Shown here: piece after piece, positions 1 through 64,000 of the stretch
Position numbering within the stretch: position 1 is the first letter of the stretch
Layout: the number at the start of each line of letters is the position of its first letter
Assembly (NCBI RefSeq): GCF_020991365.1
Contig: NZ_JAJLRA010000007.1
Coordinates: 62,001 to 126,000 of the forward strand
DNA from: Streptacidiphilus sp. ASG 303
Lineage (GTDB): Bacteria; Actinomycetota; Actinomycetes; Streptomycetales; Streptomycetaceae
DNA: 64,000 bases
Direction of reading: 5' to 3'
Notes under the pieces: generated by a model
The model's database searches: none
The model's input: only the letters and a program-made list of their open reading frames with translations
Told to the model about the DNA's origin: nothing
Made by a program: the position numbers and the translations under genes

Positions 1-1383
1 AACGAGGCCCGCCGCGCGGCGGTGGAGGCCGCCGTCGAGCAGGCCCGGCTCCGCCGCGGCGTCTCCGCGGTCTTCCTCAACATCGCCCGGCGCAGCCAGG
101 CGCTGGTGCACCGCCAGCTCAAGCTGGTCGACGCCCTGGAGCGCCGCACCACCGACCCGGACGAGCTGGAGGCCCTCTTCCGCATCGACCACCTCACCAC
201 CCGCATGCGCCGCCACGCCGAGAACCTGATCATCCTCTCCGGCGCGACGCCCGGCCGGATGTGGCGCCGGCCGGTCCCCCTGGTGGACGTGGTCGCCGCG
301 GCCGCCGGCGAGGTGGAGGACTACGCCCGCGTCGTGGTGCCGTCGATGGCCCCCGCGGCCGTCGTCGGGGAGGCCGTCGCCGACGTCGTCCACCTGCTGG
401 CCGAGCTGGTGGAGAACGCGACCGCCTTCTCGCCCCCGGACACCCAGGTCACCCTGCGGACGGGATCGGTGGCCCACGGGTTCGTCCTGGAGATCGACGA
501 CCGCGGTCTCGGCATGGACGCCCGGGAGATGGCCGAGGCCAACCGCGCGCTCGCCCGGCCCGACGCCGACGTCGACCTCACCCGCACCGAGCGACTGGGC
601 CTCTTCGTGGTGGGCCGCCTCGCCGGCCGCCACGGCATCGAGGTCACGCTCTGCCGCTCGCCGTACGGGGGGACCACGGCCGTGGTCTTCCTGCCGAAGG
701 CCGTCCTGGCGGACCCCGCCGACCCCGCCGGCCCGGACGACCCGGCCGCCGCGCCCGTCCCCGCGGACACCGCCGGCCCGGTCCCGGCCGGGGCGGGCGC
801 CGGCCTGGCCGCGGTGCCGTCCCGGCCCCGCCCGGACGCGCTCCGCCCCCTGGCGGCCGCGGGGGCGCCCGCCGGGGCCGCACCCGCACCGGCCGCCCGG
901 CCGGTCCGCGCCCTGGCGGCGGTCCCCGCCGTCCCCGCCCGCGCCCCCGGTGCGGCGGAGGAGCCCGCCGCCGCGGAGGCCCCGGCGACGGCACTGCCCC
1001 GGCGCGTCCGGGAGGGCGCCGCCCCGGCCGGCCGCCCCGGCGCGGCCCCGCACCCCGACCCCGACCCTGGGCCGGAACCGGACCTGGTCCCGGCCGGCAC
1101 CGCAGACGCCCCCGCCCGCACCCCCGCCCCCGCCCCCGCCGCGGGACTGCCCCGCCGGGTGCGGCAGGCCAACCTCGCCCCCGGGCTGCGCGAGGAGCCC
1201 GCCCGACCGTCCCCCCGCAGTTCCGCCGGGACCGCGACCCCGGAGCAGGTGCGCGCCGTCTTCGGCGCCTTCCAGCACGGACTGGCCCTCGCCCGCGCCG
1301 ACGACGCCCCGCCGCGCCCCGGCGCGACCGGCGCCCCCGGCACGGCCGCAGCCGACGCCACCGCCGAGGAGGACCACAGATGA
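1..1383 (+). CDS. cvnA: Conservon histidine-kinase-like ATPase, C-terminal part (5' end outside window)
   Basis: The reading frame is already open at base 1, so the N-terminal sensor part lies to the left. The visible part begins with an alpha-helical dimerisation-like stretch with LVHRQLKLVDALERR and DHLTTRMRRHAENL. An HATPase_c fold follows: LAELVENATAFSPPD is the N box, EIDDRGLGMD the G1 box, and GLFVVGRLAGRHGI the G2 region. From about residue 245 onward the protein is a long Pro/Ala-rich tail ending in a short charged segment. In conservons such a kinase-like protein acts at the membrane with roadblock, DUF742 and Ras-like GTPase partners. Its stop overlaps the next start as ATGA, so the operon is translationally coupled. 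The family call is strong; the conservon number and signal are unknown. Confidence 0.85.
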   Translation, partial: NEARRAAVEAAVEQARLRRGVSAVFLNIARRSQALVHRQLKLVDALERRTTDPDELEALFRIDHLTTRMRRHAENLIILSGATPGRMWRRPVPLVDVVAAAAGEVEDYARVVVPSMAPAAVVGEAVADVVHLLAELVENATAFSPPDTQVTLRTGSVAHGFVLEIDDRGLGMDAREMAEANRALARPDADVDLTRTERLGLFVVGRLAGRHGIEVTLCRSPYGGTTAVVFLPKAVLADPADPAGPDDPAAAPVPADTAGPVPAGAGAGLAAVPSRPRPDALRPLAAAGAPAGAAPAPAARPVRALAAVPAVPARAPGAAEEPAAAEAPATALPRRVREGAAPAGRPGAAPHPDPDPGPEPDLVPAGTADAPARTPAPAPAAGLPRRVRQANLAPGLREEPARPSPRSSAGTATPEQVRAVFGAFQHGLALARADDAPPRPGATGAPGTAAADATAEEDHR

Positions 1384-1808
1384 GCGCAGCACGCCCCGAC
1401 CGCGGCCTCGACTGGCTGCTGGAGGACCTGGTCACCCGGACGGGCGCCGTCCGCCAGGCCGTCCTGCTCTCCGCCGACGGCCTCGCCACGGCGGCGTCCA
1501 CGGGCCTCGCCCAGGACGACGTGGAGCACCTCGCGGCCCTCTGCGCCGGCTTCCACAGCCTGGCCAAGGGCGTCGGCACCCAGTTCGAGGCGGGCGCCGT
1601 CCGGCAGACCATGGTGGTGCTCGACGACGCGTACCTCTTCGTCGTCCCGGCGGGGAACGGCAGCTGCCTCGCCGTCCTCGCCGACCCGGGCGCCGACGTG
1701 GGCCAGCTCGCCTACGAGACGGCGCTCCTGGTCAAGCGGACCGGCCAGCACCTGCAGACCCCGGCGCGGGCCGCCTCCGCCGGGGCGGCCGCCGAACGGA
1801 CGCCGTGA
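1380..1808 (+). CDS. cvnB: Roadblock/LC7 domain protein of conservon (CvnB-like)
   Basis: This 142-residue protein has one roadblock/LC7 domain. DWLLEDLVTRTGAVRQAVLL is followed by SADGLATAAS, the helix around EHLAALCAGFHSLAKG, and the closing strands MVVLDDAYLFVVPAG and SCLAVLADPGADVGQLAYE. Roadblock proteins of this size accompany the kinase-like ATPase and GTPase in actinobacterial conservons and probably modulate the GTPase, in the manner of MglB. The gene starts inside the stop of the upstream gene and overlaps the next start as GTGA. The C-terminal 20 residues are low-complexity Ala-rich. The family is confident; the exact role is inferred. Confidence 0.88.
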   Translation: MSAARPDRGLDWLLEDLVTRTGAVRQAVLLSADGLATAASTGLAQDDVEHLAALCAGFHSLAKGVGTQFEAGAVRQTMVVLDDAYLFVVPAGNGSCLAVLADPGADVGQLAYETALLVKRTGQHLQTPARAASAGAAAERTP

Positions 1809-2197
1809 CCGCGGCCCGCGGCGCCGACGGGCCCGGCGCGCACTGGTTCGAGGAGGAGGCGGGGCCGCTGGTCCGCCCCTACACCTTCACCCGGGGCCGC
1901 ACCCGGCCGGCCCGCGAGCACGAGCTGGAGCTGATGTCCGTCGTCACGCCGGTCCCCGGCGCCGCGGCGCCGGTGCTGGACCACGCCCGCAGCTCGCTGC
2001 TCCGCCTGCTCGGCGGCACGCCGCGCCCGGTCGCCGAGCTGGCGGCCGACGCGGACCTCCCGCTGGGGGTGGTCCGGGTGCTGCTCGGCGACCTGCTGGA
2101 CGCGGGCCTCGTCCGGGTGGCCCCGCCGCCGCCGCGGACCGGCCGCCCGGACGCGGCGCTGCTGCGCGAGGTGGTCGAGGGCCTGCGCCGCCTCTGA
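1805..2197 (+). CDS. cvnC: DUF742 conservon protein (CvnC-like)
   Basis: The GTG start overlaps the roadblock gene stop and gives a 130-residue product. The signature LVRPYTFTRGRT near residues 20-31 identifies DUF742. The rest is a winged-helix-like region (RSSLLRLLGGTPRPVAELAADADLPLGVVRVLLGDLLDAGLV) ending in a basic tail. DUF742 proteins normally sit between the roadblock and the GTPase genes of a conservon. Here the next gene is pgi on the far side of 354 bases, so the expected CvnD GTPase is missing from this locus. Whether the GTPase is supplied in trans cannot be seen. Confidence 0.88.
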   Translation: MTAARGADGPGAHWFEEEAGPLVRPYTFTRGRTRPAREHELELMSVVTPVPGAAAPVLDHARSSLLRLLGGTPRPVAELAADADLPLGVVRVLLGDLLDAGLVRVAPPPPRTGRPDAALLREVVEGLRRL

Positions 2198-2551
2198 CCC
2201 GGCGGCGCCCGCCCCCGGCCGTCCGCCGGTCCCGGCCGCCTGCCCACGGCCGCTCCCACGCGCCCGCCCGCCCCGCACCCGCACCCGGATGTCAGCCGCC
2301 GTCGAGGTTCCCGCAAACCGCCCGGGGAGCCGGACGGTGTACGAAGGGGGGCCGCGCGTCGCCGGTTCGGCCGCGCGCGGCCGGGCAGGCGGTCCGGGAG
2401 GGATCGGGATCGATTAGTTTGTCTTCTGATGTCAGCAGGCCGACCGGGCTGACCAGGGACGACGGCGTCGCTGGCCCGCACACCACGGGCCTGCGCCCCC
2501 GCTCCGGCCCGCCCCTGCGCGGTAGAGCCGATGACGAGGAGAAGTGGACGG
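2198..2551. other. Gene-free stretch between the conservon and pgi, with pgi promoter-like island
   Basis: There is no convincing coding sequence and no remnant of a conservon GTPase gene here. The first part is GC-rich and unstructured apart from short imperfect inverted repeats. The striking part is 2402-2431, an AT-rich island (GATCGATTAGTTTGTC inside it) in otherwise extremely GC-rich DNA. It lies about 120 bases before the pgi start and is the likeliest promoter position for pgi. I cannot assign -35 and -10 boxes reliably. Confidence 0.45.
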
Positions 2552-4210
2552 ATGTCCGAGAAGAACACGTACGGCGGCACCCGGCTCGACCGGACGCCCG
2601 AGTGGGCCGCCCTGGCGAAGCACCGCGAGGAGCTGGGGGACGCACACCTGCGCCGCCTCTTCGCGGACGACCCCGGGCGCGCCGAGCGGTACACGGTGCA
2701 GGTCGGCGACCTGCACCTGGACTACTCCAAGCACCTGGTGACCGACGAGACCCTGGAGCTGCTGCGCGCGCTGGCCCGGGCCCGCGGGGTCGCGGAGCTG
2801 CGGGACGCGATGTTCCGCGGCGAGCGCATCAACACCACCGAGGACCGCGCCGTGCTCCACACCGCGCTGCGCGCCCCGCGCGACGCCGTGGTGGAGGTCG
2901 ACGGCGAGAACGTCGTCCCCGCCGTCCACGAGGTGCTGGACCGGATGTCCTCCTTCGCCGACGCCGTGCGCGGCGGCATGTGGGTCGGCCACACCGGACG
3001 GCGCATCAGGAACGTCGTCAACATCGGCATCGGGGGCTCCGACCTCGGCCCGGCCATGGCCTACGAGGTGCTGCGCCCCTTCACCGACCGCTCCCTGACG
3101 TTCCGCTTCGTCTCGAACGTGGACGGCGCCGACCTCCACGAGGCGGTCCGCGACCTCGACCCGGAGGAGACCCTCTTCATCGTCTCCTCCAAGACCTTCA
3201 CCACCATCGAGACCATCACCAACGCCACCGCCGCCCGGCAGTGGCTGCTGGACGGCCTCGGCGGCGACGGCAGCGCGGTGGCCATGCACTTCGTGGCGGT
3301 CTCCACCAACGCCGACGAGGTGGCGAGGTTCGGCATCGACACCACCAACATGTTCGGGTTCTGGGACTGGGTGGGCGGCCGCTACTCCTACGACTCCGCC
3401 ATCGGCCTCTCGCTGATGATCGCGATCGGCCCGGAGCGCTTCCGCGAGATGCTCGACGGCTTCCACCTGGTCGACGAGCACTTCCGCACCGCGCCGCCCG
3501 AGGCCAACGCCCCGCTGCTCATGGGCCTGCTCGGCGTCTGGTACGGGCAGTTCTTCGACGCGCAGTCGCACGCCGTGCTGCCGTACAGCCACTACCTCTC
3601 CCGCTTCACCGCCTACCTCCAGCAGCTGGACATGGAGTCCAACGGCAAGTCGGTGGACCGCGACGGCGAGCCGGTGGCGTGGCAGACCGGCCCGGTGGTC
3701 TGGGGCACGCCCGGCACCAACGGCCAGCACGCGTACTACCAGCTGCTCCACCAGGGCACCAAAATGATTCCGGTGGACTTCGTCGGCTTCGCCCGCCCCG
3801 TCGCCGAGCTCGGCTCCCTGGGCGGCCAGCACGACCTGCTGATGGCCAACCTCTTCGCCCAGGGCCAGGCCCTGGCGTTCGGGAGGACCGCGGAGGAGGT
3901 CGCCGCCGAGGGCGTGCCCGCCGAGCAGGTCCCGCACCGCACCTTCCGCGGCAACCACCCCTCGACCACGGTCCTGGCCGCGGAGCTCAGCCCGTCGGTG
4001 CTGGGCCAGCTGGTCGCGCTCTACGAGCACAAGGTGTTCGTCCAGGGCGCGGTCTGGGGCATCGACTCCTTCGACCAGTGGGGCGTGGAGCTGGGCAAGG
4101 TGCTCGCCAAGCGCGTCGAGCCCGCCCTGACCGAGGGCGCCGAGGTGCCCGGCCTGGACGCCTCCACCGCGGCCCTCGTCGCCCGCTACCGGTCCCTGCG
4201 CGGCCGCTGA
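2552..4210 (+). CDS. pgi: Glucose-6-phosphate isomerase
   Basis: This 552-residue cytosolic enzyme interconverts glucose 6-phosphate and fructose 6-phosphate, linking glycolysis to the adjacent pentose phosphate genes. Family landmarks are [67 protein letters not shown] (signature 1 region) and [14 protein letters not shown] near the C-terminus (signature 2). The length matches full-length bacterial enzymes. I chose the ATG at 2552 because GAGGAGAAG ends about 8 bases upstream; the ATG at 2531 lies within or before this ribosome site. A strong hairpin follows the stop. The call is very secure. Confidence 0.97.
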
Positions 4211-4216
4211 CGGACC

Positions 4217-4247
4217 GCCACCGCCCCTCCTCGGGAGGGGCGGTGGC
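4217..4247 (+). terminator. Strong hairpin after pgi
   Basis: A perfect 14-bp stem (GCCACCGCCCCTCC at 4217-4230 against its complement at 4234-4247) with a TCG loop begins 6 bases after the pgi stop. It has no U-tract, as is usual in Streptomyces terminators. Confidence 0.85.
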
Positions 4248-4250
4248 ACA

Positions 4251-4312
4251 CCGGCGGGAGAGCCCCGGGAGGGAACCCCCGGGAGGCAACCGCCGGGAGA
4301 GCCCCCGGGAGG
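4251..4312. repeat. Short imperfect tandem repeat around CCGGGAGR
   Basis: Five consecutive units of about 12-16 bases share CGGGAG followed by a short purine stretch and CCCC (units near 4254, 4266, 4279, 4293 and 4306). The block lies between two convergent terminator hairpins and is non-coding. Confidence 0.5.
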
Positions 4313-4316
4313 ACGG

Positions 4317-4356
4317 ACGGCCCCGGACCCCGCCTCGCGGCGCGGTCCGGGGCCGT
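4317..4356 (-). terminator. Hairpin after the pgl-opcA-zwf operon
   Basis: The inverted repeat ACGGCCCCGGACC (4317-4329) pairs with 4344-4356: 13 bp and a 14-base loop that can pair further. It lies just past the stop of pgl on the minus strand and probably terminates the leftward operon. Confidence 0.75.
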
Positions 4357-4385
4357 TCCCCGTGCGGTCCCCGAGGGGGCGTCCC

Positions 4386-5165
4386 TCAGGCCGGCGGGTA
4401 GAGGTCCGCCGGGATGGCCGAGGCCGCGGCGCGGTCCAGCAGCCACAGGGTGCGGTTCGTCCCGTACGCGCCGGAGGCCGGGGCCTGCACCTCGCCCGGG
4501 CCGGACAGGGCCAGCGCCACCGCGTCGGCCTTGTCCTCGCCCGCGGCCAGCACCCACACCTCGTGCGCGGCGCGGATCGCGGGCAGGGTGAGCGAGACCC
4601 GGGTCGGCGGCGGCTTGGGCGAGCCGTGCACGCCCACCACCGTCCGGCCGGTCTCCCGCACCCCGGGGTGCTCGGGGAAGAGCGACGCCACGTGGGTGTC
4701 CGGCCCCATCCCCAGCAGCAGCACGTCGAACGACGGCACCCCGGCGTGGTCCTCCGGTCCGGCGGCCTTCGCGAGGTCCGCGGCGTACTGCTCCGCGGCG
4801 GCCTCGACGTCGTCCCCGGCCTGGCCGTCGGAGGCGGGCATGGCGTGCACCCGCTCCGGGTCCAGCGGCACCCGGTCCAGCAGCGCCTCCCGGGCCTGGA
4901 CGACGTTGCGCTCCGGGTCGCCCTCGGGCAGGAACCGCTCGTCGCCCCACCACAGGTCCAGCCGCGACCAGTCCACCGCGTCGCGCGCCGGGGAGGCGGC
5001 GATCGCGGCGAGCAGGGCGTTGCCGTTCCGGCCGCCCGTCAGCACCACCGAGGCGGTGCCGCGGGCGGCCTGCACGTCCACGATCCGGGTGATCAGCCGG
5101 GCCGCGGCGGCCTCGGCCATCAGCTCCTTGTCGCGGTGCACCACGAGCTGCGGCGGGAGGGTCAC
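4386..5165 (-). CDS. pgl: 6-phosphogluconolactonase
   Basis: This 259-residue enzyme hydrolyses 6-phosphogluconolactone, the second step of the oxidative pentose phosphate pathway. SVVLTGGRNGNALLAAI carries the family's phosphate-binding loop. DLWWGDERFLPEGDPERN is the second conserved block, FDVLLLGMGPDTHVASLFPE the third, and RVSLTLPAI a further signature. The Gly-rich loop reads TGGRNG where TGGxTP is the common form. The GTG start overlaps the opcA stop as GTGA, so it is coupled to opcA and zwf. A terminator hairpin follows on the minus strand. The call is secure. Confidence 0.95.
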   Translation of the reverse strand: MTLPPQLVVHRDKELMAEAAAARLITRIVDVQAARGTASVVLTGGRNGNALLAAIAASPARDAVDWSRLDLWWGDERFLPEGDPERNVVQAREALLDRVPLDPERVHAMPASDGQAGDDVEAAAEQYAADLAKAAGPEDHAGVPSFDVLLLGMGPDTHVASLFPEHPGVRETGRTVVGVHGSPKPPPTRVSLTLPAIRAAHEVWVLAAGEDKADAVALALSGPGEVQAPASGAYGTNRTLWLLDRAAASAIPADLYPPA

Positions 5166-6325
5166 GACCCGCCCTGCTTCCCGGAGCCGGAGCCGGAGCC
5201 GTCCGGCCTGTCCGAGCGCGTGGTGCGCTTCGCGGAGGCCGTCCTCCTGGCCGGGGTGGAGACCTTCGCCGTCACCCGGGAGCGGGACGCGGCCTTGGCG
5301 ACGGTGGTGGCCGCCTTCGGCTTCGCCGCCTTCTCCTTGCCCTCGGAGGCGTCCCCGGAGGACCCGTCCTTCCCCCCGGCGGCCCGCTCGCTCTCGCCGG
5401 GCGCCAGCAGCGTCGCCACGCCGGTGCGGACCGCGGAGGCGTAGATGTCGTCCGGGTCGAGCCGGCGCAGCTCCTCGGCGATCAGCTCGGCGGTCTCCCG
5501 CCGCTTGAGCGCCACCTGGCGGTTCGGCTGGTCGGGCATGGAGAGCGTCGCCATCAGGCCGTCGCCGCGGTCGAGGACCACGTCGCCGCCGTCGGTGCGC
5601 AGCCGCACCGCGGTGAGGCCGGGGCCGTTGCTGACCACCCGCTCCACCGGGATCTTCAGCCGGCTGGCGAGCCACATCCCGAGCAGCTCGACGCTCGGGT
5701 TGTAGGACTCGCCCTCGACGACGGCCGAGGTGACCCAGGCCCGCCGCTGGTCCATGGCGGCCGCGAGCATGCTGCGCCAGGGCGTGATGCGGGTCCAGGC
5801 CAGGTCGGTGTCGCCGGGGGCGTAGTGGGCGGCCCGCACGTCGAGGGCCTCCACCGGGGACTCCGCGGTGAGGGCGTCGGTGATCCGCCGCTGGGCGAGC
5901 GCGCCCAGCGGGTCGGCCGCCGGGTTCTCCGGGGAGTTCTCCGGCCACCAGACCACCACGGGGGCGTCCGGCAGCAGCAGCGGCAGCACGACGGACTGGG
6001 CGTGGTTGGCCAGCTCGCCGTGGAGGCGCAGCAGGACGGTCTCGCCGGTGCCCGCGTCGGAGCCGACCCGGATCTCGGCGTCGAGCCGGGTCTCGGCGCG
6101 GGCCCGCGGCGAGCGGCCGGGGCGCTTGATGACCGCGAGGATCCGGGAGGGGTGCTCGCGGGAGGCGTCGCCGGCCGCCTTGAGGGCGTCGTAGGCGCTG
6201 CCCTCGTCGGTGACGACGACGAGGGTGAGGACCATGCCGATGGCGGCGGTGCCGATGGAGCGGCGGGCCTCCGTCAGGGCGCTGTTGATCTTGCTGGACG
6301 TGGTGTCCGTCAGGTCGGTCTTCAT
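5162..6325 (-). CDS. opcA: Glucose-6-phosphate dehydrogenase assembly protein OpcA
   Basis: OpcA-family proteins associate with and activate glucose-6-phosphate dehydrogenase. Landmarks are the N-terminal MKTDLTDTTSSKIN, MVLTLVVVTDE, HPSRILAVI, VVLPLLLPDAPVVVWWPE and the LKIPVERVVSNG region. The gene sits between zwf and pgl with 4-base overlaps on both sides, as expected for a partner of the zwf product. The 387-residue protein ends in a tail of about 75 residues rich in Lys, Arg, Ala and Ser (KEKAAKPKAATTVAKAASRS region), which extends beyond the conserved domain and looks like a disordered basic tail. The family call is secure; the role of the tail is unknown. Confidence 0.93.
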   Translation of the reverse strand: MKTDLTDTTSSKINSALTEARRSIGTAAIGMVLTLVVVTDEGSAYDALKAAGDASREHPSRILAVIKRPGRSPRARAETRLDAEIRVGSDAGTGETVLLRLHGELANHAQSVVLPLLLPDAPVVVWWPENSPENPAADPLGALAQRRITDALTAESPVEALDVRAAHYAPGDTDLAWTRITPWRSMLAAAMDQRRAWVTSAVVEGESYNPSVELLGMWLASRLKIPVERVVSNGPGLTAVRLRTDGGDVVLDRGDGLMATLSMPDQPNRQVALKRRETAELIAEELRRLDPDDIYASAVRTGVATLLAPGESERAAGGKDGSSGDASEGKEKAAKPKAATTVAKAASRSRVTAKVSTPARRTASAKRTTRSDRPDGSGSGSGKQGGS

Positions 6326-7869
6326 GGCCGGCGCCAGCTCCTGCCGTCTCGTGCGAGCATCTGGTCCGCCTCGGCCGGCCCCCAGGTGCCGGCCGCGTAC
6401 TCGGCCGGCCTGCCGTGCTTCTCCCAGTACTCCTCGATCGGGTCGAGGATCTTCCAGGAGAGCTCGACCTCCTGGTGGCGGGGGAAGAGGTTGGCGTCGC
6501 CGAGCAGCACGTCCAGGATCAGCCGCTCGTACGCCTCGGGGCTGGACTCGGTGAAGGACTCGCCGTAGGCGAAGTCCATGGTGACGTCGCGGACCTCCAT
6601 CGCGGTGCCCGGCACCTTGGAGCCGAACCGCACCGTGACGCCCTCGTCCGGCTGCACCCGGATGACCAGGGCGTTCTCGCCCAGCTCCTCCGTGGCGTAG
6701 GAGTCGAACGGCAGGTAGGGGGCGCGTTGGAAGACCACCGCGATCTCGGTGACGCGGCGGCCCAGCCGCTTGCCGGTCCGCAGGTAGAAGGGGACCCCGG
6801 CCCAGCGCCGGGTGTTGACCTCCAGCTTGACCGCGGCGTAGGTGTCGGTCTTGGACGAGGGGTCGATGCCGTCCTCCTCCAGGTACCCGATCACCTCCTC
6901 GCCGCCCTGCCAGCCGTGCGTGTACTGGCCGCGCACGGTGTGCTTGCCCAGGTCCTCGGGGAGCCTGACCGCGCCCAGGACCTTGATCTTCTCCGCCACC
7001 AGGGCGTCGGCCTCGAAGGAGGCCGGCTCCTCGATGGCGGTGAGGGCGAGCAGCTGCAGCAGGTGGTTCTGGATGACGTCGCGGGCGGAGCCGATGCCGT
7101 CGTAGTACCCGGCGCGGCCGCCGATGCCGATGTCCTCCGCCATGGTGATCTGCACGTGGTCGACGTACGACCGGTTCCAGATCGGCTCGAACATCGTGTT
7201 GGCGAAGCGCAGCGCCAGGATGTTCTGGACCGTCTCCTTGCCCAGGTAGTGGTCGATCCGGAAGACCTCGTGCGGCGGGAAGACCTCGTGGACGACCTTG
7301 TTCAGCTCCTGGGCGGAGGCGAGGTCGTGGCCGAACGGCTTCTCGATGACCGCGCGGCGCCAGGAGCCCTCCGGCGGGTCGGCCAGCCCGTGCTTCTTGA
7401 GCTGCTCGACGACCTTGGGGAAGAACTTCGGCGGCACGGACAGGTAGAAGGCGAAGTTGCCGCCCGTGCCCTGCGCCTTGTCCAGGTCCTCGATGGTGGA
7501 GCGCAGCGTGTCGAACGCCTCGTCGTCGTCGAACTCGCCGGGCACGAACCGCATGCCCTTGGCCAGCTGCTGCCAGACCTCCTCGCGGAAGGGGGTGCGG
7601 GCGTGCTCCTTCACGGCGTCGTGGACGACCTGCGCGAAGTCCTCGTCCGCCCAGTCGCGGCGGGCGAAGCCGACCAGGGAGAAGCCCGGGGGCAGCAGCC
7701 CCCGGTTCGCCAGGTCGTAGACCGCGGGCATGAGCTTCTTGCGCGACAGGTCGCCGGTGACGCCGAAGATGACCAGACCGGACGGGCCCGCGATGCGGGG
7801 GAGCCGCCGGTCCGCGGGGTCCCGCAGCGGGTTGCGCTGCGGGAGCCCGGCTGAATCTGACTTGCTCAC
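6322..7869 (-). CDS. zwf: Glucose-6-phosphate 1-dehydrogenase
   Basis: This 515-residue enzyme oxidises glucose 6-phosphate with NADP and opens the pentose phosphate pathway. The dinucleotide-binding start is LVIFGVTGDLSRKKLMP near residue 32, and the active-site signature FRIDHYLGKETVQN holds the substrate-binding HYLGK. The C-terminal domain has the usual VRFGSKVPGTAMEVRDVTMD and EAYERLILDVLLGD blocks. The start is GTG at 7869. A short GGGG/CCCC inverted repeat lies immediately upstream in the leader. The stop overlaps the opcA start as ATGA. The tal gene lies 42 bases upstream and is probably in the same transcript. Confidence 0.97.
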   Translation of the reverse strand: MSKSDSAGLPQRNPLRDPADRRLPRIAGPSGLVIFGVTGDLSRKKLMPAVYDLANRGLLPPGFSLVGFARRDWADEDFAQVVHDAVKEHARTPFREEVWQQLAKGMRFVPGEFDDDEAFDTLRSTIEDLDKAQGTGGNFAFYLSVPPKFFPKVVEQLKKHGLADPPEGSWRRAVIEKPFGHDLASAQELNKVVHEVFPPHEVFRIDHYLGKETVQNILALRFANTMFEPIWNRSYVDHVQITMAEDIGIGGRAGYYDGIGSARDVIQNHLLQLLALTAIEEPASFEADALVAEKIKVLGAVRLPEDLGKHTVRGQYTHGWQGGEEVIGYLEEDGIDPSSKTDTYAAVKLEVNTRRWAGVPFYLRTGKRLGRRVTEIAVVFQRAPYLPFDSYATEELGENALVIRVQPDEGVTVRFGSKVPGTAMEVRDVTMDFAYGESFTESSPEAYERLILDVLLGDANLFPRHQEVELSWKILDPIEEYWEKHGRPAEYAAGTWGPAEADQMLARDGRSWRRP

Positions 7870-7911
7870 TTGGGGTTGCCCCGTTTCGTCAGACGGCTGT
7901 GGGGACCGGGG

Positions 7912-9033
7912 TCACTTGCCGGACTTCTTCGCGAAGTCCTCGAGCGCGGCGGTGATGGTGTCCAGGAGCTCGTTCCAGGACGCCTCGAACTTCTCGACGC
8001 CCTCGTCCTCGAGCACCTGCACGACGTCGTCGTAGTCCACGCCGGCCGCCGCGATGGCGTCCATGTCGGCCTTGGCCTGCGCGTAGGCGCCGGTGACGGT
8101 GTCACCGGTGACCTTCCCGTGGTCGCCGGTCGCGTCCAGGGTGGCCTGCGGCATGGTGTTGACGGTGCCGGGGGCGACCAGCTCGGTGACGTACAGGGTG
8201 TCCGGCAGCGCCGGGTCCTTCACGCCGGTGGACGCCCACAGCGGGCGCTGCGGCTTGGCGCCGGCGGCCTCCAGGGCCTTCCAGCGCTCGGAGCCGAACA
8301 CCTCCTCGTACGCCTGGTAGGCGAGGCGGGCGTTGGCGATCGCGGCCTTGGAGCGCAGCTGCTTCGCCTCGCCGCCGATCTTGTCCAGCCGCTTGTCGAT
8401 CTCGGTGTCGACGCGGGAGACGAAGAACGACGCCACCGACTCGATGGTGGAGAGGTCGTGGCCGTTCGCCTTCGCCTTCTCCAGGCCGGCGAGGAAGGCG
8501 TCCATGACGGCCCGGTAGCGCTCCAGGGAGAAGATCAGCGTGACGTTGACGCTGATCCCCTGGCCCAGGGTCTCCGTGATGGCGGGCAGGCCGGCCCTGG
8601 TGGCGGGGATCTTGATGAAGACGTTGGGGCGGTCCACCAGCCACCACAGCTGGCGGGCCTCGGCCAGGGTGGCGTCGGCGCGGTGCGCCAGGCGCGGGTC
8701 CACCTCGATGGAGACGCGGCCGTCGCGGCCGTTGCTGGCGTCGTACACCGGGCGCAGCACGTCGGCGGCCTCGCGGACGTCCGCCGTCGTGATCATGCGG
8801 ACGGCCTCCTCCGTGGTGACGCCGCGCACCGCGAGGTCGCGGAGCTGCTCGTCGTAGGAGTCGTCCTTGCCGCCGATGGCCTTCTGGAAGATCGTCGGGT
8901 TGGTGGTGACGCCCACCACGTGCTTGTCGCGCACCAGCTCGGCCAGGTTGCCCGTCCTCAGCCGGGTGCGGCTGAGGTCGTCCAGCCAGATGGCCACGCC
9001 TTCGTCGCTGAGGCGCTTGAGTGCGTCCGTCAT
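7912..9033 (-). CDS. tal: Transaldolase
   Basis: This 373-residue enzyme transfers a dihydroxyacetone unit between sugar phosphates in the non-oxidative pentose phosphate pathway. [13 protein letters not shown] is the N-terminal transaldolase signature, and [16 protein letters not shown] carries the Schiff-base lysine. [12 protein letters not shown] and [11 protein letters not shown] are typical of the longer actinobacterial form. The ATG at 9033 is preceded by an unusual leader of GAAGA-like repeats that also supplies the ribosome-binding purines. It lies between tkt and zwf in the same direction. Confidence 0.96.
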
Positions 9034-9169
9034 GGTCTGCTTCTTCTTCCTCTTCGTCTTCGTCGGTCTTCGTCGGCGGCGGCCCCGGCGGAGGGTGGTC
9101 CCGCCGGGGCCGGGGGGCGGGGCCGCGCGTCCCGAGTGCGGTCGGTACGCGGCCCGCGCCCCCGCGGGT

Positions 9170-11269
9170 TCAGCGGGTCGCCGCGGTGATCGAGTCGTGC
9201 GCTGCGGCGACCACGGCCTCGGCCGTCATGCCGAACTGCTCGAACAGGATCTGGTAGTCGGCGGAGGCGCCGTAGTGCTCCAGCGAGACGATGCGGCCGC
9301 TGTCGCCCACGATCTCCCGCCAGCCCTGCGCGATGCCGGCCTCCACCGAGACCCGGGCCCTCACGTCGGGCAGCAGCACGGAGTCGCGGTACGACTCGTC
9401 CTGCTCGTTGAACCACTCGATCGACGGCATCGACACCACGCGGGTGGGGATGCCGTCGGCCTCCAGCACGGCGCGGGCCCGGACGGCCGTCTGCAGCTCG
9501 GAGCCGGTGCCGATCAGGATCACCTGCGGGCGGCCGGCGGAGGCCTCCTGGAGGACGTACCCGCCCTTCGCGGCGCCCTCGGCGGAGGCGAACTCGCCGC
9601 TCTCCCGGTCGAAGGTCGGCACGTTCTGCCGGGTCAGGGCCAGGCCGGTCGGGCCGGGCTTCGAGGCGTGGCGCTCCAGGACGGTCCGCCACACCACCGC
9701 GGTCTCGTTGGCGTCGCCGGGGCGGACCACCGAGAGGCCGGGGATGGCGCGCAGCGCGGCCAGGTGCTCGATCGGCTGGTGGGTCGGGCCGTCCTCGCCC
9801 AGGCCGATGGAGTCGTGCGTCCACACGTAGGTGACCGGCAGCTTCATCAGCGCCGCGAGGCGCACGGCGGGCCGCATGTAGTCGGAGAACACCAGGAAGG
9901 TGCCGCCGAAGACGCGGGTGTTGCCGTGCAGCGCGATGCCGTTCATCGTCGAGCCCATGGCGTGCTCGCGGATGCCGAAGTGCACCGTGCGGCCGTACGG
10001 GTCGGCACCCGGCAGCGGGTTGCCCGCGGGCAGGAAGGACGAGCCCTCGTCGATGGTGGTGAGGTTGGACTCCGCCAGGTCGGCCGAGCCGCCCCACAGC
10101 TCCGGAATGACCGGGCCGAGCGCCTGCAGCACCTCGCCGGAGGCCTTGCGGGTGGCGACGCCCTTCTCGCTGGCGGGGAAGGACGGGACCGCCTTCTCCC
10201 AGCCCTCGGGCAGCCTGCCGGCCGTGATGCGGTCGAACTCCGCCGCCCGCTCCGGGTTGGCCTCGCGCCAGGCGGAGAAGCGCTTCTCCCACGCGGCGTG
10301 CGCCTCGCGGCCGCGGTCGGCGACCCTGCGGACGTGGGCCAGCACCTCGTCGGTGACCTCGAAGTCCTTGGACGGGTCGAAGCCCAGCACCCGCTTGGTG
10401 GCGGCGACCTCGTCGGCGCCCAGCGCCGAGCCGTGCGCCTTGCCGGTGTTCTGCGCGTTGGGCGCCGGCCAGGCGATGATCGTCCGCATCGCGATCATCG
10501 ACGGGCGGCCGGTCTCGGCCTTCGCCGCCGCCAGCGCCGCGTGCAGCGCCTCGACGTCGATGTCGCCGTCCTCCTTGGGCGCCACCCGCTGCACGTGCCA
10601 GCCGTAGGCCTCGTACCGCTTGAGGACGTCCTCGGAGAAGGCGGTCTCGGTGTCGCCCTCGATCGAGATGTGGTTGTCGTCGTAGAGCGCGACCAGGTTG
10701 CCCAGCCTCTGGTGGCCGGCCAGCGAGGACGCCTCGGCGGAGACGCCCTCCTCCAGGTCGCCGTCGGAGACGATCGCCCAGACGGTGTGGTCGAAGGGGG
10801 ACTCGCCGGCCGCGGCCTGCGGGTCGAACAGGCCGCGCTCGAAGCGGGCGGCCATCGCCATGCCCACCGCGTTGGCGATGCCCTGGCCCAGCGGACCGGT
10901 CGTGGTCTCCACGCCCGCGGTGTGGCCGTGCTCGGGGTGGCCGGGGGTCTTGCTGCCCCACTTGCGGAAGGACTTGAGGTCCTCCAGCGTCAGTCCGTAG
11001 CCCGACATGTACAGCTGCGTGTACAGCGTCAGGCTCGTGTGGCCGGGGGAGAGGACGAAGCGGTCGCGGCCGGTCCACGCCGGGTCGGTCGGGTCGTGGC
11101 GCAGGAAGCGCTGGAAGATCAGGTAGGCCGCCGGGGCCAGGCTCATCGCCGTGCCCGGGTGGCCGTTGCCGACCTTCTGCACCGCGTCCATGGCGAGGAC
11201 ACGGGCCGTGTCCACCGCGCGCCTGTCCAGATCGGTCCACTCGAAAGCGTTAGTCGGCTTGGTGCTCAC
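9170..11269 (-). CDS. tkt: Transketolase
   Basis: This 699-residue thiamine-diphosphate enzyme of the non-oxidative pentose phosphate pathway carries the N-terminal block [19 protein letters not shown] and the TPP/Mg motif [20 protein letters not shown]. The central pyrimidine-domain sequences [14 protein letters not shown] and [20 protein letters not shown] are also present, with a normal C-terminal domain. The start is GTG at 11269, with GGAAGGAG about 13 bases upstream. It is first in the leftward tkt-tal-zwf-opcA-pgl array and divergent from ctaB across 427 bases. Confidence 0.97.
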
Positions 11270-11696
11270 CCTGGTTCAGGGCTCCTTCCGTCGTTCACTC
11301 GACCCCGTGATGCGGACCTCGCCGGCCGGCCGCGACGCTGCGGTCCTGACATCTCGGCGGTCTGTGTCACGGAGGGCTCATCCCGCTTCTACGTGCGAGC
11401 CTACCGTTCGGGCTCCTGCCCGCCCCCCGGGCTCCGGCAACCCCGGACGGGGCTCTCGCATTCCCACCTTCCCCCCGTTCTCCCACCCTCTCCCGGATAC
11501 GACGCGCCCGCCCGGCGAACGGGGGACGGCGGCGCGGCGGCGGGGCGGTGCCGCGGACGCCCGGGGGCGCCCGGGGACGGCTGACACGGGGACCCCCGGC
11601 GCGGGCGGCGACCGCACAGCGTCTAAAGTGGCGTGGTACGCGCACGGCGTCCGGGTTGGTCCCGCGCCGGCGAAGTTCCATAGACCAGGGGTGTCC
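11270..11696. other. Divergent control region between tkt and ctaB
   Basis: There is no supported gene. The region holds the leaders and promoters of both tkt (minus) and ctaB (plus). For ctaB the only -10-like sequence I see is TAAAGT at 11624-11629, without a good -35. The middle is rich in C runs (11460-11500) and CG repeats. I see no strong operator-like palindrome. Confidence 0.4.
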
Positions 11697-12638
11697 GTGA
11701 CCGCCGTCGAATCCCGCCCGGCCGGGGTCGTCGGGGCGACCCCCGGGCACCGGCCGTTCGGGGCCCGTGTCGGGGCCTTTGTCGCGCTGACCAAGCCACG
11801 CATCATCGAACTGCTGCTGATCTCCACGGTCCCGGTGATGTTCCTCGCCCAGCGCGGCGTGCCCGACCTGCTGCTGGTGGTGAACGTCGTCGTCGGAGGC
11901 TTCCTCTCCGCGGGCGGCGCCAACACGCTGAACATGTACATCGACCGGGACATCGACGCCCGGATGCGCCGCACCGAGCAGCGGCCGCTGGTGACCGGGA
12001 TGGTCTCGCCGCGCGAGGCCCTGGTCTTCGGCATCACCCTCGCGGCGGTGTCCACGCTCTGGCTGGGCCTCTTCGTCAACTGGCTCTCCTCGGCGCTGGC
12101 CCTCGGCGCCCTGCTCTTCTACGTCTTCGCCTACACGCTGGGCCTGAAGCGCCGCACCTCGCAGAACATCGTCTGGGGCGGCATCGCCGGCTGCATGCCG
12201 GTCTTCATCGGCTGGGCGGCGGTGACGGGCAGCCTCTCCTGGGCCGCCGTCGTGCTCTTCCTCGTCATCTTCTTCTGGACCCCGCCGCACTACTGGCCGC
12301 TCTCCATGAAGGTCCGCGAGGACTACGCCAACGTCGGCGTGCCGATGCTGCCGGTCGTGGCCTCCAACACCGTCGTGGCCCGGCAGATCGTCGTCTACTC
12401 CTGGGTGATGGTCGCCGTCTCGATGGCCCTGTGGCCGCTCGGGCACACCGGCTGGCTCTACCCGGCGGCCGCCCTGCTCCTCGGCGCCTTCTGGCTCAAG
12501 GAGGCACACGGCCTGTACCGCAGGGCGAAGGCGGGCGCGGTGGGCGCGGCGCTGAAGGAGATGCGCCTCTTCCACTGGTCCATCACCTACCTGACGCTGC
12601 TCTTCGTCGCCGTCGCGGTGGACCCCTTCCTCCGCTGA
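11697..12638 (+). CDS. ctaB: Protohaem IX farnesyltransferase (haem O synthase)
   Basis: This 313-residue polytopic membrane enzyme of the UbiA family adds a farnesyl group to haem B, giving haem O for cytochrome oxidase. The prenyl-diphosphate-binding motif [19 protein letters not shown] lies in the first cytosolic loop. [20 protein letters not shown] and [18 protein letters not shown] are typical of CtaB. About nine hydrophobic segments are visible. I prefer the GTG at 11697, because AGGGG sits 5-6 bases upstream of it; the GTG at 11691 lies too close to that sequence. ctaA, which acts next in haem A synthesis, is nearby on the other strand. Confidence 0.95.
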
Positions 12639-12680
12639 CGCCCGCGCCCGCACAACGCGCCGGCCCCGCGCTCCGTTCAA

Positions 12681-12715
12681 CGGCCCCGCAGCCCCTCCGA
12701 CGGGCGGCGGGGCCG
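12681..12715 (+). terminator. Probable ctaB terminator hairpin
   Basis: CGGCCCCGC (12681-12689) pairs with GCGGGGCCG (12707-12715) across 17 bases, 43 bases after the ctaB stop. Confidence 0.5.
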
Positions 12716-12897
12716 CGGCGCGTCCGGGGCGCGGCCGGGGCGCGCCGCACCCGGGCCGGGCGTGCGTCCCGGGGCGTGCGGCGCTCCGATGCCCGCGGCA
12801 CGCGGGGGCGTGCGGCCGCCGGTCGCGCGCCGTCCTGTGCGCCGCCGCACACGGTCCACCCGTCGCCCCCGGGGCTACCGGTGGGTAGCATGCGGAC

Positions 12898-13242
12898 ATG
12901 AGCAGCGAAGAGACCACCGCGGCCCGCGCCGCCTCCCGCGACCAGCGCCGCGCCCGGCGCATCGCCAAGAACATCGCCTCCTTCGCCGGCCGCCACGGCG
13001 GGAGCGCCGACGGCGTCGTGGAGTACGTCGGCCGCAACGCCACCCGCATCGTGCTCGTGGGCGCCGACGGGGCCTGGGGCGACCAGGTCGCCCCCCGCTA
13101 CGAGGTCGCGAAGCAGGCCGCCGAGCTGGCCGGGATCACCCTGCACGACGCCTTCGACGGCGAGCTGGCCGCCCGGGTGCGGACCTCCTCCTACGAGTGG
13201 TCCCGGATGGCCGGCCTCCAGCTCGGCGGCGGCCGGGCCTGA
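12898..13242 (+). CDS. Conserved hypothetical protein, 114 residues
   Basis: This is a small soluble protein with a basic N-terminal helix (ARAASRDQRRARRIAKNIASF). A compact domain follows (VEYVGRNATRIVLVGADGAWGDQVAPRYEVAKQAAELAG, then YEWSRMAG). There are no cysteines, no signal peptide and no membrane segment. I do not recognise the family. The gene keeps a position between ctaB and ctaA that I recall from other streptomycetes, which argues for a real gene. It stands alone, with a very strong bidirectional hairpin after it. The ATG at 12898 was chosen because the product starts cleanly there. No function is proposed. Confidence 0.75.
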   Translation: MSSEETTAARAASRDQRRARRIAKNIASFAGRHGGSADGVVEYVGRNATRIVLVGADGAWGDQVAPRYEVAKQAAELAGITLHDAFDGELAARVRTSSYEWSRMAGLQLGGGRA

Positions 13243-13312
13243 CGGCCCGCGGCCGCACCCCCTCGGACGACGGGACGGCGACGGGGCGGGGACGGCGACG
13301 GGACGGGGACGA

Positions 13313-13361
13313 CGACGGGGCGGCCCCGGCAGGTGCCACACCTGCCGGGGCCGCCCCGTCG
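13313..13361. terminator. Very strong bidirectional terminator
   Basis: A perfect 23-bp inverted repeat (13313-13335 with 13339-13361) with a CCA loop lies between convergent genes (the 114-residue protein and ctaA). The sequence before it (13268-13320) is an imperfect array of GGCGACGGG-like units. Confidence 0.88.
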
Positions 13362-13392
13362 CGGTTGCCCCGTCGCGAATGCCCCGTCCGGC

Positions 13393-14394
13393 TCAGCCGG
13401 CGGCCACCAGTCCCGAGGAGTCGTCCGCGCCGCCGCCCCGGACCGCGGGGGTCGCGCCGCCGGGCCGCCCGCCGTCCGCCGGGAGCTCCGGCCGCACCCG
13501 CAGCGCGAGCGGGATCCGCAGCGCCGCGATCCACACCAGCGTCGAGCCCAGCAGGTGCGCGCCGACCAGGACCTCCGGGGACCCGGTGAAGAACTGCACG
13601 AAGCCCACCGCGCCCTGCGCCAGCAGCACCACCAGCAGGTCCCGGGCGCGCGCCCGGGCCGGCGCCGGGGCCTTGACGGCCCGCAGCGCGAAGAGCATCG
13701 CCAGCGACAGGCCCATCGTGACGAACGCGAAGTCGGCGTGGAACTGCGTCACCCGGTCGTAGTCCAGCGGGATCCGCGGCACGTCGCTGGAGTCGCCGGA
13801 GTGCTTGCCCGCGCCGGTGACGACGGTGCCCGCCAGCACCAGGCAGGTGGTCGCCGCGACCAGCACGTACGACAGCTGCACCAGCGGCCGGGAGACGGCC
13901 GGCTCGGGCTCCCCGTCGCCCTCCCGCGACCGCTCCCACATGAGCAGCGCGACCCAGATCAGCGCCATCGACGCGACCAGGTGCACCGCCACCGAGTACG
14001 GGTTCAGGCCGGTGAGGACGGTCACCCCGCCGATCACGGCGTTGCTCAGCACGATCCCGAACTGGGCCCAGCCCAGCCGGGTCAGCCGGCGCCGCCACGG
14101 CTTCGCGCAGCGCGCCGCGACGATCGCGGCGCCCACGGCCGCGCACAGCACGTAGGTGAGCAGCCGGTTGGCGAACTCGATCACCCCGTGGACGCCCATC
14201 GCCTGTGTGGGCGCCAGGGTCTCAGCGGTGCAGCGGGGCCACGTGGGGCAGCCCAGGCCGGAGGAGGTGAGCCGCACGGCGGCGCCGGTCACCACGATGA
14301 CCACGCTCATCACCAGCGCCGAGAGGCAGGCCGCTCGCACGACCCTCGCCGTGGGCGTCAGCCGCTCGGCGAGGTAGGACAAGGGGGTACGCAC
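13393..14394 (-). CDS. ctaA: Haem A synthase (COX15/CtaA family)
   Basis: This 333-residue polytopic membrane protein oxidises haem O to haem A. Hydrophobic segments alternate with conserved loops. VRLTSSGLGCPTWPRC holds the external cysteine pair after the first segment, and GVHGVIEFANRLLTYV carries a haem-ligand histidine. NPYSVAVHLVASMALIW, VTQFHADFAFVTMG and LVGAHLLGSTLVW carry further histidines. The pattern matches the eight-helix CtaA fold. GTG at 14394 is the start; the C-terminus is a low-complexity Gly/Ala/Pro tail. It pairs functionally with ctaB about 0.8 kb away on the other strand. Confidence 0.94.
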   Translation of the reverse strand: MRTPLSYLAERLTPTARVVRAACLSALVMSVVIVVTGAAVRLTSSGLGCPTWPRCTAETLAPTQAMGVHGVIEFANRLLTYVLCAAVGAAIVAARCAKPWRRRLTRLGWAQFGIVLSNAVIGGVTVLTGLNPYSVAVHLVASMALIWVALLMWERSREGDGEPEPAVSRPLVQLSYVLVAATTCLVLAGTVVTGAGKHSGDSSDVPRIPLDYDRVTQFHADFAFVTMGLSLAMLFALRAVKAPAPARARARDLLVVLLAQGAVGFVQFFTGSPEVLVGAHLLGSTLVWIAALRIPLALRVRPELPADGGRPGGATPAVRGGGADDSSGLVAAG

Positions 14395-14451
14395 CGTCCC
14401 ATCGTAGGTCGGCCCCGGGGCCGATCTTGGACGGGCCCCCGCCCCGAGCGC

Positions 14452-15231
14452 CTACTCCCAGCGGAAGAAGCGGGCCGCCGCCCCGAGCCCCAGCACCGCC
14501 CAGACCGCGAGCACCGCCAGGTCGCCGGCCGGCAGGGCCGCGCCGTGCTGGAGCACCGCCCGCAGGCCGTCGGAGAGCGCGCTGATCGGCAGCAGCTCCA
14601 GCACGCCGCGCACGGCGGACGGGAACTTCTCCAGCGGCACCACCACGCCGCCGGCCAGCAGCAGCAGGACGAAGACCAGGTTGGCCGCCGCCAGCGTCGC
14701 CTCGGCCCGCAGGGTGCCCGCCATCAGCAGGCCCAGGCCCGAGAAGGCCGCGGTGCCCAGCACCAGCAGGGCCGCCACCGCGAACGGGTTCCCGTGCGGC
14801 GACCAGCCCAGCGCCAGGGCGACCACCGACAGCAGCGCCACCTGCAGCACCTCGGTGACCAGCACGCAGCCGGTCTTGGCGGTCAGCAGCGCCCAGCGCG
14901 GCAGCGGGGAGGCGCCCAGCCGCTTGAGCACCCCGTACCGGCGCTCGAAGCCGGTGGCGATGGCCTGCCCGGTGAAGGCGGTGGACATCACGGCCAGCGC
15001 CAGCAGGCCCGGCGCGAGGAAGTCCACCCGCCGGCCCGGACCGGTGGTGTCCACCACGTCCACGGCGCTGAAGAGCACCAGCAGGACGGTGGGGATGACC
15101 GCGGTCAGCAGCAGCTGCTCGCCGTTGCGCAGCAGCATCCGCGTCTCCAGCGCGGTCTGGGCCAGCAGCATCCGGCCGACCGGGGCGGCTCCGGGGGCGG
15201 GCGTGTACGTGCCCGGGGCGGTGGTGGTCAC
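14452..15231 (-). CDS. ABC-2 type transporter permease
   Basis: This 259-residue integral membrane protein has six hydrophobic segments and the ABC-2 pattern: LETRMLLRNGEQLLLTAVIP, then FLAPGLLALAVMSTAFTGQA, ERRYGVLKRLGASPLPRW and GGVVVPLEKFPSAVR. The GTG start overlaps the stop of the ATPase gene as GTGA, so the two form one exporter operon. The substrate is unknown. The fixed position between ctaA and sufR may reflect a cell-envelope or respiratory role, but that is speculation. Confidence 0.9.
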   Translation of the reverse strand: MTTTAPGTYTPAPGAAPVGRMLLAQTALETRMLLRNGEQLLLTAVIPTVLLVLFSAVDVVDTTGPGRRVDFLAPGLLALAVMSTAFTGQAIATGFERRYGVLKRLGASPLPRWALLTAKTGCVLVTEVLQVALLSVVALALGWSPHGNPFAVAALLVLGTAAFSGLGLLMAGTLRAEATLAAANLVFVLLLLAGGVVVPLEKFPSAVRGVLELLPISALSDGLRAVLQHGAALPAGDLAVLAVWAVLGLGAAARFFRWE

Positions 15232-16166
15232 GAGCGCAGGTCCCGTCCGGTCAGGTCGAGGAAGACGTCCTCGAGCGTCCGCCGCTCCACGGTGAGGCGG
15301 TCGGGCATGACGCCGACCTGGGCGCACCAGGCGGCGACGGTGGCCAGCAGCTGCGGGTCCAGGGGGCCCTGCACCCGGTAGCTGCCGGGGGTGAGCTCGG
15401 CGGCGGCGGTGCCGTCGGGCAGCGCCTTCAGCAGGGCGCCGAGGTCCAGGCCGGCGCGGCCGCGGAAGCGCAGCGCCTCCTGCTCGGGGCGCCCGTCGCC
15501 CGCCCGGCGCAGCTCCTCGGGGCTGCCCTGGGCGATGACCTTCCCCCGGTCCACGATCGCCACGTCGTCGGCCAGTTCCTCGGCCTCGTCCATGGCGTGG
15601 GTGGTGAGGACGACGGTGACGCCGTCGGACCGCAGGTCGCGCACCAGGTCCCAGGTGGCGTGCCGGGCCTGCGGGTCCAGGCCGGCGGTCGGCTCGTCGA
15701 GGAAGACCAGCTCGGGGCGGCCCACCACGGCCATGGCGAGCGCGAGGCGCTGCTGCTGGCCGCCGGAGAGCCGCCGGTACGCGGTGCGGCCGCAGGAGCC
15801 GAGGCCGAGGCGCTCGACCAGGGCGTCCACGTCGAGGGGGTGCGCGTGCAGCCTTGCGGTGTGCCGCAGCATCTCCACGGCGCGCGCGCCGGGGTACACG
15901 CCGCCCGACTGGAGCATCACGCCGACGCGGGGCCGCAGCCGGGCGGCGTCGGCCACCGGGTCCATCCCGAGGACGCGGACCGTGCCCGCGTCGGGCCGGC
16001 GGTAGCCCTCGCAGGTCTCGACGGTTGTGGTCTTCCCGGCGCCGTTGGGGCCGAGGACGGCGGTGACGGTGTTCCGGCCGACGGACAGGTCCAGCCCGTC
16101 CACGGCGGTCTTCGACCCGTACCGCTTGACCAGACCGGACACCCGGACCGCGGGTTCTGCTTCCAT
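15228..16166 (-). CDS. ABC transporter ATP-binding protein
   Basis: This 312-residue cytoplasmic ATPase energises the adjacent ABC-2 permease. Walker A is [12 protein letters not shown] near residue 39, the Q-loop region is [12 protein letters not shown], the signature is [15 protein letters not shown], Walker B is [15 protein letters not shown] and the H-loop is [15 protein letters not shown]. The C-terminal 80 residues form the DUF4162-like extension common in drug and antibiotic exporters, ending [16 protein letters not shown]. It is the first gene of a two-gene operon, divergent from sufR across 221 bases. Confidence 0.93.
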
Positions 16167-16296
16167 GCCGTCGAGTCTATGGACCCCGCGGCCGCCGCCC
16201 GGCCGCCGCCCCCGCCGGGGCGCCGGCCGCCGGGGAACCTCCCGCCGGGCCGGACGGCGTCCCGGGCGGGAGGGCGGCCCGGGACGTCGCCGCAGG

Positions 16297-16315
16297 CCAG
16301 GTGAGGCTTACCTGC
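16297..16315 (+). promoter_or_regulatory. Iron-box-like palindrome (DmdR/IdeR/DtxR type) upstream of sufR
   Basis: The core AGGTGAGGCTTACCT (16299-16313) matches 13 of 15 positions of the AGGTTAGGCTAACCT core of the known DtxR/IdeR/DmdR iron box. It is an interrupted palindrome CAGGT/ACCTG. It sits about 74 bases before the sufR start and about 130 bases from the divergent ABC ATPase gene. Binding is inferred from similarity only. Confidence 0.6.
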
Positions 16316-16374
16316 GTGACGGAGTCCACCGGTGCGCGGGGGCGGGGCGGCTTGTCGCCGCGGAAGGAATTACG

Positions 16375-16388
16375 CAACAATGGTGTTG
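16375..16388 (+). promoter_or_regulatory. SufR-type operator overlapping the sufR start codon
   Basis: CAAC-AATGGT-GTTG is a perfect match to the 14-base CAAC-N6-GTTG palindrome that I recall as the SufR site of the Streptomyces suf operon. Its last G is the first base of the GTG start of sufR. Occupation would block transcription or initiation of the whole operon. Confidence 0.72.
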
Positions 16389-17209
16389 TGAAAAACATGC
16401 GCGAGCACCCGGAGCAGGAGGCGGCCCAGCCGGCCGCCCCCGCAGCGGTGCCCGCGCCCGGCGGCGAGGCCGCCGCCCCGGGCGGCCACCAGGCCACCCG
16501 CGACCGGGTCGCCCGCTCCATCCTCGACCACGGCCCCTCCACCGCCGCCGACCTGGCGGACCGCCTCGGCCTCACGGCCGCCGCCGTCCGCCGCCACCTC
16601 GACGCGCTCGCCGCCGCCGGCCTGGTCGAGTCCCGCGAGCAGCGGGTCCACGGCCACCGCGGACGCGGCCGCCCCGCGAAGGTCTTCGCGCTCACCGACT
16701 GCGGGCGCGACGTCTTCTACCAGGCCTACGACAAGCTCGCCGCGGACGCCCTGCGGTGGATCGCGGAGTCCGCGGGCGGCGGCGCGGCCGGCGCCGAGGC
16801 GGTCGCCGCCTTCGCCCGCGCCCGGCTCGGCCGCGACGCCGAACGCTACGGCGCGGCCCTGGACGGGACCGGCCCCGAGGAGCGCACCGAGGCGCTCGCG
16901 CGTGCCCTCAGCGCCGACGGGTACGCTGCCACGGTGCGGCGCATGCCCGCCGCCCCGAAGGCCGCCGCCGGCGCGCAGCTGTGCCAGCACCACTGCCCGG
17001 TGGCGCACATCGCCGAGCAGTTCCCCCAGCTGTGCGACGCGGAGACCGAGGTCTTCTCCCGTCTGCTGGGCACCCATGTGCAGCGCCTGGCCACCATCGC
17101 CCACGGCGACGGGGTCTGCACCACCCATGTGCCGGCGGCCGGTGCCGCCACCGGAACCGAACGCCGAACCACGACGACAGAGACTGTCTCCGGGAGGAAC
17201 CCCGTATGA
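16388..17209 (+). CDS. sufR: Iron-sulfur cluster regulator SufR
   Basis: This 273-residue transcription factor represses the suf operon when it carries an Fe-S cluster. The N-terminus is a low-complexity Pro/Ala stretch. An ArsR-like winged helix follows ([39 protein letters not shown], then the wing [14 protein letters not shown]). The C-terminal sensor half has cysteines at about 199, 203, 216 and 244 ([28 protein letters not shown]), the expected cluster ligands. The GTG at 16388 is chosen because the product begins MKNMREH. It lacks a good ribosome site and the operator touches it, so a very short leader is possible. The stop overlaps sufB as ATGA. Confidence 0.93.
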
Positions 17210-18618
17210 CCACGACCGCTCACCCGGAGCTCGAGGGTCTGGGCAACTACGAGTACGGCTGGGCCGACCCCGACGCCGCCGGCGCCGCCGCGAAGCGGGG
17301 CCTGAGCGAGGAGGTCGTCCGCGACATCTCCGCGAAGAAGTCCGAGCCGGAGTGGATGCTCAAGCTGCGGCTCAAGGGCCTGCGGCTGTTCGACAAGAAG
17401 CCGATGCCGACCTGGGGCTCGGACCTGTCGGGGATCGACTTCGACAACATCAAGTACTTCGTGCGGTCCACCGAGAAGCAGGCCGCGTCCTGGGACGAGC
17501 TGCCCGAGGACATCAAGAACACCTACGACAAGCTCGGCATCCCGGAGGCGGAGAAGCAGCGCCTGGTCGCCGGCGTCGCCGCCCAGTACGAGTCCGAGGT
17601 CGTCTACCACCAGATCCGCGAGGACCTGGAGCAGCAGGGCGTCATCTTCCTGGACACCGACACCGCGCTCAAGGAGCACCCGGAGCTCTTCCAGGAGTAC
17701 TTCGGCACGGTGATCCCGGCCGGCGACAACAAGTTCGCCGCGCTGAACACCGCCGTGTGGTCCGGCGGCTCCTTCATCTACGTGCCGAAGGGCGTGCACG
17801 TGGAGATCCCGCTCCAGGCCTACTTCCGGATCAACACCGAGAACATGGGCCAGTTCGAGCGGACGCTGATCATCGTCGACGAGGACGCCTACGTCCACTA
17901 CGTCGAGGGCTGCACCGCGCCGATCTACAAGTCGGACTCGCTGCACTCCGCGGTCGTCGAGATCATCGTCAAGAAGGGCGCCCGCTGCCGCTACACGACC
18001 ATCCAGAACTGGTCGAACAACGTCTACAACCTGGTCACCAAGCGCGCCGTCGCCTACGAGGGCGCCACCATGGAGTGGGTCGACGGCAACATCGGCTCCA
18101 AGGTGACCATGAAGTACCCGGCCGTCTACCTCATGGGCGAGCACGCCAAGGGCGAGACCCTGTCCATCGCCTTCGCGGGCGAGGGCCAGCACCAGGACGC
18201 CGGCGCCAAGATGGTCCACATGGCCCCGCACACCTCCTCGTCCATCGTCTCCAAGTCGGTGGCGCGCGGCGGCGGCCGCACCTCCTACCGCGGCCTGATC
18301 GAGATCGGCGAGGGCGCCGAGGGCTCGAAGTCCAACGTCCTCTGCGACGCCCTGCTGGTGGACACGATCTCCCGCTCGGACACCTACCCGTACGTGGACG
18401 TCCGCGAGGACGACGTGTCCATGGGCCACGAGGCGACCGTCTCCAAGGTCAGCGAGGACCAGCTCTTCTACCTGATGAGCCGCGGCATGTCGGAGAACGA
18501 GGCCATGGCGATGATCGTCCGCGGCTTCGTGGAGCCGATCGCCCGCGAGCTCCCGATGGAGTACGCGCTGGAGCTCAACCGGCTGATCGAGCTGCAGATG
18601 GAAGGCTCCGTCGGCTGA
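17206..18618 (+). CDS. sufB: Fe-S cluster assembly scaffold SufB
   Basis: This 470-residue SufB is the scaffold subunit of the SufBCD complex. It follows sufR with a 4-base overlap and has GGGAGGAA as ribosome site. Typical blocks include [51 protein letters not shown] and [32 protein letters not shown] and [18 protein letters not shown] are also present. The Cys in VEGCTAP and the conserved Glu and His residues of the beta-helical core are present. The length matches the family. It is more AT-tolerant in codons than its neighbours only at the conserved core. Confidence 0.97.
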
Positions 18619-18674
18619 CGCCGGCCGCAGCGAAGACCCACCCGGACCACCAGGAAGCGAGAGCAGCCTCAGCC

Positions 18675-19907
18675 ATGGCTGATGTCCAGAACACCCCCGG
18701 CGCGACGACGGCCGGGTCCATCGAGGTCGGCACGGCCGGCGCCGGCGCGCAGCTCGCCGGCCCCGGCACCGGCCGCGCGACCGCGGCCGCCCAGCCGGTC
18801 GACGCCCGCGCGGAGGCCGTCGCCTCCTACGACGTGGCCGACTTCCCGGTGCCCACCGGACGCGAGGAGAACTGGCGGTTCACCCCGCTGCACCGCCTGC
18901 GCGGCCTGCACGACGGCACCGCCGAGGCGGGCGGCCGCGTCCGGGTCGAGGTCACCGCGCCCGCGGGCGTCTCCCAGGAGACCGTGGACCGCACCGACCC
19001 GCGCGTCGGCAGGACCGGCAAGCCGGTGGACCGGATCGCCGCCCAGGCGTTCTCCTCCTTCGAGAAGGCCTCCGTGGTCTCCGTCCCGAAGGACACCGTG
19101 CTCACCGAGCCGGTCCGGATCTCGGTCCACGGCGAGGGCGGCACCGCCTACGGCCACCAGGTCGTCGAGCTCGGCGCGTTCGCCGAGGCCGTCGTCGTCA
19201 TCGAGCACACCGGCGACGCCGTCCTGGCCGCCAACGTCGAGTACCTGGTCGGCGACGGCGCCAAGCTGACCGTCGTCTCCGTGCAGGACTGGGACGACAC
19301 CGCCGTGCACGCCGCCCAGCACACCGCGCTGATCGGCCGCGACGCCTCCTTCAAGTCCGTCGTCGTCACCTTCGGCGGCGACCTGGTGCGCCTCCACCCC
19401 CGCGTGGTCTACGGCGCCCCCGGGGGCGAGGCCGAGCTGTACGGCCTGTACTTCGCCGACGCCGGCCAGCACCTGGAGCACCGCCTCTTCATCGACCACG
19501 ACACCCCGCACTGCCGCAGCAACGTCGCCTACAAGGGCGCGCTGCAGGGCGCGGAGTCGCACGCGGTGTGGATCGGCGACGTGCTGATCCGGGCCGCCGC
19601 CGAGGGCACCGACACCTACGAGCTCAACCGCAACCTGGTGCTCACCGACGGCGCCCGCGTCGACTCGGTCCCCAACCTGGAGATCGAGACCGGCGAGATC
19701 GTCGGCGCCGGCCACGCCTCGGCGACCGGCCGCTTCGACGACGAGCAGCTCTTCTACCTGCAGGCCCGCGGCATCCCCGCCGACGAGGCCCGCCGCCTGG
19801 TGGTCCGCGGCTTCTTCGCCGAGCTGGTCCAGCAGATCGGCCTGCCGGACGTCCAGGAGCGCCTGCTGGAGAGGATCGACGCCGAGCTGGAGGCCACGCT
19901 CTCATGA
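18675..19907 (+). CDS. sufD: Fe-S cluster assembly protein SufD
   Basis: This 410-residue partner of SufB has an Ala/Gly-rich N-terminal extension of about 45 residues. The conserved TGREENWRFTPLHRLRGL follows, then the beta-helix with ELYGLYFADAGQHLEHRLFI, DHDTPHCRSNVAYKGAL and DSVPNLEIETGEIVGAGHAS. The C-terminus is EQLFYLQARGIPADEARRLV. The conserved His in DHDTPHC is present. It starts 56 bases after sufB and its stop overlaps the ferredoxin gene start as ATGA. Confidence 0.96.
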   Translation: MADVQNTPGATTAGSIEVGTAGAGAQLAGPGTGRATAAAQPVDARAEAVASYDVADFPVPTGREENWRFTPLHRLRGLHDGTAEAGGRVRVEVTAPAGVSQETVDRTDPRVGRTGKPVDRIAAQAFSSFEKASVVSVPKDTVLTEPVRISVHGEGGTAYGHQVVELGAFAEAVVVIEHTGDAVLAANVEYLVGDGAKLTVVSVQDWDDTAVHAAQHTALIGRDASFKSVVVTFGGDLVRLHPRVVYGAPGGEAELYGLYFADAGQHLEHRLFIDHDTPHCRSNVAYKGALQGAESHAVWIGDVLIRAAAEGTDTYELNRNLVLTDGARVDSVPNLEIETGEIVGAGHASATGRFDDEQLFYLQARGIPADEARRLVVRGFFAELVQQIGLPDVQERLLERIDAELEATLS

Positions 19908-20236
19908 CCGCCGCTCCCCAGGGCTTCGTCCGCGCCTGCTCCCTCGCCGACCTCGCCGAGGACAGCCCCCGCCGCGTCGAGATCGACGGCGTGCCGGTGG
20001 CGCTGGTCCGCACCGGGGGCGAGGTGTTCGCGATCAACGACATCTGCTCCCACGCCAACGTCTCCCTCTCCGAGGGCGAGGTCGAGGACTGCATGATCGA
20101 GTGCTGGCTGCACGGCTCCAGCTTCGACCTGCGCACCGGGAAGCCCTCCGGGCTGCCCGCCACCAGGCCCGTCCCGGTGTACCCCGTCACGATCGAAGGG
20201 GACGAGGTTCTCGTCTCCGTCACCCAGGAGTCCTGA
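19904..20236 (+). CDS. Rieske-type [2Fe-2S] ferredoxin of the suf operon
   Basis: This 110-residue protein is one Rieske domain. The ligands are C48 and H50 (NDICSHANVSLS) and C67 and H70 (IECWLHGSSFDL). It resembles ferredoxin subunits of non-haem oxygenases, but its place between sufD and sufC, with a 4-base overlap and 6-base gap, suggests a service role. It may be an electron donor or a client of the assembly machinery. That placement is usual in actinobacteria; the role there is inferred. Confidence 0.92.
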   Translation: MTAAPQGFVRACSLADLAEDSPRRVEIDGVPVALVRTGGEVFAINDICSHANVSLSEGEVEDCMIECWLHGSSFDLRTGKPSGLPATRPVPVYPVTIEGDEVLVSVTQES

Positions 20237-20242
20237 GTCCCC

Positions 20243-21007
20243 ATGGCCACGCTTGAAATCCGCGACCTGCACGTCTCCGTCGAGGCCGAGAACGGTCCCC
20301 GCGAGATCCTCCGCGGTGTCGACCTCACCGTGAAGCAGGGCGAGACGCACGCCATCATGGGCCCCAACGGCTCCGGCAAGTCCACCCTCGCCTACTCCCT
20401 CGCCGGGCACCCCAAGTACACCGTCACCAGCGGCAGCGTCACCCTCGACGGCGAGGACGTCCTCGCGATGTCGGTCGACGAGCGCGCCCGCGCCGGCGTC
20501 TTCCTCGCCATGCAGTACCCGGTCGAGGTCCCCGGCGTCTCCGTCTCCAACTTCCTGCGCACCGCCGCCACCGCGGTCCGCGGCGAGGCCCCCAAGCTGC
20601 GCACCTGGGTGAAGGAGGTCAAGGAGGCCATGGCGGCGCTCCACATGGACCCGGCCTTCGCCGAGCGCAACGTCAACGAGGGCTTCTCCGGCGGCGAGAA
20701 GAAGCGCCACGAGATCCTCCAGCTGGAGCTGCTCAAGCCGAGCATCGCGATCCTCGACGAGACCGACTCCGGCCTCGACGTCGACGCCCTGCGGATCGTC
20801 TCCGAGGGCATCAACCGGGTCCGCGAGTCCGGCGAGGTCGGCACCCTGCTGGTCACGCACTACACGCGCATCCTGCGCTACATCAAGCCCGACTACGTCC
20901 ACGTCTTCGCGAACGGCCGCATCGTCGAGTCCGGCGGCGCCGAGCTCGCCGACAAGCTGGAGGACGAGGGCTACGAGGCGTACGTGAAGGGAGGCGCTTC
21001 CGAGTGA
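20243..21007 (+). CDS. sufC: Fe-S assembly ATPase SufC
   Basis: This 254-residue ABC-type ATPase works with SufB and SufD in the cytoplasm rather than in membrane transport. Walker A is MGPNGSGKSTLAYSLAGH near residue 38. The Q-loop region is AMQYPVEVPGVSVSNFLR, the signature is NEGFSGGEKKRHEILQLE, and the Walker B region is SIAILDETDSGLDVDALRI, where DETDSGLD is diagnostic for SufC. The H-loop is LLVTHYTRILRYIKPDYVHV. The stop overlaps sufS as GTGA. Confidence 0.97.
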   Translation: MATLEIRDLHVSVEAENGPREILRGVDLTVKQGETHAIMGPNGSGKSTLAYSLAGHPKYTVTSGSVTLDGEDVLAMSVDERARAGVFLAMQYPVEVPGVSVSNFLRTAATAVRGEAPKLRTWVKEVKEAMAALHMDPAFAERNVNEGFSGGEKKRHEILQLELLKPSIAILDETDSGLDVDALRIVSEGINRVRESGEVGTLLVTHYTRILRYIKPDYVHVFANGRIVESGGAELADKLEDEGYEAYVKGGASE

Positions 21008-22263
21008 CCCTCCCCGGTCTGCTCGACACCGACGCGATCCGCAAGGACTTCCCGATCCTGCAGCGGCTGCTGCACGACGGGCAGCCCCTGGTGTACCTCG
21101 ACAACGCCGCGACCTCCCAGAAGCCGCAGCAGGTCCTGGACGCCCTCACCTCCTACTACGAGCGGCACAACGCCAACGTGCACCGCGGCGTGCACGTGCT
21201 GGCCGAGGAGGCCACGGCGCTGTACGAGGGCGCCCGCGACAAGGTCGCGGCCTTCGTCAACGCCCCCAGCCGCGACGAGGTGGTCTTCACCAAGAACGCC
21301 TCGGAGTCGCTGAACCTGGTCGCCAACATGCTCGGCTGGGCCGACGAGCCCTACCGCGTGGACCGGGACGCCGAGATCGTCATCACCGAGATGGAGCACC
21401 ACTCCAACATCGTCCCGTGGCAGCTGCTCGCGCAGCGCACCGGCGCGACGCTGAAGTGGTTCGGCCTCACCGACGACGGCCGGCTCGACCTGTCGGACAT
21501 CGAGCGGGTCATCACGGAGAAGACCAAGGTCGTCTCCTTCGTCCTGGTGTCCAACATCCTCGGCACCGTCAACCCGGTCGAGGCGATCGTCCGCCGCGCC
21601 CAGGACGTCGGCGCGATCGTGGTGGTCGACGCCTCGCAGGCCGCCCCGCACATGGTGCTGGACGTCCAGGCGCTCGGCGCCGACTTCGTGGCCTTCACCG
21701 GCCACAAGATGCTCGGCCCGACCGGCATCGGCGTGCTGTGGGGCCGCCACGAGCTGCTGGAGGACCTGCCGCCCTTCCTCGGCGGCGGCGAGATGATCGA
21801 GACCGTCTCGATGTCCTCCTCCACGTACGCGCCCGCGCCCCACAAGTTCGAGGCCGGCACCCCGCCGATCGCCCAGGCCGTCGGCCTCGGCGCCGCCGTG
21901 GACTACCTGAACGGCATCGGCATGGACGCGATCGCGGCCCACGAGCACGCGATCACCGCGTACGCCGTGGAGCGGCTGCTGGAGGTCCCCGACCTGCGGA
22001 TCATCGGCCCGGGCACGGCCCAGGACCGCGGCGCGGCGATCTCCTTCACGCTCGGCGACATCCACCCGCACGACGTGGGCCAGGTCCTCGACGAGCAGGG
22101 CATCGCCGTCCGGGTCGGCCACCACTGCGCCCGGCCGGTCTGCCTGCGGTACGGAATTCCCGCGACCACGCGGGCGTCGTTCTACCTGTACTCGACACCG
22201 GCCGAGGTCGACGCGCTCGTCGAGGGGCTGCACCACGTGCGGCGCTTCTTCGGGGCGGGCTGA
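21004..22263 (+). CDS. sufS: Cysteine desulfurase SufS
   Basis: This 419-residue PLP enzyme takes sulfur from cysteine for cluster assembly. The N-terminus has PLVYLDNAATSQKPQQVLDA. The Schiff-base lysine is about K235 in FTGHKMLGPTGIGVLWGR. The catalytic cysteine is about C375 in RVGHHCARPVC, on the short active-site loop expected of SufS (group II) enzymes that need a SufU or SufE partner. sufU follows 24 bases later. The GTG start is in the sufC stop. Confidence 0.97.
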   Translation: MTLPGLLDTDAIRKDFPILQRLLHDGQPLVYLDNAATSQKPQQVLDALTSYYERHNANVHRGVHVLAEEATALYEGARDKVAAFVNAPSRDEVVFTKNASESLNLVANMLGWADEPYRVDRDAEIVITEMEHHSNIVPWQLLAQRTGATLKWFGLTDDGRLDLSDIERVITEKTKVVSFVLVSNILGTVNPVEAIVRRAQDVGAIVVVDASQAAPHMVLDVQALGADFVAFTGHKMLGPTGIGVLWGRHELLEDLPPFLGGGEMIETVSMSSSTYAPAPHKFEAGTPPIAQAVGLGAAVDYLNGIGMDAIAAHEHAITAYAVERLLEVPDLRIIGPGTAQDRGAAISFTLGDIHPHDVGQVLDEQGIAVRVGHHCARPVCLRYGIPATTRASFYLYSTPAEVDALVEGLHHVRRFFGAG

Positions 22264-22287
22264 CAGGGGTAGGAGGACCCGCACACC

Positions 22288-22731
22288 GTGAAGCTCGATT
22301 CGATGTACCAGGAGATCATCCTGGACCACTACCGCAACCCCCACGGCAAGGGGCTGCGGGACGGCGACGCCGAGGTCCACCACGTCAACCCGACGTGCGG
22401 CGACGAGATCACCCTGCGGGTGAGGCTCGACGGCCCGGTGGTCGCCGACGTGTCGTACGAGTCGCAGGGCTGCTCCATCAGCCAGGCCAGCGCCTCGGTG
22501 CTGAACGACCTGCTGGTCGGGAAGTCCGTCGGCGACGCGCAGCAGGTCCAGGAGGCGTTCCTGGAGCTGATGCAGAGCAAGGGCCAGGGCGAGGGCGACG
22601 AGGAGGTGCTGGAGGACGCGGTGGCGTTCGCCGGCGTCTCCAAGTACCCCGCCCGCGTGAAGTGCGCCCTGCTGAGCTGGATGGCCTGGAAGGACGCCAC
22701 CGCCCAGGCCCTGGCCCAGCGCCCCGAGTGA
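22288..22731 (+). CDS. sufU: Zinc-dependent sulfur transfer protein SufU
   Basis: This 147-residue IscU-like protein accepts sulfur from SufS. The zinc ligands are present: C37 and D39 in NPTCGDEITL, C62 in SQGCSISQASAS and C126 in RVKCALLSW. The insert between C62 and C126 fits SufU rather than IscU. The GTG start at 22288 has AGGAGG 12-17 bases upstream. It follows sufS directly. Confidence 0.95.
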   Translation: MKLDSMYQEIILDHYRNPHGKGLRDGDAEVHHVNPTCGDEITLRVRLDGPVVADVSYESQGCSISQASASVLNDLLVGKSVGDAQQVQEAFLELMQSKGQGEGDEEVLEDAVAFAGVSKYPARVKCALLSWMAWKDATAQALAQRPE

Positions 22732-22750
22732 GTCCGAAGGAGGACGCAGC

Positions 22751-23191
22751 ATGAGCGAGACCGAGAGCACCACCTCGGCACCCGCGGCCTCCCCGGCCGC
22801 CGGGACCGAGCCGCAGGGGTCCGGGGCCGCCGCCCCGGCCGCCCCCGCCGAGCAGAACGGCATCGTCGGCACCACCGCCGGCACCGTCTCGGTGGAGGAC
22901 CTGACCGAGGCCCTGATGGACGTCGTCGACCCCGAGCTGGGCATCGACGTCGTCAACCTGGGCCTGATCTACGGCGTCCACATCGACGAGGCCGACGTGG
23001 CCACGATCGACATGACCCTGACGTCGGCGGCCTGCCCGCTCACCGACGTCATCGAGGACCAGGCCAGGAGCGCCACCGACGGCCTGGTGAAGGACCTGCG
23101 CATCAACTGGGTCTGGATGCCGCCGTGGGGCCCCGACAAGATCACCGACGATGGCCGCGAGCAGCTCCGCGCCCTCGGCTTCAACGTCTGA
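22751..23191 (+). CDS. sufT: Metal-sulfur cluster assembly factor (SufT, MIP18/DUF59 domain)
   Basis: This 146-residue protein has a disordered Ala/Pro/Ser N-terminus of about 45 residues. A DUF59 domain follows: DLTEALMDVVDPELGIDVVN, LGLIYGVHIDE, MTLTSAACPLTDVIEDQA and VWMPPWGPDKITDDGREQLR. The conserved cysteine is in SAACPLTD. DUF59 proteins help maturation of Fe-S proteins. It is the last gene of the suf operon, 19 bases after sufU, with a strong hairpin after it. Confidence 0.95.
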   Translation: MSETESTTSAPAASPAAGTEPQGSGAAAPAAPAEQNGIVGTTAGTVSVEDLTEALMDVVDPELGIDVVNLGLIYGVHIDEADVATIDMTLTSAACPLTDVIEDQARSATDGLVKDLRINWVWMPPWGPDKITDDGREQLRALGFNV

Positions 23192-23220
23192 CCCCCTGGT
23201 CCCCGCCGTCCCCCGGCACC

Positions 23221-23259
23221 CCGCCGCCCCGCCGCCCGCCCCGGGCGGCGGGGCGGCGG
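23221..23259 (+). terminator. Strong suf operon terminator
   Basis: A perfect 18-bp stem, CCGCCGCCCCGCCGCCCG (23221-23238) with 23242-23259, and a CCC loop lie 30 bases after the sufT stop. Confidence 0.88.
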
Positions 23260-23399
23260 CGTGCGGGGGCGGTGCCGGGCCCGTCGGCCGCCGGGGCGGG
23301 GTCACCCGTTCGTGACGGACGTGCAACGGGCGGGTCCCAGGTCGGGGCGGGCGTGCCCGGGCCCTGGACGGCGGGGGCCGGCGCCCCGACAGTACGGCT

Positions 23400-23936
23400 A
23401 TGACCTCGGACCAGTCCGCGCAGACGCCCGCACCCGACGGCGACCCCTTCGTCAAGCCCGCGCCGCCCTCCGGCTCCGTCCCGCCGCAGCCCTCCGGCTC
23501 CGTTCCGCCGCCGCCCGTCGGCGCTCCGTCCGGCCCGCCGCCCCAGGGGCACCCGGCCGGCCCGTGGCAGCCGGGGTACCCGCCGGCCCAGCCCGTGCCC
23601 CCCGGCCCGCCGCTGCGCCCCGACGAGGAGCGGATGTGGGCGCTCCTCGGCCACCTCAGCTTCTTCGTGCTCAGCATCCTGGGGCCGGTGGTCATCATGC
23701 TGACGATGGGCAAGCGCTCGGAGTTCGTCCGCAGGCAGGCGGCCGAGGCGCTGAACTTCCACCTCATGGTGCTGATCGCCGTGGTGGTGAGCTTCCCGCT
23801 GATGCTGGTGCTCGTCGGGTTCCTCACCTTCTTCGCCGCGCTCGCCGCCGGCACGGTCCTCAGCGTGGTCGCGGCGCTGCAGGCCCACAACGGGGTCGAC
23901 TACCGCTACCCCTTCACGTACCGGTTCGTGAAGTGA
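23400..23936 (+). CDS. DUF4870 domain membrane protein
   Basis: This 178-residue protein has a cytosolic Pro/Gly-rich N-terminal half (about 75 residues, with PPSGSVPPQPSGSVPPP repeats). The membrane domain starts at RPDEERMWALLGHLSFFVLS. Three hydrophobic segments and the motif KRSEFVRRQAAEALNFHLMV identify DUF4870, and the end HNGVDYRYPFTYRFVK is typical. The function of the family is unknown. It has its own leader between two hairpins and is probably monocistronic. Confidence 0.88.
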   Translation: MTSDQSAQTPAPDGDPFVKPAPPSGSVPPQPSGSVPPPPVGAPSGPPPQGHPAGPWQPGYPPAQPVPPGPPLRPDEERMWALLGHLSFFVLSILGPVVIMLTMGKRSEFVRRQAAEALNFHLMVLIAVVVSFPLMLVLVGFLTFFAALAAGTVLSVVAALQAHNGVDYRYPFTYRFVK

Positions 23937-23961
23937 GCCGGTAGGCCCGGTCGCACCGCCC

Positions 23962-24021
23962 GCCCGTCCGCGGCACGCCGCGGGCGGGCACGACCCCGCC
24001 GCCCGGGCGGGCGGCGGGGTC
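23962..24021. terminator. Two tandem hairpins between convergent genes
   Basis: The first stem (23962-23973 with 23978-23989) is 12 bp with one G-T pair. The second (23992-24005 with 24008-24021) is a perfect 14-bp repeat. They separate the DUF4870 gene from the oppositely directed MFS gene. Confidence 0.82.
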
Positions 24022-24061
24022 TGCGGGCGGCGGGCGCCGGTTCCGGAGGGCCGGACCGGCC

Positions 24062-25363
24062 TCAGGTCCGGCGGGCCGCCGCCGCCGACAGGGCCAGGCA
24101 CGCGGCGCAGGCCACCGCGGCGAAGCCGCTGAACGCGGCCTGCAGCCCGACGTGCTGCGCGGCGGCGCCCACCGCCACGATCGGCAGCGAGCTGCCCAGG
24201 TAGACGATCACCCAGAAGGCGCTGAGCTGGCTGCCCCGCCGCTCCGGGTCCATCGCGGCGCAGGCCGCCGTGAACAGGGAGCGGAACGCCACGCCCTGGC
24301 AGGCGCCGCCCACCAGGCTGCCCGCGACCAGCAGGGCGGGGGCGTGCAGCGGCCCGGCCGCCACCACCGTGCCCAGCCCCGCCGCGAGCCCCGCCATGCC
24401 CAGCACCGGCACCAGCCGGCCCGGCGCGGCAGGGACCGCCAGCTGGGCGGCGCCCGAGGCGGCCAGCAGCAGCGCGGCGACCACCGCGCCGGTCATCCGG
24501 GAGTCGGTGTGCAGCAGCGCCCGGCTGTACCCGGGTGCCAGGCTCAGGTAGACGCCGAAGACCGCGTAGCTGACGAAGCCGGTGCCCGCCGCCAGCAGGA
24601 ACGTCCGGCGTCCGGCCGACGGCAGGGCCAGCGCCCGCGGCCGCAGCGCGGCCCGGGCCGGCCGCCCCTCCGGGGCCGAGGCCCGCCGGTCGGGCGTCTG
24701 GTGCCCGGGGCTGCGGGGGTGCAGCAGCGCCAGCGGCACGCACAGGGCCAGCAGGAGCACGGCGTGCGCGAGGAACGGCACGTGGACCGGGTGCTCGCCG
24801 TGCGCCAGCGCCGCGCCGACCACCGGGCCGGCGGCCACGCCGCCCGCCGAGCAGGCCAGGGTCAGCCTGGCGGCCAGTCCCGGCCGGTCGGGCAGCAGGT
24901 CGGTCAGCGCCGCCCCGGCGGCGCCGGTGGCCATGCCGACGGCGACGCCCTGGACGGCGCGGCCCGCTGCGAGCTGGGTGAAGGTGCCGGCGGTCGCGAA
25001 GAGCGCGTCCCCGGCGGCGGAGAGCGCGACGGCGGGCAGCAGCAGCGCCCGGCGGCCCAGGTGGTCCGACCAGTGGCCGACCGCGGCGAGCACGGGGATC
25101 AGCGCGAAGACGTACACCGTGAAGAGGAGGGTGGTGTCCAGCGCCGTCAGGGAGAGCCGCTGCTGGAGCAGCGGGTAGACCGGCGTGGCCAGGTTGGCGC
25201 CGATGAGCAGGGCGAGCAGCACGGCGGCCGACAGGCCGACACGGACGCCGCGGGCGGCGTTCCAGCGGCTCACCGCCGAGAGGCGCAGCAGCTCGCGGGG
25301 GGCGAGCTCGCGCGGCAGAAGGGATTCCGTCAGCCGGGTTCCGGCCGACCCGAGGTCCACCAC
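24062..25363 (-). CDS. MFS transporter
   Basis: This 433-residue protein has about 12 hydrophobic segments. The loop 2-3 signature is GHWSDHLGRRALLLPAVALS, typical of major facilitator exporters, and GFVSYAVFGVYLSLAPGYS begins the second half. A central charged loop lies near residues 205-240. The start is GTG at 25363, with AGGAG about 10 bases upstream on the minus strand; the next GTG (25360) is an alternative. The long open frame upstream of this start is antisense to the phospholipase gene and is not real. The substrate is unknown; drug or sugar efflux is equally possible. Confidence 0.88.
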   Translation of the reverse strand: MVDLGSAGTRLTESLLPRELAPRELLRLSAVSRWNAARGVRVGLSAAVLLALLIGANLATPVYPLLQQRLSLTALDTTLLFTVYVFALIPVLAAVGHWSDHLGRRALLLPAVALSAAGDALFATAGTFTQLAAGRAVQGVAVGMATGAAGAALTDLLPDRPGLAARLTLACSAGGVAAGPVVGAALAHGEHPVHVPFLAHAVLLLALCVPLALLHPRSPGHQTPDRRASAPEGRPARAALRPRALALPSAGRRTFLLAAGTGFVSYAVFGVYLSLAPGYSRALLHTDSRMTGAVVAALLLAASGAAQLAVPAAPGRLVPVLGMAGLAAGLGTVVAAGPLHAPALLVAGSLVGGACQGVAFRSLFTAACAAMDPERRGSQLSAFWVIVYLGSSLPIVAVGAAAQHVGLQAAFSGFAAVACAACLALSAAAARRT

Positions 25364-25825
25364 GGTCGTGGGTCTCCTGTGGGCCTGGGCTCCGTGACCG
25401 GGCCGGCGGGGTGTGCCGACGCGCCCGTGGAGGGCGGCCCCGTGGGTGGGGGGCCGTCCGGCGGGCATCCGGGGGAGCCGGGTTGCGGGTGCGTGGGGCT
25501 CCGTCGCCCCGGATGCCTGACGTCGTGCGTGCAGGACCACTGCGAAGGATACGTCCCCGCGACCGGCTTCCGGACGGCCGGGCCCGGTGAGCGGACGGCC
25601 GGTTCCTGCGGCCGGGCCCTGCGGTCGGACAGTCGGTTCGGCATACCGGTCGCCCCCCGGGGCTCCCCCGGTCGGAGCAGCCGGGTTCCCCCGTACCCCT
25701 GAAACCGCCCGTGCGCCGCCCGGCGCCTGCCGCTCCCCGGGCCGTCCGCCGGTGAGAGTCGAGTGCGGCCCCGCCCGGCCGCGACCCCCTCGACCTGCCG
25801 GCGGCACGGCGGAAAGGCGCGGCAC
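25364..25825. other. Divergent gene-free region between the MFS and phospholipase genes
   Basis: This 462-base stretch has no supported gene. It holds a perfect 11-bp inverted repeat GGCATCCGGGG (25464-25474) with its complement at 25507-25517, separated by 32 bases. A direct repeat CGGACGGCCGG lies at 25571-25581 and 25592-25602. Both promoters must lie here. I cannot place -10 boxes with confidence. Confidence 0.5.
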
Positions 25826-27259
25826 ATGTCCGGGACGACCCGACGGAGACTGCTCGGTGCCGCGGCCGCGACGGCCGCGGGCGCGGCGGCGGCCGTGCTG
25901 CCGCCCAGCGTGCGCAAGGCGGTGGCCGCGGGGCCGCTGCCCGGCTCGCTGCGCGACGTCGAGCACGTCGTCCTGCTCATGCAGGAGAACCGCTCCTTCG
26001 ACCACTACTTCGGCACGCTCGCCGGGGTCCGGGGCTTCGGGGACCCCGCCGCGCTGGTCCTCTCCTCGGGGCGCGACGTCTTCCACCAGCCCGACCCCGG
26101 GAGCCCCGACGGCTTCCTGCTCCCCTTCCACCTCGACACCCACCGCACCAGCGCCCAGGCCATCCCCTCCACCGGCCACGCCTGGGAGGTCCAGCACGAG
26201 TCCTGGAACTACGGCCGCATGGACCGCTGGGTGCGCGCCCACCGCCGGGCCGACGGCGACAACGGCCCGTTCACCATGGGGTACTACACCCGCGACGACA
26301 TCCCCTTCCACTACGCGCTCGCGGAGTCCTTCACCGTCTGCGACCACTACTTCTCCTCGGTAATGGGCCCCACCTGGCCCAACCGCCTCTACTGGATGAC
26401 GGGCACCATCGACCCCGGCGGCACCCTCGGCGGACCGGTCATCGCCAACAAGGCGCCCGAGCCGTACCGCTGGACCACCTACGCGGAGCGGCTGCAGGCG
26501 GCGGGCGTCAGCTGGCGGGTCTACCAGCAGGAGGACAACTACGGCTGCAACCTGCTGACCCGCTTCGCCTCCTTCCGCCGCTCCCGGCCCGGCGACCCCC
26601 TGTACGAGCGGGGGCTGGCGGCCCTGCCGGCCGGCTCCTTCGAGGAGGACGCCCTCAACGACCGGCTGCCGGCCGTCTCCTGGATCATCCCGACCAGCTA
26701 CCAGTGCGAGCACCCCGACTACCTGCCGGCCGCCGGCGCCGACTACATCGCCTCCAAGATCGAGGCGATCGCGGCCAACCCCGAGGTCTGGGCCAAGACC
26801 GCCTTCGTCCTCAGCTACGACGAGAACGACGGCCTCTTCGACCACGTCCCCCCGCCCGTGCCGCGCCCGGACACGCCGGACGAGGTCGTCGGCGGCCTGC
26901 CGATCGGCGCGGGCTTCCGGGTGCCCTGCGTGGTCGTCTCGCCGTGGACGGTCGGCGGCTGGGTGGCGTCCGAGCCCTTCGACCACACCTCGCAGCTGCG
27001 CTTCCTGGAGCGCGTCACGGGCGTGCGGGAGCCCAACATCTCGGACTGGCGCCGGTCCGCCTTCGGCGACCTCACCTCGGTCTTCCGCTTCGACGGCGGC
27101 CTGGCCCGGCCGCCCCGGCTGCCGGAGACCGCGGGGCACCTCCTGGCGGCCGAGACCGCCGTCGAGACCCTGCCGCCCCCGTCGTTCCCCCGCGGCGCCC
27201 AGCAGCCCCCGCGCCAGGAGCCGGGCCTGCGGCCGCGCCGCCAGGCGCCGCCCCGCTGA
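25826..27259 (+). CDS. Tat-exported phospholipase C / phosphoesterase family protein
   Basis: This 477-residue protein starts with a twin-arginine signal (TTRRRLLGAAAATAAGAAAA) and a phosphoesterase domain opens with EHVVLLMQENRSFDHYFGTL. Other family blocks are CDHYFSSVMGPTWPNRLYWM, QQEDNYGCNLL, LSYDENDGLFDHVPPP and EPFDHTSQLRFLE. Metal ligands (Glu, Asn, Asp, His) of the alkaline-phosphatase superfamily are in these blocks. The two C-terminal DUF756 domains of classical 650-700-residue phospholipases are absent; instead a Pro/Arg-rich tail ends the protein. The ATG at 25826 has GGAAAGG upstream. Substrate specificity (phospholipid or phosphomonoester) cannot be read from sequence. Confidence 0.88.
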   Translation: MSGTTRRRLLGAAAATAAGAAAAVLPPSVRKAVAAGPLPGSLRDVEHVVLLMQENRSFDHYFGTLAGVRGFGDPAALVLSSGRDVFHQPDPGSPDGFLLPFHLDTHRTSAQAIPSTGHAWEVQHESWNYGRMDRWVRAHRRADGDNGPFTMGYYTRDDIPFHYALAESFTVCDHYFSSVMGPTWPNRLYWMTGTIDPGGTLGGPVIANKAPEPYRWTTYAERLQAAGVSWRVYQQEDNYGCNLLTRFASFRRSRPGDPLYERGLAALPAGSFEEDALNDRLPAVSWIIPTSYQCEHPDYLPAAGADYIASKIEAIAANPEVWAKTAFVLSYDENDGLFDHVPPPVPRPDTPDEVVGGLPIGAGFRVPCVVVSPWTVGGWVASEPFDHTSQLRFLERVTGVREPNISDWRRSAFGDLTSVFRFDGGLARPPRLPETAGHLLAAETAVETLPPPSFPRGAQQPPRQEPGLRPRRQAPPR

Positions 27260-27269
27260 GCGCCGCCCC

Positions 27270-27343
27270 GCCGCCCGGGGCACGTGCCCCGGGGCGGCTC
27301 CCGGAGCGGGGAACCGGGCGGTCCCGCACGCCGGGACCGCCCG
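27270..27343 (+). terminator. Two hairpins after the phospholipase gene
   Basis: The first, at 27270-27298, is a palindrome centred on GGGGCACGTGCCCC with one bulge in the outer stem. The second, at 27315-27343, is a perfect 11-bp stem CGGGCGGTCCC with a 7-base loop. They lie 10-85 bases past the stop. Confidence 0.75.
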
Positions 27344-27505
27344 TCGGCGCAGCCCCGCGGCACACCCCGGGTGCGGGCCGTGCGTGGCGGCCCGGGCGGT
27401 CGCCGGACGGCTAGGCTGGCCCCGGGCCAGGCGGCCGGGCCCCGCGCCCGCGCCGGGCCCGCCCCGACCACCTCACCCGTGCCAGTCCGAGGAGAACGTG
27501 CCACC

Positions 27506-29185
27506 ATGGCCGGACGACGCCGCAACACCCCTGACAGCCCGTCGGCGACCGGCCCGGACGCGGAGCCGGTCGGCAGGCTCCCCGCCGACCTGGGCGTCGA
27601 GGAGCTGTACGGGGCCCGTCCCGCCGGCGGCTTCGACGACGACCCCGACCCGGACGACGCGCCCGTGTTCGTCCCCCCGGTGCGCCTGCTCCCCGAGGCC
27701 GAGCTGGCCGCCGCCGCGATGGCGGTGCCGCTGCTGGAGCGCGCCGTGCGCCTCGCCCGCTGGACCGCCCCCCACCGCCCGGTCGACGAGTTCGGCGAGC
27801 CCGGCCCCGAGCTGGAGGCCGAGGCCGCCGCCGCGCTCGGCCTCCCCGCGGGGGAGGGGGCCGGCGGGGACGGCGGGGGCGAGGACGCCGACAGCACGGC
27901 CGCCGCCGTCATGCGGGCCTGGTCGCTGGCGGTCGACCTGGACCTGATCGCGGTCGGCGACGCCGGCCCGGGGGAGGGCGAGGGCAGTGTCGCCCGGCCC
28001 GGCGAGGAGCTGGAGGCCGTCGAGTCCGGCGACCCGGAGGCCGTGCTGGAGGCGTGGCTGAGCGCCGCCGACGTGGTGCTCGACACCGCCGTCGAGGCCG
28101 ACGCGCCGTTCCCCGACCCCACCGAGCTGGCCGGCGAGGACGCCGACGAGCTGGACGAGGAGGCCGCGGCGGCCGCCCTGGAGGAGTTCGAGGAGGCCCG
28201 CGAGGAGGCCCGGGAGCTGCTGGACCAGGCCCTCCAGGTGCTGTACGAGTCGACCGCCTTCGCCGAGGAGGGCGCCGAGACCGTGCCGCTGGGCGTGCTG
28301 GCCGCGCTGCTGGTCGTCCCGGACGGCGAGGAGCCCACCGAGGAGATGCTCGGCGACATCACCACCGTGATGGTCGCCCTCGACCCCATGCTGGCCGACC
28401 TCGCCGAGATCGGCATGGTCGAGTACCGGCCCATCGACCCGGACCTCTTCGAGGAGCCCGAGGACGGCGAGGGCGAGGCGCAGACGCTGTCCGAGGCGCC
28501 CGTCGACGACGAGGAGGCGGCCCGGTTCGGCCTCGTGCGGCTCACCCCGCTCGGCCAGTACGGGGTGCGGCAGTGGCTGCTGGAGGACGGGTACGACGCC
28601 CCGCTCGTCGGGGAGCACGCGCAGGGCGACGCCGCCGCCCTGCTGCGCGGCGTCTCGGAGGCGGTCAACGTGCTGCCCGAGGAGGAGATCCGCGAGTGGC
28701 TGGCGGGCCGCGACCCGCTGCCCGCCGCCCGCGAGCTGCTGGCGGCCGCGCGCGGCTCCGACACCCTCGGCCCGCTCCGCCGGATGCTCTGCCAGCTGGC
28801 CCTCAACCAGCTCGCCGCCGACCCCGGGCCCGCGCTGCGCGAGGTGCTGGACGACCCCGAGCTGGGCGGCTTCGCCCGCGCGTGGCTGGTCGAGCGGGGC
28901 GCGACCGACGTTCCCGAGCCGGACCGCGCCATGGCCCTGTGGACCACCGTCGACACCCTCGCCGCCCAGCTGATGGACCCCGACGTCGACCCCGAGCTCC
29001 TCGCCGAGCTGGTCGGCGGCCTGCCGCTCGCCCCCGACCCGACCGCCTTCCTCGGCGAGCTGTGGCGGGTCGAGCACCCCTGCACGGCCGAGGTGCTGGA
29101 CGCCATCGGCGAGCACCACGGGGACAGGCAGGTCGCCAAGGAGGCCCGCAAGGCCGCCTACAAGGCCCGCTCCCGCCGCCCGTAG
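27506..29185 (+). CDS. Hypothetical acidic protein, 559 residues
   Basis: This is a large soluble protein without signal peptide or membrane segment. It is strikingly acidic, with Glu/Asp-rich runs around residues 110-240 (EELEAVESGDPEAVLEAWLS, DADELDEEAAAAALEEFEEA) and 310-340. Most of it is predicted to be helical. The C-terminal third has a repeat-like helical character (PLRRMLCQLALNQLAADPGP, DPELLAELVGGLPLAPDPTA), and the end is basic (KEARKAAYKARSRR). I do not recognise the family; similar proteins exist in streptomycetes as far as I recall. The ATG at 27506 follows GAGGAGA by 10 bases. It is probably monocistronic, with a hairpin 29 bases after the stop. Confidence 0.8.
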   Translation: MAGRRRNTPDSPSATGPDAEPVGRLPADLGVEELYGARPAGGFDDDPDPDDAPVFVPPVRLLPEAELAAAAMAVPLLERAVRLARWTAPHRPVDEFGEPGPELEAEAAAALGLPAGEGAGGDGGGEDADSTAAAVMRAWSLAVDLDLIAVGDAGPGEGEGSVARPGEELEAVESGDPEAVLEAWLSAADVVLDTAVEADAPFPDPTELAGEDADELDEEAAAAALEEFEEAREEARELLDQALQVLYESTAFAEEGAETVPLGVLAALLVVPDGEEPTEEMLGDITTVMVALDPMLADLAEIGMVEYRPIDPDLFEEPEDGEGEAQTLSEAPVDDEEAARFGLVRLTPLGQYGVRQWLLEDGYDAPLVGEHAQGDAAALLRGVSEAVNVLPEEEIREWLAGRDPLPAARELLAAARGSDTLGPLRRMLCQLALNQLAADPGPALREVLDDPELGGFARAWLVERGATDVPEPDRAMALWTTVDTLAAQLMDPDVDPELLAELVGGLPLAPDPTAFLGELWRVEHPCTAEVLDAIGEHHGDRQVAKEARKAAYKARSRRP

Positions 29186-29213
29186 CGCCCCCCCGCACCA
29201 CCGCACAGCCGCA

Positions 29214-29258
29214 GCCGCAGCCCGGCAGGAGCCGCACCCGCCCCGGCCGGGCTGCGGC
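29214..29258 (+). terminator. Hairpin after the acidic protein gene
   Basis: A perfect 12-bp stem, GCCGCAGCCCGG (29214-29225) with 29247-29258, has a 21-base loop. It lies 29 bases past the stop. Confidence 0.7.
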
Positions 29259-29447
29259 GTGCCCGCCGGTGCCCGTGCGCGGCGGCGCTGCTGACGGCCA
29301 TTCCGGCGCCCCCCGCCGCCTCCCCGGCGCCGCCGTCACGCAGCGTCCGCACCGGCGCACGCAAATGGTGCACTCCCGAAGTCGTACCAACGTATCGTGA
29401 GGGCGAGGACGCAACGGCGGACCGGCGGAGGCAGGGGGCACGGCGAC

Positions 29448-30572
29448 GTGCAGTACGGCAGGGACGGGTCGGGGGCGGCCGGGGGCCGCGGCGGGCGGCA
29501 GCCGGGCGCCGAGGAGGTGGCGGCGGCGCTCGCCTCCTGGCGGCGCGCGGGGCGGCTGCCCTACACGGCGGCCCCCGGGCTGCCGGGGATGCGGCTGCTC
29601 GGCGGCTGGCACAGCGTCAACGGCGAACTGCTCTCGTTCACCCTCTGCACGGGCGATCCCTACGCCCCGGGCGGCCCCTACGTCTCCGTCCGCACCGCCC
29701 TCACCGGCGACGACCTGCGCGGCGAGGTGCTCAGCGGCCTCGACGAGGTCATCGAGGACGAGCGCGACCGCCTCTTCGACCTGACCGGCCTCGACGAGGG
29801 CGACGGCCCGCGCCGCGCCCGGCTCGCCGAGCGGACCCTGCTGGTCGACGGCGTGCCCGTCCCCGCCCGCCTGCGGGTGGAGGAGCCCGGTGAGGCCGGC
29901 GGCGCGGAGCTGTGGGCCGCCCAGCTGACGCTCCACCGCCCGCGCGGCGAGGTCGGACTGACCGTCACCGCGCGCGGACTGCCCGCCGGTTCCGCCGCCC
30001 TGGCCGCCACCGGGGACCTCGGCCCGTACCTGGCCGGACGCGCCCTCCTGCTGGAGGACCAGGAGGCCCGCCGGGCCGCGGCGCGCGACGGAGCCGGCGC
30101 CGGGGGAGCGGAGGCCGCCGCGCCGGTGGGTCTGGAGGCCCACCGCAGGCTGGCGTTCGGCTCCATGGAGCGCTCCCGGATCCTGGCCGAGCAGCTCAGC
30201 TCGGGCCGCGTCCCGCGCACCCCGCGGCGGCTGCGGGCCGACGACGACCGGGACCTGTGGGAGGAGGCCGTCCGCCAGCAGATGCGGCTCGCCTCGGAGA
30301 GCCGGCAGGAGGCCGACGAGTCCGTCACCTCGATGGTCAACCACCTCGGATGGCTCGCGGAGCGGGCCGACTGGGCGATCGGCACCGAGGACGGGCGGCA
30401 GGCGGTGGAGGAGACGGTCCGCCACGCCGTCTTCGGCAGCGAGGTGCCGAGCCTGCGCGCCCAGCAGGCGTGGCACGCCGTCTGGAGCGACCTGCGGGCC
30501 CACGAGTCGGCGCTGGAGGACTGGCTGGCGGCCTGGGAGCGCTGGCGCCGCGCGCGGCGCCGCCGCCACTGA
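29448..30572 (+). CDS. Hypothetical protein, 374 residues
   Basis: This is a soluble protein without signal or membrane segment. The N-terminal part has an immunity- or chaperone-like alpha/beta look (RLLGGWHSVNGELLSFTLCT, then LDEVIEDERDRLFDLTGLDE and ERTLLVDGVPVPARLRVE). The C-terminal part is helical and Trp-rich (LGWLAERADWAIGTEDGRQA, WHAVWSDLRAHESALEDWLA, WERWRRARRRRH). I do not recognise a family. The GTG at 29448 is preferred, with AGGGGG about 10 bases before it; the upstream GTG at 29397 would add 17 basic residues. An AT-richer segment at 29360-29400 may be its promoter. Confidence 0.72.
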   Translation: MQYGRDGSGAAGGRGGRQPGAEEVAAALASWRRAGRLPYTAAPGLPGMRLLGGWHSVNGELLSFTLCTGDPYAPGGPYVSVRTALTGDDLRGEVLSGLDEVIEDERDRLFDLTGLDEGDGPRRARLAERTLLVDGVPVPARLRVEEPGEAGGAELWAAQLTLHRPRGEVGLTVTARGLPAGSAALAATGDLGPYLAGRALLLEDQEARRAAARDGAGAGGAEAAAPVGLEAHRRLAFGSMERSRILAEQLSSGRVPRTPRRLRADDDRDLWEEAVRQQMRLASESRQEADESVTSMVNHLGWLAERADWAIGTEDGRQAVEETVRHAVFGSEVPSLRAQQAWHAVWSDLRAHESALEDWLAAWERWRRARRRRH

Positions 30573-30586
30573 CCGGCGCACCGGCC

Positions 30587-30680
30587 GCCCCCGGCACCGG
30601 CCGGGGGCACCGACCGGCGGTACCGGCCGCCGCGGACCTCCGCCGGCCGCCCCGGGCCGGGCCCTCCGCCCGGCCCGGGG
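30587..30680 (+). terminator. Two hairpins after the 374-residue protein gene
   Basis: GCCCCCGG (30587-30594) pairs with 30601-30608, 8 bp with a 6-base loop. CCCCGGGCCGGG (30650-30661) pairs perfectly with 30669-30680, 12 bp with a 7-base loop. Confidence 0.7.
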
Positions 30681-30788
30681 ACCGCGGGACCCCGGCCCCG
30701 CGCCGCGGCCCGTCCTCCCGCCCCGGGGCAAGGGGGAGGCAAGCGGGTGCAAAGAGATGGTCAAGCGTCCATCTCGGCGCGCCCCCCG

Positions 30789-30810
30789 GTTCGCCCCCCG
30801 TTCAGCGGGC
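30789..30810 (+). promoter_or_regulatory. PHO-box-like direct repeat before phoX
   Basis: Two adjacent 11-base units, GTTCGCCCCCC (30789-30799) and GTTCAGCGGGC (30800-30810), each match 6 of 7 conserved bases of the Streptomyces PhoP repeat unit GTTCACC. They lie 64-85 bases before the start of a phosphatase gene, a fitting target for phosphate control. Confidence 0.55.
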
Positions 30811-30873
30811 GGCAGGAGCCTGCTGCGCGTCGGCCGCAGGGGCCGGCTCCGCCCCAGCCAGGGAGTGACACCC

Positions 30874-32334
30874 ATGCCGCTGTCCCGCAGGGACTTCGTC
30901 AACCGCTCGGCGCTCACCGGCGCCGGGGTCCTCATCGCCGGCAGCGCCGACGTGCTGGCCACCGCCCCCGGCGCGATCGCCGCCCCGCAGGGCGGCGCCG
31001 CCCCCGCCGGCGCCGCCACCGCGCTCGGCTACGGCCCGCTCGTCCCCGACCCGGCCGGCATCCTCGCCCTGCCCGAGGGCTTCAGCTACCGGATCATCAC
31101 GTACAGCGGGAAGACCCGGCTGGAGACCGGCGAGACCACCCCGTCGAACCACGACGGCACCGCCGCCTTCCCCCGCCCCGGCGGCGGCACCCTGCTGGTC
31201 AACAACCACGAGATCAGCGGCACCCTCGCCGCCGCCAAGGCCCCCGTGCCCCACCTGGAGGGCCACGTCTACGACCCGGCGGCGGCCGGCGGCTGCACCG
31301 TCGTCGACGTCCACAAGCACGGCGCCCGGGTCTCCGAGCGGGTCGGCATCGCCGGCACCGCCACCAACTGCGCCGGCGGCCGCACCCCCTGGGGCACCTG
31401 GCTGACCTGCGAGGAGACCGAGCTCAAGGCCGGCGAGAAGGGCATGACCAAGGACCACGGCTACGTGTTCGAGGTCGACCCGTACGACCGTGACGCCAAC
31501 CGCGACCCCAGGCCGGTCAAGGCCTTCGGCCGGTACGCCCACGAGGCCGTCGTCGTCGACGAGGGGCGCGGCCACGCCTACCTCACCGAGGACGCCGCCG
31601 GCCCCAACGGCCTGCTCTACCGCTGGACCCCGCCGGCCGGCTTCGAGCACGGCCGCGGGAGGCTGCGCACCCTCGCCGACGACGCCGGCGTCCTGGAGGC
31701 CTTCAAGGTCTTCGACAGCCGCGGCAAGCACGTCGACGACCTCTCCCGCGCCACCGAGGTCGGCACCGTCTACGGCGTCGACTGGGTGAGGGTGCCCGAC
31801 CGCGACGCCCGGACCGTCCCCGTCCGCAAGCAGTTCGCGGACGGCGAGGTCACCCGCTCCCGCAAGCTGGAGGGCATGTGGTGGGGCGACGGCGGCTTCT
31901 ACTTCGTCGCCAGCTTCGCCCGCACCGAGTCCCCGGTGCAGCACGACGGCCAGGTCTGGTTCTACAGCCCGGCCCGCCGCACCATCACCCTCAAGGTCCT
32001 GCTCGGCGTCAACGCCGACGTGTGGGCCGACGACGGCAACTACGACGGCCCGGACAACATCACCGTCTCGCCCCACGGCGGCCTGGTCATCGCCGAGGAC
32101 GGCGAGGGCGTCTCGCACCTGTTCGGCACCCTGCCCGACGGCCGGACCTACCCGGTCGCCCGCAACGAGCTGAACATCGGCACCGCCGAGGCGCCCGAGT
32201 ACAGCGAGTTCACCGGAGTCACCTTCTCCGCCGACGGCGACACCCTCTTCGCCAACATCCAGACCCCCGGCATCATGCTGGCGATCACCGGCAGGTGGAG
32301 CCGCATCAGGAAGCAGGCCGAGGGCCGCGCCTGA
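30874..32334 (+). CDS. phoX: PhoX family alkaline phosphatase (DUF839)
   Basis: This 486-residue protein has a Tat signal (MPLSRRDFVNRSALTGAGVL) and was placed in the PhoX/DUF839 family from LLVNNHEISGTLAAA, ATNCAGGRTPWGTWLTCEE, YAHEAVVVDEGRGHAYLTED and GPDNITVSPHGGLVIAEDGE. PhoX enzymes are secreted calcium-dependent phosphatases that release phosphate from esters. The ATG at 30874 has GGGAG 8 bases upstream and gives a clean signal peptide. A PHO-box-like repeat upstream supports phosphate-starvation control. It converges on the PucR-type gene with only 36 bases between them. Confidence 0.9.
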   Translation: MPLSRRDFVNRSALTGAGVLIAGSADVLATAPGAIAAPQGGAAPAGAATALGYGPLVPDPAGILALPEGFSYRIITYSGKTRLETGETTPSNHDGTAAFPRPGGGTLLVNNHEISGTLAAAKAPVPHLEGHVYDPAAAGGCTVVDVHKHGARVSERVGIAGTATNCAGGRTPWGTWLTCEETELKAGEKGMTKDHGYVFEVDPYDRDANRDPRPVKAFGRYAHEAVVVDEGRGHAYLTEDAAGPNGLLYRWTPPAGFEHGRGRLRTLADDAGVLEAFKVFDSRGKHVDDLSRATEVGTVYGVDWVRVPDRDARTVPVRKQFADGEVTRSRKLEGMWWGDGGFYFVASFARTESPVQHDGQVWFYSPARRTITLKVLLGVNADVWADDGNYDGPDNITVSPHGGLVIAEDGEGVSHLFGTLPDGRTYPVARNELNIGTAEAPEYSEFTGVTFSADGDTLFANIQTPGIMLAITGRWSRIRKQAEGRA

Positions 32335-32370
32335 CCCCTCCCGGCCCCGTCCGGGTCCGGCCCCGGGGCG

Positions 32371-34254
32371 CTACGCGCCGTCCCCCGGGCCGGGCGCCGC
32401 GTCCAGCCGCAGCTGGAGCATGGCCAGCAGCCGCTGCTGCGGGCTCGCCAGGTCCAGGCCCGCCAGCTCCTCCGCCCGGCGGACCCGGTACCGCAGCGTG
32501 TTGGGGTGGACGTGCAGCCGCTCCGCCGCGGCCCGCACGTCGCCGAAGGCGTCCAGGTACGCCAGGACCGACTCGGCCAGCCGGGTCCCCTGGCGGGCGT
32601 CGCGCGCCGTCAGCGCCGACAGCCGGGGGTCGCGCATCGCCGGGCGCTCCGCGAGCAGGTCCAGCACCTCGCCCAGCACCACCTCGGCCCGCACCTCCTC
32701 CAGCGCCGCCACGGCCGCGCCGACCGTGCCGCGCTCCATCGCCGCCAGCACCCGGTCCGCCTCCCGCCGCGAGCCGTGCGCCCCGCCGAGGTGCGGCGCC
32801 ACCGGCCCCACCGCCGCCCGCAGCCGCACCCCCAGGTGGCGGCCGGCCGCCTCGGCGATCTCCACCACCCAGCCGCGCACCGTGGCGGGGGAGAGGCCCG
32901 CGGGCAGCTCCGGCAGCAGCACGTACACCCGCGACTCGGCGGGGGAGACCAGGGCGCTGTGGTGCCGCGCGGCGGCGTGCACCGAGATCAGGGCGGTCAG
33001 CTCGGCCCGGGTGAGCTCCACCGGCGAGGCGTCCGCCCCGGCGGCCTCCGCGCCGGCCCCGTCCGCGTGCAGGGCGAAGCCGACGACCAGCGCCGGGCGG
33101 CGGGCGTCCAGCCCCAGGTGGGTGGCGAGCGACTGCGGGCCGGTGGAGCCGTCGAGCAGCCCGGCCAGGAGCGACTGGGTGAGCCGCAGGTCCGCCGAGA
33201 CCTCCCGGCGGCGGCGCACCAGGTGCAGCGCCGCGACCCGGGCGGCGCCCAGCAGCACCTGCTCGGAGCGCGGGTCCAGCGGCCGTGACCCCTCCTGCAC
33301 CCAGATGGTGCCCAGCGGCTGCGTGCCCGCCCGGATGCCCACCGCGAGGCGCCGCCGGATGCCCAGCTCCGGGTGCTCCTCGATGGCGATCACCGCGCCG
33401 GAGGTCCGCAGGTGCTGGAAGACGCCCCACTCCCGCAGCTTCGACAGGTACGGCTCCGGGCCCTGCCAGCCCAGGATGGACAGCCGCCGCAGGTCGTCCA
33501 CCTCGTCGGAGGAGCGCGAGTAGGCCAGCACCCGGCTGGAGGTGTCCTCGACGGAGACGATGCCGCCGGTCAGCACCGCCGTGGTCTGCGCCAGCGAGAA
33601 CAGGTCGCCGCTGGCCTCCCCGCCGCCCGCCCCCGTCTCCTGGCGGCCGCTGCCGATGACCGCGCGGGCCAGCGCGTCCAGGTGCTCCCAGCGGGCCTCG
33701 CGGCGCACCGACAGCAGCGCCACCCCGGCCTCGGCGGCCGCCTCGCTGAGCGGTGCCGCCTGGCCGGGCGCGTCCAGCTTCACCGCGACCGCCGCCGCGC
33801 CCGCCGCGCCCGCCGCCCGCAGCGCGGGCAGCGCCGCCCGGCCGCGGGCGCCGATGGCGAGGACCAGCTCGCCGGGCAGCGCCTGGGGCGGGTCCTCCGG
33901 GTCGAGGATCGCCACGTCCCGCACCTCGACGTCCAGGCCCGCCGGGGCGGCCTGCAGCTCCACCAGGGGCTCGCCCAGCGACATCAGCAGCTGGCGCAGG
34001 CTGATGCCCTCCTCCGGAGCCGGGGGAGGGCCCGGCCGCGGCACGGCCGGAGGACCCTGCAGCGCACCCGGCCGGGGCCCCTGCTGCGGCCCCTGCCCCG
34101 GCGCGCCCGGGGTCGGCGTCCGCTCGGCCACCGTGCCCACCCCGCTCCCGTTGCGGCCCGCTTGCGCACGGCCCGCTCGCGCCGGGCCGGCCTTCGTACG
34201 GACGGACAAGCCGTCGCCCCCGATGTTAGCCGCGGCGACAACGGTGGGACGCAT
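32371..34254 (-). CDS. PucR/CdaR-type transcriptional regulator of proline catabolism
   Basis: This 627-residue regulator is divergent from the proline catabolic genes. After a Gly/Pro-rich N-terminus it has a PucR-type domain (SLRQLLMSLGEPLVELQAAP to about residue 200). A GGDEF-like middle part follows (FSLAQTTAVLTGGIVSVEDT, LGTIWVQEG). The C-terminal PucR helix-turn-helix is AAAERLHVHPNTLRYRVRRA. The ATG at 34254 has TAGGAG 6-7 bases upstream; the longer frame to 34323 is not preferred. The adjacent P5C dehydrogenase gene starts 67 bases away, so both promoters share a very short region. Control of proline use is inferred from position and from memory of the same arrangement in streptomycetes. 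Confidence 0.88.
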   Translation of the reverse strand: MRPTVVAAANIGGDGLSVRTKAGPARAGRAQAGRNGSGVGTVAERTPTPGAPGQGPQQGPRPGALQGPPAVPRPGPPPAPEEGISLRQLLMSLGEPLVELQAAPAGLDVEVRDVAILDPEDPPQALPGELVLAIGARGRAALPALRAAGAAGAAAVAVKLDAPGQAAPLSEAAAEAGVALLSVRREARWEHLDALARAVIGSGRQETGAGGGEASGDLFSLAQTTAVLTGGIVSVEDTSSRVLAYSRSSDEVDDLRRLSILGWQGPEPYLSKLREWGVFQHLRTSGAVIAIEEHPELGIRRRLAVGIRAGTQPLGTIWVQEGSRPLDPRSEQVLLGAARVAALHLVRRRREVSADLRLTQSLLAGLLDGSTGPQSLATHLGLDARRPALVVGFALHADGAGAEAAGADASPVELTRAELTALISVHAAARHHSALVSPAESRVYVLLPELPAGLSPATVRGWVVEIAEAAGRHLGVRLRAAVGPVAPHLGGAHGSRREADRVLAAMERGTVGAAVAALEEVRAEVVLGEVLDLLAERPAMRDPRLSALTARDARQGTRLAESVLAYLDAFGDVRAAAERLHVHPNTLRYRVRRAEELAGLDLASPQQRLLAMLQLRLDAAPGPGDGA

Positions 34255-34321
34255 ATCAGCTCCTACCGTGGGCAGGGACGCGAGACCCGCGGCCAGAGGC
34301 GATTCGAAGGAGAGCGTGCGC

Positions 34322-35947
<1,626 letters not shown>

Positions 35948-36005
35948 CGGACCGTCGGGATCCCGGCCCCCGGCCGGCGTCCCGCCGGGGCGGACGCCCG
36001 TGCGC

Positions 36006-36033
36006 CCGCCGGACCCGTGTTTGGGTCCGGCGG
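36006..36033 (+). terminator. Hairpin between pruA and the proline dehydrogenase gene
   Basis: An 11-bp perfect stem with a 6-base GTGTTT loop, 59 bases past the pruA stop. It is a terminator or an attenuator. Confidence 0.6.
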
Positions 36034-36100
36034 CGCCGGGCAAGCGCCCCTCGGGTCACCCTGCCGGACCCCACCCGGTCCGGCCACCGCACGTGCCGCG

Positions 36101-36200
36101 CACTCCCCCCGCGCGGCACCCGGCGCGCCAGGCGCAGCCGGCCACTCCCCCCGGCCGGCCCGCGCGGGCGCGTCCGGCGGGCGCGCCGCCCACTCCCCCC
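36101..36200. repeat. Three direct copies of CACTCCCCCC
   Basis: Exact 10-base copies lie at 36101, 36143 and 36191, spaced 42 and 48 bases apart and each followed by G. GC-rich sequences with GGCGCG lie between them. They are upstream of the proline dehydrogenase start. Confidence 0.65.
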
Positions 36201-36289
36201 GGTGGCGCGTCCGCCCTGTCCCACCCCACACCCCTCCTCGCAGCCGCCTCCCGGCCACCCCGGCGCGGCCCGTGACCCCAGGAGTAACC

Positions 36290-37219
36290 GTGCTCCGTTC
36301 CGCGATCCTCGCCGCCTCCCGCTCCCCGCAGGTGCGCACCGTGGTGGAGAAGCTGCCGCCGACCCGGGCCATCGTGGACCGCTTCGTCGCCGGCGAGCCG
36401 CTCGACGCCGCCCTCGCCGCCTGCGGCGAGCTGGCCGCCACCGGGCGCCGCACCACCCTCGACCACCTCGGCGAGGACACCCGCGACGCCGTCCAGGCCG
36501 CCGCCACCGCCGAGGCGTACGAGCTGCTGCTGGAGGCCCTGAAGGAGACCGGCCTGGCCGGGAGCGCCGAGGTCTCCGTCAAGCTCTCCGCCGTCGGGCA
36601 GTTCCTCCCGCAGGACGGCGAGAAGGTCGCCCTGGAGAACGCGCGCCGCATCTGCGAGGCCGCCGCCGCCGCGGGCACCACGGTCACCCTCGACATGGAG
36701 GACCACACCACCACCGACTCCACCCTGGGCATCGCCCGCGAGCTGCGCGCCGACTTCCCGTGGCTGGGCGTCGTCCTCCAGGCCTACCTGCACCGCACCG
36801 AGGCCGACTGCCGCGACCTGTCCGGCGCCGGCTCGCGCGTGCGGCTCTGCAAGGGCGCCTACCAGGAGCCCGCCTCGGTCGCCTTCCAGAAGAAGGAGGA
36901 GGTCGACCGCAACTACGTCCGCTGCCTCAAGGTCCTCATGGGCGGCGAGGGCTACCCGATGGTCGCCTCCCACGACCCCCGCATGGTGCGGATCGCCGGA
37001 CAGCTCGCCGAGTGGAACGGCCGCAAGGCCGACTCCTTCGAGTACCAGATGCTGTACGGCATCCGCCCCGAGGAGCAGCTGCGGCTCGCCCGCTCCGGCG
37101 CCACCATGCGCGTCTACCTGCCCTACGGCCAGGAGTGGTACGGCTACTTCATGCGCCGCCTCGCCGAGCGCCCCGCCAACCTGGCGTTCTTCCTGCGCGC
37201 CATGGCCACCCGCGGCTGA
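36290..37219 (+). CDS. Proline dehydrogenase
   Basis: This 309-residue monofunctional FAD enzyme oxidises proline to pyrroline-5-carboxylate, the step before pruA. Family blocks are SAEVSVKLSAVGQFLP, TVTLDMEDHTTTDSTL, GVVLQAYLHRTEADC, RVRLCKGAYQEPA, FEYQMLYGIRPEEQ and MRVYLPYGQEWYGYFMRRLA. YFMRRLAER holds the substrate-binding arginines. The GTG at 36290 has AGGAG 5 bases upstream. The size fits the short actinobacterial enzyme. Confidence 0.95.
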   Translation: MLRSAILAASRSPQVRTVVEKLPPTRAIVDRFVAGEPLDAALAACGELAATGRRTTLDHLGEDTRDAVQAAATAEAYELLLEALKETGLAGSAEVSVKLSAVGQFLPQDGEKVALENARRICEAAAAAGTTVTLDMEDHTTTDSTLGIARELRADFPWLGVVLQAYLHRTEADCRDLSGAGSRVRLCKGAYQEPASVAFQKKEEVDRNYVRCLKVLMGGEGYPMVASHDPRMVRIAGQLAEWNGRKADSFEYQMLYGIRPEEQLRLARSGATMRVYLPYGQEWYGYFMRRLAERPANLAFFLRAMATRG

Positions 37220-37258
37220 ACCGGCCGTCCCCGCCTCCGGCCGCCCCCCTGCCTCCTC

Positions 37259-37299
37259 GCGGCGGCCCGTCCCGCGGCGGCCCGTCCCGCGGCGGCCCG
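37259..37299. repeat. 15-base tandem repeat
   Basis: GCGGCGGCCCGTCCC occurs at 37259-37273 and 37274-37288, with a partial third copy at 37289-37299 that runs into the terminator stem. Confidence 0.7.
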
Positions 37300-37324
37300 G
37301 TGCCCCGCCGGGCACCGGGCCGCC
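37291..37324. terminator. Strong hairpin between convergent genes
   Basis: A perfect 15-bp stem, GGCGGCCCGGTGCCC (37291-37305) with 37310-37324, and a CGCC loop separate the proline dehydrogenase and L,D-transpeptidase genes. Confidence 0.85.
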
Positions 37325-37336
37325 GGGGGCGCCGGC

Positions 37337-37966
37337 TCAGGAGACGACGGTCAGCTTGCCCGCGACCCTGGTGCCGGCCCGGTGGTACTTCTGGAAGTAC
37401 GAGGCCAGGGCCTTGATGTCCGCAGGCTTGAGCTTGATGCAGCCGTTGGACCGGTAGTCGCCGTTGCCGTCCCAGCGCTGCGACTCGACGCGCGAGTTCT
37501 GGCCCCCCGTGCGGGTCATCTCACTGTGGACGAACAGCTCGGTGCGCCAGCGGCCGGTGCCGTTGTGGCAGCGCTTGTCGCTCAGCCGGAACGCCACCCC
37601 CTTGATCGCGCTGCCGTTGTAGGCCGTGTACAGCGTGACGTCGTAGGAGCCGTTGGGCAGCCAGCCCCGGTTGCTCGCGCAGTCGTCCTTCACGCCGATC
37701 CCCGAGCCGGCGCGCCAGGAGGCGTTGACGACCAGCCGCTGCCGGCCCGAGTCCTCCACCCGGTAGACCCGCCAGTACAGCCTGCTGTTCGTCGGGTCGG
37801 AGGGGTTCTTGTCGAAGACCATCCGGGTCGTGTAGCCGTAGGACGCGTGCGGCGACGCCTGGGCGCCCGAGGCGGGCGCGGCCGCCGCGGCGACGGCCAG
37901 GCCCGCCAGGGCCGTCGTCGCCGCGCCCAGCCGGAGGGCGGTCCGGCGGCGGTGCTCTGCGTGCAT
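37337..37966 (-). CDS. Secreted L,D-transpeptidase (YkuD-like) family protein
   Basis: This 209-residue protein has a Sec-type signal peptide (basic MHAEHRRRTALRLG, a hydrophobic Ala/Leu core, and a probable cut near ASGAQA). The domain runs from about residue 42. The catalytic cysteine lies at C176 in DYRSNGCIKLKP, with an upstream histidine at H147 in FVHSEMTR. The usual SHGC motif is SNGC here, so the His before Gly-Cys is replaced by Asn. Enzymes of this family cross-link peptidoglycan. Three further cysteines (about 96 and 133 plus C176) may form a disulfide. It is probably monocistronic. Confidence 0.8.
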   Translation of the reverse strand: MHAEHRRRTALRLGAATTALAGLAVAAAAAPASGAQASPHASYGYTTRMVFDKNPSDPTNSRLYWRVYRVEDSGRQRLVVNASWRAGSGIGVKDDCASNRGWLPNGSYDVTLYTAYNGSAIKGVAFRLSDKRCHNGTGRWRTELFVHSEMTRTGGQNSRVESQRWDGNGDYRSNGCIKLKPADIKALASYFQKYHRAGTRVAGKLTVVS

Positions 37967-38239
37967 GGTGGTCTCCCCGTTGTCGTGGTGTCGGGCCACG
38001 GCTGTGGCGGGACCGAGCCTTCCCGACCGGGAGGGCCGTGTCCTTGACGTTCCGCGCACCGCCCTTGACCTCCCGCGCCCCCCTCCCGGCGGTGCGGACA
38101 CGATCCGCCGCGGCCCCCCGCGCCCCGTCCTGTCCCCGCCCCCCGTTCCCGCCGCTGTCCCGTCCGCACCGGGCAACCCCGGCGCGGCGGCCCGCGTCCT
38201 CCAAGGGGGAAGGACACGACGACCGGACCGGGGGGAAGC

Positions 38240-39301
38240 ATGACGACGGTGGTGGAGTTCCGGACCGACCGGCTGCCGCGGGCCGAGCGGTTCGGCCGGT
38301 GGCACGACATGACCGCGGAGGCCCTGATCCCCAACCTCCTCCGCCCCGCCGACCACGGCGACTTCCTGGCCCGCGCCCGCCTGGTCGACCTCGGCGCGGT
38401 CCGGGTGACCTCGCTCGCCTACCCGCCGCTGGAGACCCGGCGGACGTCCCGGCTGATCGCCCGGGCGGGGGCGGAGTACTGCCAGGTGATGCTGACCCTG
38501 CGCGGCGGCCACCGGATCGTCCAGGCCGGCCGCGACGTCACGGCCGGTGCGGGCGACCTGCTCCTCTACGACTGCGCCCGCCCGTGGGAGGGCTGGGCCG
38601 GCGGGCGGCGGGACGCGGTCGAGGGCGTGCTGATGCAGTTCCCGCGCGCCCTGCTGCCCTTCCCCGGGGACCGGTCCGGGCGGCTCCCCTGCCTGCGCGT
38701 CCCCGGCGGCGACACCCTCGGCTCCCTGCTCTCCGGGCACCTGGTGCGGCTGGCGTCCGGCGCGGCCGACTGGACGGCGGCCGACGCCGTCCGTCTGGGC
38801 ACCGTCTCGCTCGACCTGCTCGCCGCCGTCCTCGCCCGGCACCTGCGCACCGGACCCGCGCAGGACCCCGGCTGCCGCGAACGGGTCCTGCGCCTGCGCG
38901 TCCACGCCTTCATCGAGGAGCACCTGGGCGACCCCGGGCTCACCCCCGCGGCGGTCGCCGCCGACCACAACGTCTCCCTCCGCCTCCTGCACCGCCTCTT
39001 CCAGCACGAGGAACTCGGCGTGGCGGCGTGGATCCGCGCCCGCCGGCTCGAACGCTGCCGCCGCGACCTCGCGGACCCCCTGCTGCACGACCTGCCCGTC
39101 CACGCCGTCGCCCGCCGCTGGGGCTTCGCCGACGCCGCCCACTTCAGCCGCACCTTCCGCGCCGCCTGCGGCATGACGCCCACCGACTACCGGGAGCTGG
39201 CGCGGTCCGCGGGGGCCCCGGGGTCCGCGGGGTCCCCGGGGACCCCGGCGGCGGACCGGGACCGCCCGGGGAGCACCGGGCGTCCCGCCCCCGGCCGCTG
39301 A
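38240..39301 (+). CDS. AraC family transcriptional regulator
   Basis: This 353-residue protein has an AraC_binding_2-type sensor domain (RTDRLPRAERFGRWHDM, later VMLTLRGGHRIVQAGRDVTA and GDLLLYDCARPWEG). The C-terminal AraC DNA-binding domain has two helix-turn-helix units (AAVAADHNVSLRLLHRLFQH and VARRWGFADAAHFSRTFRAA, then CGMTPTDYREL). The last 35 residues are Ala/Gly/Pro-rich. The ATG at 38240 follows GGGGGGAAG. The 3' end overlaps the oppositely directed membrane-protein gene by 115 bases. The target genes are unknown; the divergent L,D-transpeptidase is one candidate. Confidence 0.88.
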   Translation: MTTVVEFRTDRLPRAERFGRWHDMTAEALIPNLLRPADHGDFLARARLVDLGAVRVTSLAYPPLETRRTSRLIARAGAEYCQVMLTLRGGHRIVQAGRDVTAGAGDLLLYDCARPWEGWAGGRRDAVEGVLMQFPRALLPFPGDRSGRLPCLRVPGGDTLGSLLSGHLVRLASGAADWTAADAVRLGTVSLDLLAAVLARHLRTGPAQDPGCRERVLRLRVHAFIEEHLGDPGLTPAAVAADHNVSLRLLHRLFQHEELGVAAWIRARRLERCRRDLADPLLHDLPVHAVARRWGFADAAHFSRTFRAACGMTPTDYRELARSAGAPGSAGSPGTPAADRDRPGSTGRPAPGR

Positions 39302-39948
39302 ACCCCGGGGACCCGCCCGGCCCGGCGGGCCGCCGGCCGGCGCCTGCCCACCGGCTCGGGCAGGCACAGCACCGCGACCGCGACCGCCGCCGCCAGCAGC
39401 GCCGCCCAGCGAAGGTGCGCCTCCCGCCAGCCGGGGGCGCCCGCCGCCACGAGCAGCGCGGCCCGGTCCGGCAGCACCGCGGCCGCCGCCACCAGCACCA
39501 GCAGCCCCCCGGCCGCCGGTGCCCCCGGGACGGCGGCCCCGGCGAACCGCACGGCCGCGCAGGCCGACGCCACCGCGACGGCGGCCAGCGCAGCCGCCTC
39601 GACGGTCGCCGCCCCCACCGGTGTGCCGGCGGGGGCGGCCAGCACCGCCGCCGCCCACCACGCGGCCGTCACGGGCAGCACCAGGACCAGCCGCAGCCCG
39701 TCGCGCAGCGGCCGGGGCACCGGCACCACGGCGGTGGTGCGCCGAGCCGGGTCGTCCAGGGCGGACGAGGCGCCGAGCGCCCCGGACAGCGCCGCCGCCC
39801 GCAGCAGCCAGAGGCCGAGCTGCGGATCCGGGTGGGCCGTCAGCCGGGACGCGAGCACGAGGAGCAGCCCGAGCCCGCCGCCCGCCGTGAGCGGCGCCCG
39901 CGGGACCGCCCGCCCGACCGGGACGAACAGCGTCCGGACCACGGTCAC
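39187..39948 (-). CDS. Membrane protein, last gene of the sigma/ABC operon
   Basis: This 253-residue Ala/Val/Leu-rich protein has about six hydrophobic segments. RTLFVPVGRAVPRAPLTAGG is the N-terminal juxtamembrane part, followed by GLGLLLVLASRLTAHPDPQL, LVLVLPVTAAWWAAAVLAAP and HLRWAALLAAAVAVAVLCLP. A basic, low-complexity tail of about 55 residues ends it. It looks like a second permease-type subunit of the exporter encoded upstream. The GTG start overlaps the previous stop as GTGA. The tail lies over the 3' end of the AraC gene, an unusual arrangement that leaves no room for a terminator. No specific family is recognised. Confidence 0.7.
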   Translation of the reverse strand: MTVVRTLFVPVGRAVPRAPLTAGGGLGLLLVLASRLTAHPDPQLGLWLLRAAALSGALGASSALDDPARRTTAVVPVPRPLRDGLRLVLVLPVTAAWWAAAVLAAPAGTPVGAATVEAAALAAVAVASACAAVRFAGAAVPGAPAAGGLLVLVAAAAVLPDRAALLVAAGAPGWREAHLRWAALLAAAVAVAVLCLPEPVGRRRPAARRAGRVPGVQRPGAGRPVLPGRSRSAAGVPGDPADPGAPADRASSR

Positions 39949-40925
39949 CCCCACCGTTGGACGCCGACGGTCCGGACGGTCCGGACGGTCGGGGCGATCC
40001 GGGCCGGCGCGGCCTCGTGCGGCCGGGCCGCCGCGGCGGCCGAGGTCTCCGGGGCGGCCGGCCGGGGTCCGGCGGCGGCCGTACGGGCCTGCTCCGCCCC
40101 CGGCATCGGCAGCCCCTGGAGCACGGCGCCCGCCACCGCCGCCGCCAGCGACACCCCCGCCACCGTCCGCACGGCCGCCGAGCGCCCGCCCGCGGCCAGC
40201 ACGGCGGCGGCCCCGGCGAGCACCGCCAGCGAGACCAGGTAGAGCACGTGCGCACCGGCGGGGCGGCCCGGCAGCGGCTGCCGCCCGACGTCCGACACGA
40301 CCGGCACCAGCCACCGGAGCCACGCCGGGCCGTCGGGGGGCGTCACCAGCACGAAGTCGAAGGTGATCACCACCACCACCGCGAGCGGCGCCGCGAACGC
40401 GGACGCCGTCAGCCGCCCCAGCAGCACGCCCGCCGCTCCCAGCAGCAGCACCGCCGCCGGGCCGGCCGCCAGCTCCGCGGCGGAGGCGTGCCCGGACGCC
40501 CCCGGCCGCGACGCCGCCCAGCCGAGGCGCCAGACCGCCAGGAGGGCCGACACCGCCGCCGTCGGGAGCACCGACAGGACGTGGGCGAGGGTGCGCCCCC
40601 CGGGCCGCAGCAGCAGCGTCCCGAACCAGCCCTCCGCGCCGTGGCGGCGGGCCCGCAGGACCGCGCTGTTCGCCCCCAGCAGCGCCGCCAGGCCGGCCAG
40701 CAGGAGCGGCAGCTGCGTCGAGAGGGCCACGTCCCGCAGGACGGGGTGGCGGTCCGACGGGCCGCCCGGCCACAGCAGCCACGCCGCGTGGCCCAGCAGC
40801 GCCGCCGCGACCGCCGGGAACCGCAGCAGCCGCACGGCCTCGATCCGGGCCAGTGCCAGGACGGCTCCGCGCGTGCCGTCGTCCCGCGCGGCGGCCGCCC
40901 TCCGGGGGGCCGTCACCGCGCTCAC
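39945..40925 (-). CDS. ABC transporter permease-like membrane protein
   Basis: This 326-residue protein starts with GTG inside the stop of the ATPase gene. It has ALARIEAVRLLRFPAVAAAL and about six to seven hydrophobic segments (LPLLLAGLAALLGANSAVLR, VLSVLPTAAVSALLAVWRLG, AAVLLLGAAGVLLGRLTASA, PLAVVVVITFDFVLVTP). It ends in an Ala/Pro-rich tail. The topology and operon position mark it as the membrane part of the neighbouring ABC transporter. At the DNA level the 3' end contains 9-base GGTCCGGAC repeats (39968-39990). The substrate is unknown. Confidence 0.78.
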   Translation of the reverse strand: MSAVTAPRRAAAARDDGTRGAVLALARIEAVRLLRFPAVAAALLGHAAWLLWPGGPSDRHPVLRDVALSTQLPLLLAGLAALLGANSAVLRARRHGAEGWFGTLLLRPGGRTLAHVLSVLPTAAVSALLAVWRLGWAASRPGASGHASAAELAAGPAAVLLLGAAGVLLGRLTASAFAAPLAVVVVITFDFVLVTPPDGPAWLRWLVPVVSDVGRQPLPGRPAGAHVLYLVSLAVLAGAAAVLAAGGRSAAVRTVAGVSLAAAVAGAVLQGLPMPGAEQARTAAAGPRPAAPETSAAAAARPHEAAPARIAPTVRTVRTVGVQRWG

Positions 40926-41785
40926 GCCGTCACCGCCCCGGCGCCGTCGAGGGCCAGCAGGTAGCCGTCCTCCAGGGTGGGCTCCAGCAGTGCGGCCCCG
41001 GCCGGCGGGTCCCCGATGTTGCGGAACTCGCCGCTGCCCGTGCGGAAGCCCGCCAGCACCCCCGGAGACCTGGCCGCGCTGCTCCACACCCGCCCGCGCG
41101 CGGCGGCGGTCAGCTCCGCCGGGGTGCCGTCGAACCGCACCCGGCCCCGGTCCATGACCAGCACCCGCCCGCACAGCATCGCCACGTCCTCCGTCTGATG
41201 GGTCGACAGCAGGACCGTGCGGCCCTCGCCCGCCTCCGCGACCAGCTCCCGGAAGCGGATCCGCTGCTCCGGGTCGAGCCCCACCGTCGGCTCGTCCAGC
41301 ACCAGGAACGCCGGGTCGCCGAGCAGGGCCGCGGCCAGTGCCACCCGCTGCCGCATGCCGCCCGACAGCCTCCGGATCCGGCGCCCCCGCACCTCCGCGA
41401 GGCCCACCGCGTCCAGCACCCGCCGCACCTCCGCGTGCCGGGTCCGGCGGTCGGTCAGCTCCTTGAGGACCGCCACGTAGTCGACGAACTCGAAGGCCGT
41501 GAAGCCCGCGTGGAAGCCCGGGTCCTGCGGCAGGTACCCCAGGGCCCGGCGGGCCTCCCGGCGCCCCCGGACCGTGCCGGGGTCGTGGCCCAGCACCGAC
41601 AGCGCCCCGGAGTCGGGCGGGGTCGCGGTCGCCAGGATCCGCAGCAGGGTGGTCTTCCCGGCGCCGTTCGGGCCGAGCAGCCCGGTGACGCCCCGGCCCA
41701 GTTCCAGGGAGACGCCGTCCACGGCGCGCACCCCCCGGTGGTGCAGGGCCAGCCCGGAGGCCGTCACGGTCGGCGGTGCGGTCAT
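40922..41785 (-). CDS. ABC transporter ATP-binding protein
   Basis: This 287-residue ATPase has Walker [19 protein letters not shown] near residue 35. The Q-loop region is LGYLPQDPGFHAGFTAFEFV, the signature is RRLSGGMRQRVALAAALLG, Walker B is FLVLDEPTVGLDPEQ and the H-loop is VLLSTHQTEDVAMLCG. It belongs to the exporter type that works with separate membrane subunits. It overlaps genes on both sides by 4 bases, between the zinc-finger membrane protein and the permease. It probably drives export of an envelope-active compound, by analogy to sigma-controlled ABC modules; this is inference. Confidence 0.92.
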   Translation of the reverse strand: MTAPPTVTASGLALHHRGVRAVDGVSLELGRGVTGLLGPNGAGKTTLLRILATATPPDSGALSVLGHDPGTVRGRREARRALGYLPQDPGFHAGFTAFEFVDYVAVLKELTDRRTRHAEVRRVLDAVGLAEVRGRRIRRLSGGMRQRVALAAALLGDPAFLVLDEPTVGLDPEQRIRFRELVAEAGEGRTVLLSTHQTEDVAMLCGRVLVMDRGRVRFDGTPAELTAAARGRVWSSAARSPGVLAGFRTGSGEFRNIGDPPAGAALLEPTLEDGYLLALDGAGAVTA

Positions 41786-42657
41786 GTCAGCCTCCCGGCT
41801 GTGAGGGGACGGACGGAGTCGTGCACGCGGCCGCTGTCGAAGCGGTCTCGGAGGGCGAACAGCAGGGCCCCGGCGGCCGCGGCCAACGCCGCCGCCGTGA
41901 GCTGCCCGGCCGCGGTCAGCGGCAGGGGACGGGCGTCCGACAGCAGCCGCTCCGCCACCAGCAGCGCCACCCAGCCGCCGCCGACCAGCGCCGACGCGGC
42001 CACTGGTCCCAGCCGCGGTGTCAGCGCCAGCCCGGCCGCCGTCAGCGCCAGGGCGGGCAGCAGCCAGCCGAACGCGTCGGGCCCGAAGGAGGGCAGCGCC
42101 AGGGCCGCCAGGCCGCTGAGCGGGACGGTCACGGCCAGCACCGCCGCCGTCCGCACCATCAGCAGCCGGAAGGAGTGCAGCGGCGCCACCACCGCCGTCT
42201 CGTACATCGGGTCCAGCCGCGGGCCGAAGGAGAACGCGACGCCGGCCAGCGGCAGCAGCGGTGCCACGCCGAGGAGGAGCAGCGGCTCGCCCGTGCCCCG
42301 CACCGCCCGGCCGGCCGCCACCGCGCAGAGCAGCACCACCGCCACCGCGCCCAGCCACGACCGGCGCAGCAGCGGGGTCGCGGCGAGCAGCCGCGCCGTG
42401 TGGTCGGCCACCCCCGCCCGGACCAGCACCCGCTCCAGCGGTCCCGGCCGGGGGGCGTCCAGCTCCGCGTCGAGCCGCGCCCAGCCGAGGTCGGCGACCG
42501 CCGGGTCGACGAGGCCGTTCAGCCGGTCCCGGCAGGCCGGGCAGGCCGCCAGGTGCGCGTCCGCCGACCAGAGCCGGGGTGCCTCCAGGGCGCCGCGGGC
42601 GTACTCCTCCAGGTCGTCCGCCGGGAGGTGCCAGCGGTCCTGCCGGTCGGCGCTCAT
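41782..42657 (-). CDS. Zinc-finger membrane protein, putative anti-sigma factor
   Basis: This 291-residue protein starts with a short cytoplasmic domain carrying H35-x3-C39-x2-C42 (DAHLAACPACRDRLNGL), the zinc-binding pattern of ZAS anti-sigma factors. About six hydrophobic segments then fill the rest, from SWLGAVAVVLLCAVAAGRAV onward. Most anti-sigma factors have one membrane segment; here the polytopic part resembles an ABC permease subunit. It overlaps the ECF sigma gene upstream and the ABC ATPase gene downstream by 4 bases each. Its role in holding the sigma factor is inferred from the motif and the position. Confidence 0.8.
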   Translation of the reverse strand: MSADRQDRWHLPADDLEEYARGALEAPRLWSADAHLAACPACRDRLNGLVDPAVADLGWARLDAELDAPRPGPLERVLVRAGVADHTARLLAATPLLRRSWLGAVAVVLLCAVAAGRAVRGTGEPLLLLGVAPLLPLAGVAFSFGPRLDPMYETAVVAPLHSFRLLMVRTAAVLAVTVPLSGLAALALPSFGPDAFGWLLPALALTAAGLALTPRLGPVAASALVGGGWVALLVAERLLSDARPLPLTAAGQLTAAALAAAAGALLFALRDRFDSGRVHDSVRPLTAGRLT

Positions 42658-43205
42658 GCGAGCTCCTCTCGCAGCTGCCTGCGGGCCCGCATGGCCCGGG
42701 TCTTGACCGTGCCGTGCGGGATGCCCAGCAGTGCCGCCGCCTCGCGGGTCGTCAGCCCGTCGACGACGGTGGCCTGCAGCACCGCCCGCAGTTCGGGGGA
42801 GAGCCGGGCCAGCGAGCCACCCAGGTCGCCGTGCTCCACCCCGGTGAACACGCGCTCCTCGGCTGACGGCTCGTCACGGTGGCGCAGCCGGGCCAGGGAC
42901 TGGCGCAGCCGGCCCCGGGCGCCGTCGCCGCGCAGGGCGTCCACCAGCCGCCGCGAGCCGATCCGCCACAGCCAGCCCGCGGGGTCGCCCTCGCGCCGGT
43001 AGCGGGCCGCGCCGCGCCACACGTCGAGGAACGCCTCCTGCACCACGTCGTCGACGAGCGCGGGGTCGGCGCACCGGGCGCGCAGCCGCAGCACCAGCCA
43101 CGGCGCGTACCGGCGGTAGAACTCCTCGAAGGCGCGGCGGTCGCCGTCCGCGGCCGCGAGCAGCAGCTCGGCGTCGCTCGGCTCCCTGCCGTTCGTCTCG
43201 GTCAC
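42654..43205 (-). CDS. ECF RNA polymerase sigma factor
   Basis: This 183-residue sigma-70 family protein has region 2 (RRAFEEFYRRYAPWLVLRLR, DPALVDDVVQEAFLDVWRGA) and region 4 (LSPELRAVLQATVVDGLTTR, EAAALLGIPHGTVKTRAMRA), with no region 1 or 3. It starts with GTG at 43205, 42 bases after the Uma2-family gene. It is the first of five genes joined by 4-base overlaps: sigma, zinc-finger membrane protein, ABC ATPase and two membrane proteins. The sigma factor probably controls its own operon, though I cannot identify the promoter. Confidence 0.93.
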   Translation of the reverse strand: MTETNGREPSDAELLLAAADGDRRAFEEFYRRYAPWLVLRLRARCADPALVDDVVQEAFLDVWRGAARYRREGDPAGWLWRIGSRRLVDALRGDGARGRLRQSLARLRHRDEPSAEERVFTGVEHGDLGGSLARLSPELRAVLQATVVDGLTTREAAALLGIPHGTVKTRAMRARRQLREELA

Positions 43206-43247
43206 GCCCCTTCATCGGACGGGACGGTCCGAACGGTTCACGCGCCG

Positions 43248-43823
43248 TCAGAAACCTTCGGTCTCCAGCGTGAAGGAGAACGGCGCCGGGAGCTCCAGCG
43301 GTTTCCCGAAGGGCGCGAGGTGCACCTCGGTGTACTCGTCGTCCTCGGGGAGGGCGAAGAGGGTGGTGCGGGAGAGGTCGCGGTCGACCAGCAGGTAGAG
43401 GGGGATGCCGGCGCGGGCGTAGCAGTGGCGCTTGGCGGTGCGGTCGCGCTCCGGACGGGTGGAGGTGACCTCGACGACCAGGGCGAGTCCGTCGGGCGGC
43501 ATCCAGGGCGGGGCGCCGCGGAAGACGTCCTTGTCCGCAGGCGCGAAGGCGGCGTCCGGGATCGCGTGGTCCCGCGGGCAGCGCCCTCCGCCGGACAGCC
43601 GCAGCCCCTTGTTCCCCGCGAACCTCATCCGCACGGCCGAGTGGAGGACGACCTGCTCGACCACCCTCCCGATGCAGTCCTCGTGGTCCCCGTCCGGCGG
43701 CGGTGTCACGACGATCTCCCCCTCGATCAGCTCGGCACGGGTGCCCTCGGGGGTCTGCAGGCCCAGGAAGCTCTCCAGGAGGCTGTCCTCCACCGCTTCC
43801 GGCTCGTGTGCCATCGCGCTCAC
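43248..43823 (-). CDS. Uma2 family protein (DUF820, restriction-endonuclease fold)
   Basis: This 191-residue protein has the Uma2/DUF820 pattern. RAELIEGEIVVTPPPDGDHE carries the N-terminal acidic residue, IPDAAFAPADKD the PD, and LALVVEVTSTRPERDRTAKR the ExK-like core. YARAGIPLYLLVDRDLSR follows. The fold is PD-(D/E)XK nuclease-like; the cellular role is unknown, and actinomycetes carry many copies. I prefer GTG at 43823, because GAAGGGG lies 7 bases upstream; the ATG at 43814 lies 9 bases into this frame. It is upstream of the sigma gene on the same strand and may share its transcript. Confidence 0.85.
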   Translation of the reverse strand: MSAMAHEPEAVEDSLLESFLGLQTPEGTRAELIEGEIVVTPPPDGDHEDCIGRVVEQVVLHSAVRMRFAGNKGLRLSGGGRCPRDHAIPDAAFAPADKDVFRGAPPWMPPDGLALVVEVTSTRPERDRTAKRHCYARAGIPLYLLVDRDLSRTTLFALPEDDEYTEVHLAPFGKPLELPAPFSFTLETEGF

Positions 43824-43867
43824 GGCGCAACCCCTTCCTCTTGTCGCGATCAAGGTAGGAGACCGGT

Positions 43868-43900
43868 GGGGCCGCCGCGGCCGGGAACCGGGGCGGCCTC
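43868..43900 (-). terminator. Probable terminator after the TerD-family gene
   Basis: GGGGCCGCC (43868-43876) pairs with 43892-43900, 9 bp including one G-T pair, 38-70 bases past the TerD-family stop on the minus strand. Confidence 0.45.
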
Positions 43901-43937
43901 ACACGATCGTGTCACGCCGGGGCGGGGAGTGCCGGGG

Positions 43938-45245
43938 TCAGAGGGCGGCGGCCGCCGGCTCGACCATCTTGCGGGCGGTCTTGGCGTCGGCGTACTCGCC
44001 CAGCGCGGTCATCACCCACTCGCCGGAGAACTGCCGGACCAGCTTGCACATCAGCACGCCGGTGCGGGGCTCGGCGCCGGTGAGGTCGAAGCGGACGAGC
44101 TCCTCCCCGGTGGCGGCGTCGGTCAGGCGGCAGTACGCCTTGGCGACGTCGCTGAACTTCTGGCCGGAGAAGGAGTTCACCGTGAAGACCAGGCCGCAGA
44201 CCTCGGGCGGCAGGCCGTCCAGGTGGACGGTGATCTGCTCGTCGTCGCCGTCGCCCCTGCCGGTGAGGTTGTCGCCGGAGTGCTGGACCGCCCCGTTGAA
44301 GACGGACAGCTTCATGAACCAGGCCGTCTCCAGCTTCTTGCGCTGGGCGTCGAAGGCGATGCAGGAGGCGTCCAGGTCGATGCTGCGGCCGCGGTGGGCG
44401 GGCTCCCAGCCCAGGCCCATGCGGACGGCGGACAGGAAGGGGCGGCCGTTCTTCTCCAGGGAGACGGAGCCGCCCTTGACCAGGTTGACCCGGCCCTTGT
44501 CCAGCGTGACCTTGCCGGGCGCGGGCGCAGCCGCGGGCGGGGTCGGCGGCGCGGGCGGGGCGGCGGGCGCCGGGGGAGCAGCGGGCGGGACCGGCGGGGC
44601 GGACGCGGCCGGGGGCGTGAGGGTCCAGTCCGCGTCGTGCTCCGACGGCGGGACCGGTGCCGGTGCCGGGGCAGGGGCCGCGGCCGGGGCGGGGGCCGGG
44701 GCGGCGGGGGCCTGCGCCGCCGGGGCGGCGGTCGGGCCCGGGTCGTCCACGGCGACCCCGAAGTCGGTGGCGATGCCCGCCAGCCCGTCGGCGTACCCCT
44801 GGCCCACCGCGCGGACCTTCCACGCGCCGTTCCGCCGGTACACCTCGACCACGACCAGGGCGGTCTCCACGGTCAGCCGCGGCGGGGTGAAGGTGACGAG
44901 CTCCTCGCCGGTGTCCGCGTCCCGCACGGTGGCCGTGGGCTCGGTGCCGGCGAAGGTGGCGCCGGCCTCGTCCAGGCTGGCGGTGACGAGCACCTTGTGG
45001 ATGCCGTCCGGCACGGCCGCGGTGTCCACGGTGATGGCGTCGGGGACGCCCGCCGAGGCGGGCCGGTGGGTCACGCCGGGGCCCTGCGGGGCGTTGAAGA
45101 AGACGAAGTCGGCGTCCGAGCGGACCTTGCCGTTCCCGGCGAGCAGCAGCCCGGAGACGTCCAGCCGCTTGGGCGCCGTCACCTCCACCGTCACCCGGGG
45201 GGCGGGGAGCGGGGCGTTGCCGCCCTGCGTCAGGGCCGTGGTCAA
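43938..45245 (-). CDS. TerD family protein with two domains
   Basis: This 435-residue protein has an N-terminal TerD-like domain ([76 protein letters not shown]). A Pro/Ala linker of about 90 residues follows. The second domain has [46 protein letters not shown] and [13 protein letters not shown]-like ending. The Asp clusters fit calcium-binding TerD proteins, which are linked to tellurite resistance and stress signalling. The best start is TTG at 45245, with GGAGG 6-7 bases upstream; no ATG or GTG fits. No other ter genes are nearby. Confidence 0.87.
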
Positions 45246-45298
45246 GGTGGTCCTCCTCGGTGCGTCCGGCACGGGGCGTCCGGCCCGCCGGGCCCGCC

Positions 45299-45328
45299 TG
45301 CGGGGCTCCGGCGGCCGGCGGCCCCGCA
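45299..45328 (-). terminator. Probable terminator of the membrane-anchored protein gene
   Basis: TGCGGGGC (45299-45306) pairs with GCCCCGCA (45321-45328), with inner CCGG pairing. It lies about 87 bases past the stop at 45415 on the minus strand and before the TerD-family gene. Confidence 0.5.
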
Positions 45329-45414
45329 CACCCTAACGAAGCAGGGCGGGCCCGCGTTTCCGGTCCGCCGGGCGGCCGGGGCGCGCGCGTGCGGGGCCGG
45401 CCCCGGGACCGCCG

Positions 45415-46593
45415 TCAGCCGAAGCTGCCGCGCACCGCCACCGCGCGCGGGTGGTCCACGCCGAAGGCGGAGGCGAGCCAGGTGTCGCCGGACGGGTCGT
45501 GCCGGCCGCCCCGGTGGGCGTACTGCACGGTGAAGGAGTACCGGCCCGGCGGCACCGTCGCGCGGGGCTGCAGCGTGAACCGGTACACCAGCGCGTTCCC
45601 GGACCGCTCGACGGTGGCGGAGACGCCCGGCATGGTCGTCCACGCCCCGCCGTCCTCGGTCCCGCCCGTGCGCTCGACCCGGACCTCGACCTCGAGCGCG
45701 GTCACGTTCTCGTCCACCGTCAGCACCAGCGAGTCGCGGGACGCATAGGGGTCGGCGGTGTCCGCGGACGCGCTGCCGTGCAGGCCCTCGTCGTCGCCGG
45801 CGGGGGCGAGCCCCGTCACCAGGGGGGTGCTGTCGGGGGTCTCCCCGCCGGCCGCGGGGGCGGGGGCCGTGCCGCCCGTGAGTCCTCCGGTGCCGGCCGG
45901 TGCGGGGGAGCCGGCGCCGGGCACGCCGTCCGCCGTCGCCCCGCCGCCCGGGGCCGTCGTCGCGCCGTCCGCATCAGCCGTGCCGTCCGCATCCGCCGTG
46001 CCGTCCGCCGCCGGGGAGCCGCCCGTCCCCGTGCCGCCGGTCCGTGCCGTTCCCGCCGGCGGCCACGACGGACGGCCCGCCGAGGGCGCCGGGCCGGTCG
46101 GGGCGAGGGGGGTGGCGCCCGCGGACGGCGCCCGGCGGACGGAGGCCGTCACCGAGGGGCCGGGCCGGGCCGGGGACCGGTCGCGCGAGGCGGCCGACTG
46201 CTGCGGGCTGCCGCGTCCGGCCAGGGCCGGGGGAGTGCCGGTGCCGTCGGTGGCCGGTGCGCCGGTGCGCGCGGAGCCGCCGTCGGGGGTGGACGACGCG
46301 CCGTCGACGTCCGAGACGCGGACGGAGGGCGGCAGGCCGCCCTCCAGGCTGACGATCCAGGTGGTGGCGACGCTGATGCCCACCACGGTCGACATCGCCA
46401 TCGCCGCGCCGGACACCCGGAAGGCGGGCAGGCCCAGGGGTGTGGCGCGCCGGCGGCGCGATCCGTGGCGTCCGCGTGCTGCGGCCGGTCCGGGGCGCAC
46501 GCCCCCCGGGTGCTCCGGAACCGGCCGCCCGCCGCGGTGCCGTCCCGCTCCGGCGCGCGGACGCGCCTGGACGGTGTCCTCGTGGGGAACCAC
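45415..46593 (-). CDS. Hypothetical membrane-anchored protein with extracellular Ig-like end
   Basis: This 392-residue protein has a basic Arg/Gly/Pro-rich cytoplasmic N-terminus, one membrane segment (AAMAMSTVVGISVATTWIVS, about residues 70-90) and a long Gly/Pro/Thr/Ala-rich linker that includes ADGTADADGTADADG repeats. The C-terminal domain of about 120 residues is beta-rich (SLVLTVDENVTALEVEVRVE, SGNALVYRFTLQPRATVPPG, RYSFTVQYAHRGG). The end is like an Ig or carbohydrate-binding module. I do not recognise a named family. The GTG at 46593 follows GGAGGGAG by 4 bases. It may be a surface-exposed envelope protein. Confidence 0.72.
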   Translation of the reverse strand: MVPHEDTVQARPRAGAGRHRGGRPVPEHPGGVRPGPAAARGRHGSRRRRATPLGLPAFRVSGAAMAMSTVVGISVATTWIVSLEGGLPPSVRVSDVDGASSTPDGGSARTGAPATDGTGTPPALAGRGSPQQSAASRDRSPARPGPSVTASVRRAPSAGATPLAPTGPAPSAGRPSWPPAGTARTGGTGTGGSPAADGTADADGTADADGATTAPGGGATADGVPGAGSPAPAGTGGLTGGTAPAPAAGGETPDSTPLVTGLAPAGDDEGLHGSASADTADPYASRDSLVLTVDENVTALEVEVRVERTGGTEDGGAWTTMPGVSATVERSGNALVYRFTLQPRATVPPGRYSFTVQYAHRGGRHDPSGDTWLASAFGVDHPRAVAVRGSFG

Positions 46594-46763
46594 CGATCTC
46601 CCTCCGTACCGGCCGACGTGGCTGCGCGCCGACTCCGCTCCCCCCGTGACGGGTCGGGACGGGCACACGCCTGCGTCGGCAGAGGCACGAGAGTACCAGC
46701 GGGGGCCGATTCTGTGACCGGCCGACTGCGGAACGGGTTCACCGGCTCCGCCGACCCCGCCCC

Positions 46764-46815
46764 GGGCCTCCGGAAACCCCTGGTGGGAGGGGCCGCCCGG
46801 CTCCGCCGGAGGCCC
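46764..46815 (-). terminator. Spaced inverted repeat after the PfkB kinase gene
   Basis: GGGCCTCCGG (46764-46773) pairs with 46806-46815, 10 bp with a 32-base loop, about 58-109 bases past the kinase stop on the minus strand. It is a terminator or a longer RNA fold. Confidence 0.4.
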
Positions 46816-46872
46816 GGTCCGCGGCCGCTCCACGGGCGCGGGCGGCCCCCGCGGGACCCGGGCCGCCCCGGA

Positions 46873-47967
46873 TCACGCGCGGCCGGCCGCGCCCCTCGGG
46901 CCCCCGGCGCTCCCGCCGTCCGCCGGAGCGTGTGCGCCCCCGCCGTCCGCCGGGGGCGCCTGGGCCGCCAGGTCCGCCGCCCAGGGCGGGTTGGGGCCCG
47001 CGACCGAGCAGGTCAGGGCCGCGACCCGGGCGGCGTACCGGCAGGCGTCGGCGACGTCGTCGGCGGTCACCCGGTCCAGCCGGCCGCCGAGCAGGCCGCG
47101 CCCGTCCAGCAGGTGCAGCAGTCCGGCGGTGAAGGAGTCGCCCGCCGCGACGGTGTCCACCACGGTGGCGGGTGCGGCGGGCACGGACACCCGCCGGCCG
47201 TCCAGGGAGGCGAGCACGCCCCGGGCGCCGAGGGTGACCACGACCAGCCGCACCCCGGCGGCGTGCCAGTCGTCGCAGGCCTGCCCGGGGGCGGTGCCGG
47301 GCGCGAGGTGCGCCAGGTCGTCCTCGCTGAGCCGCAGCAGGTCGGCCAGGGCGCACCAGCGCGGCAGCCCGGCCCGGTAGTCGGCGGGCGGCACCAGCAG
47401 GGGCCGGACGTTGGGGTCGATCGAGACGGTGGCGCGGTCGCGCAGCCCCTCCAGCCACTCCTCGACCCGGGGGCCGCCGGGCCGCCGGACGAGGGCGAGC
47501 GAACCGGTGTGGACGCACGCGGTGCCGTCGAGCGGGGCGGCGGCCAGCTCCTCCGCCGTCCACTGCCAGTCGGCGGTGCCCTCGGCGTGGAAGGACCAGG
47601 ACGCCTGCCCGGCGGCGTCGAGGTCGGCCACCGCCAGGGTGCTGGGCTCGGCCGCGGCGGGGCTGCCGGCCAGGTCCACGCCGGAGGCCTCCAGCCGGGC
47701 GCGGAAGAGCCGGCCGAAGACGTCGTCCGACAGGCGGCCCAGGAAGCGGACCGATGTCCCGAGCCGGGCCAGGGCGACGGCGGTGTTGGCGGGGCCGCCG
47801 CCGGGCAGCACCCGCAGGGACAGGCCGTCCCCCGCGTCCCCGGGGCCGTCCCCGGGGGCGCTTCCCGGACCGCTCCCGGGGACGGGGAAGGCGTCCGCGA
47901 CGTTCTCGCCGAGGACGGTGATCCGGCGCCGGGCGCCGGCCTGGACGGGGCTCTCGCTGCTGGTCAC
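46873..47967 (-). CDS. PfkB family carbohydrate kinase
   Basis: This 364-residue sugar kinase of the ribokinase fold has ITVLGENVADAFPV at the N-terminus and the first PfkB signature LPGGGPANTAVALARLG with LGRLSDDVFGR. The second signature VDTVAAGDSFTAGLLH contains the catalytic Asp and the anion hole. A disordered Gly/Pro insertion lies at residues 28-48 and a Gly/Ala tail at the end. The sequence suggests fructokinase-like specificity, but the sugar is not certain. The start is GTG at 47967. It stands alone, with no sugar transporter nearby. Confidence 0.87.
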   Translation of the reverse strand: MTSSESPVQAGARRRITVLGENVADAFPVPGSGPGSAPGDGPGDAGDGLSLRVLPGGGPANTAVALARLGTSVRFLGRLSDDVFGRLFRARLEASGVDLAGSPAAAEPSTLAVADLDAAGQASWSFHAEGTADWQWTAEELAAAPLDGTACVHTGSLALVRRPGGPRVEEWLEGLRDRATVSIDPNVRPLLVPPADYRAGLPRWCALADLLRLSEDDLAHLAPGTAPGQACDDWHAAGVRLVVVTLGARGVLASLDGRRVSVPAAPATVVDTVAAGDSFTAGLLHLLDGRGLLGGRLDRVTADDVADACRYAARVAALTCSVAGPNPPWAADLAAQAPPADGGGAHAPADGGSAGGPRGAAGRA

Positions 47968-48055
47968 CGCCCCATGCTGCCAGGGGCGGCCGGGGCCGGG
48001 CGATCCCCGGGGCCGGGCCGCGGCCGGCGGACCGTCCGGCCGGCGGGGCCGCCGG

Positions 48056-49021
48056 TCAGCGGGGCGCGGTCGCGGGGGCCGGGACGGCCTGGGCGGTCTC
48101 GACGGTCTCCTGCAGGTCGTGCGTGGCCTCCAGGACCGTCCCGGCGGCCGTGCACAGGCAGGCGGCGAGCAGCAGGGCCGCCGCGGTCCGGCGGCGCGCG
48201 GGTGCGGGCTGCGGCCCGGGGGAGAGCAGGGCGGCGACCCGCCGCGGCACCGGTCCGGCGTGGGCGGCCGGGGCCAGGCCGGGCCGCCGCGGTCCGCCGG
48301 TCCGCGCGGGGGCCGCGGCCGCCAGGGCGGCCCGGCCGACCGCCCGGGCGGTGAGGGCGCGGCTGCCCACGCAGGCGGCCGCGGCCTCGTCGGCCCAGCG
48401 CTCCAGGTGGTACGCCAGCGGCTCCCGCAGCAGGCGCAGCGCGGGGTGGACCGCGGCCGCGTACTCGGCGGCGGCGAGGAAGAGGTGGTGGCGCGCCGCG
48501 AGGTGGGCCCGCTCGTGCGCGAGCAGCGCGGCGCGCTCGTCGGCGCCGAGCGCCCGCAGCATCCCGGCGGTCACCACGACGCGGCCGGGGCGGCCGGGCA
48601 GGGCGTAGGCGTCGGCCCGCTCCTCGGGGAGGACGGCCAGGCCGTCCCCGGCGCCCGCGGCGGCCAGGGCGGCGGTCCGCGCGGCGCGCAGGTCGCGCCG
48701 GTGGCGGGCGGCGGCGTGCAGCAGCCGCGCCGCGCCCGCCGCGAGGGCGGCGGCCGCGGGGACGGCGACGTACCCGGCGGCGGGGGAGATGCGCTCCAGC
48801 CACGGGAGGGAGAGGTGGCCGAGTGCGGCGACGGGGGGCAGCCGCAGCAGTCCGGCGGCGGCGAGCAGGCCCAGCGAGGCGCCCGCGGCGGCGGCGAGCA
48901 GGACGCCGGTGGCCGCCAGCGTCCAGGCCGCGGCGCGCGGCGGCAGCCAGCCGGACAGCCGGCGGGCGGCGGGCACGGCGAGCAGCGGCAGCAGCAGCGG
49001 GATCCAGACGGCGACGATCAT
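48056..49021 (-). CDS. M56 family (BlaR1/MecR1-like) membrane metallopeptidase
   Basis: This 321-residue protein has about three N-terminal membrane segments, then a cytoplasmic zinc metalloprotease region with LLAHERAHLAARHH (HExxH type) and YHLERWADEAAAACVGSRAL, which supplies the third ligand. A last membrane segment follows near the C-terminus. It lacks a penicillin-binding sensor domain. M56 proteins cleave the partner BlaI-type repressor after an envelope signal. The gene overlaps the blaI-like gene as ATGA, so the pair is a signalling unit. Confidence 0.88.
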   Translation of the reverse strand: MIVAVWIPLLLPLLAVPAARRLSGWLPPRAAAWTLAATGVLLAAAAGASLGLLAAAGLLRLPPVAALGHLSLPWLERISPAAGYVAVPAAAALAAGAARLLHAAARHRRDLRAARTAALAAAGAGDGLAVLPEERADAYALPGRPGRVVVTAGMLRALGADERAALLAHERAHLAARHHLFLAAAEYAAAVHPALRLLREPLAYHLERWADEAAAACVGSRALTARAVGRAALAAAAPARTGGPRRPGLAPAAHAGPVPRRVAALLSPGPQPAPARRRTAAALLLAACLCTAAGTVLEATHDLQETVETAQAVPAPATAPR

Positions 49022-49455
49022 GCGGGCTCCTCGCGCGCCGGCGTGCCGCCGGTCCCCGCGGAGCCGCCCTCCGGGAGGCCGCCCTCCGGGCTGTCGCCGA
49101 GCAGTTCCCGCAGCAGCCGCTCGTCGTCGGCGGAGAGGTCGGAGACGAAGCGGGCCAGGACGGTGGAGCGGTCGGGCTCGCGGTCGAGCTCGGAGCGCAT
49201 CCGGCGGGCGGCGAGCCCGGCGGTGTCCTGCACGGCGGGGACGTAGGCGTAGGCACGCCCGGCGCGGGTGCGCAGCAGGGTGCCCTTCTCGTGGAGCCGG
49301 CCGAGGATCGTCGCGACGGTGGTGCGGGCCAGTCCGCCGCCGAGCGCCTGCTGGACGTCCTGCGGGGTGAGGGGGCGCCCCGCGGCCCAGAGCGCGGCCA
49401 GCACCTCGGCCTCCAGCTCGCCGTGGGGGCGGCGGGGGGCGGGCAGCTCGGACAT
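49018..49455 (-). CDS. BlaI/MecI family transcriptional regulator
   Basis: This 145-residue winged-helix repressor shows ELEAEVLAALWAAGRPLTPQ, DVQQALGGGLARTTVATILG, RLHEKGTLLRTRAGRAYAYV and the C-terminal LARFVSDLSADDERLLRELL dimerisation helix. The protein ends in a Gly/Pro-rich tail. It is coupled to the M56 gene. A perfect palindrome of BlaI type lies 38-61 bases upstream of its start and also upstream of the divergent DedA gene, so it probably represses both directions. Confidence 0.92.
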   Translation of the reverse strand: MSELPAPRRPHGELEAEVLAALWAAGRPLTPQDVQQALGGGLARTTVATILGRLHEKGTLLRTRAGRAYAYVPAVQDTAGLAARRMRSELDREPDRSTVLARFVSDLSADDERLLRELLGDSPEGGLPEGGSAGTGGTPAREEPA

Positions 49456-49492
49456 GTCGGCGGTTCCTCCCGGGATCCTCTACCATCGAGAG

Positions 49493-49516
49493 AACGTCTA
49501 CATGATTGTAGACGTT
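49493..49516. promoter_or_regulatory. Perfect 24-bp palindrome, likely BlaI-type operator
   Basis: AACGTCTACA (49493-49502) and its exact complement TGTAGACGTT (49507-49516) flank TGAT. The core CTACA-N4-TGTAG fits the TACA/TGTA half-sites of BlaI operators. It lies between the BlaI gene (start 49455) and the DedA gene (start 49567), in the only AT-rich part of this interval, and is likely to cover promoters of both. Confidence 0.75.
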
Positions 49517-49566
49517 CGGGCGGTCCGCAGCACCGCCACGCACCAGTATGGGAGGCCCCGCCCGCA

Positions 49567-50241
49567 GTGTCCTCATCCCCCGTCTCCGCGCTCCCCGCCC
49601 ATCTGGCGGTCAACGTGCTCGACGCCTCGTCGCTGCTCTCCGCCTTCGGCGCGCTCGGCATCGCGGTCGTCCTCTTCGCCGAGACCGGCCTGCTGGTCGG
49701 CTTCTTCCTCCCCGGCGACTCCCTCCTGTTCACCGCGGGCCTGCTCTGCGTCCCCGGCGGCCACGGCGGCCCCCACCTGCACCTGCCCCAGGTCCTCGCG
49801 GCCTCCGTCGCCGGCGCGCTCGCCGGCGCCCAGTGCGGCTACCTCATCGGCCGCCGCGGCGGCCGCGCCCTGCTCGAACGCTCCCGCAACCGGCGGCTGC
49901 ACGACGGGGCCGTCCGCGCCGAGGAGCTGCTCGCCCGCTACGGACACGCCCGCGCCGTCGTCCTGGCCCGCTTCGTCCCCGTCGTGCGCACCGTCCTCAA
50001 CCCGCTCGCCGGCGCCCTCGACGTCCCCGCCCGCACCTTCACCCTCTGGCAGGTCGTGGGCGGCACCGTCTGGACGGTCGGCCTGGTGCTCGCCGGGTAC
50101 GCCCTCGGCTCCACCGTGCCGAACGTCGACCGCTACCTGCTCCCGCTGGTCGCGCTCGTGGTCGCCGTCTCCCTGCTGCCGCTCGCCCTCGAACTGCTGC
50201 GCTCCCGCCGCGCCCGCCAGGCCCGCGAGGAGGCCCGATGA
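49567..50241 (+). CDS. DedA family membrane protein
   Basis: This 224-residue membrane protein carries a SNARE-associated (VTT) domain. FAETGLLVGFFLPGDSLLFT, GALAGAQCGYLIGRRGGRAL, YGHARAVVLARFVPVVRTVL, NPLAGALDVPARTFTLWQVV and GGTVWTVGLVLAGYALG are typical, including FxxR and the G-rich membrane re-entrant part. DedA proteins are lipid-carrier transporters (for example undecaprenyl phosphate recycling) in several bacteria. The GTG at 49567 has GGAGG 11 bases before it. It overlaps the PAP2 phosphatase gene as ATGA and shares its operator with blaI. Confidence 0.9.
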   Translation: MSSSPVSALPAHLAVNVLDASSLLSAFGALGIAVVLFAETGLLVGFFLPGDSLLFTAGLLCVPGGHGGPHLHLPQVLAASVAGALAGAQCGYLIGRRGGRALLERSRNRRLHDGAVRAEELLARYGHARAVVLARFVPVVRTVLNPLAGALDVPARTFTLWQVVGGTVWTVGLVLAGYALGSTVPNVDRYLLPLVALVVAVSLLPLALELLRSRRARQAREEAR

Positions 50242-50864
50242 CCCCCGCCCCCGCCCCCTCCCTGCTCGCCTTCGACGGCAGCGGCATCGACGGCGGCCTG
50301 TACACCGACGTCACCGACGCCGCCCACCGCACCCCGCACTGGCTCGACCACGCGGTCCTGCTCTGGTCCGACTACGGCCTCGCCGTCTTCGCCGTGCTGA
50401 TGCTCGCCGGCTGGTGGGCCGCCCGCCGCCGCGGCGCCGCCGACACCGCCCGGGCCCTCGCCGTCCCCGTGGCCACGGTCCTCGCGTACGGCGTGAACTC
50501 CGTGGTCAAGGCCCTGGTCGCCGAGGACCGGCCCTGCATCTCCCTCCCGCACACCCCCACCCTGGAGGCGTGCCCGGGGGCCGGCGACTGGTCCTTCCCC
50601 AGCAACCACACCGTGGTCGCCTTCGCCGCGGCCGCCGCACTGCTGGTCGTCGACCGCAGGATCGGCGCGGTCGCTGTGCTCGCCGCGGTCGCCATGGGCG
50701 CCTCCCGGGTCTGGATCGGCGTCCACTACCCGCACGACGTGCTGGCCGGCGCCCTGGTCGGCGTCGCGGTGGGGCTGCCCCTCACCCTGGCCGCCCGCCG
50801 TGCCGCGCCCCTGGTCGAGCGGGCCCGCGGCACCGCCCTGGCACCGCTCCTCGGCACCCCCTGA
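50238..50864 (+). CDS. PAP2 family phosphatase
   Basis: This 208-residue membrane protein has the three PAP2 motifs: KALVAEDRPC (KxxxxxxRP type), FPSNHTVVAFAAAAA (PSGH type with Asn in place of Gly) and SRVWIGVHYPHDVLAGAL (SRxxxxxHxxxD). About five hydrophobic segments are visible. Such enzymes dephosphorylate lipid phosphates such as undecaprenyl pyrophosphate. The overlap with dedA, a putative carrier-lipid transporter, suggests a lipid-carrier recycling unit under BlaI control. This last point is inference. Confidence 0.9.
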   Translation: MTPAPAPSLLAFDGSGIDGGLYTDVTDAAHRTPHWLDHAVLLWSDYGLAVFAVLMLAGWWAARRRGAADTARALAVPVATVLAYGVNSVVKALVAEDRPCISLPHTPTLEACPGAGDWSFPSNHTVVAFAAAAALLVVDRRIGAVAVLAAVAMGASRVWIGVHYPHDVLAGALVGVAVGLPLTLAARRAAPLVERARGTALAPLLGTP

Positions 50865-50866
50865 TC

Positions 50867-50907
50867 CCGCGGGCGCCGTCCCGACGCGAGGCGGACGGCG
50901 CCCGCGG
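50867..50907 (+). terminator. Strong hairpin after the DedA/PAP2 operon
   Basis: A perfect 15-bp stem, CCGCGGGCGCCGTCC (50867-50881) with 50893-50907, with an 11-base loop, begins 3 bases after the PAP2 stop. Confidence 0.85.
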
Positions 50908-50995
50908 CCCCACCCCCGTCCTGCGGCACGGACGGCACCCGCCGTCCGCCAGGAGGCCGCCAGCCGCCCCGGTCCCTGTGGCAGGGTGGTGCGCC

Positions 50996-51938
50996 GTGAC
51001 GCGGGACGAGTTGATGGCGGCCCTGGCCAGGATGCGGCGGGCGCCGGTGCAGGGACGGCGCGCGCCGCACAAACCGCTGCTGGTGCTCTGGCTGCTGGGC
51101 CGGTACGCCGGGACGGGCAGCACGGCCGTTACGTACGACGAGGCCGATGTGCCCGTCAGCCGTCTCATCGACGACTTCGGGCCGCCAGCGCGGACCCGGC
51201 AGCGGGCGGCGATGCCTTTCGTCCACCTGGAACGCCGCCTGTGGGACCTGCGCGATGCCCGGGGGGAGCCCATCCCACCGACGGCCCCGGAGAGCGGCGC
51301 CGCGCTGCGCCGCAGCGGTGCCGTCGGCCGGCTGCGACCCGAGGCCGAGCGGCTGCTCGCCGAACGGGGCACTCTGGCAGCAGCTGCCCGGCTTCTGCTG
51401 GACCAGCACTTCACCCATGCCTTGGAGGGACCGGTCTGCGAAGCCGCCGGGCTTGACCTGTCCGCCCTGGAACTGGAGGCCGCCGTCCAGCTCCTGCCAG
51501 GACAGCGAACCCGCCGGTCTCGCCGATCGGGCTTCGCCGAGGAGGTCCTGCGTGCCTACGCGTACTCCTGCGCCATATGCGGCTACGACGGGGCGCTCGG
51601 CCACCACCCCGTCGGACTGGAGGCCGCCCACGTCCGCTGGCACAGCCAGGACGGGCCCGACACGCTGGACAACGCCCTGGCCCTCTGCGCCCTCCACCAC
51701 GCCCTGTTCGACCTGGGCGTACTGGCTGTTCGACCTGGGCGTACTGGGCCTCACCGAGGACCTGCGCGTCCGCGTCTCCGGCCTCTACACGGCCCGCAGC
51801 GGGGCCGGGCGTGCCGTCGACATCCTCCAGGACCGTCCCCTCGCCCGGCCCCGGCCCGGTCTGCCCCGTACGGCGGAGACCTTCGTGCGCTGGCACACCG
51901 CCCAGGTCTTCAAGCACACGGCGGCCCCGGCGGCCTGA
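50996..51938 (+). pseudogene. Frameshifted phosphorothioated-DNA-type HNH endonuclease gene
   Basis: The first frame begins GTG at 50996 and encodes an N-terminal sulfur-binding-type domain (RAPHKPLLVLWLLGRYAG, AAMPFVHLERRLWDLRDARG, LLLDQHFTHALEGPV). A C-terminal HNH domain follows, with C192/C195 (CAICGYDG), H212 (LEAAHVRW), N226 and H235 (LCALHHALFDLG). A 22-bp perfect tandem duplication (51704-51725, 51726-51747) then shifts the frame. The expected C-terminus (GLTEDLRVRVSGLYTARSGA to RWHTAQVFKHTAAPAA) continues in another frame to 51938. Deleting one copy restores exactly 307 codons including stop. As sequenced, translation would lose the last 63 residues and gain a foreign tail of about 140 residues to a stop at 52153, while the HNH residues remain. 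Similar McrA-like enzymes restrict phosphorothioate DNA. Confidence 0.88.
51704..51747 (+). repeat. 22-bp perfect tandem duplication inside the HNH gene
   Basis: Two identical adjacent 22-base copies, 51704-51725 and 51726-51747, each start CTGTTCGACC and end GTACTGG. The length is not a multiple of three, so it shifts the reading frame by one base. It is typical of replication slippage. Confidence 0.97.
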
Positions 51939-51944
51939 TCGGCA

Positions 51945-51981
51945 CGCGTCCCGGTCCCGCCGCCGTCGCCGACGGGACGCG
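51945..51981. terminator. Hairpin between the HNH gene and the aminotransferase gene
   Basis: CGCGTCCCG (51945-51953) pairs with CGGGACGCG (51973-51981), 9 bp with a 19-base loop, between convergent genes. Confidence 0.6.
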
Positions 51982-52001
51982 GGACGCGCGAGGCCGGCCC
52001 G

Positions 52002-53210
52002 TCAGGCCCCGGACGCCGCCTGCCAGGCGGCCTGCGCGGCCGCCTCCGCCGCCGCGGCGTCGGCCTTCAGGCCGAGGCCGTCCAGCGCCGCCGCGAGGGC
52101 GCGCAGCGAGGCCAGGACCGTCCCCCGCGAGGCCGCCGGGCCGTAGTGGTTGACCCGCAGCACCTCCCGTGCCAGGGCGCCGCCCGCGCCCTGCACCGGC
52201 ACCGCCGGGTCGCAGCGCAGCGCCGCCGCGGCCACCTCGCGGGCGTCCACGCCGTCCGGGGTGCGCAGCGTGGTGGCGACGGGGGCCGCGTCCTCGTCGC
52301 GGACCACGTAGCAGGAGAGCGTGCCCAGCGCCCGCACACCGGCCCGGACGGCGGCGGCCGCGGCCCGGTGGCGCCCCGTCACCGCGTCCAGGCCCTCGGC
52401 GTCGATGCGGTCCAGGGACGCCTCCAGGGCGAGCATCTCCAGCTGCGCGGGGGCGTGCGGCAGGGCGGTGCGCCCGGCGTCCGTCCAGCGCTCCTTCCAG
52501 TCCAGCAGCGAGAGGTAGGAGCGGCGGGGCGCCTGCGGGTTGGCGGCGATGCGCTCCCACGCCCGGGGGCTCACCGCGGCGGCGGAGACGCCCGCAGGTC
52601 CGCCCATCGCCTTCTGGCCGCCGATCACGCACAGGTCGACGCCCCACGCGTCGGTGAGCAGCGGCTCGGCCGCCACCGACGCCACCGCGTCCAGCATGAG
52701 CAGCGCGCCGTGCCCGCGGACGACGGCGCCGATCTCCGCCACCGGGTTGGTGTTGCCGGTCGCGGCCTCGGCGTGCACGAGGCTGACGAAGTCGGTCTCC
52801 GGCCGCTCCCGCAGCGCCTCGGCGACCTGCTCGGCGGAGACGGCGGTCTGGAACGGCACCGCCAGGTCCACCACCTCGGCGCCGCACGAGCGCAGCCAGC
52901 CGCCGAAGGTCTCGCCGTAGGGGCCGGTGACCACGTTGAGGGCGGTGCTGCCGGGCCGCACCGCGCCGCGGATGCACGCCTCCAGCGGCAGCAGCGCCTC
53001 GCCCTGGGTGACCACCACGTCGTTGCCGGTGCGCAGCAGGGCGGCGACGCGGTCCTCGATCTCCGCGAAGCGCCGTGCGGTGAGCGGCGGCAGGTCGAGC
53101 AGCGGGTGCCCGCCCGGCGCGGTCTCCTCGCGGGGGCGGTCGGAGCCCGACGGGGCGGGACCCCCGGCGGACAGGGGGCCGTCGGCGGACAGGGGGCGGT
53201 TCGCGGTCAC
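52002..53210 (-). CDS. Class V PLP-dependent aminotransferase
   Basis: This 402-residue enzyme of the alanine-glyoxylate / serine-pyruvate aminotransferase type has HPLLDLPPLTARRFAEIEDR at the domain start. TALNVVTGPYGETFGGWLRS follows, then SLVHAEAATGNTNPVAEIGA and the PLP region LLMLDAVASVAAEPLL. The Schiff-base lysine is in LCVIGGQKAMGGPAGVSAAA. The first 35 residues are a Gly/Pro/Ser-rich extension with a PLSADGPLSAGG repeat. The GTG at 53210 has GGAAGG 6 bases upstream. Substrates are not determined. It converges on the HNH gene and is divergent from an SGNH hydrolase gene. Confidence 0.87.
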   Translation of the reverse strand: MTANRPLSADGPLSAGGPAPSGSDRPREETAPGGHPLLDLPPLTARRFAEIEDRVAALLRTGNDVVVTQGEALLPLEACIRGAVRPGSTALNVVTGPYGETFGGWLRSCGAEVVDLAVPFQTAVSAEQVAEALRERPETDFVSLVHAEAATGNTNPVAEIGAVVRGHGALLMLDAVASVAAEPLLTDAWGVDLCVIGGQKAMGGPAGVSAAAVSPRAWERIAANPQAPRRSYLSLLDWKERWTDAGRTALPHAPAQLEMLALEASLDRIDAEGLDAVTGRHRAAAAAVRAGVRALGTLSCYVVRDEDAAPVATTLRTPDGVDAREVAAAALRCDPAVPVQGAGGALAREVLRVNHYGPAASRGTVLASLRALAAALDGLGLKADAAAAEAAAQAAWQAASGA

Positions 53211-53365
53211 AGGGGGCCTTCCGGTGCGGGGGTGGTGCCGGCGGCGCGTGCGGCCGCGCCGCCGACGGCCAGTCTGCCGGACGCCGCCGCGGGCAGCCGA
53301 CGGGCCCGCCGTCCGGGGGCCGGAGGGCGTACGGGGGAGGGCCGCGTACGGACGGCCGTCCTTGA

Positions 53366-53390
53366 TCCGTATCCTGTACTCGGCCGCCGC
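53366..53390 (+). promoter_or_regulatory. Upstream element shared by the two SGNH hydrolase genes (copy 1)
   Basis: TCCGTATCCTGTACTCGGCC at 53366-53385 is nearly identical to the sequence at 54882-54901 upstream of the second hydrolase. It lies about 120 bases before the start at 53488. It is a promoter- or leader-like element. Confidence 0.5.
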
Positions 53391-53487
53391 CGCCCGGGGC
53401 GCAGTCGCACCGCGCCCCCGGTCGCGCACCGCGCCGCCCCGACGGGGCGGACCGGCGGCCCGACCGGGCCAGTACCAGGGGGGAAGC

Positions 53488-54840
53488 ATGTCCGCAGCCG
53501 TGTCCCGCCGCCGCCTGCTCAAGCTGGCCGGAGGCGCCGCCGCCGCGCTGGGGGTGGCGGCCGCGGCCGACCGGGACGCCCTCGGCGAGGCCACCGCCGC
53601 GCCCGCGCGGAGCGCCGTGCCCGCCCGGGCGGGCGCGTCCGCCGCCTCCCGGGCCGCCACCACCGTGCGGCGGTTCTCCGCCTGGTCCGCCGCGCCCTCG
53701 TTCCCGGACGCGTCCGGCCGCTCGGCCACCGGCTTCCACGACGCCCTGGTGCGCATGGTGGTGCGGCCCACGCTCGGGGGCACCCGGCCGCGCATCCGGC
53801 TCTCCAACCGGTACGGGACCGCGCCGCTGCACGTCTCCCACGCCTGGATCTCGGTCCGGGCCGAGGGGCCCGAGGAGGAGCCCGGAACCCGGACCGCGGT
53901 CACCTTCGGCGGCCGGGCCGGAGCGGTGGTCCCGGCCGGGTCGGACCTGGTCAGCGACGCGGTGGCCGTCCCGTTCGCGGTCGTCCCCGAGGCGGCGCTG
54001 CTGGTGACCCTGCAGGTCGCCGGCGCCACCGGCCCCACCACCTGGCACGCCCGCTCCCGGGACGCCGGCTACGTCATGGACGGCGCGGCGCGCCTCGCCC
54101 GCGGCGCCCGGCTGCCGCGGACCGCCACGCGCCGCTGGAGCCGGCTCGACGGCTGGTTCTGGCTCTGCGGCCTCGACCTCCTCTCCGGCTCGGCGGCGGG
54201 CACCGTCGTCTGCTTCGGCGACTCCATCACCGACGGGCCGCCCACCCCCCGCGGTGCCAGCAGCGTCCGCTGGCCCGACCTGCTCGCCGACCGGATCGCC
54301 CGCGCCCGGCCGCGCTCCCCGTACGGCGTCGTCGACCTCGGCATCGCCGGCAACCGGCTGCTCCGGAGCGCCAAGCCGGCGGGGGCGGCGGCCCTGGACC
54401 GCTTCGGGACGGACGTCCTGGCCCAGCAGGGCGCCACCGACGTGATCCTGCTGGAGGGCATCAACGACATCGGCGCCGGCACCGACAGCTACGGCCGGCC
54501 CGTCACCGCCTCCGAGCTGATCGACGCCCAGCGGCGGCTGATCGGGCAGGCGCGGAGCGCGGGCCTCGCCGTCCACGGCGCCACCCTGCTCCCCTTCGAG
54601 GGCGCCAAGTACTACACCCTCCAGGGCGAGCGCGTGCGGCAGCAGCTCAACCAGTGGATCAGGACCGGCGGCGAGTACGACAGCGTCGTCGACTTCGACC
54701 GCGCCGTGCGGGACCTCCGGCAGCCCACCCGGTACGCCGTCCCGTACGACTCCGGCGACCACCTGCACCCGAGCGACGCCGGTCAGGCCGCCCTCGCCGC
54801 GGCCGTCGACCTGCGGGCCCTGCAGGCCCCGCGGGTCTGA
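53488..54840 (+). CDS. Secreted SGNH/GDSL hydrolase, paralogue 1
   Basis: This 450-residue protein starts with a Tat signal peptide (VSRRRLLKLAGGAAAALGVA). An N-terminal beta-domain follows (RMVVRPTLGGTRPRIRLSNR, TAPLHVSHAWISV). The SGNH hydrolase domain has VVCFGDSITDG with the nucleophile serine, the Gly in DLGIAGNRLL, the Asn in LLEGINDIGAG and the catalytic Asp-His pair in SGDHLHPSDAG. Enzymes of this type are extracellular esterases or lipases; the substrate is unknown. The ATG at 53488 follows AGGGGGGAAG. A close paralogue follows directly, so a tandem duplication is likely. Confidence 0.9.
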   Translation: MSAAVSRRRLLKLAGGAAAALGVAAAADRDALGEATAAPARSAVPARAGASAASRAATTVRRFSAWSAAPSFPDASGRSATGFHDALVRMVVRPTLGGTRPRIRLSNRYGTAPLHVSHAWISVRAEGPEEEPGTRTAVTFGGRAGAVVPAGSDLVSDAVAVPFAVVPEAALLVTLQVAGATGPTTWHARSRDAGYVMDGAARLARGARLPRTATRRWSRLDGWFWLCGLDLLSGSAAGTVVCFGDSITDGPPTPRGASSVRWPDLLADRIARARPRSPYGVVDLGIAGNRLLRSAKPAGAAALDRFGTDVLAQQGATDVILLEGINDIGAGTDSYGRPVTASELIDAQRRLIGQARSAGLAVHGATLLPFEGAKYYTLQGERVRQQLNQWIRTGGEYDSVVDFDRAVRDLRQPTRYAVPYDSGDHLHPSDAGQAALAAAVDLRALQAPRV

Positions 54841-54881
54841 CCGCGTCCGTGCCGGGCCGCCGCCGCACACGGCGGGGCCCG

Positions 54882-54905
54882 TCCGTATCCTGTGCCCGGC
54901 CGCCG
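54882..54905 (+). promoter_or_regulatory. Upstream element shared by the two SGNH hydrolase genes (copy 2)
   Basis: TCCGTATCCTGTGCCCGGCC at 54882-54901 differs from copy 1 (53366-53385) at two positions only. It lies about 77 bases before the start at 54959. Confidence 0.5.
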
Positions 54906-54958
54906 CGCGGAACGCGCCGGGCCGGCCGTCCACGGTCCTGAACCCAGGGGGAACAGCC

Positions 54959-56272
54959 ATGCCCGCACCGCTGCCACGGCGGCAGGCGCTGAAGCTGGCC
55001 GCGGGCGCCGTCGCGCTGGGGTCGGCCACCGCCCTCGGCCGCTTCGCCGCGACCGGGTCCGACGGTGTCGGGGGCGTCGCCGCCGTCGGGCTGCGCAGTG
55101 CCTCCCAGGGCGCGGTCACCGGGCCGCTGCGGGTCGGCGCCTGGGCCGCCGCGCCCGTGGAGGGCCGCACCGGGCTGCCCGGGCACGGCTTCGCCCGGGC
55201 CACCCTGCGGATGGTGGTGCGCGCCTCCGTCGGCGGGGTCCGGCCCCGCATCCGGCTCTCCAACCGGTACGGCCGCGCGCCGCTGCTGGTCGGGTCCGCC
55301 ACCCTCGGGGTGCAGCTGCAGGACGCCGCGACGGTGCCCGGAAGCCTGGCCCGGGTGCTGTTCGGCGGCAGGCCGCAGGCGGTGGTCCCGCCCGGCGGCG
55401 AGCTGCTGAGCGACCCGGTGGCGCTGCGCCGGCCCGTCGCCGCCCGCGACGCGCTGCTCGTCAGCCTCCACCTGCCCGGCCCGACCGGGCCCGCCGCCTG
55501 GCACCCCCGCTCGCAGGACGCCACGTACCTGGCCGCCGGCGACCGCACGACCGACGGCCGCGGCCGCCACTTCGCCCACCGGGTCAACGGCTGGTACTAC
55601 CTGACCGGCGTCGACGTGCTGTCGTCCACCGCGACCGGCACGGTCGTCTGCTTCGGCGACTCGATCACCGACGGCGCCGCGCCCGTCGTCGGGCGGGTCG
55701 GCGGCCGCTGGCCCGACGTGCTCGCGGCCCGGATCGCCGAGACCCGCCCCGACCGGCCGCTGGGCGTCGTCGACCTCGGCATCGCGGGCAACAAGGTGCT
55801 CACCGACGAGCGGAACGACGCCGGGCCCTCCGGGCTCGGCCGATTCCGCGCGGACGCCCTGACCCAGCCGGGGCTGACGGACGTCTTCCTGCTGGAGGGC
55901 ATCAACGACATCGGCTCCCGCCGGGGCGCCGGCGGCGCCCCGCTCACCGCCGCCGAGCTCGTCGCCGCCTACCGCACGCTGATCGGGCAGGCGCGCGCGG
56001 CCGGCGCGGCGGTGCACGGCTGCACGCTGATGCCCTTCCAGGGGGCCGCCTACTACAGCGACTTCGGGGACGCGGTGCGGCAGGAGGTCAACCGCTGGAT
56101 CCGCACCGGCGGCGCGTTCGACAGCGTCGTCGACCTCGAACGGACCGTCCGCGACCCGCAGTACCCGGGCCGGTACAACGCCGCCTACGACCTCGGCGAC
56201 CACCTCCACCCCAACGACGCGGGCTACACGGCGATGGGCGCCGCCGTGGACCTCTCCGCGCTGCGCGGCTGA
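54959..56272 (+). CDS. Secreted SGNH/GDSL hydrolase, paralogue 2
   Basis: This 437-residue paralogue of the upstream gene has the same architecture. The signal peptide (PRRQALKLAAGAVALGSATA) carries one RR pair, so Tat export is plausible. RMVVRASVGGVRPRIRLSNR opens the beta-domain. The hydrolase motifs are VVCFGDSITDG, DLGIAGNKVL, LLEGINDIGS and LGDHLHPNDAG. The two proteins are similar along their whole length, with divergence in the first 45 residues and around 95-125. The shared upstream element also supports tandem duplication. Starts and stops are intact in both copies. Confidence 0.9.
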   Translation: MPAPLPRRQALKLAAGAVALGSATALGRFAATGSDGVGGVAAVGLRSASQGAVTGPLRVGAWAAAPVEGRTGLPGHGFARATLRMVVRASVGGVRPRIRLSNRYGRAPLLVGSATLGVQLQDAATVPGSLARVLFGGRPQAVVPPGGELLSDPVALRRPVAARDALLVSLHLPGPTGPAAWHPRSQDATYLAAGDRTTDGRGRHFAHRVNGWYYLTGVDVLSSTATGTVVCFGDSITDGAAPVVGRVGGRWPDVLAARIAETRPDRPLGVVDLGIAGNKVLTDERNDAGPSGLGRFRADALTQPGLTDVFLLEGINDIGSRRGAGGAPLTAAELVAAYRTLIGQARAAGAAVHGCTLMPFQGAAYYSDFGDAVRQEVNRWIRTGGAFDSVVDLERTVRDPQYPGRYNAAYDLGDHLHPNDAGYTAMGAAVDLSALRG

Positions 56273-56359
56273 CCCGCCGGGACGCGCTGCGGGGGCGGGC
56301 CGCAGGAGCGTGCCGCAGGGGGGCGGCGCACTGGGGGCCGCCGGCCGTAGGCTGCGGGC

Positions 56360-57448
56360 ATGGGAGAGCGCGCGGTGCTGCACGTCACGGGGCGGGTGCT
56401 GGTCGGGCCGGAGGACGTCCGGGACGAGCTGTGGGTGGTGGACGGGCGGGTCACCTTCGACCGCCCCGCCCTCGCCCGCGACGTGCGGACGGTGGCCGGC
56501 TGGGCGCTGCCCGGCCTGGTCGACGCCCACTGCCACGTGGGCCTGGACGCCCACGGCGCCGTCGACGAGGCCACCAGCGAGAAGCAGGCGGCGGCCGACC
56601 GCGACGCCGGCACCCTGCTGATCCGCGACGCGGGCTCGCCCGCCGACACCCGCTGGATCGACGACCGCGAGGACCTGCCCCGGATCGTGCGCGCCGGCCG
56701 GCACATCGCCCGCACCCGCCGCTACATCCGCAACTACGCCCACGAGATCGAGCCGGAGCTGCTCGCCGAGTACACCGCCCGCGAGGCCCGGCGCGGCGAC
56801 GGCTGGGTGAAGCTGGTCGGCGACTGGATCGACCGCGACCGCGGCGACCTCGCCCCGTGCTGGCCGCGCGAGGCCCTGGAGGCCGCGATCGCCGCCGCCC
56901 ACGCGCAGGGGGCCCGCGTCACCGCGCACTGCTTCGCCGAGGACTCCCTGCCTGACCTGGTCGCGGCCGGCATCGACTGCGTCGAGCACGCCACCGGCCT
57001 CACCGAGGACCTGCTGCCGCTCTTCGCCGCGCGCGGCGTCGCGATCGTGCCCACCCTCGTCAACATCGCTACCTTCCCGCGGCTCGCGGCGGGCGGGGAG
57101 GGCAAGTTCCCGGCCTGGGCGGCGCACCTGCGGCGGCTGCACGAGCGCCGGTACGCGACGGTGGGCGCCGCGTACGAGGCGGGGGTGCCGGTGTACGTCG
57201 GCACCGACGCGGGCGGGTCGCTGCCGCACGGGCTGGTCGCCGAGGAGGTCGCCGAGCTGGTCCGGGCGGGCCTGCCGCCCGCCGCGGCGCTCTCGGCGGC
57301 CAGCTGGGGCGCGCGGGCGTGGCTGGGCCGCCCCGGGCTGGAGGAGGGCGCCCCCGCCGACCTGGTGGTGTACGCGGAGGACCCGCGCGCCGACGTGCGG
57401 GTGCTGGCCGACCCGCGGACGGTGGTGCTGCGCGGCCGGGTGGTGTGA
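56360..57448 (+). CDS. Amidohydrolase family protein
   Basis: This 362-residue TIM-barrel metal hydrolase resembles imidazolonepropionase and prolidase-type amidohydrolases. The HxH metal motif is H57/H59 in LPGLVDAHCHVGLDAHG. A lysine or carboxylate bridge region is at GWVKLVGDWI. Further histidines are in GARVTAHCFAEDSLPDL and CVEHATGL, and the Asp in VYVGTDAGGSLPHGL. The C-terminus closes the small beta-sandwich (GAPADLVVYAEDPRADVRVL). The ATG at 56360 is chosen on fit with the family start. The substrate is unknown. It is probably monocistronic. Confidence 0.87.
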   Translation: MGERAVLHVTGRVLVGPEDVRDELWVVDGRVTFDRPALARDVRTVAGWALPGLVDAHCHVGLDAHGAVDEATSEKQAAADRDAGTLLIRDAGSPADTRWIDDREDLPRIVRAGRHIARTRRYIRNYAHEIEPELLAEYTAREARRGDGWVKLVGDWIDRDRGDLAPCWPREALEAAIAAAHAQGARVTAHCFAEDSLPDLVAAGIDCVEHATGLTEDLLPLFAARGVAIVPTLVNIATFPRLAAGGEGKFPAWAAHLRRLHERRYATVGAAYEAGVPVYVGTDAGGSLPHGLVAEEVAELVRAGLPPAAALSAASWGARAWLGRPGLEEGAPADLVVYAEDPRADVRVLADPRTVVLRGRVV

Positions 57449-57510
57449 CCGCCGGCCCGGCCGTCCGCCGGGCGGGCGGGGTGCCGGGCGGCCGGGGTGC
57501 CTGCCGGGGC

Positions 57511-57545
57511 GCCGGGCGGGTGCGGGGCTGCCGGGCGGGTGCGGG
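57511..57545. repeat. 16-base direct repeat
   Basis: GCCGGGCGGGTGCGGG occurs at 57511-57526 and 57530-57545, in a G-rich gap between the amidohydrolase and ung genes. Confidence 0.7.
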
Positions 57546-57613
57546 ACGTGGGGCGCGGGGCCGGACCGGGCCCGTCCTGCCCCGCTGTCGGAGGGGGCCG
57601 TTAGGGTGAGCCC

Positions 57614-58291
57614 ATGGCTCCACGTCCGCTGAGTGAGATCGTCGAGGCCGGCTGGGCGAAGGCCCTGGAACCGGTGGCCGGGCGGGTCGCCGCCATGGGG
57701 GACTTCCTGCGGGCGGAGATCGCCGCCGGCCGCACCTACCTGCCGCCGGGCCCGGCCGTGCTGCGCGCCTTCCAGCAGCCCTTCGACCAGGTCAGGGTCC
57801 TGATCGTGGGTCAGGACCCGTACCCGACCCCCGGCCACGCCGTGGGCCTGTCGTTCTCGGTGGCGCCGGAGGTGCGGCCGCTGCCCGCGAGCCTGGTGAA
57901 CATCTACCAGGAGTACGGCCGCGACCTGGGTTTCCCGCCGCCGACCAACGGCGACCTCACCCCCTGGACCCGGCAGGGCGTGCTGCTGCTCAACCGGGCG
58001 CTGACCACCGCCCCCCGCAAGCCCGCGGCCCACCGCGGCAAGGGCTGGGAGGAGGTCACCGACCAGGCGATCCGGGCGCTCGCGGCCCGCGGCACGCCGT
58101 TGGTGTCGATCCTGTGGGGGCGCGACGCCCGCAACCTGCGCCCCCTGCTCGGGCAGCTGCCCGCGATCGAGTCCGCGCACCCGAGCCCGATGTCGGCGGA
58201 CCGGGGGTTCTTCGGGTCGAGGCCGTTCAGCCGCGCCAACGAGCTGCTCGTGCAGCAGGGCGCCGAGCCGGTGGACTGGCGGCTGCCGTGA
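57614..58291 (+). CDS. ung: Uracil-DNA glycosylase (family 1)
   Basis: This 225-residue repair enzyme removes uracil from DNA. The water-activating motif is [20 protein letters not shown] with catalytic D68. The [11 protein letters not shown] block and the DNA-intercalation motif [20 protein letters not shown] with H189 are complete. The length agrees with family 1 enzymes. The ATG at 57614 gives the usual [10 protein letters not shown] start. It is followed by a short simple repeat and no clear terminator. Confidence 0.97.
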
Positions 58292-58297
58292 CGGCCG

Positions 58298-58330
58298 CCG
58301 CTGCCGCTGCCGCTGCCGCTGCCGCTGCCG
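58298..58330. repeat. Hexanucleotide tandem repeat (CCGCTG)5.5
   Basis: Five perfect CCGCTG units plus CCG span 58298-58330, starting 7 bases after the ung stop. They are followed by two or three GGGGGCTGA-like units to about 58360. Non-coding. Confidence 0.85.
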
Positions 58331-58411
58331 GGGCCGAGGGGGCTGAGGGGGCTGAGGGGACCGGAGGGGCGGGTGGGGCCGCCGCGGCGGGAGTGCACGT
58401 CCGGGGCTGAA

Positions 58412-58427
58412 TCACCCTTACGGGTGA
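58412..58427 (+). promoter_or_regulatory. Palindrome upstream of the LAETG protein gene
   Basis: TCACCC-TTAC-GGGTGA is a perfect 6-bp inverted repeat about 120 bases before the start of the surface-protein gene. It lies in the only AT-richer part of this interval and could bind a dimeric regulator. No regulator is assigned. Confidence 0.4.
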
Positions 58428-58544
58428 ACTGACCCTCCGTGTCAACACGGTGACGCCCCGTTCGGCAGGATGGGTGAACCCCGGCCGAGGAGCGGTGCCC
58501 ACCGCCCGCCGGGGTTTCCATCAGCCCTGTGGGGGAGTTTCCTC

Positions 58545-59564
58545 TTGTCATCCGTGTTCTCCGTCCTGCCCCGGCTCCGGCCGGCCGCGGTCGCCGCGCT
58601 GACCGCCGGCCTCGCCGTCGCCGGACTGCCCGCCGACGCGCACGCCACCGGTGCCGCCGCCGAGGGCCGGGCCACCGCCGCCGTCGCCGACGTCGCCCTG
58701 GACGTCGGCCTGCTCCACCGGACCGTCCACGTGCCGGTCGACGCCTCGCTCGGCGAGGTGCGGGCACCCGGGGAGAGCGGCGGCACCGTGCTCACCGCCC
58801 GCGTCGACGGCGTGGCCCAGGGCGCCCCGCTCACCCTCCTCAAGGCCGACATCGCCCACTCCCGCGCCGTGGTGGACGCCGACGGCTCCCGCGCCTCGGT
58901 CCAGCTGGTCGGCGCCGACGTGCACCTGCCGGGGCTGCCCCTCACCGCGCTGCTGCACGTGGACACCCTGGAGGCCCGCGTCTCCTGCCCGGCCCACGGC
59001 GAGCCCACCGCCCGGGTCAACCTGCTCGGTACGGTCCGGGTGCTCGGCCGCACCGTCGAGCTGTCCGCCGGCGGCCCCACCCGCGTCGCCGTGCCCGGCG
59101 TCGGCGAGGTGTCGGCCGAGCTGTCCCGCAGGGCGGTCACCTCCGCCGGCGCCGCCGCCACCGCGCTGGAGCTCGACGTGGCGGTCGACCCGGCGGCGCT
59201 GGGGGTCGCCAGGGTCGCGGGCCGGGTCACCCTGGGCGTGGCGGCCTGCGGTGCGCCCGCTGCGCCCGGCGGCACGGCGGGCGGCTCCGACGGCACGCCG
59301 CAGGCCCCCGCGGTGCCGGAGCCCGCGGACTCCGCGCAGCCGGCCCCGGCGCCGGCGGGGAGCACGCCGCCGGCCGCCGCGCCCCCGGCCGCCGTTCCCG
59401 CCGGGGCCGTGTCCCCGGCGCCGCAGGCGGGACCCGCCGACCTGGCCGAGACCGGCAGCAGCGGCTCCCCGCTGCTCCTCGGCGGGGCCGCCCTGTCCAC
59501 CGCCGCCGGGGCCGCCGCCCTGGTGGCGGCCCGCCGCCGCAGCGCCCGCACCCGCCGGGGCTGA
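58545..59564 (+). CDS. LAETG-anchored surface protein (SCO1860-like)
   Basis: This 339-residue exported protein has a signal peptide (LPRLRPAAVAALTAGLAVAG, cut near AHA-TG). A beta-rich domain follows (about residues 45-240, with ALDVGLLHRTVHVPVDASLG, SVQLVGADVHLPGLPLTALL). A Pro/Ala/Gly wall-spanning region leads to the sorting signal: LAETG at 300-304, a hydrophobic helix, then RRRSARTRR. LAxTG is the motif of class E sortases of streptomycetes. The best start is TTG at 58545, 7 bases after GGGGGAG; the GTG at 58554 is less well placed. Its function is unknown. I recall the same type of protein next to cobalamin genes in S. coelicolor. Confidence 0.87.
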   Translation: MSSVFSVLPRLRPAAVAALTAGLAVAGLPADAHATGAAAEGRATAAVADVALDVGLLHRTVHVPVDASLGEVRAPGESGGTVLTARVDGVAQGAPLTLLKADIAHSRAVVDADGSRASVQLVGADVHLPGLPLTALLHVDTLEARVSCPAHGEPTARVNLLGTVRVLGRTVELSAGGPTRVAVPGVGEVSAELSRRAVTSAGAAATALELDVAVDPAALGVARVAGRVTLGVAACGAPAAPGGTAGGSDGTPQAPAVPEPADSAQPAPAPAGSTPPAAAPPAAVPAGAVSPAPQAGPADLAETGSSGSPLLLGGAALSTAAGAAALVAARRRSARTRRG

Positions 59565-59713
59565 CCGGGACCGGTCGGGGCCCGACGCGCCCCGGCCCCG
59601 ACCGGTCCGGACAGGTCCGGAGGCCCGCCGCCGTGGAGGGGACGGCGGCGGGCCTCCCGCGTCCGGCTGCGGACGCGTGTCCGATAACAGGCCCGGGGTG
59701 ACGCGGCCGGCCG

Positions 59714-59752
59714 GTTCACCTGGCGTTCACACGAGGGGAACAACCGGGAAAC
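59714..59752 (+). promoter_or_regulatory. PHO box with overlapping GlnR-like half-sites before glnII
   Basis: Two adjacent 11-base units, GTTCACCTGGC (59714-59724) and GTTCACACGAG (59725-59735), fit the PhoP repeat; the first has the full GTTCACC consensus. Immediately after them TTCAC-N6-GGAAC-N6-GAAAC (59726-59752) resembles GlnR half-sites. The glnII start is 75-96 bases downstream of the PHO units. PhoP and GlnR competition at glnII has been described for S. coelicolor, as I recall. Confidence 0.62.
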
Positions 59753-59809
59753 GGCGTCCTGCGAGGCTGCGGGGCGTCCCCGCCACCCACCCCGCAAGGA
59801 AGCCCGCCG

Positions 59810-60829
59810 GTGAGCTACAAGGCCGAGTACATCTGGATCGACGGCACCCAGCCGACCGCCAAGCTGCGCTCCAAGACCAGGATCCTCGCCGACGGCGCCC
59901 CCCTGCCGGACTGGGGCTTCGACGGCTCCAGCACCAACCAGGCCGAGGGCCACGCCTCCGACCGCGTCCTCAAGCCGGTCTTCTCCTGCCCCGACCCGAT
60001 CCGCGGCGGCGACCACAAGCTCGTGCTGTGCGAGGTGTACAACACCGACGGCACCCCGCACGAGAGCAACACCCGCGCCCTGCTGCGCCCGGTCGCCGAG
60101 CGGTTCGCCGCCCAGGAGTCCCTCTTCGGCATCGAGCAGGAGTACACCTTCTTCCAGGGCAGCCGCCCGCTCGGCTTCCCCGAGAACGGCTTCCCGGCCC
60201 CGCAGGGCGGCTACTACTGCGGCGTCGGCGCCGACGAGATCTTCGGCCGCGAGATCGTCGAGAAGCACCTCGACAACTGCCTCGCCGCCGGCCTCGGCAT
60301 CTCCGGCATCAACGCCGAGGTCATGCCCGGCCAGTGGGAGTTCCAGGTCGGCCCGCTCTCCCCGCTGGACGTCGCCGACCAGCTGTGGGTGGCCCGCTGG
60401 CTGCTCTACCGCACCGCCGAGGAGTTCGGCGTCTCCGCCACCCTCGACGCCAAGCCCGCCCAGGGCGACTGGAACGGCGCCGGCGCCCACACCAACTTCT
60501 CCACCCGGGCCATGCGCGAGGGCTACGACGCCATCGTCACCGCCTGCGAGGCGCTCGGCGCCGAGGGCAAGCCGCTGGAGCACGTCAAGCAGTACGGCTT
60601 CGGCATCGAGAGCCGCCTGACGGGCCTGCACGAGACCGCCCCGTGGGACGAGTACAGCTACGGCGTCTCCGACCGCGGCGCCTCGGTGCGCATCCCGTGG
60701 CAGGTCGAGGTGGAGAAGAAGGGCTACATCGAGGACCGGCGCCCCAACGCCAACGTCGACCCCTATGTCGTCACCCGCCTGATCGTCGGCACCTGCTGCT
60801 CCGCCCTGGAGAAGGCCGAGCAGGTCTGA
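59810..60829 (+). CDS. glnII: Glutamine synthetase type II (eukaryotic-type)
   Basis: This 339-residue ATP-dependent glutamine synthetase of the short GSII type has YIWIDGTQPTAKLRSKTRIL at the start. The substrate loop LPDWGFDGSSTNQAEGHASD, FGIEQEYTFFQGSRPLGFPE, INAEVMPGQWEFQVGPLSPL and WNGAGAHTNFSTRAMREG follow, with IPWQVEVEKKGYIEDRRPNA near the end. GTG at 59810 is 7 bases after AAGGAAG. Streptomycetes usually have both glnA (GSI) and glnII. The regulatory sequence upstream indicates phosphate and nitrogen control. Strong hairpins follow. Confidence 0.97.
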   Translation: MSYKAEYIWIDGTQPTAKLRSKTRILADGAPLPDWGFDGSSTNQAEGHASDRVLKPVFSCPDPIRGGDHKLVLCEVYNTDGTPHESNTRALLRPVAERFAAQESLFGIEQEYTFFQGSRPLGFPENGFPAPQGGYYCGVGADEIFGREIVEKHLDNCLAAGLGISGINAEVMPGQWEFQVGPLSPLDVADQLWVARWLLYRTAEEFGVSATLDAKPAQGDWNGAGAHTNFSTRAMREGYDAIVTACEALGAEGKPLEHVKQYGFGIESRLTGLHETAPWDEYSYGVSDRGASVRIPWQVEVEKKGYIEDRRPNANVDPYVVTRLIVGTCCSALEKAEQV

Positions 60830-60843
60830 CGCCCCCGCAGGAC

Positions 60844-60917
60844 CGGCCGCCCGCGGGCGGCCGTCCGCGGACCCGGACCCGGTGCCCGTCCCGCCGCCGC
60901 GCGCGGGACGGGCACCG
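60844..60917. terminator. Two hairpins between glnII and cobC
   Basis: A 20-base perfect palindrome (60844-60863, core GCCCGCGGGC) is followed by a 15-bp perfect stem, CGGTGCCCGTCCCGC (60880-60894) with 60903-60917. They separate convergent genes. Confidence 0.82.
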
Positions 60918-61029
60918 CCGTGTCCGGGCACCGTGTCCGCGGCCCGTCGCGCGCCCGGCGGCCTGCGCCGCCGCCCTCGGCGCCCTCCGCCGCGCCCCGC
61001 CCGCGCCCCCGTGGCCGGGCGCCGTGCCC

Positions 61030-62085
61030 TCAGCCCTCCCGGCAGCCGGCGAGGGCGGCCAGGAAGGCGTCGGTCGTGTCCGGGTCGCGGACGGCGACCC
61101 GCAGGAAGTCCGGGCCGAGGCCCGGGAAGGTGTCGCCGCGGCGGACGGCGAAGCCCGCCGCGCGCAGCCGCTCCCGCACGGCGGCGGCGCCGGGCAGCTC
61201 CAGCAGGACGAAGGAGGCGGCGGGCTCGCCGTGCACCCGGACGCCCGGCACGGCGGCCAGGCCCGCCAGCAGCCGGGCGCGGTGGACGGCGGTGGTGCGG
61301 GCGGCCTCCTCGGCCTCGGCGAGGGCGCGCGGCGTGCAGCACGCCTCGGCGGCGGCCAGCGCGGGGGAGGAGACCGGCCACAGCGGCTGGCTGCGGGCGA
61401 GCGCGGCGGCCTGCGGGGCGGCGGCGAGCAGGTAGCCGACCCGCAGCCCGGCCAGGCCCCACGTCTTGGTGAGGCTGCGCAGCACCACCAGGCCGGGCAG
61501 GTCCCGGCGGGCGGCCAGGCTCTCCGGTTCGCCCGGGACCGTGTCCGCGAACGCCTCGTCGACCACCAGGACCCGTCCGGGCCGGGCCAGGGCGGCGAGC
61601 CCGGCGGCCGGGTGGAGGACGGAGGTCGGGTTGGTGGGGTTGCCCGCCACGACGAGGTCGGCGTCCTCCGGCACGGCGGCCGGGTCCAGCCGGAAGCCGT
61701 CCTCCGGTCGCAGCAGCACCCGCTCGACGGCGTGCCCGGCGTCGCGCAGCGCCGCCTCCGGCTCGGTGAACTGGGGGTGGACCACCACGGCCCGGCGCGG
61801 CCGCAGGGTGCGGGCGAGCAGCACGAACGCCTCGGCCGCGCCGGAGGTGAGCAGCACCTCCTCCTCCGGCCTGCCATGCCGGGCGGCGACGGCGGCACGG
61901 GCCGCCGCGCCGTCGGGGTAGGCGGCGAGGCCGGTGAGGGAGGCGGCGATCCGGTCGCGCAGCCAGGGGGGCGGCGTGCCGGCGCGGACGTTGACGGCGA
62001 GGTCGACCAGCCCGGCGCCGCGGACCTCGGCGTCGCCGTGGTGCCGCAGGTCCGGGCCGCTCCGTGACGGGGCGTCAGTGCGCAT
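61030..62085 (-). CDS. cobC: CobC-like PLP-dependent aminotransferase/decarboxylase (Rv2231c type)
   Basis: This 351-residue class I/II PLP enzyme is related to threonine-phosphate decarboxylases that make the aminopropanol arm of cobalamin. LRHHGDAEVRGAGLVDLAVN is the typical start, followed by VLLTSGAAEAFVLLARTLRP, ADLVVAGNPTNPTSVLHPA and VLVVDEAFADTVPGE. The Schiff-base lysine is in VVLRSLTKTWGLAGLRVGYL. The ATG at 62085 is preferred, overlapping the chelatase stop by 11 bases; an ATG at 62136 would add 17 low-complexity residues. It belongs with the cobalamin genes to the right. Confidence 0.87.
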   Translation of the reverse strand: MRTDAPSRSGPDLRHHGDAEVRGAGLVDLAVNVRAGTPPPWLRDRIAASLTGLAAYPDGAAARAAVAARHGRPEEEVLLTSGAAEAFVLLARTLRPRRAVVVHPQFTEPEAALRDAGHAVERVLLRPEDGFRLDPAAVPEDADLVVAGNPTNPTSVLHPAAGLAALARPGRVLVVDEAFADTVPGEPESLAARRDLPGLVVLRSLTKTWGLAGLRVGYLLAAAPQAAALARSQPLWPVSSPALAAAEACCTPRALAEAEEAARTTAVHRARLLAGLAAVPGVRVHGEPAASFVLLELPGAAAVRERLRAAGFAVRRGDTFPGLGPDFLRVAVRDPDTTDAFLAALAGCREG

Positions 62086-63043
62086 GCCGGCCGTCCCCGT
62101 GCCCGCCGTGCCCGTCGTGGTGCCCGTGCCTGTCATGGTGTCCGTGCCCGTCGTGGTGCCCGTGCCCGTCGTGGTGGTGGGCGGGGTCGTCCGGGTGGTG
62201 GTGGGGCCGCTGGGCGGCGCCGACCTTCCCCTCGAAGCCGGGCATGGCGACCCGGTACACGCAGGTGTCGCAGTTCATCCGCAGGTCGCCGGCGAGGGCC
62301 TCGCGGTAGCGCTCCACGACCAGGCCGGCCAGCTCCTCGGCGGCGCCCATCACGGTGGCCCGCCGCACCTCGACGCCAGGGTGCGCCGCCGCCCACGCGG
62401 CGGCCTGCCGGTCCACCCGCTCCGGCAGCACCCCCGTGAACAGGAAGTACGGCAGCACCACGACCCGCCGGGCGCCCAGCCGCCGGCACCGCTCCAGCCC
62501 TGCGGCCACGTCCGGCGCGGCGAGGGAGACGAACGCGGTCTCCACCCCGGCCAGGCCGCGCCCCTCCCACAGCAGGCGGCCGACCTTGCAGACCTCGGCG
62601 TTGGCGTCGGGGTCGGTGGAGCCGCGTCCCACCAGCAGCACGGTCGTCGAGGCGCGGTCGGCCGGGTCCAGCACCTCGTCCAGCCGCCGCTCCAGCACGG
62701 CCAGCAGCGCCGGGTGCGGGCCGAGCGGCCGGCCGTAGGCGTACGAGGTGCCGGGGTGGCGCTCCCGCTCCCGGGCCAGCGCCGCCGGGATGTCGCCCTT
62801 GGCGTGCCCGGCGGCGACGAGGACCAGCGGCACGGCGGCGAACCGCCGGACGCCGTCCGCCGCGAGGGCCGCGACGGCGTCGGCGAGCGGCGGCGGGGAC
62901 AGCTCGATGAAGCCGCCCCCGACCGGTGTGCCGGGGAGCCGGCCGCGCAGGCCGTCGACGAAGCTGCGGAACGCCTCGGCGCCGGCCTCGTCGCGGGTGC
63001 CGTGCCCGACGACGAGCAGCGCGGGGGGCTGGGACGGGGTCAC
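62075..63043 (-). CDS. Sirohydrochlorin chelatase family protein with His-rich tail
   Basis: This 322-residue two-lobe CbiX/SirB-type chelatase inserts metal into (precorrin or siro) tetrapyrrole rings. PALLVVGHGTRDEAGAEAFR has the active-site His, and VPLVLVAAGHAKGDIPAAL the second. The second lobe has TTVLLVGRGSTDPDANAEV and VVVLPYFLFTGVLPERVDRQ. MNCDTCVYRVAMPGFEGKVG near the end has two cysteines that could hold a metal. The last 45 residues are a His/Asp/Gly tail with DGHGHH-type repeats encoded by 18-base DNA repeats. The GTG at 63043 is the start. It is co-directional with cobC and cobJ. Confidence 0.9.
   Translation of the reverse strand: MTPSQPPALLVVGHGTRDEAGAEAFRSFVDGLRGRLPGTPVGGGFIELSPPPLADAVAALAADGVRRFAAVPLVLVAAGHAKGDIPAALARERERHPGTSYAYGRPLGPHPALLAVLERRLDEVLDPADRASTTVLLVGRGSTDPDANAEVCKVGRLLWEGRGLAGVETAFVSLAAPDVAAGLERCRRLGARRVVVLPYFLFTGVLPERVDRQAAAWAAAHPGVEVRRATVMGAAEELAGLVVERYREALAGDLRMNCDTCVYRVAMPGFEGKVGAAQRPHHHPDDPAHHHDGHGHHDGHGHHDRHGHHDGHGGHGDGRHAH
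62097..62177 (-). repeat. 18-base tandem repeats coding the His-rich tail
   Basis: About four degenerate copies of an 18-base unit based on GTGCCCGTCGTGG (plus-strand sense) encode DGHGHH-like hexapeptides at the C-terminus of the chelatase. Confidence 0.75.
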
Positions 63044-63089
63044 GTCGTGCCTCCAGGGGTGCGGGGGAGTGCGTGGGGGAGGGAGGGGG

Positions 63090-64000
63090 TCACTGCTGCC
63101 AGCGGTAGCCGCGCGGCGTGACCATGCGGCCCGCGACGCGGCGCGTGGCGGTGTTGCCGACGGTGACGACGGTGGTCATGTCGACGGTGGTGACGTCCAC
63201 GTCGGCGAGGGTGGTGACGGTGTGCCACTCGCCGGGGCGGGAGACCGCGCGGGCGACGCCGACGGGGGTGCCGGGGGCGCGGTGGGCGGCCAGGATCCCC
63301 AGGGCGGCGGGCAGCTGCCGGTCGCGGCCGCGGCTGCGCGGGTTGTAGAAGGTGACGACCAGGTCGGACTCGGCGGCCGCCCGCACCCGCCGCTCGATGA
63401 CCTCCCACGGGGTGTGCAGGTCGGACAGGGAGATCGCGACGTGGTCGTGCCCCAGCGGCGCGCCCAGCAGCGCGGCCGCGGCGAGGGCGGCGGTGACGCC
63501 GGGCACGCCCACCACGTCGATGTCCTCGCCCGCCTCCGCGAGGGCGGGGGAGGCCATGGCGTACACGCCCGCGTCGCCGCTGCCGACCAGCGCCACGGCC
63601 AGGCCCTCCCGGGCGAGGCGGACCGCGGTGCGGGCCCGCTCCTCCTCGGCGCCCAGGCCCGACTCCTCGGTGCGGGTGCCGGGGCGCAGCAGGTCGCGGA
63701 CCTGGTCGACGTACTGGTCGAGGCCGACGACGACGGAGGCGCGGCGCAGCTCGGCGCGGGCGCGGGGCGTGAGCAGGTCGCGGGCGCCGGGTCCGAGCCC
63801 GACCAGGGCGAGCCTGCCGCGCACGGCGCGGCGGGCGACGGCGGCGGTGCACATGGCCGCCCGGCCGTCGGGGACGGCACCGGGCACCGACGTCGACAGC
63901 CGCTTGGGGACGAGCAGTTCGCCGCCGGGGGCGGAGGCGAGCGCGGCGGCCTCGGCGACGCTGGGGGTGCCGACGGCGGCCAGCGGCGCGGCGGAGGGGT
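63090..64000 (-). CDS. cobJ: CbiG-CobJ fusion: precorrin-3B C17-methyltransferase (5' end outside window)
   Basis: The frame stays open to the right edge, so this is the C-terminal part. The first visible residues (PSAAPLAAVGTPSVAEAAAL, then GGELLVPKRLS and AAMCTAAVARR) match the end of a CbiG/CobE domain. The methyltransferase follows: RLALVGLGPGARDLLTPRAR, VVGLDQYVDQVRDLL, LVGSGDAGVYAMASP, VVGVPGVTAALAAAALLGAP, AISLSDLHTPWEVIERR, LVVTFYNPRSRGR and TTVVTVGNTATRR. CobJ methylates C17 and contracts the ring in aerobic B12 synthesis. An internal GTG at 63887 could serve as a start of the methyltransferase alone, but continuity argues for a fusion. Confidence 0.9.
   Translation of the reverse strand, partial: PSAAPLAAVGTPSVAEAAALASAPGGELLVPKRLSTSVPGAVPDGRAAMCTAAVARRAVRGRLALVGLGPGARDLLTPRARAELRRASVVVGLDQYVDQVRDLLRPGTRTEESGLGAEEERARTAVRLAREGLAVALVGSGDAGVYAMASPALAEAGEDIDVVGVPGVTAALAAAALLGAPLGHDHVAISLSDLHTPWEVIERRVRAAAESDLVVTFYNPRSRGRDRQLPAALGILAAHRAPGTPVGVARAVSRPGEWHTVTTLADVDVTTVDMTTVVTVGNTATRRVAGRMVTPRGYRWQQ

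What the first reader, a model, noticed from the sequence alone, without database searches (positions are those of the whole stretch)
50996..51938. McrA-like phosphorothioate-type restriction gene frameshifted by a perfect 22-bp tandem duplication
The two identical copies (51704-51725, 51726-51747) shift the frame just after the last HNH residue. Removing one copy restores an exact 306-residue product that ends in the conserved-looking tail, so the event is recent and reversible by slippage. The SBD-type domain and the HNH residues (H212, N226, H235) precede the shift, so the altered protein (about 385 residues with a foreign tail) may keep some activity. A slippage switch for a self-threatening, modification-dependent nuclease would be a new type of phase variation in actinomycetes. 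A sequencing or assembly error is less likely because the duplication is long and perfect.
Basis: partly seen in the sequence, partly recalled or inferred. Interest (0 to 1): 0.82.

Follow-up and report, generated by a model that had tools for sequence, protein, structure and literature searches.

The report
Broken sulfur-DNA restriction gene in Streptomycetaceae
A bacterial gene for an enzyme that probably cuts sulfur-marked foreign DNA has been knocked out of frame by a short, apparently recent copy-paste mutation; it looks like ordinary gene damage, with no sign that it is an evolved on/off switch.

Summary
Two perfect 22-bp copies (51704-51725, 51726-51747) lie in an SBD-HNH, phosphorothioate-type (NF045808) restriction gene and shift its frame nine residues after H235. 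The lost C-terminal tail is conserved in 41 intact relatives, and its replacement is predicted unfolded. The event looks recent: the out-of-frame tail is no more diverged than intact tails. Of 132 perfect tandem duplications in 1.01 Mb of this genome, it is the only one scored as breaking a gene's frame, so a general assembly fault is not seen. The switch reading gains no support. None of the 126 matched loci that contain the site has a duplication there, the assembly holds no one-copy allele, and DndC and DndD are not found over cut-off. The duplication has no junction microhomology, which speaks against simple slippage as its origin. Relatives of this gene are broken in 12 of 58 resolved loci, by insertions, deletions and small indels. 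Best reading: a recent, in principle revertible, loss-of-function allele. Ordinary; raw reads are needed to exclude an assembly error.

The parts
50996..52153 (+). open reading frame as it stands: SBD-HNH protein with a foreign tail, 385 residues
   Evidence: NF045808 208.1 bits over residues 6-245
50996..51487 (+). sulfur-binding domain (residues 1-164), motifs HKP (25-27) and MPF (73-75)
   Evidence: motif positions; fold of intact relative L090 over model residues 3-164 matches 5zmo_A, Z 16.6, rmsd 2.8, 151 aligned
51569..51700 (+). HNH nuclease core, C192xxC195 ... H212, N226, C231xxH234 H235
   Evidence: Pfam HNH_2 33.9 bits; residues invariant in 42 sequences
51704..51725 (+). first copy of the 22-bp tandem duplication
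51726..51747 (+). second, identical copy
51747..51938 (+). original C-terminal tail, now out of frame (frame of TGA 51936-51938)
   Evidence: window 51735-51935 matches NF045808 positions 226-284 of 284, 33.2 bits; coding signal switches frame here

Best explanation
This is an SBD-HNH type IV (phosphorothioate-dependent type) restriction gene of a Streptomycetaceae genome, damaged recently by a single 22-bp tandem duplication. The duplication replaces the conserved last 63 residues with about 140 residues of Arg/Pro/Gly-rich sequence, so the product most likely does not work or works poorly. Shown: the duplication, the frame change, the identity of both halves, no visible decay of the lost tail, no DndC/DndD over cut-off, and no second allele in the assembly. 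Inferred: loss of function; origin as one chance event (possibly end fill-in and joining, since there is no junction microhomology); and that the copies could in principle recombine or slip back to one copy at low rate, as any direct repeat can, without this being an evolved switch.
For: Both halves match NF045808 in two frames. Of the 66 loci, 46 have the core open and the tail in frame with it. The tail holds invariant residues in 41 of these 46 that were aligned (G247, S257, L273, W295, H296, V300, K302 in L090 numbering). AlphaFold gives the intact tail strands and two helices with 10-residue pLDDT means of 68-81, falling to 53 in the last block; the foreign tail has almost no secondary structure and means of 32-67 from residue 241 on. 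The window's tail-minus-core identity difference is -0.116 against a mean of -0.115 (s.d. 0.039) for 39 intact relatives, with 19 of 39 below it, so no decay is visible. It is the only frame-breaking one of 132 perfect tandem duplications scored in 1.01 Mb. Damage to this gene is seen elsewhere: 12 of 58 resolved loci.
Against: No reads and no second strain: an assembly error cannot be excluded. H212, N226, H235 and the whole SBD are upstream of the shift, so residual binding or nicking is possible. The tail's pLDDT in the intact relative is only moderate, the HNH core of that model is lower still (means 45-68), and low pLDDT of a tail without aligned relatives is to be expected for any such sequence. 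The frame scoring is crude: 45 of 132 repeats had coding signal on one side only. No control gene was examined for the damage rate.
Confidence: 0.77

Rival explanations
1. Sequencing or assembly artefact: two sequence ends that overlap by 22 bases were joined without merging the overlap, and the gene is intact in the cell.
For: The repeat run is exactly one period (22 of 22), as an unmerged overlap would give. The lost tail shows no decay. The genome is a 200-contig draft.
Against: A systematic joining fault should break other genes; none of the other 131 perfect tandem duplications in 1.01 Mb is scored as a frame break caused by its period. A 44-bp region is short enough for ordinary short reads to span (general knowledge). 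The locus lies inside a 262,732-bp contig. No alternative one-copy contig is in the assembly.
Confidence: 0.13
2. Evolved slippage phase switch that turns the nuclease on and off.
For: A perfect direct repeat inside the ORF with a non-triplet period is in principle reversible. Spontaneous duplications inside pneumococcal capsule genes that control phase variation are cited in PMC4022640 (passages). Two dndC-bearing genomes of the family (G107, G275) have only partial NF045808 matches, as selection for OFF would predict, though 11 of 25 have full ones.
Against: No tandem copies at this site in the 126 of 141 scanned loci that contain it, some genomes counted more than once. No trace of a one-copy allele in the assembly. 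No junction microhomology. No DndC and no DndD over cut-off to make OFF useful. Damaged relatives are broken by other kinds of change.
Confidence: 0.05
3. The frameshifted 385-residue protein is still a working nuclease, perhaps with altered specificity.
For: SBD and the H-N-H residues are complete upstream of the shift. L115 (Streptomyces sp. CNQ085) has an independent frameshift in the same tail with the core open.
Against: Tail residues are invariant in 41 intact relatives. The new tail is predicted unfolded.
Confidence: 0.05

Closest known systems
NF045808 PT-DNA_restrict: SBD-HNH phosphorothioate-dependent endonucleases such as SprMcrA and EcoWI (PMC7461809, passages)
   Same: SBD then HNH, CxxC/CxxH zinc motif, H-N-H triad, KP...PF sulfur-pocket motif; SBD fold matches SprMcrA SBD 7ccd_B (Z 16.3) (on relative L090)
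   Different: C-terminal tail out of frame; Met in place of the pocket Tyr (MPF for YPF). PMC6224610 (passages) reports that Y164M strengthened PT-DNA binding in ScoMcrA-SBD.
ScoMcrA (Sco4631), SBD-SRA-HNH type IV enzyme (PMC3009677, PMC6224610, passages)
   Same: SBD fold (5zmo_A, Z 16.6, on relative L090) and the H508/N522/H531 HNH spacing (14 and 9 residues)
   Different: No SRA family among the Pfam matches of the window gene; 306 residues in the one-copy reading, shorter than ScoMcrA, whose HNH residues alone reach position 531
Duplication-driven phase variation of pneumococcal capsule genes (Waite 2001, 2003, seen only as citations in PMC4022640)
   Same: Spontaneous duplication inside an ORF that could in principle be lost again
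   Different: Phase variation is reported there according to the cited titles; here neither reversion nor a second allele is seen

Membership tests
SBD-HNH PT-dependent restriction endonuclease (NF045808) | score over the curated family cut-off (180 bits) | tested here: met
   207.8 bits for residues 1-243 alone; 208.1 for the ORF as it stands
SBD-HNH PT-dependent restriction endonuclease (NF045808) | sulfur-binding domain fold | tested here: met
   tested on intact relative L090 (70% identical over the core), not on the window protein: Z 16.6 to 5zmo_A, 16.3 to 7ccd_B
SBD-HNH PT-dependent restriction endonuclease (NF045808) | pocket residues H, K/R and P (H116, R117, P165 of ScoMcrA) | tested here: met
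   H25, K26, P74 by motif position; H25 and P74 invariant, K26 at least 90% in 42 sequences; residue equivalence to ScoMcrA taken from motif, not from a computed alignment
SBD-HNH PT-dependent restriction endonuclease (NF045808) | H-N-H triad and CxxC/CxxH | tested here: met
   C192, C195, H212, N226, C231, H234, H235 invariant in 42 sequences
SBD-HNH PT-dependent restriction endonuclease (NF045808) | complete in-frame C-terminal tail (profile 226-284) | tested here: not met
   tail in another frame; so a damaged member
SBD-HNH PT-dependent restriction endonuclease (NF045808) | cuts PT-DNA | not testable with these tools
   needs an assay
phase-variable gene switched by tandem-repeat slippage | frame-changing direct repeat inside the ORF | tested here: met
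phase-variable gene switched by tandem-repeat slippage | repeat tract kept at the same place in relatives | tested here: not met
   0 of the 126 matched loci that contain the site (of 141 scanned) have tandem copies there; no strain of the same species was available
phase-variable gene switched by tandem-repeat slippage | both lengths present in a population | tested here: inconclusive
   one-copy junction absent from the assembly with up to 2 mismatches; reads not available
nuclease kept OFF because the host makes PT-DNA | dnd modification genes in the genome | tested here: not met
   DndC 0 matches (the same model finds 25 of 394 family genomes over cut-off); DndD only a 58-position match at 29 bits, cut-off 245.85 (no positive control seen for DndD); Ssp genes not searched in the whole genome

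The most novel reading that the evidence does not exclude
The 22-bp duplication is a naturally revertible allele that flips at useful frequency, so the population keeps a mix of restricting and non-restricting cells. This would be a slippage-type phase variation of a type IV restriction gene in an actinomycete.
Probability: 0.05. Interest if true: 0.6.

Novelty: new member of a known kind. Interest (0 to 1): 0.2.

Why it matters
As it stands it is one more damaged copy of a PT-type restriction gene. Together with 12 damaged copies among 58 resolved relatives, it shows that this gene is lost by many routes (no control gene was examined, so not that it is lost unusually often). If the allele did revert, the strain would be a ready test of whether restriction of PT-DNA is varied within a population.

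Tried and rejected
Slippage switch: looked for tandem copies in 141 relative loci, 126 of which contain the site, and for a one-copy allele in the assembly; none. Self-threat by dnd: searched DndC and DndD; no match over cut-off. Across 394 family genomes, dndC carriers are not poor in the gene (11 of 25 against 103 of 369 over cut-off, Fisher p 0.11), so avoidance is not seen; two dndC carriers (G107, G275) have only partial matches.

A contig break inside the gene in Streptantibioticus ferralitis (L123/L067) was first suspected to be a mixed-allele junction. The two contig ends gave no overlap and both end in inserted sequence with matching outer ends (CTAGTAG / CTACTAG), so it is read as an insertion.

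Conserved neighbourhood: eight queries from around the gene gave no match at 1e-15 in loci L063-L148. The PAP2 query was translated in a wrong frame, so seven count; no positive control was printed, so this is weak. Solved structures by sequence: no match for the 243-residue part. The HNH part was barely tested by the fold comparison, which covers model residues 1-164. Plasmid and phage collections held only distant relatives: 11 plasmid records, all under 60% identity, and 1 phage record.

Corrections and dropped rows: one search counts L145 as contig-edge; its upstream flank is in fact held, so I count it as unresolved. Of the 12 loci called damaged, L148 was judged from match coordinates only; the transposase-like insert of L134 was judged by eye from its translation. 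Rows left out of the 66 before the 12-of-58 count: 3 cut by contig ends (L105, L125, L139), 1 unresolved (L145), 4 distant or of other architecture (L143, L144, L146, L147). Of 46 intact loci, 41 went into the alignments (5 with a later match start or lower identity left out), and 2 of these 41 could not be split by the motif.

Full report
What is there. At 51704-51747 the window holds two identical 22-bp copies head to tail. They lie in a gene that starts at GTG 50996. The part up to residue 243 matches NCBIfam NF045808 (phosphorothioated DNA-binding restriction endonuclease) over profile positions 3-228 of 284 with 207.8 bits (cut-off 180). The stretch 51735-51935, in another frame, matches positions 226-284 with 33.2 bits. 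Pfam HNH_2 is found in the first part. The ORF as it stands is 385 residues; the one-copy reading is 306. The frame departs at residue 244, nine residues after H235. In the genome (G000, 6.99 Mb, 200 contigs) the two NF045808 matches are the two halves of this one gene. Relatives in the same family group include contigs whose lengths equal those of named Streptomyces records (G014:C13 and NZ_JAPZVN010000011.1, 231,627 bases; G013:C1 and NZ_CP046907.1, 6,075,149 bases), so the source is inferred to be a Streptomycetaceae.

What the gene is. In 42 aligned sequences C192, C195, H212, N226, C231, H234 and H235 are invariant, as are H25 and P74 of the sulfur-binding motifs; K26 is at least 90% conserved. 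The AlphaFold model of an intact relative (L090) has a confident N-terminal domain that matches solved sulfur-binding domains of ScoMcrA (5zmo_A, Z 16.6, rmsd 2.8, 151 aligned), SprMcrA (7ccd_B, Z 16.3) and Hga (8h0l_B, Z 14.0), well above the next, unrelated row at Z 7.8. The window has Met73 where ScoMcrA has Tyr164. Passages of PMC6224610 state that Y164 is conserved in 7 of 23 homologues and that Y164M strengthened binding, so this is no mark against PT binding. The HNH spacing (14 and 9 residues) equals that of H508/N522/H531 named in the same paper. Neighbours are ordinary: a VTT-domain protein, a PAP2 phosphatase, a class V aminotransferase and a penicillinase-repressor-like protein.

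Is the tail needed? In 41 intact relatives the tail holds invariant residues, among them W295, H296, V300 and K302 (L090 numbering). In the L090 model it forms two strands and two helices with 10-residue pLDDT means of 68-81, falling to 53 in the last block; the HNH core of the same model is less sure (45-68). In the model of the frameshifted window product everything after residue 240 has almost no secondary structure and means of 32-67. A tail without aligned relatives would tend to score low in any case. Loss or strong impairment of function is the likely outcome; residual activity is not excluded.

Is it recent and is it real? For 39 intact relatives that could be split at the same motif, the tail is on average 0.115 less identical than the core (s.d. 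0.039). The window's out-of-frame tail shows 0.116, with 19 of 39 below it. No decay is visible. In 1.01 Mb of the same genome there are 132 perfect tandem duplications of period 12 or more, 78 of period 15 or more; Markov copies of 0.47 Mb gave none of period 15 or more. By codon-usage scoring of 150 bases on each side, 74 of 132 have no coding signal on either side, 45 on one side, 10 lie inside genes with the same frame on both sides, and 3 have coding signal in different frames on the two sides. Of these 3, two have period 18, which cannot shift a frame; the third is this one. The scoring is crude, but a general assembly fault that breaks genes is not seen. Density of such repeats (period 15 or more) is 77 per Mb here, against 70 in G013, 40 in G049, 22 and 20 in the same-genus G001 and G002, and 10 in G057, from samples of 0.10-0.40 Mb each, and 24 in 0.74 Mb of the loci. 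So this genome is at the high end but not alone.

How did it arise? The run of matching bases at distance 22 is exactly 22, so the two ends share no further bases. Of 78 repeats of period 15 or more in this genome, 5 have this property. Slippage between short direct repeats would normally leave such a trace (general knowledge). Filling in and joining of staggered ends is possible (inference). An imperfect inverted repeat (16-nt arms, 75% complementary) spans the first copy; whether it matters is unknown.

Is it a switch? A scan of the gene region in 141 relative loci (from; some genomes counted more than once), of which 126 contain the site, found tandem copies of 10 bp or more in three, none at this site. 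The one-copy junction, with up to two mismatches, is nowhere in the assembly. The proposed driver is missing: DndC has no match in the genome and DndD only a short sub-cut-off match. The 14 control genomes hold no DndC over cut-off, but the same model finds 25 of 394 family genomes, so it can detect the gene. Ssp genes were not searched in the whole genome. Of the 25, 11 also have NF045808 over cut-off, against 103 of 369 without DndC (Fisher p 0.11); two more (G107, G275) have only partial matches, which by themselves would suit selection for loss. Overall there is no sign that the gene is generally avoided in dnd carriers. PMC3009677 passages report that ScoMcrA and dndA-E cannot coexist in one host; PMC7461809 passages report under 3.6% of predicted PT-dependent enzymes possibly near dnd clusters and list reasons for coexistence.

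How often is the gene broken elsewhere? Of the 66 loci, 46 are intact by rule (match from residue 26 or earlier to 240 or later, no stop inside, tail in frame) and 12 are damaged. Three are cut by contig ends (L105, L125, L139), one is unresolved (L145) and four are distant. Of the 12 damaged, three carry an insertion (L123, L133, L134), three a frameshift only (L115, L132, L138) and six a deletion or truncation (L101, L135, L140, L141, L142, L148; L141 and L142 also shifted). Some are MAGs or drafts and may include errors. No control gene was examined, so I do not claim a raised loss rate.

Precedent. Passages of PMC4022640 report short tandem duplication in the pneumococcal wchA gene, cite spontaneous duplications within capsule genes that control phase variation, and put the expected reversion of its candidates, with insertions of at most 9 bp, at no more than about 1e-5. 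Reversible duplications inside ORFs are therefore a known kind. One search for a Streptomyces case (2 papers hold all five terms; listing and abstract starts seen only) did not show one; this is a small search.

Verdict. A real sequence feature, correctly described, best read as a recent chance loss-of-function allele of a known type of restriction gene. The switch idea is possible but unsupported.

Noticed in passing
394 Streptomycetaceae-group genomes: 11 of 25 dndC-bearing genomes also carry an NF045808 gene over cut-off, all 11 listed as nearly full length without stops; the four held as loci (L034, L035, L043, L057) keep the H-N-H residues. This sits oddly with the reported incompatibility of ScoMcrA and dnd and could be a question of sequence specificity.
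   Followed up: partly
own genome, 1.01 Mb sampled: Dense perfect tandem duplications of 12-36 bp (132 in 1.01 Mb, 74 of them with no coding signal on either side): 77 per Mb of period 15 or more against 10-70 per Mb in samples of five other genomes of the family.
   Followed up: partly
L133 6492-6682 (Streptomyces barkulensis): The gene is interrupted by a short insert flanked by an inverted repeat (32-nt arms, 84% complementary, 127 nt between) with a second one inside it: looks like a small non-coding mobile element.
   Followed up: partly
L123 end and L067 start (Streptantibioticus ferralitis): Gene split across two contigs, both ending in inserted sequence with CTAGTAG / CTACTAG ends: insertion inside the HNH part.
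   Followed up: partly
L115 about 6690-6900 (Streptomyces sp. CNQ085): An independent frameshift in the same tail leads into the same alternative frame, again leaving SBD and HNH open with a long foreign tail.
   Followed up: no
window 52002-53150, minus strand: Class V aminotransferase next door gives weak partial matches to SspA and DndA cysteine desulfurase models (54.4 and 52.3 bits), but its best NCBIfam match is pyridoxamine-pyruvate transaminase, below cut-off (270.3 of 600); read as an ordinary aminotransferase.
   Followed up: yes
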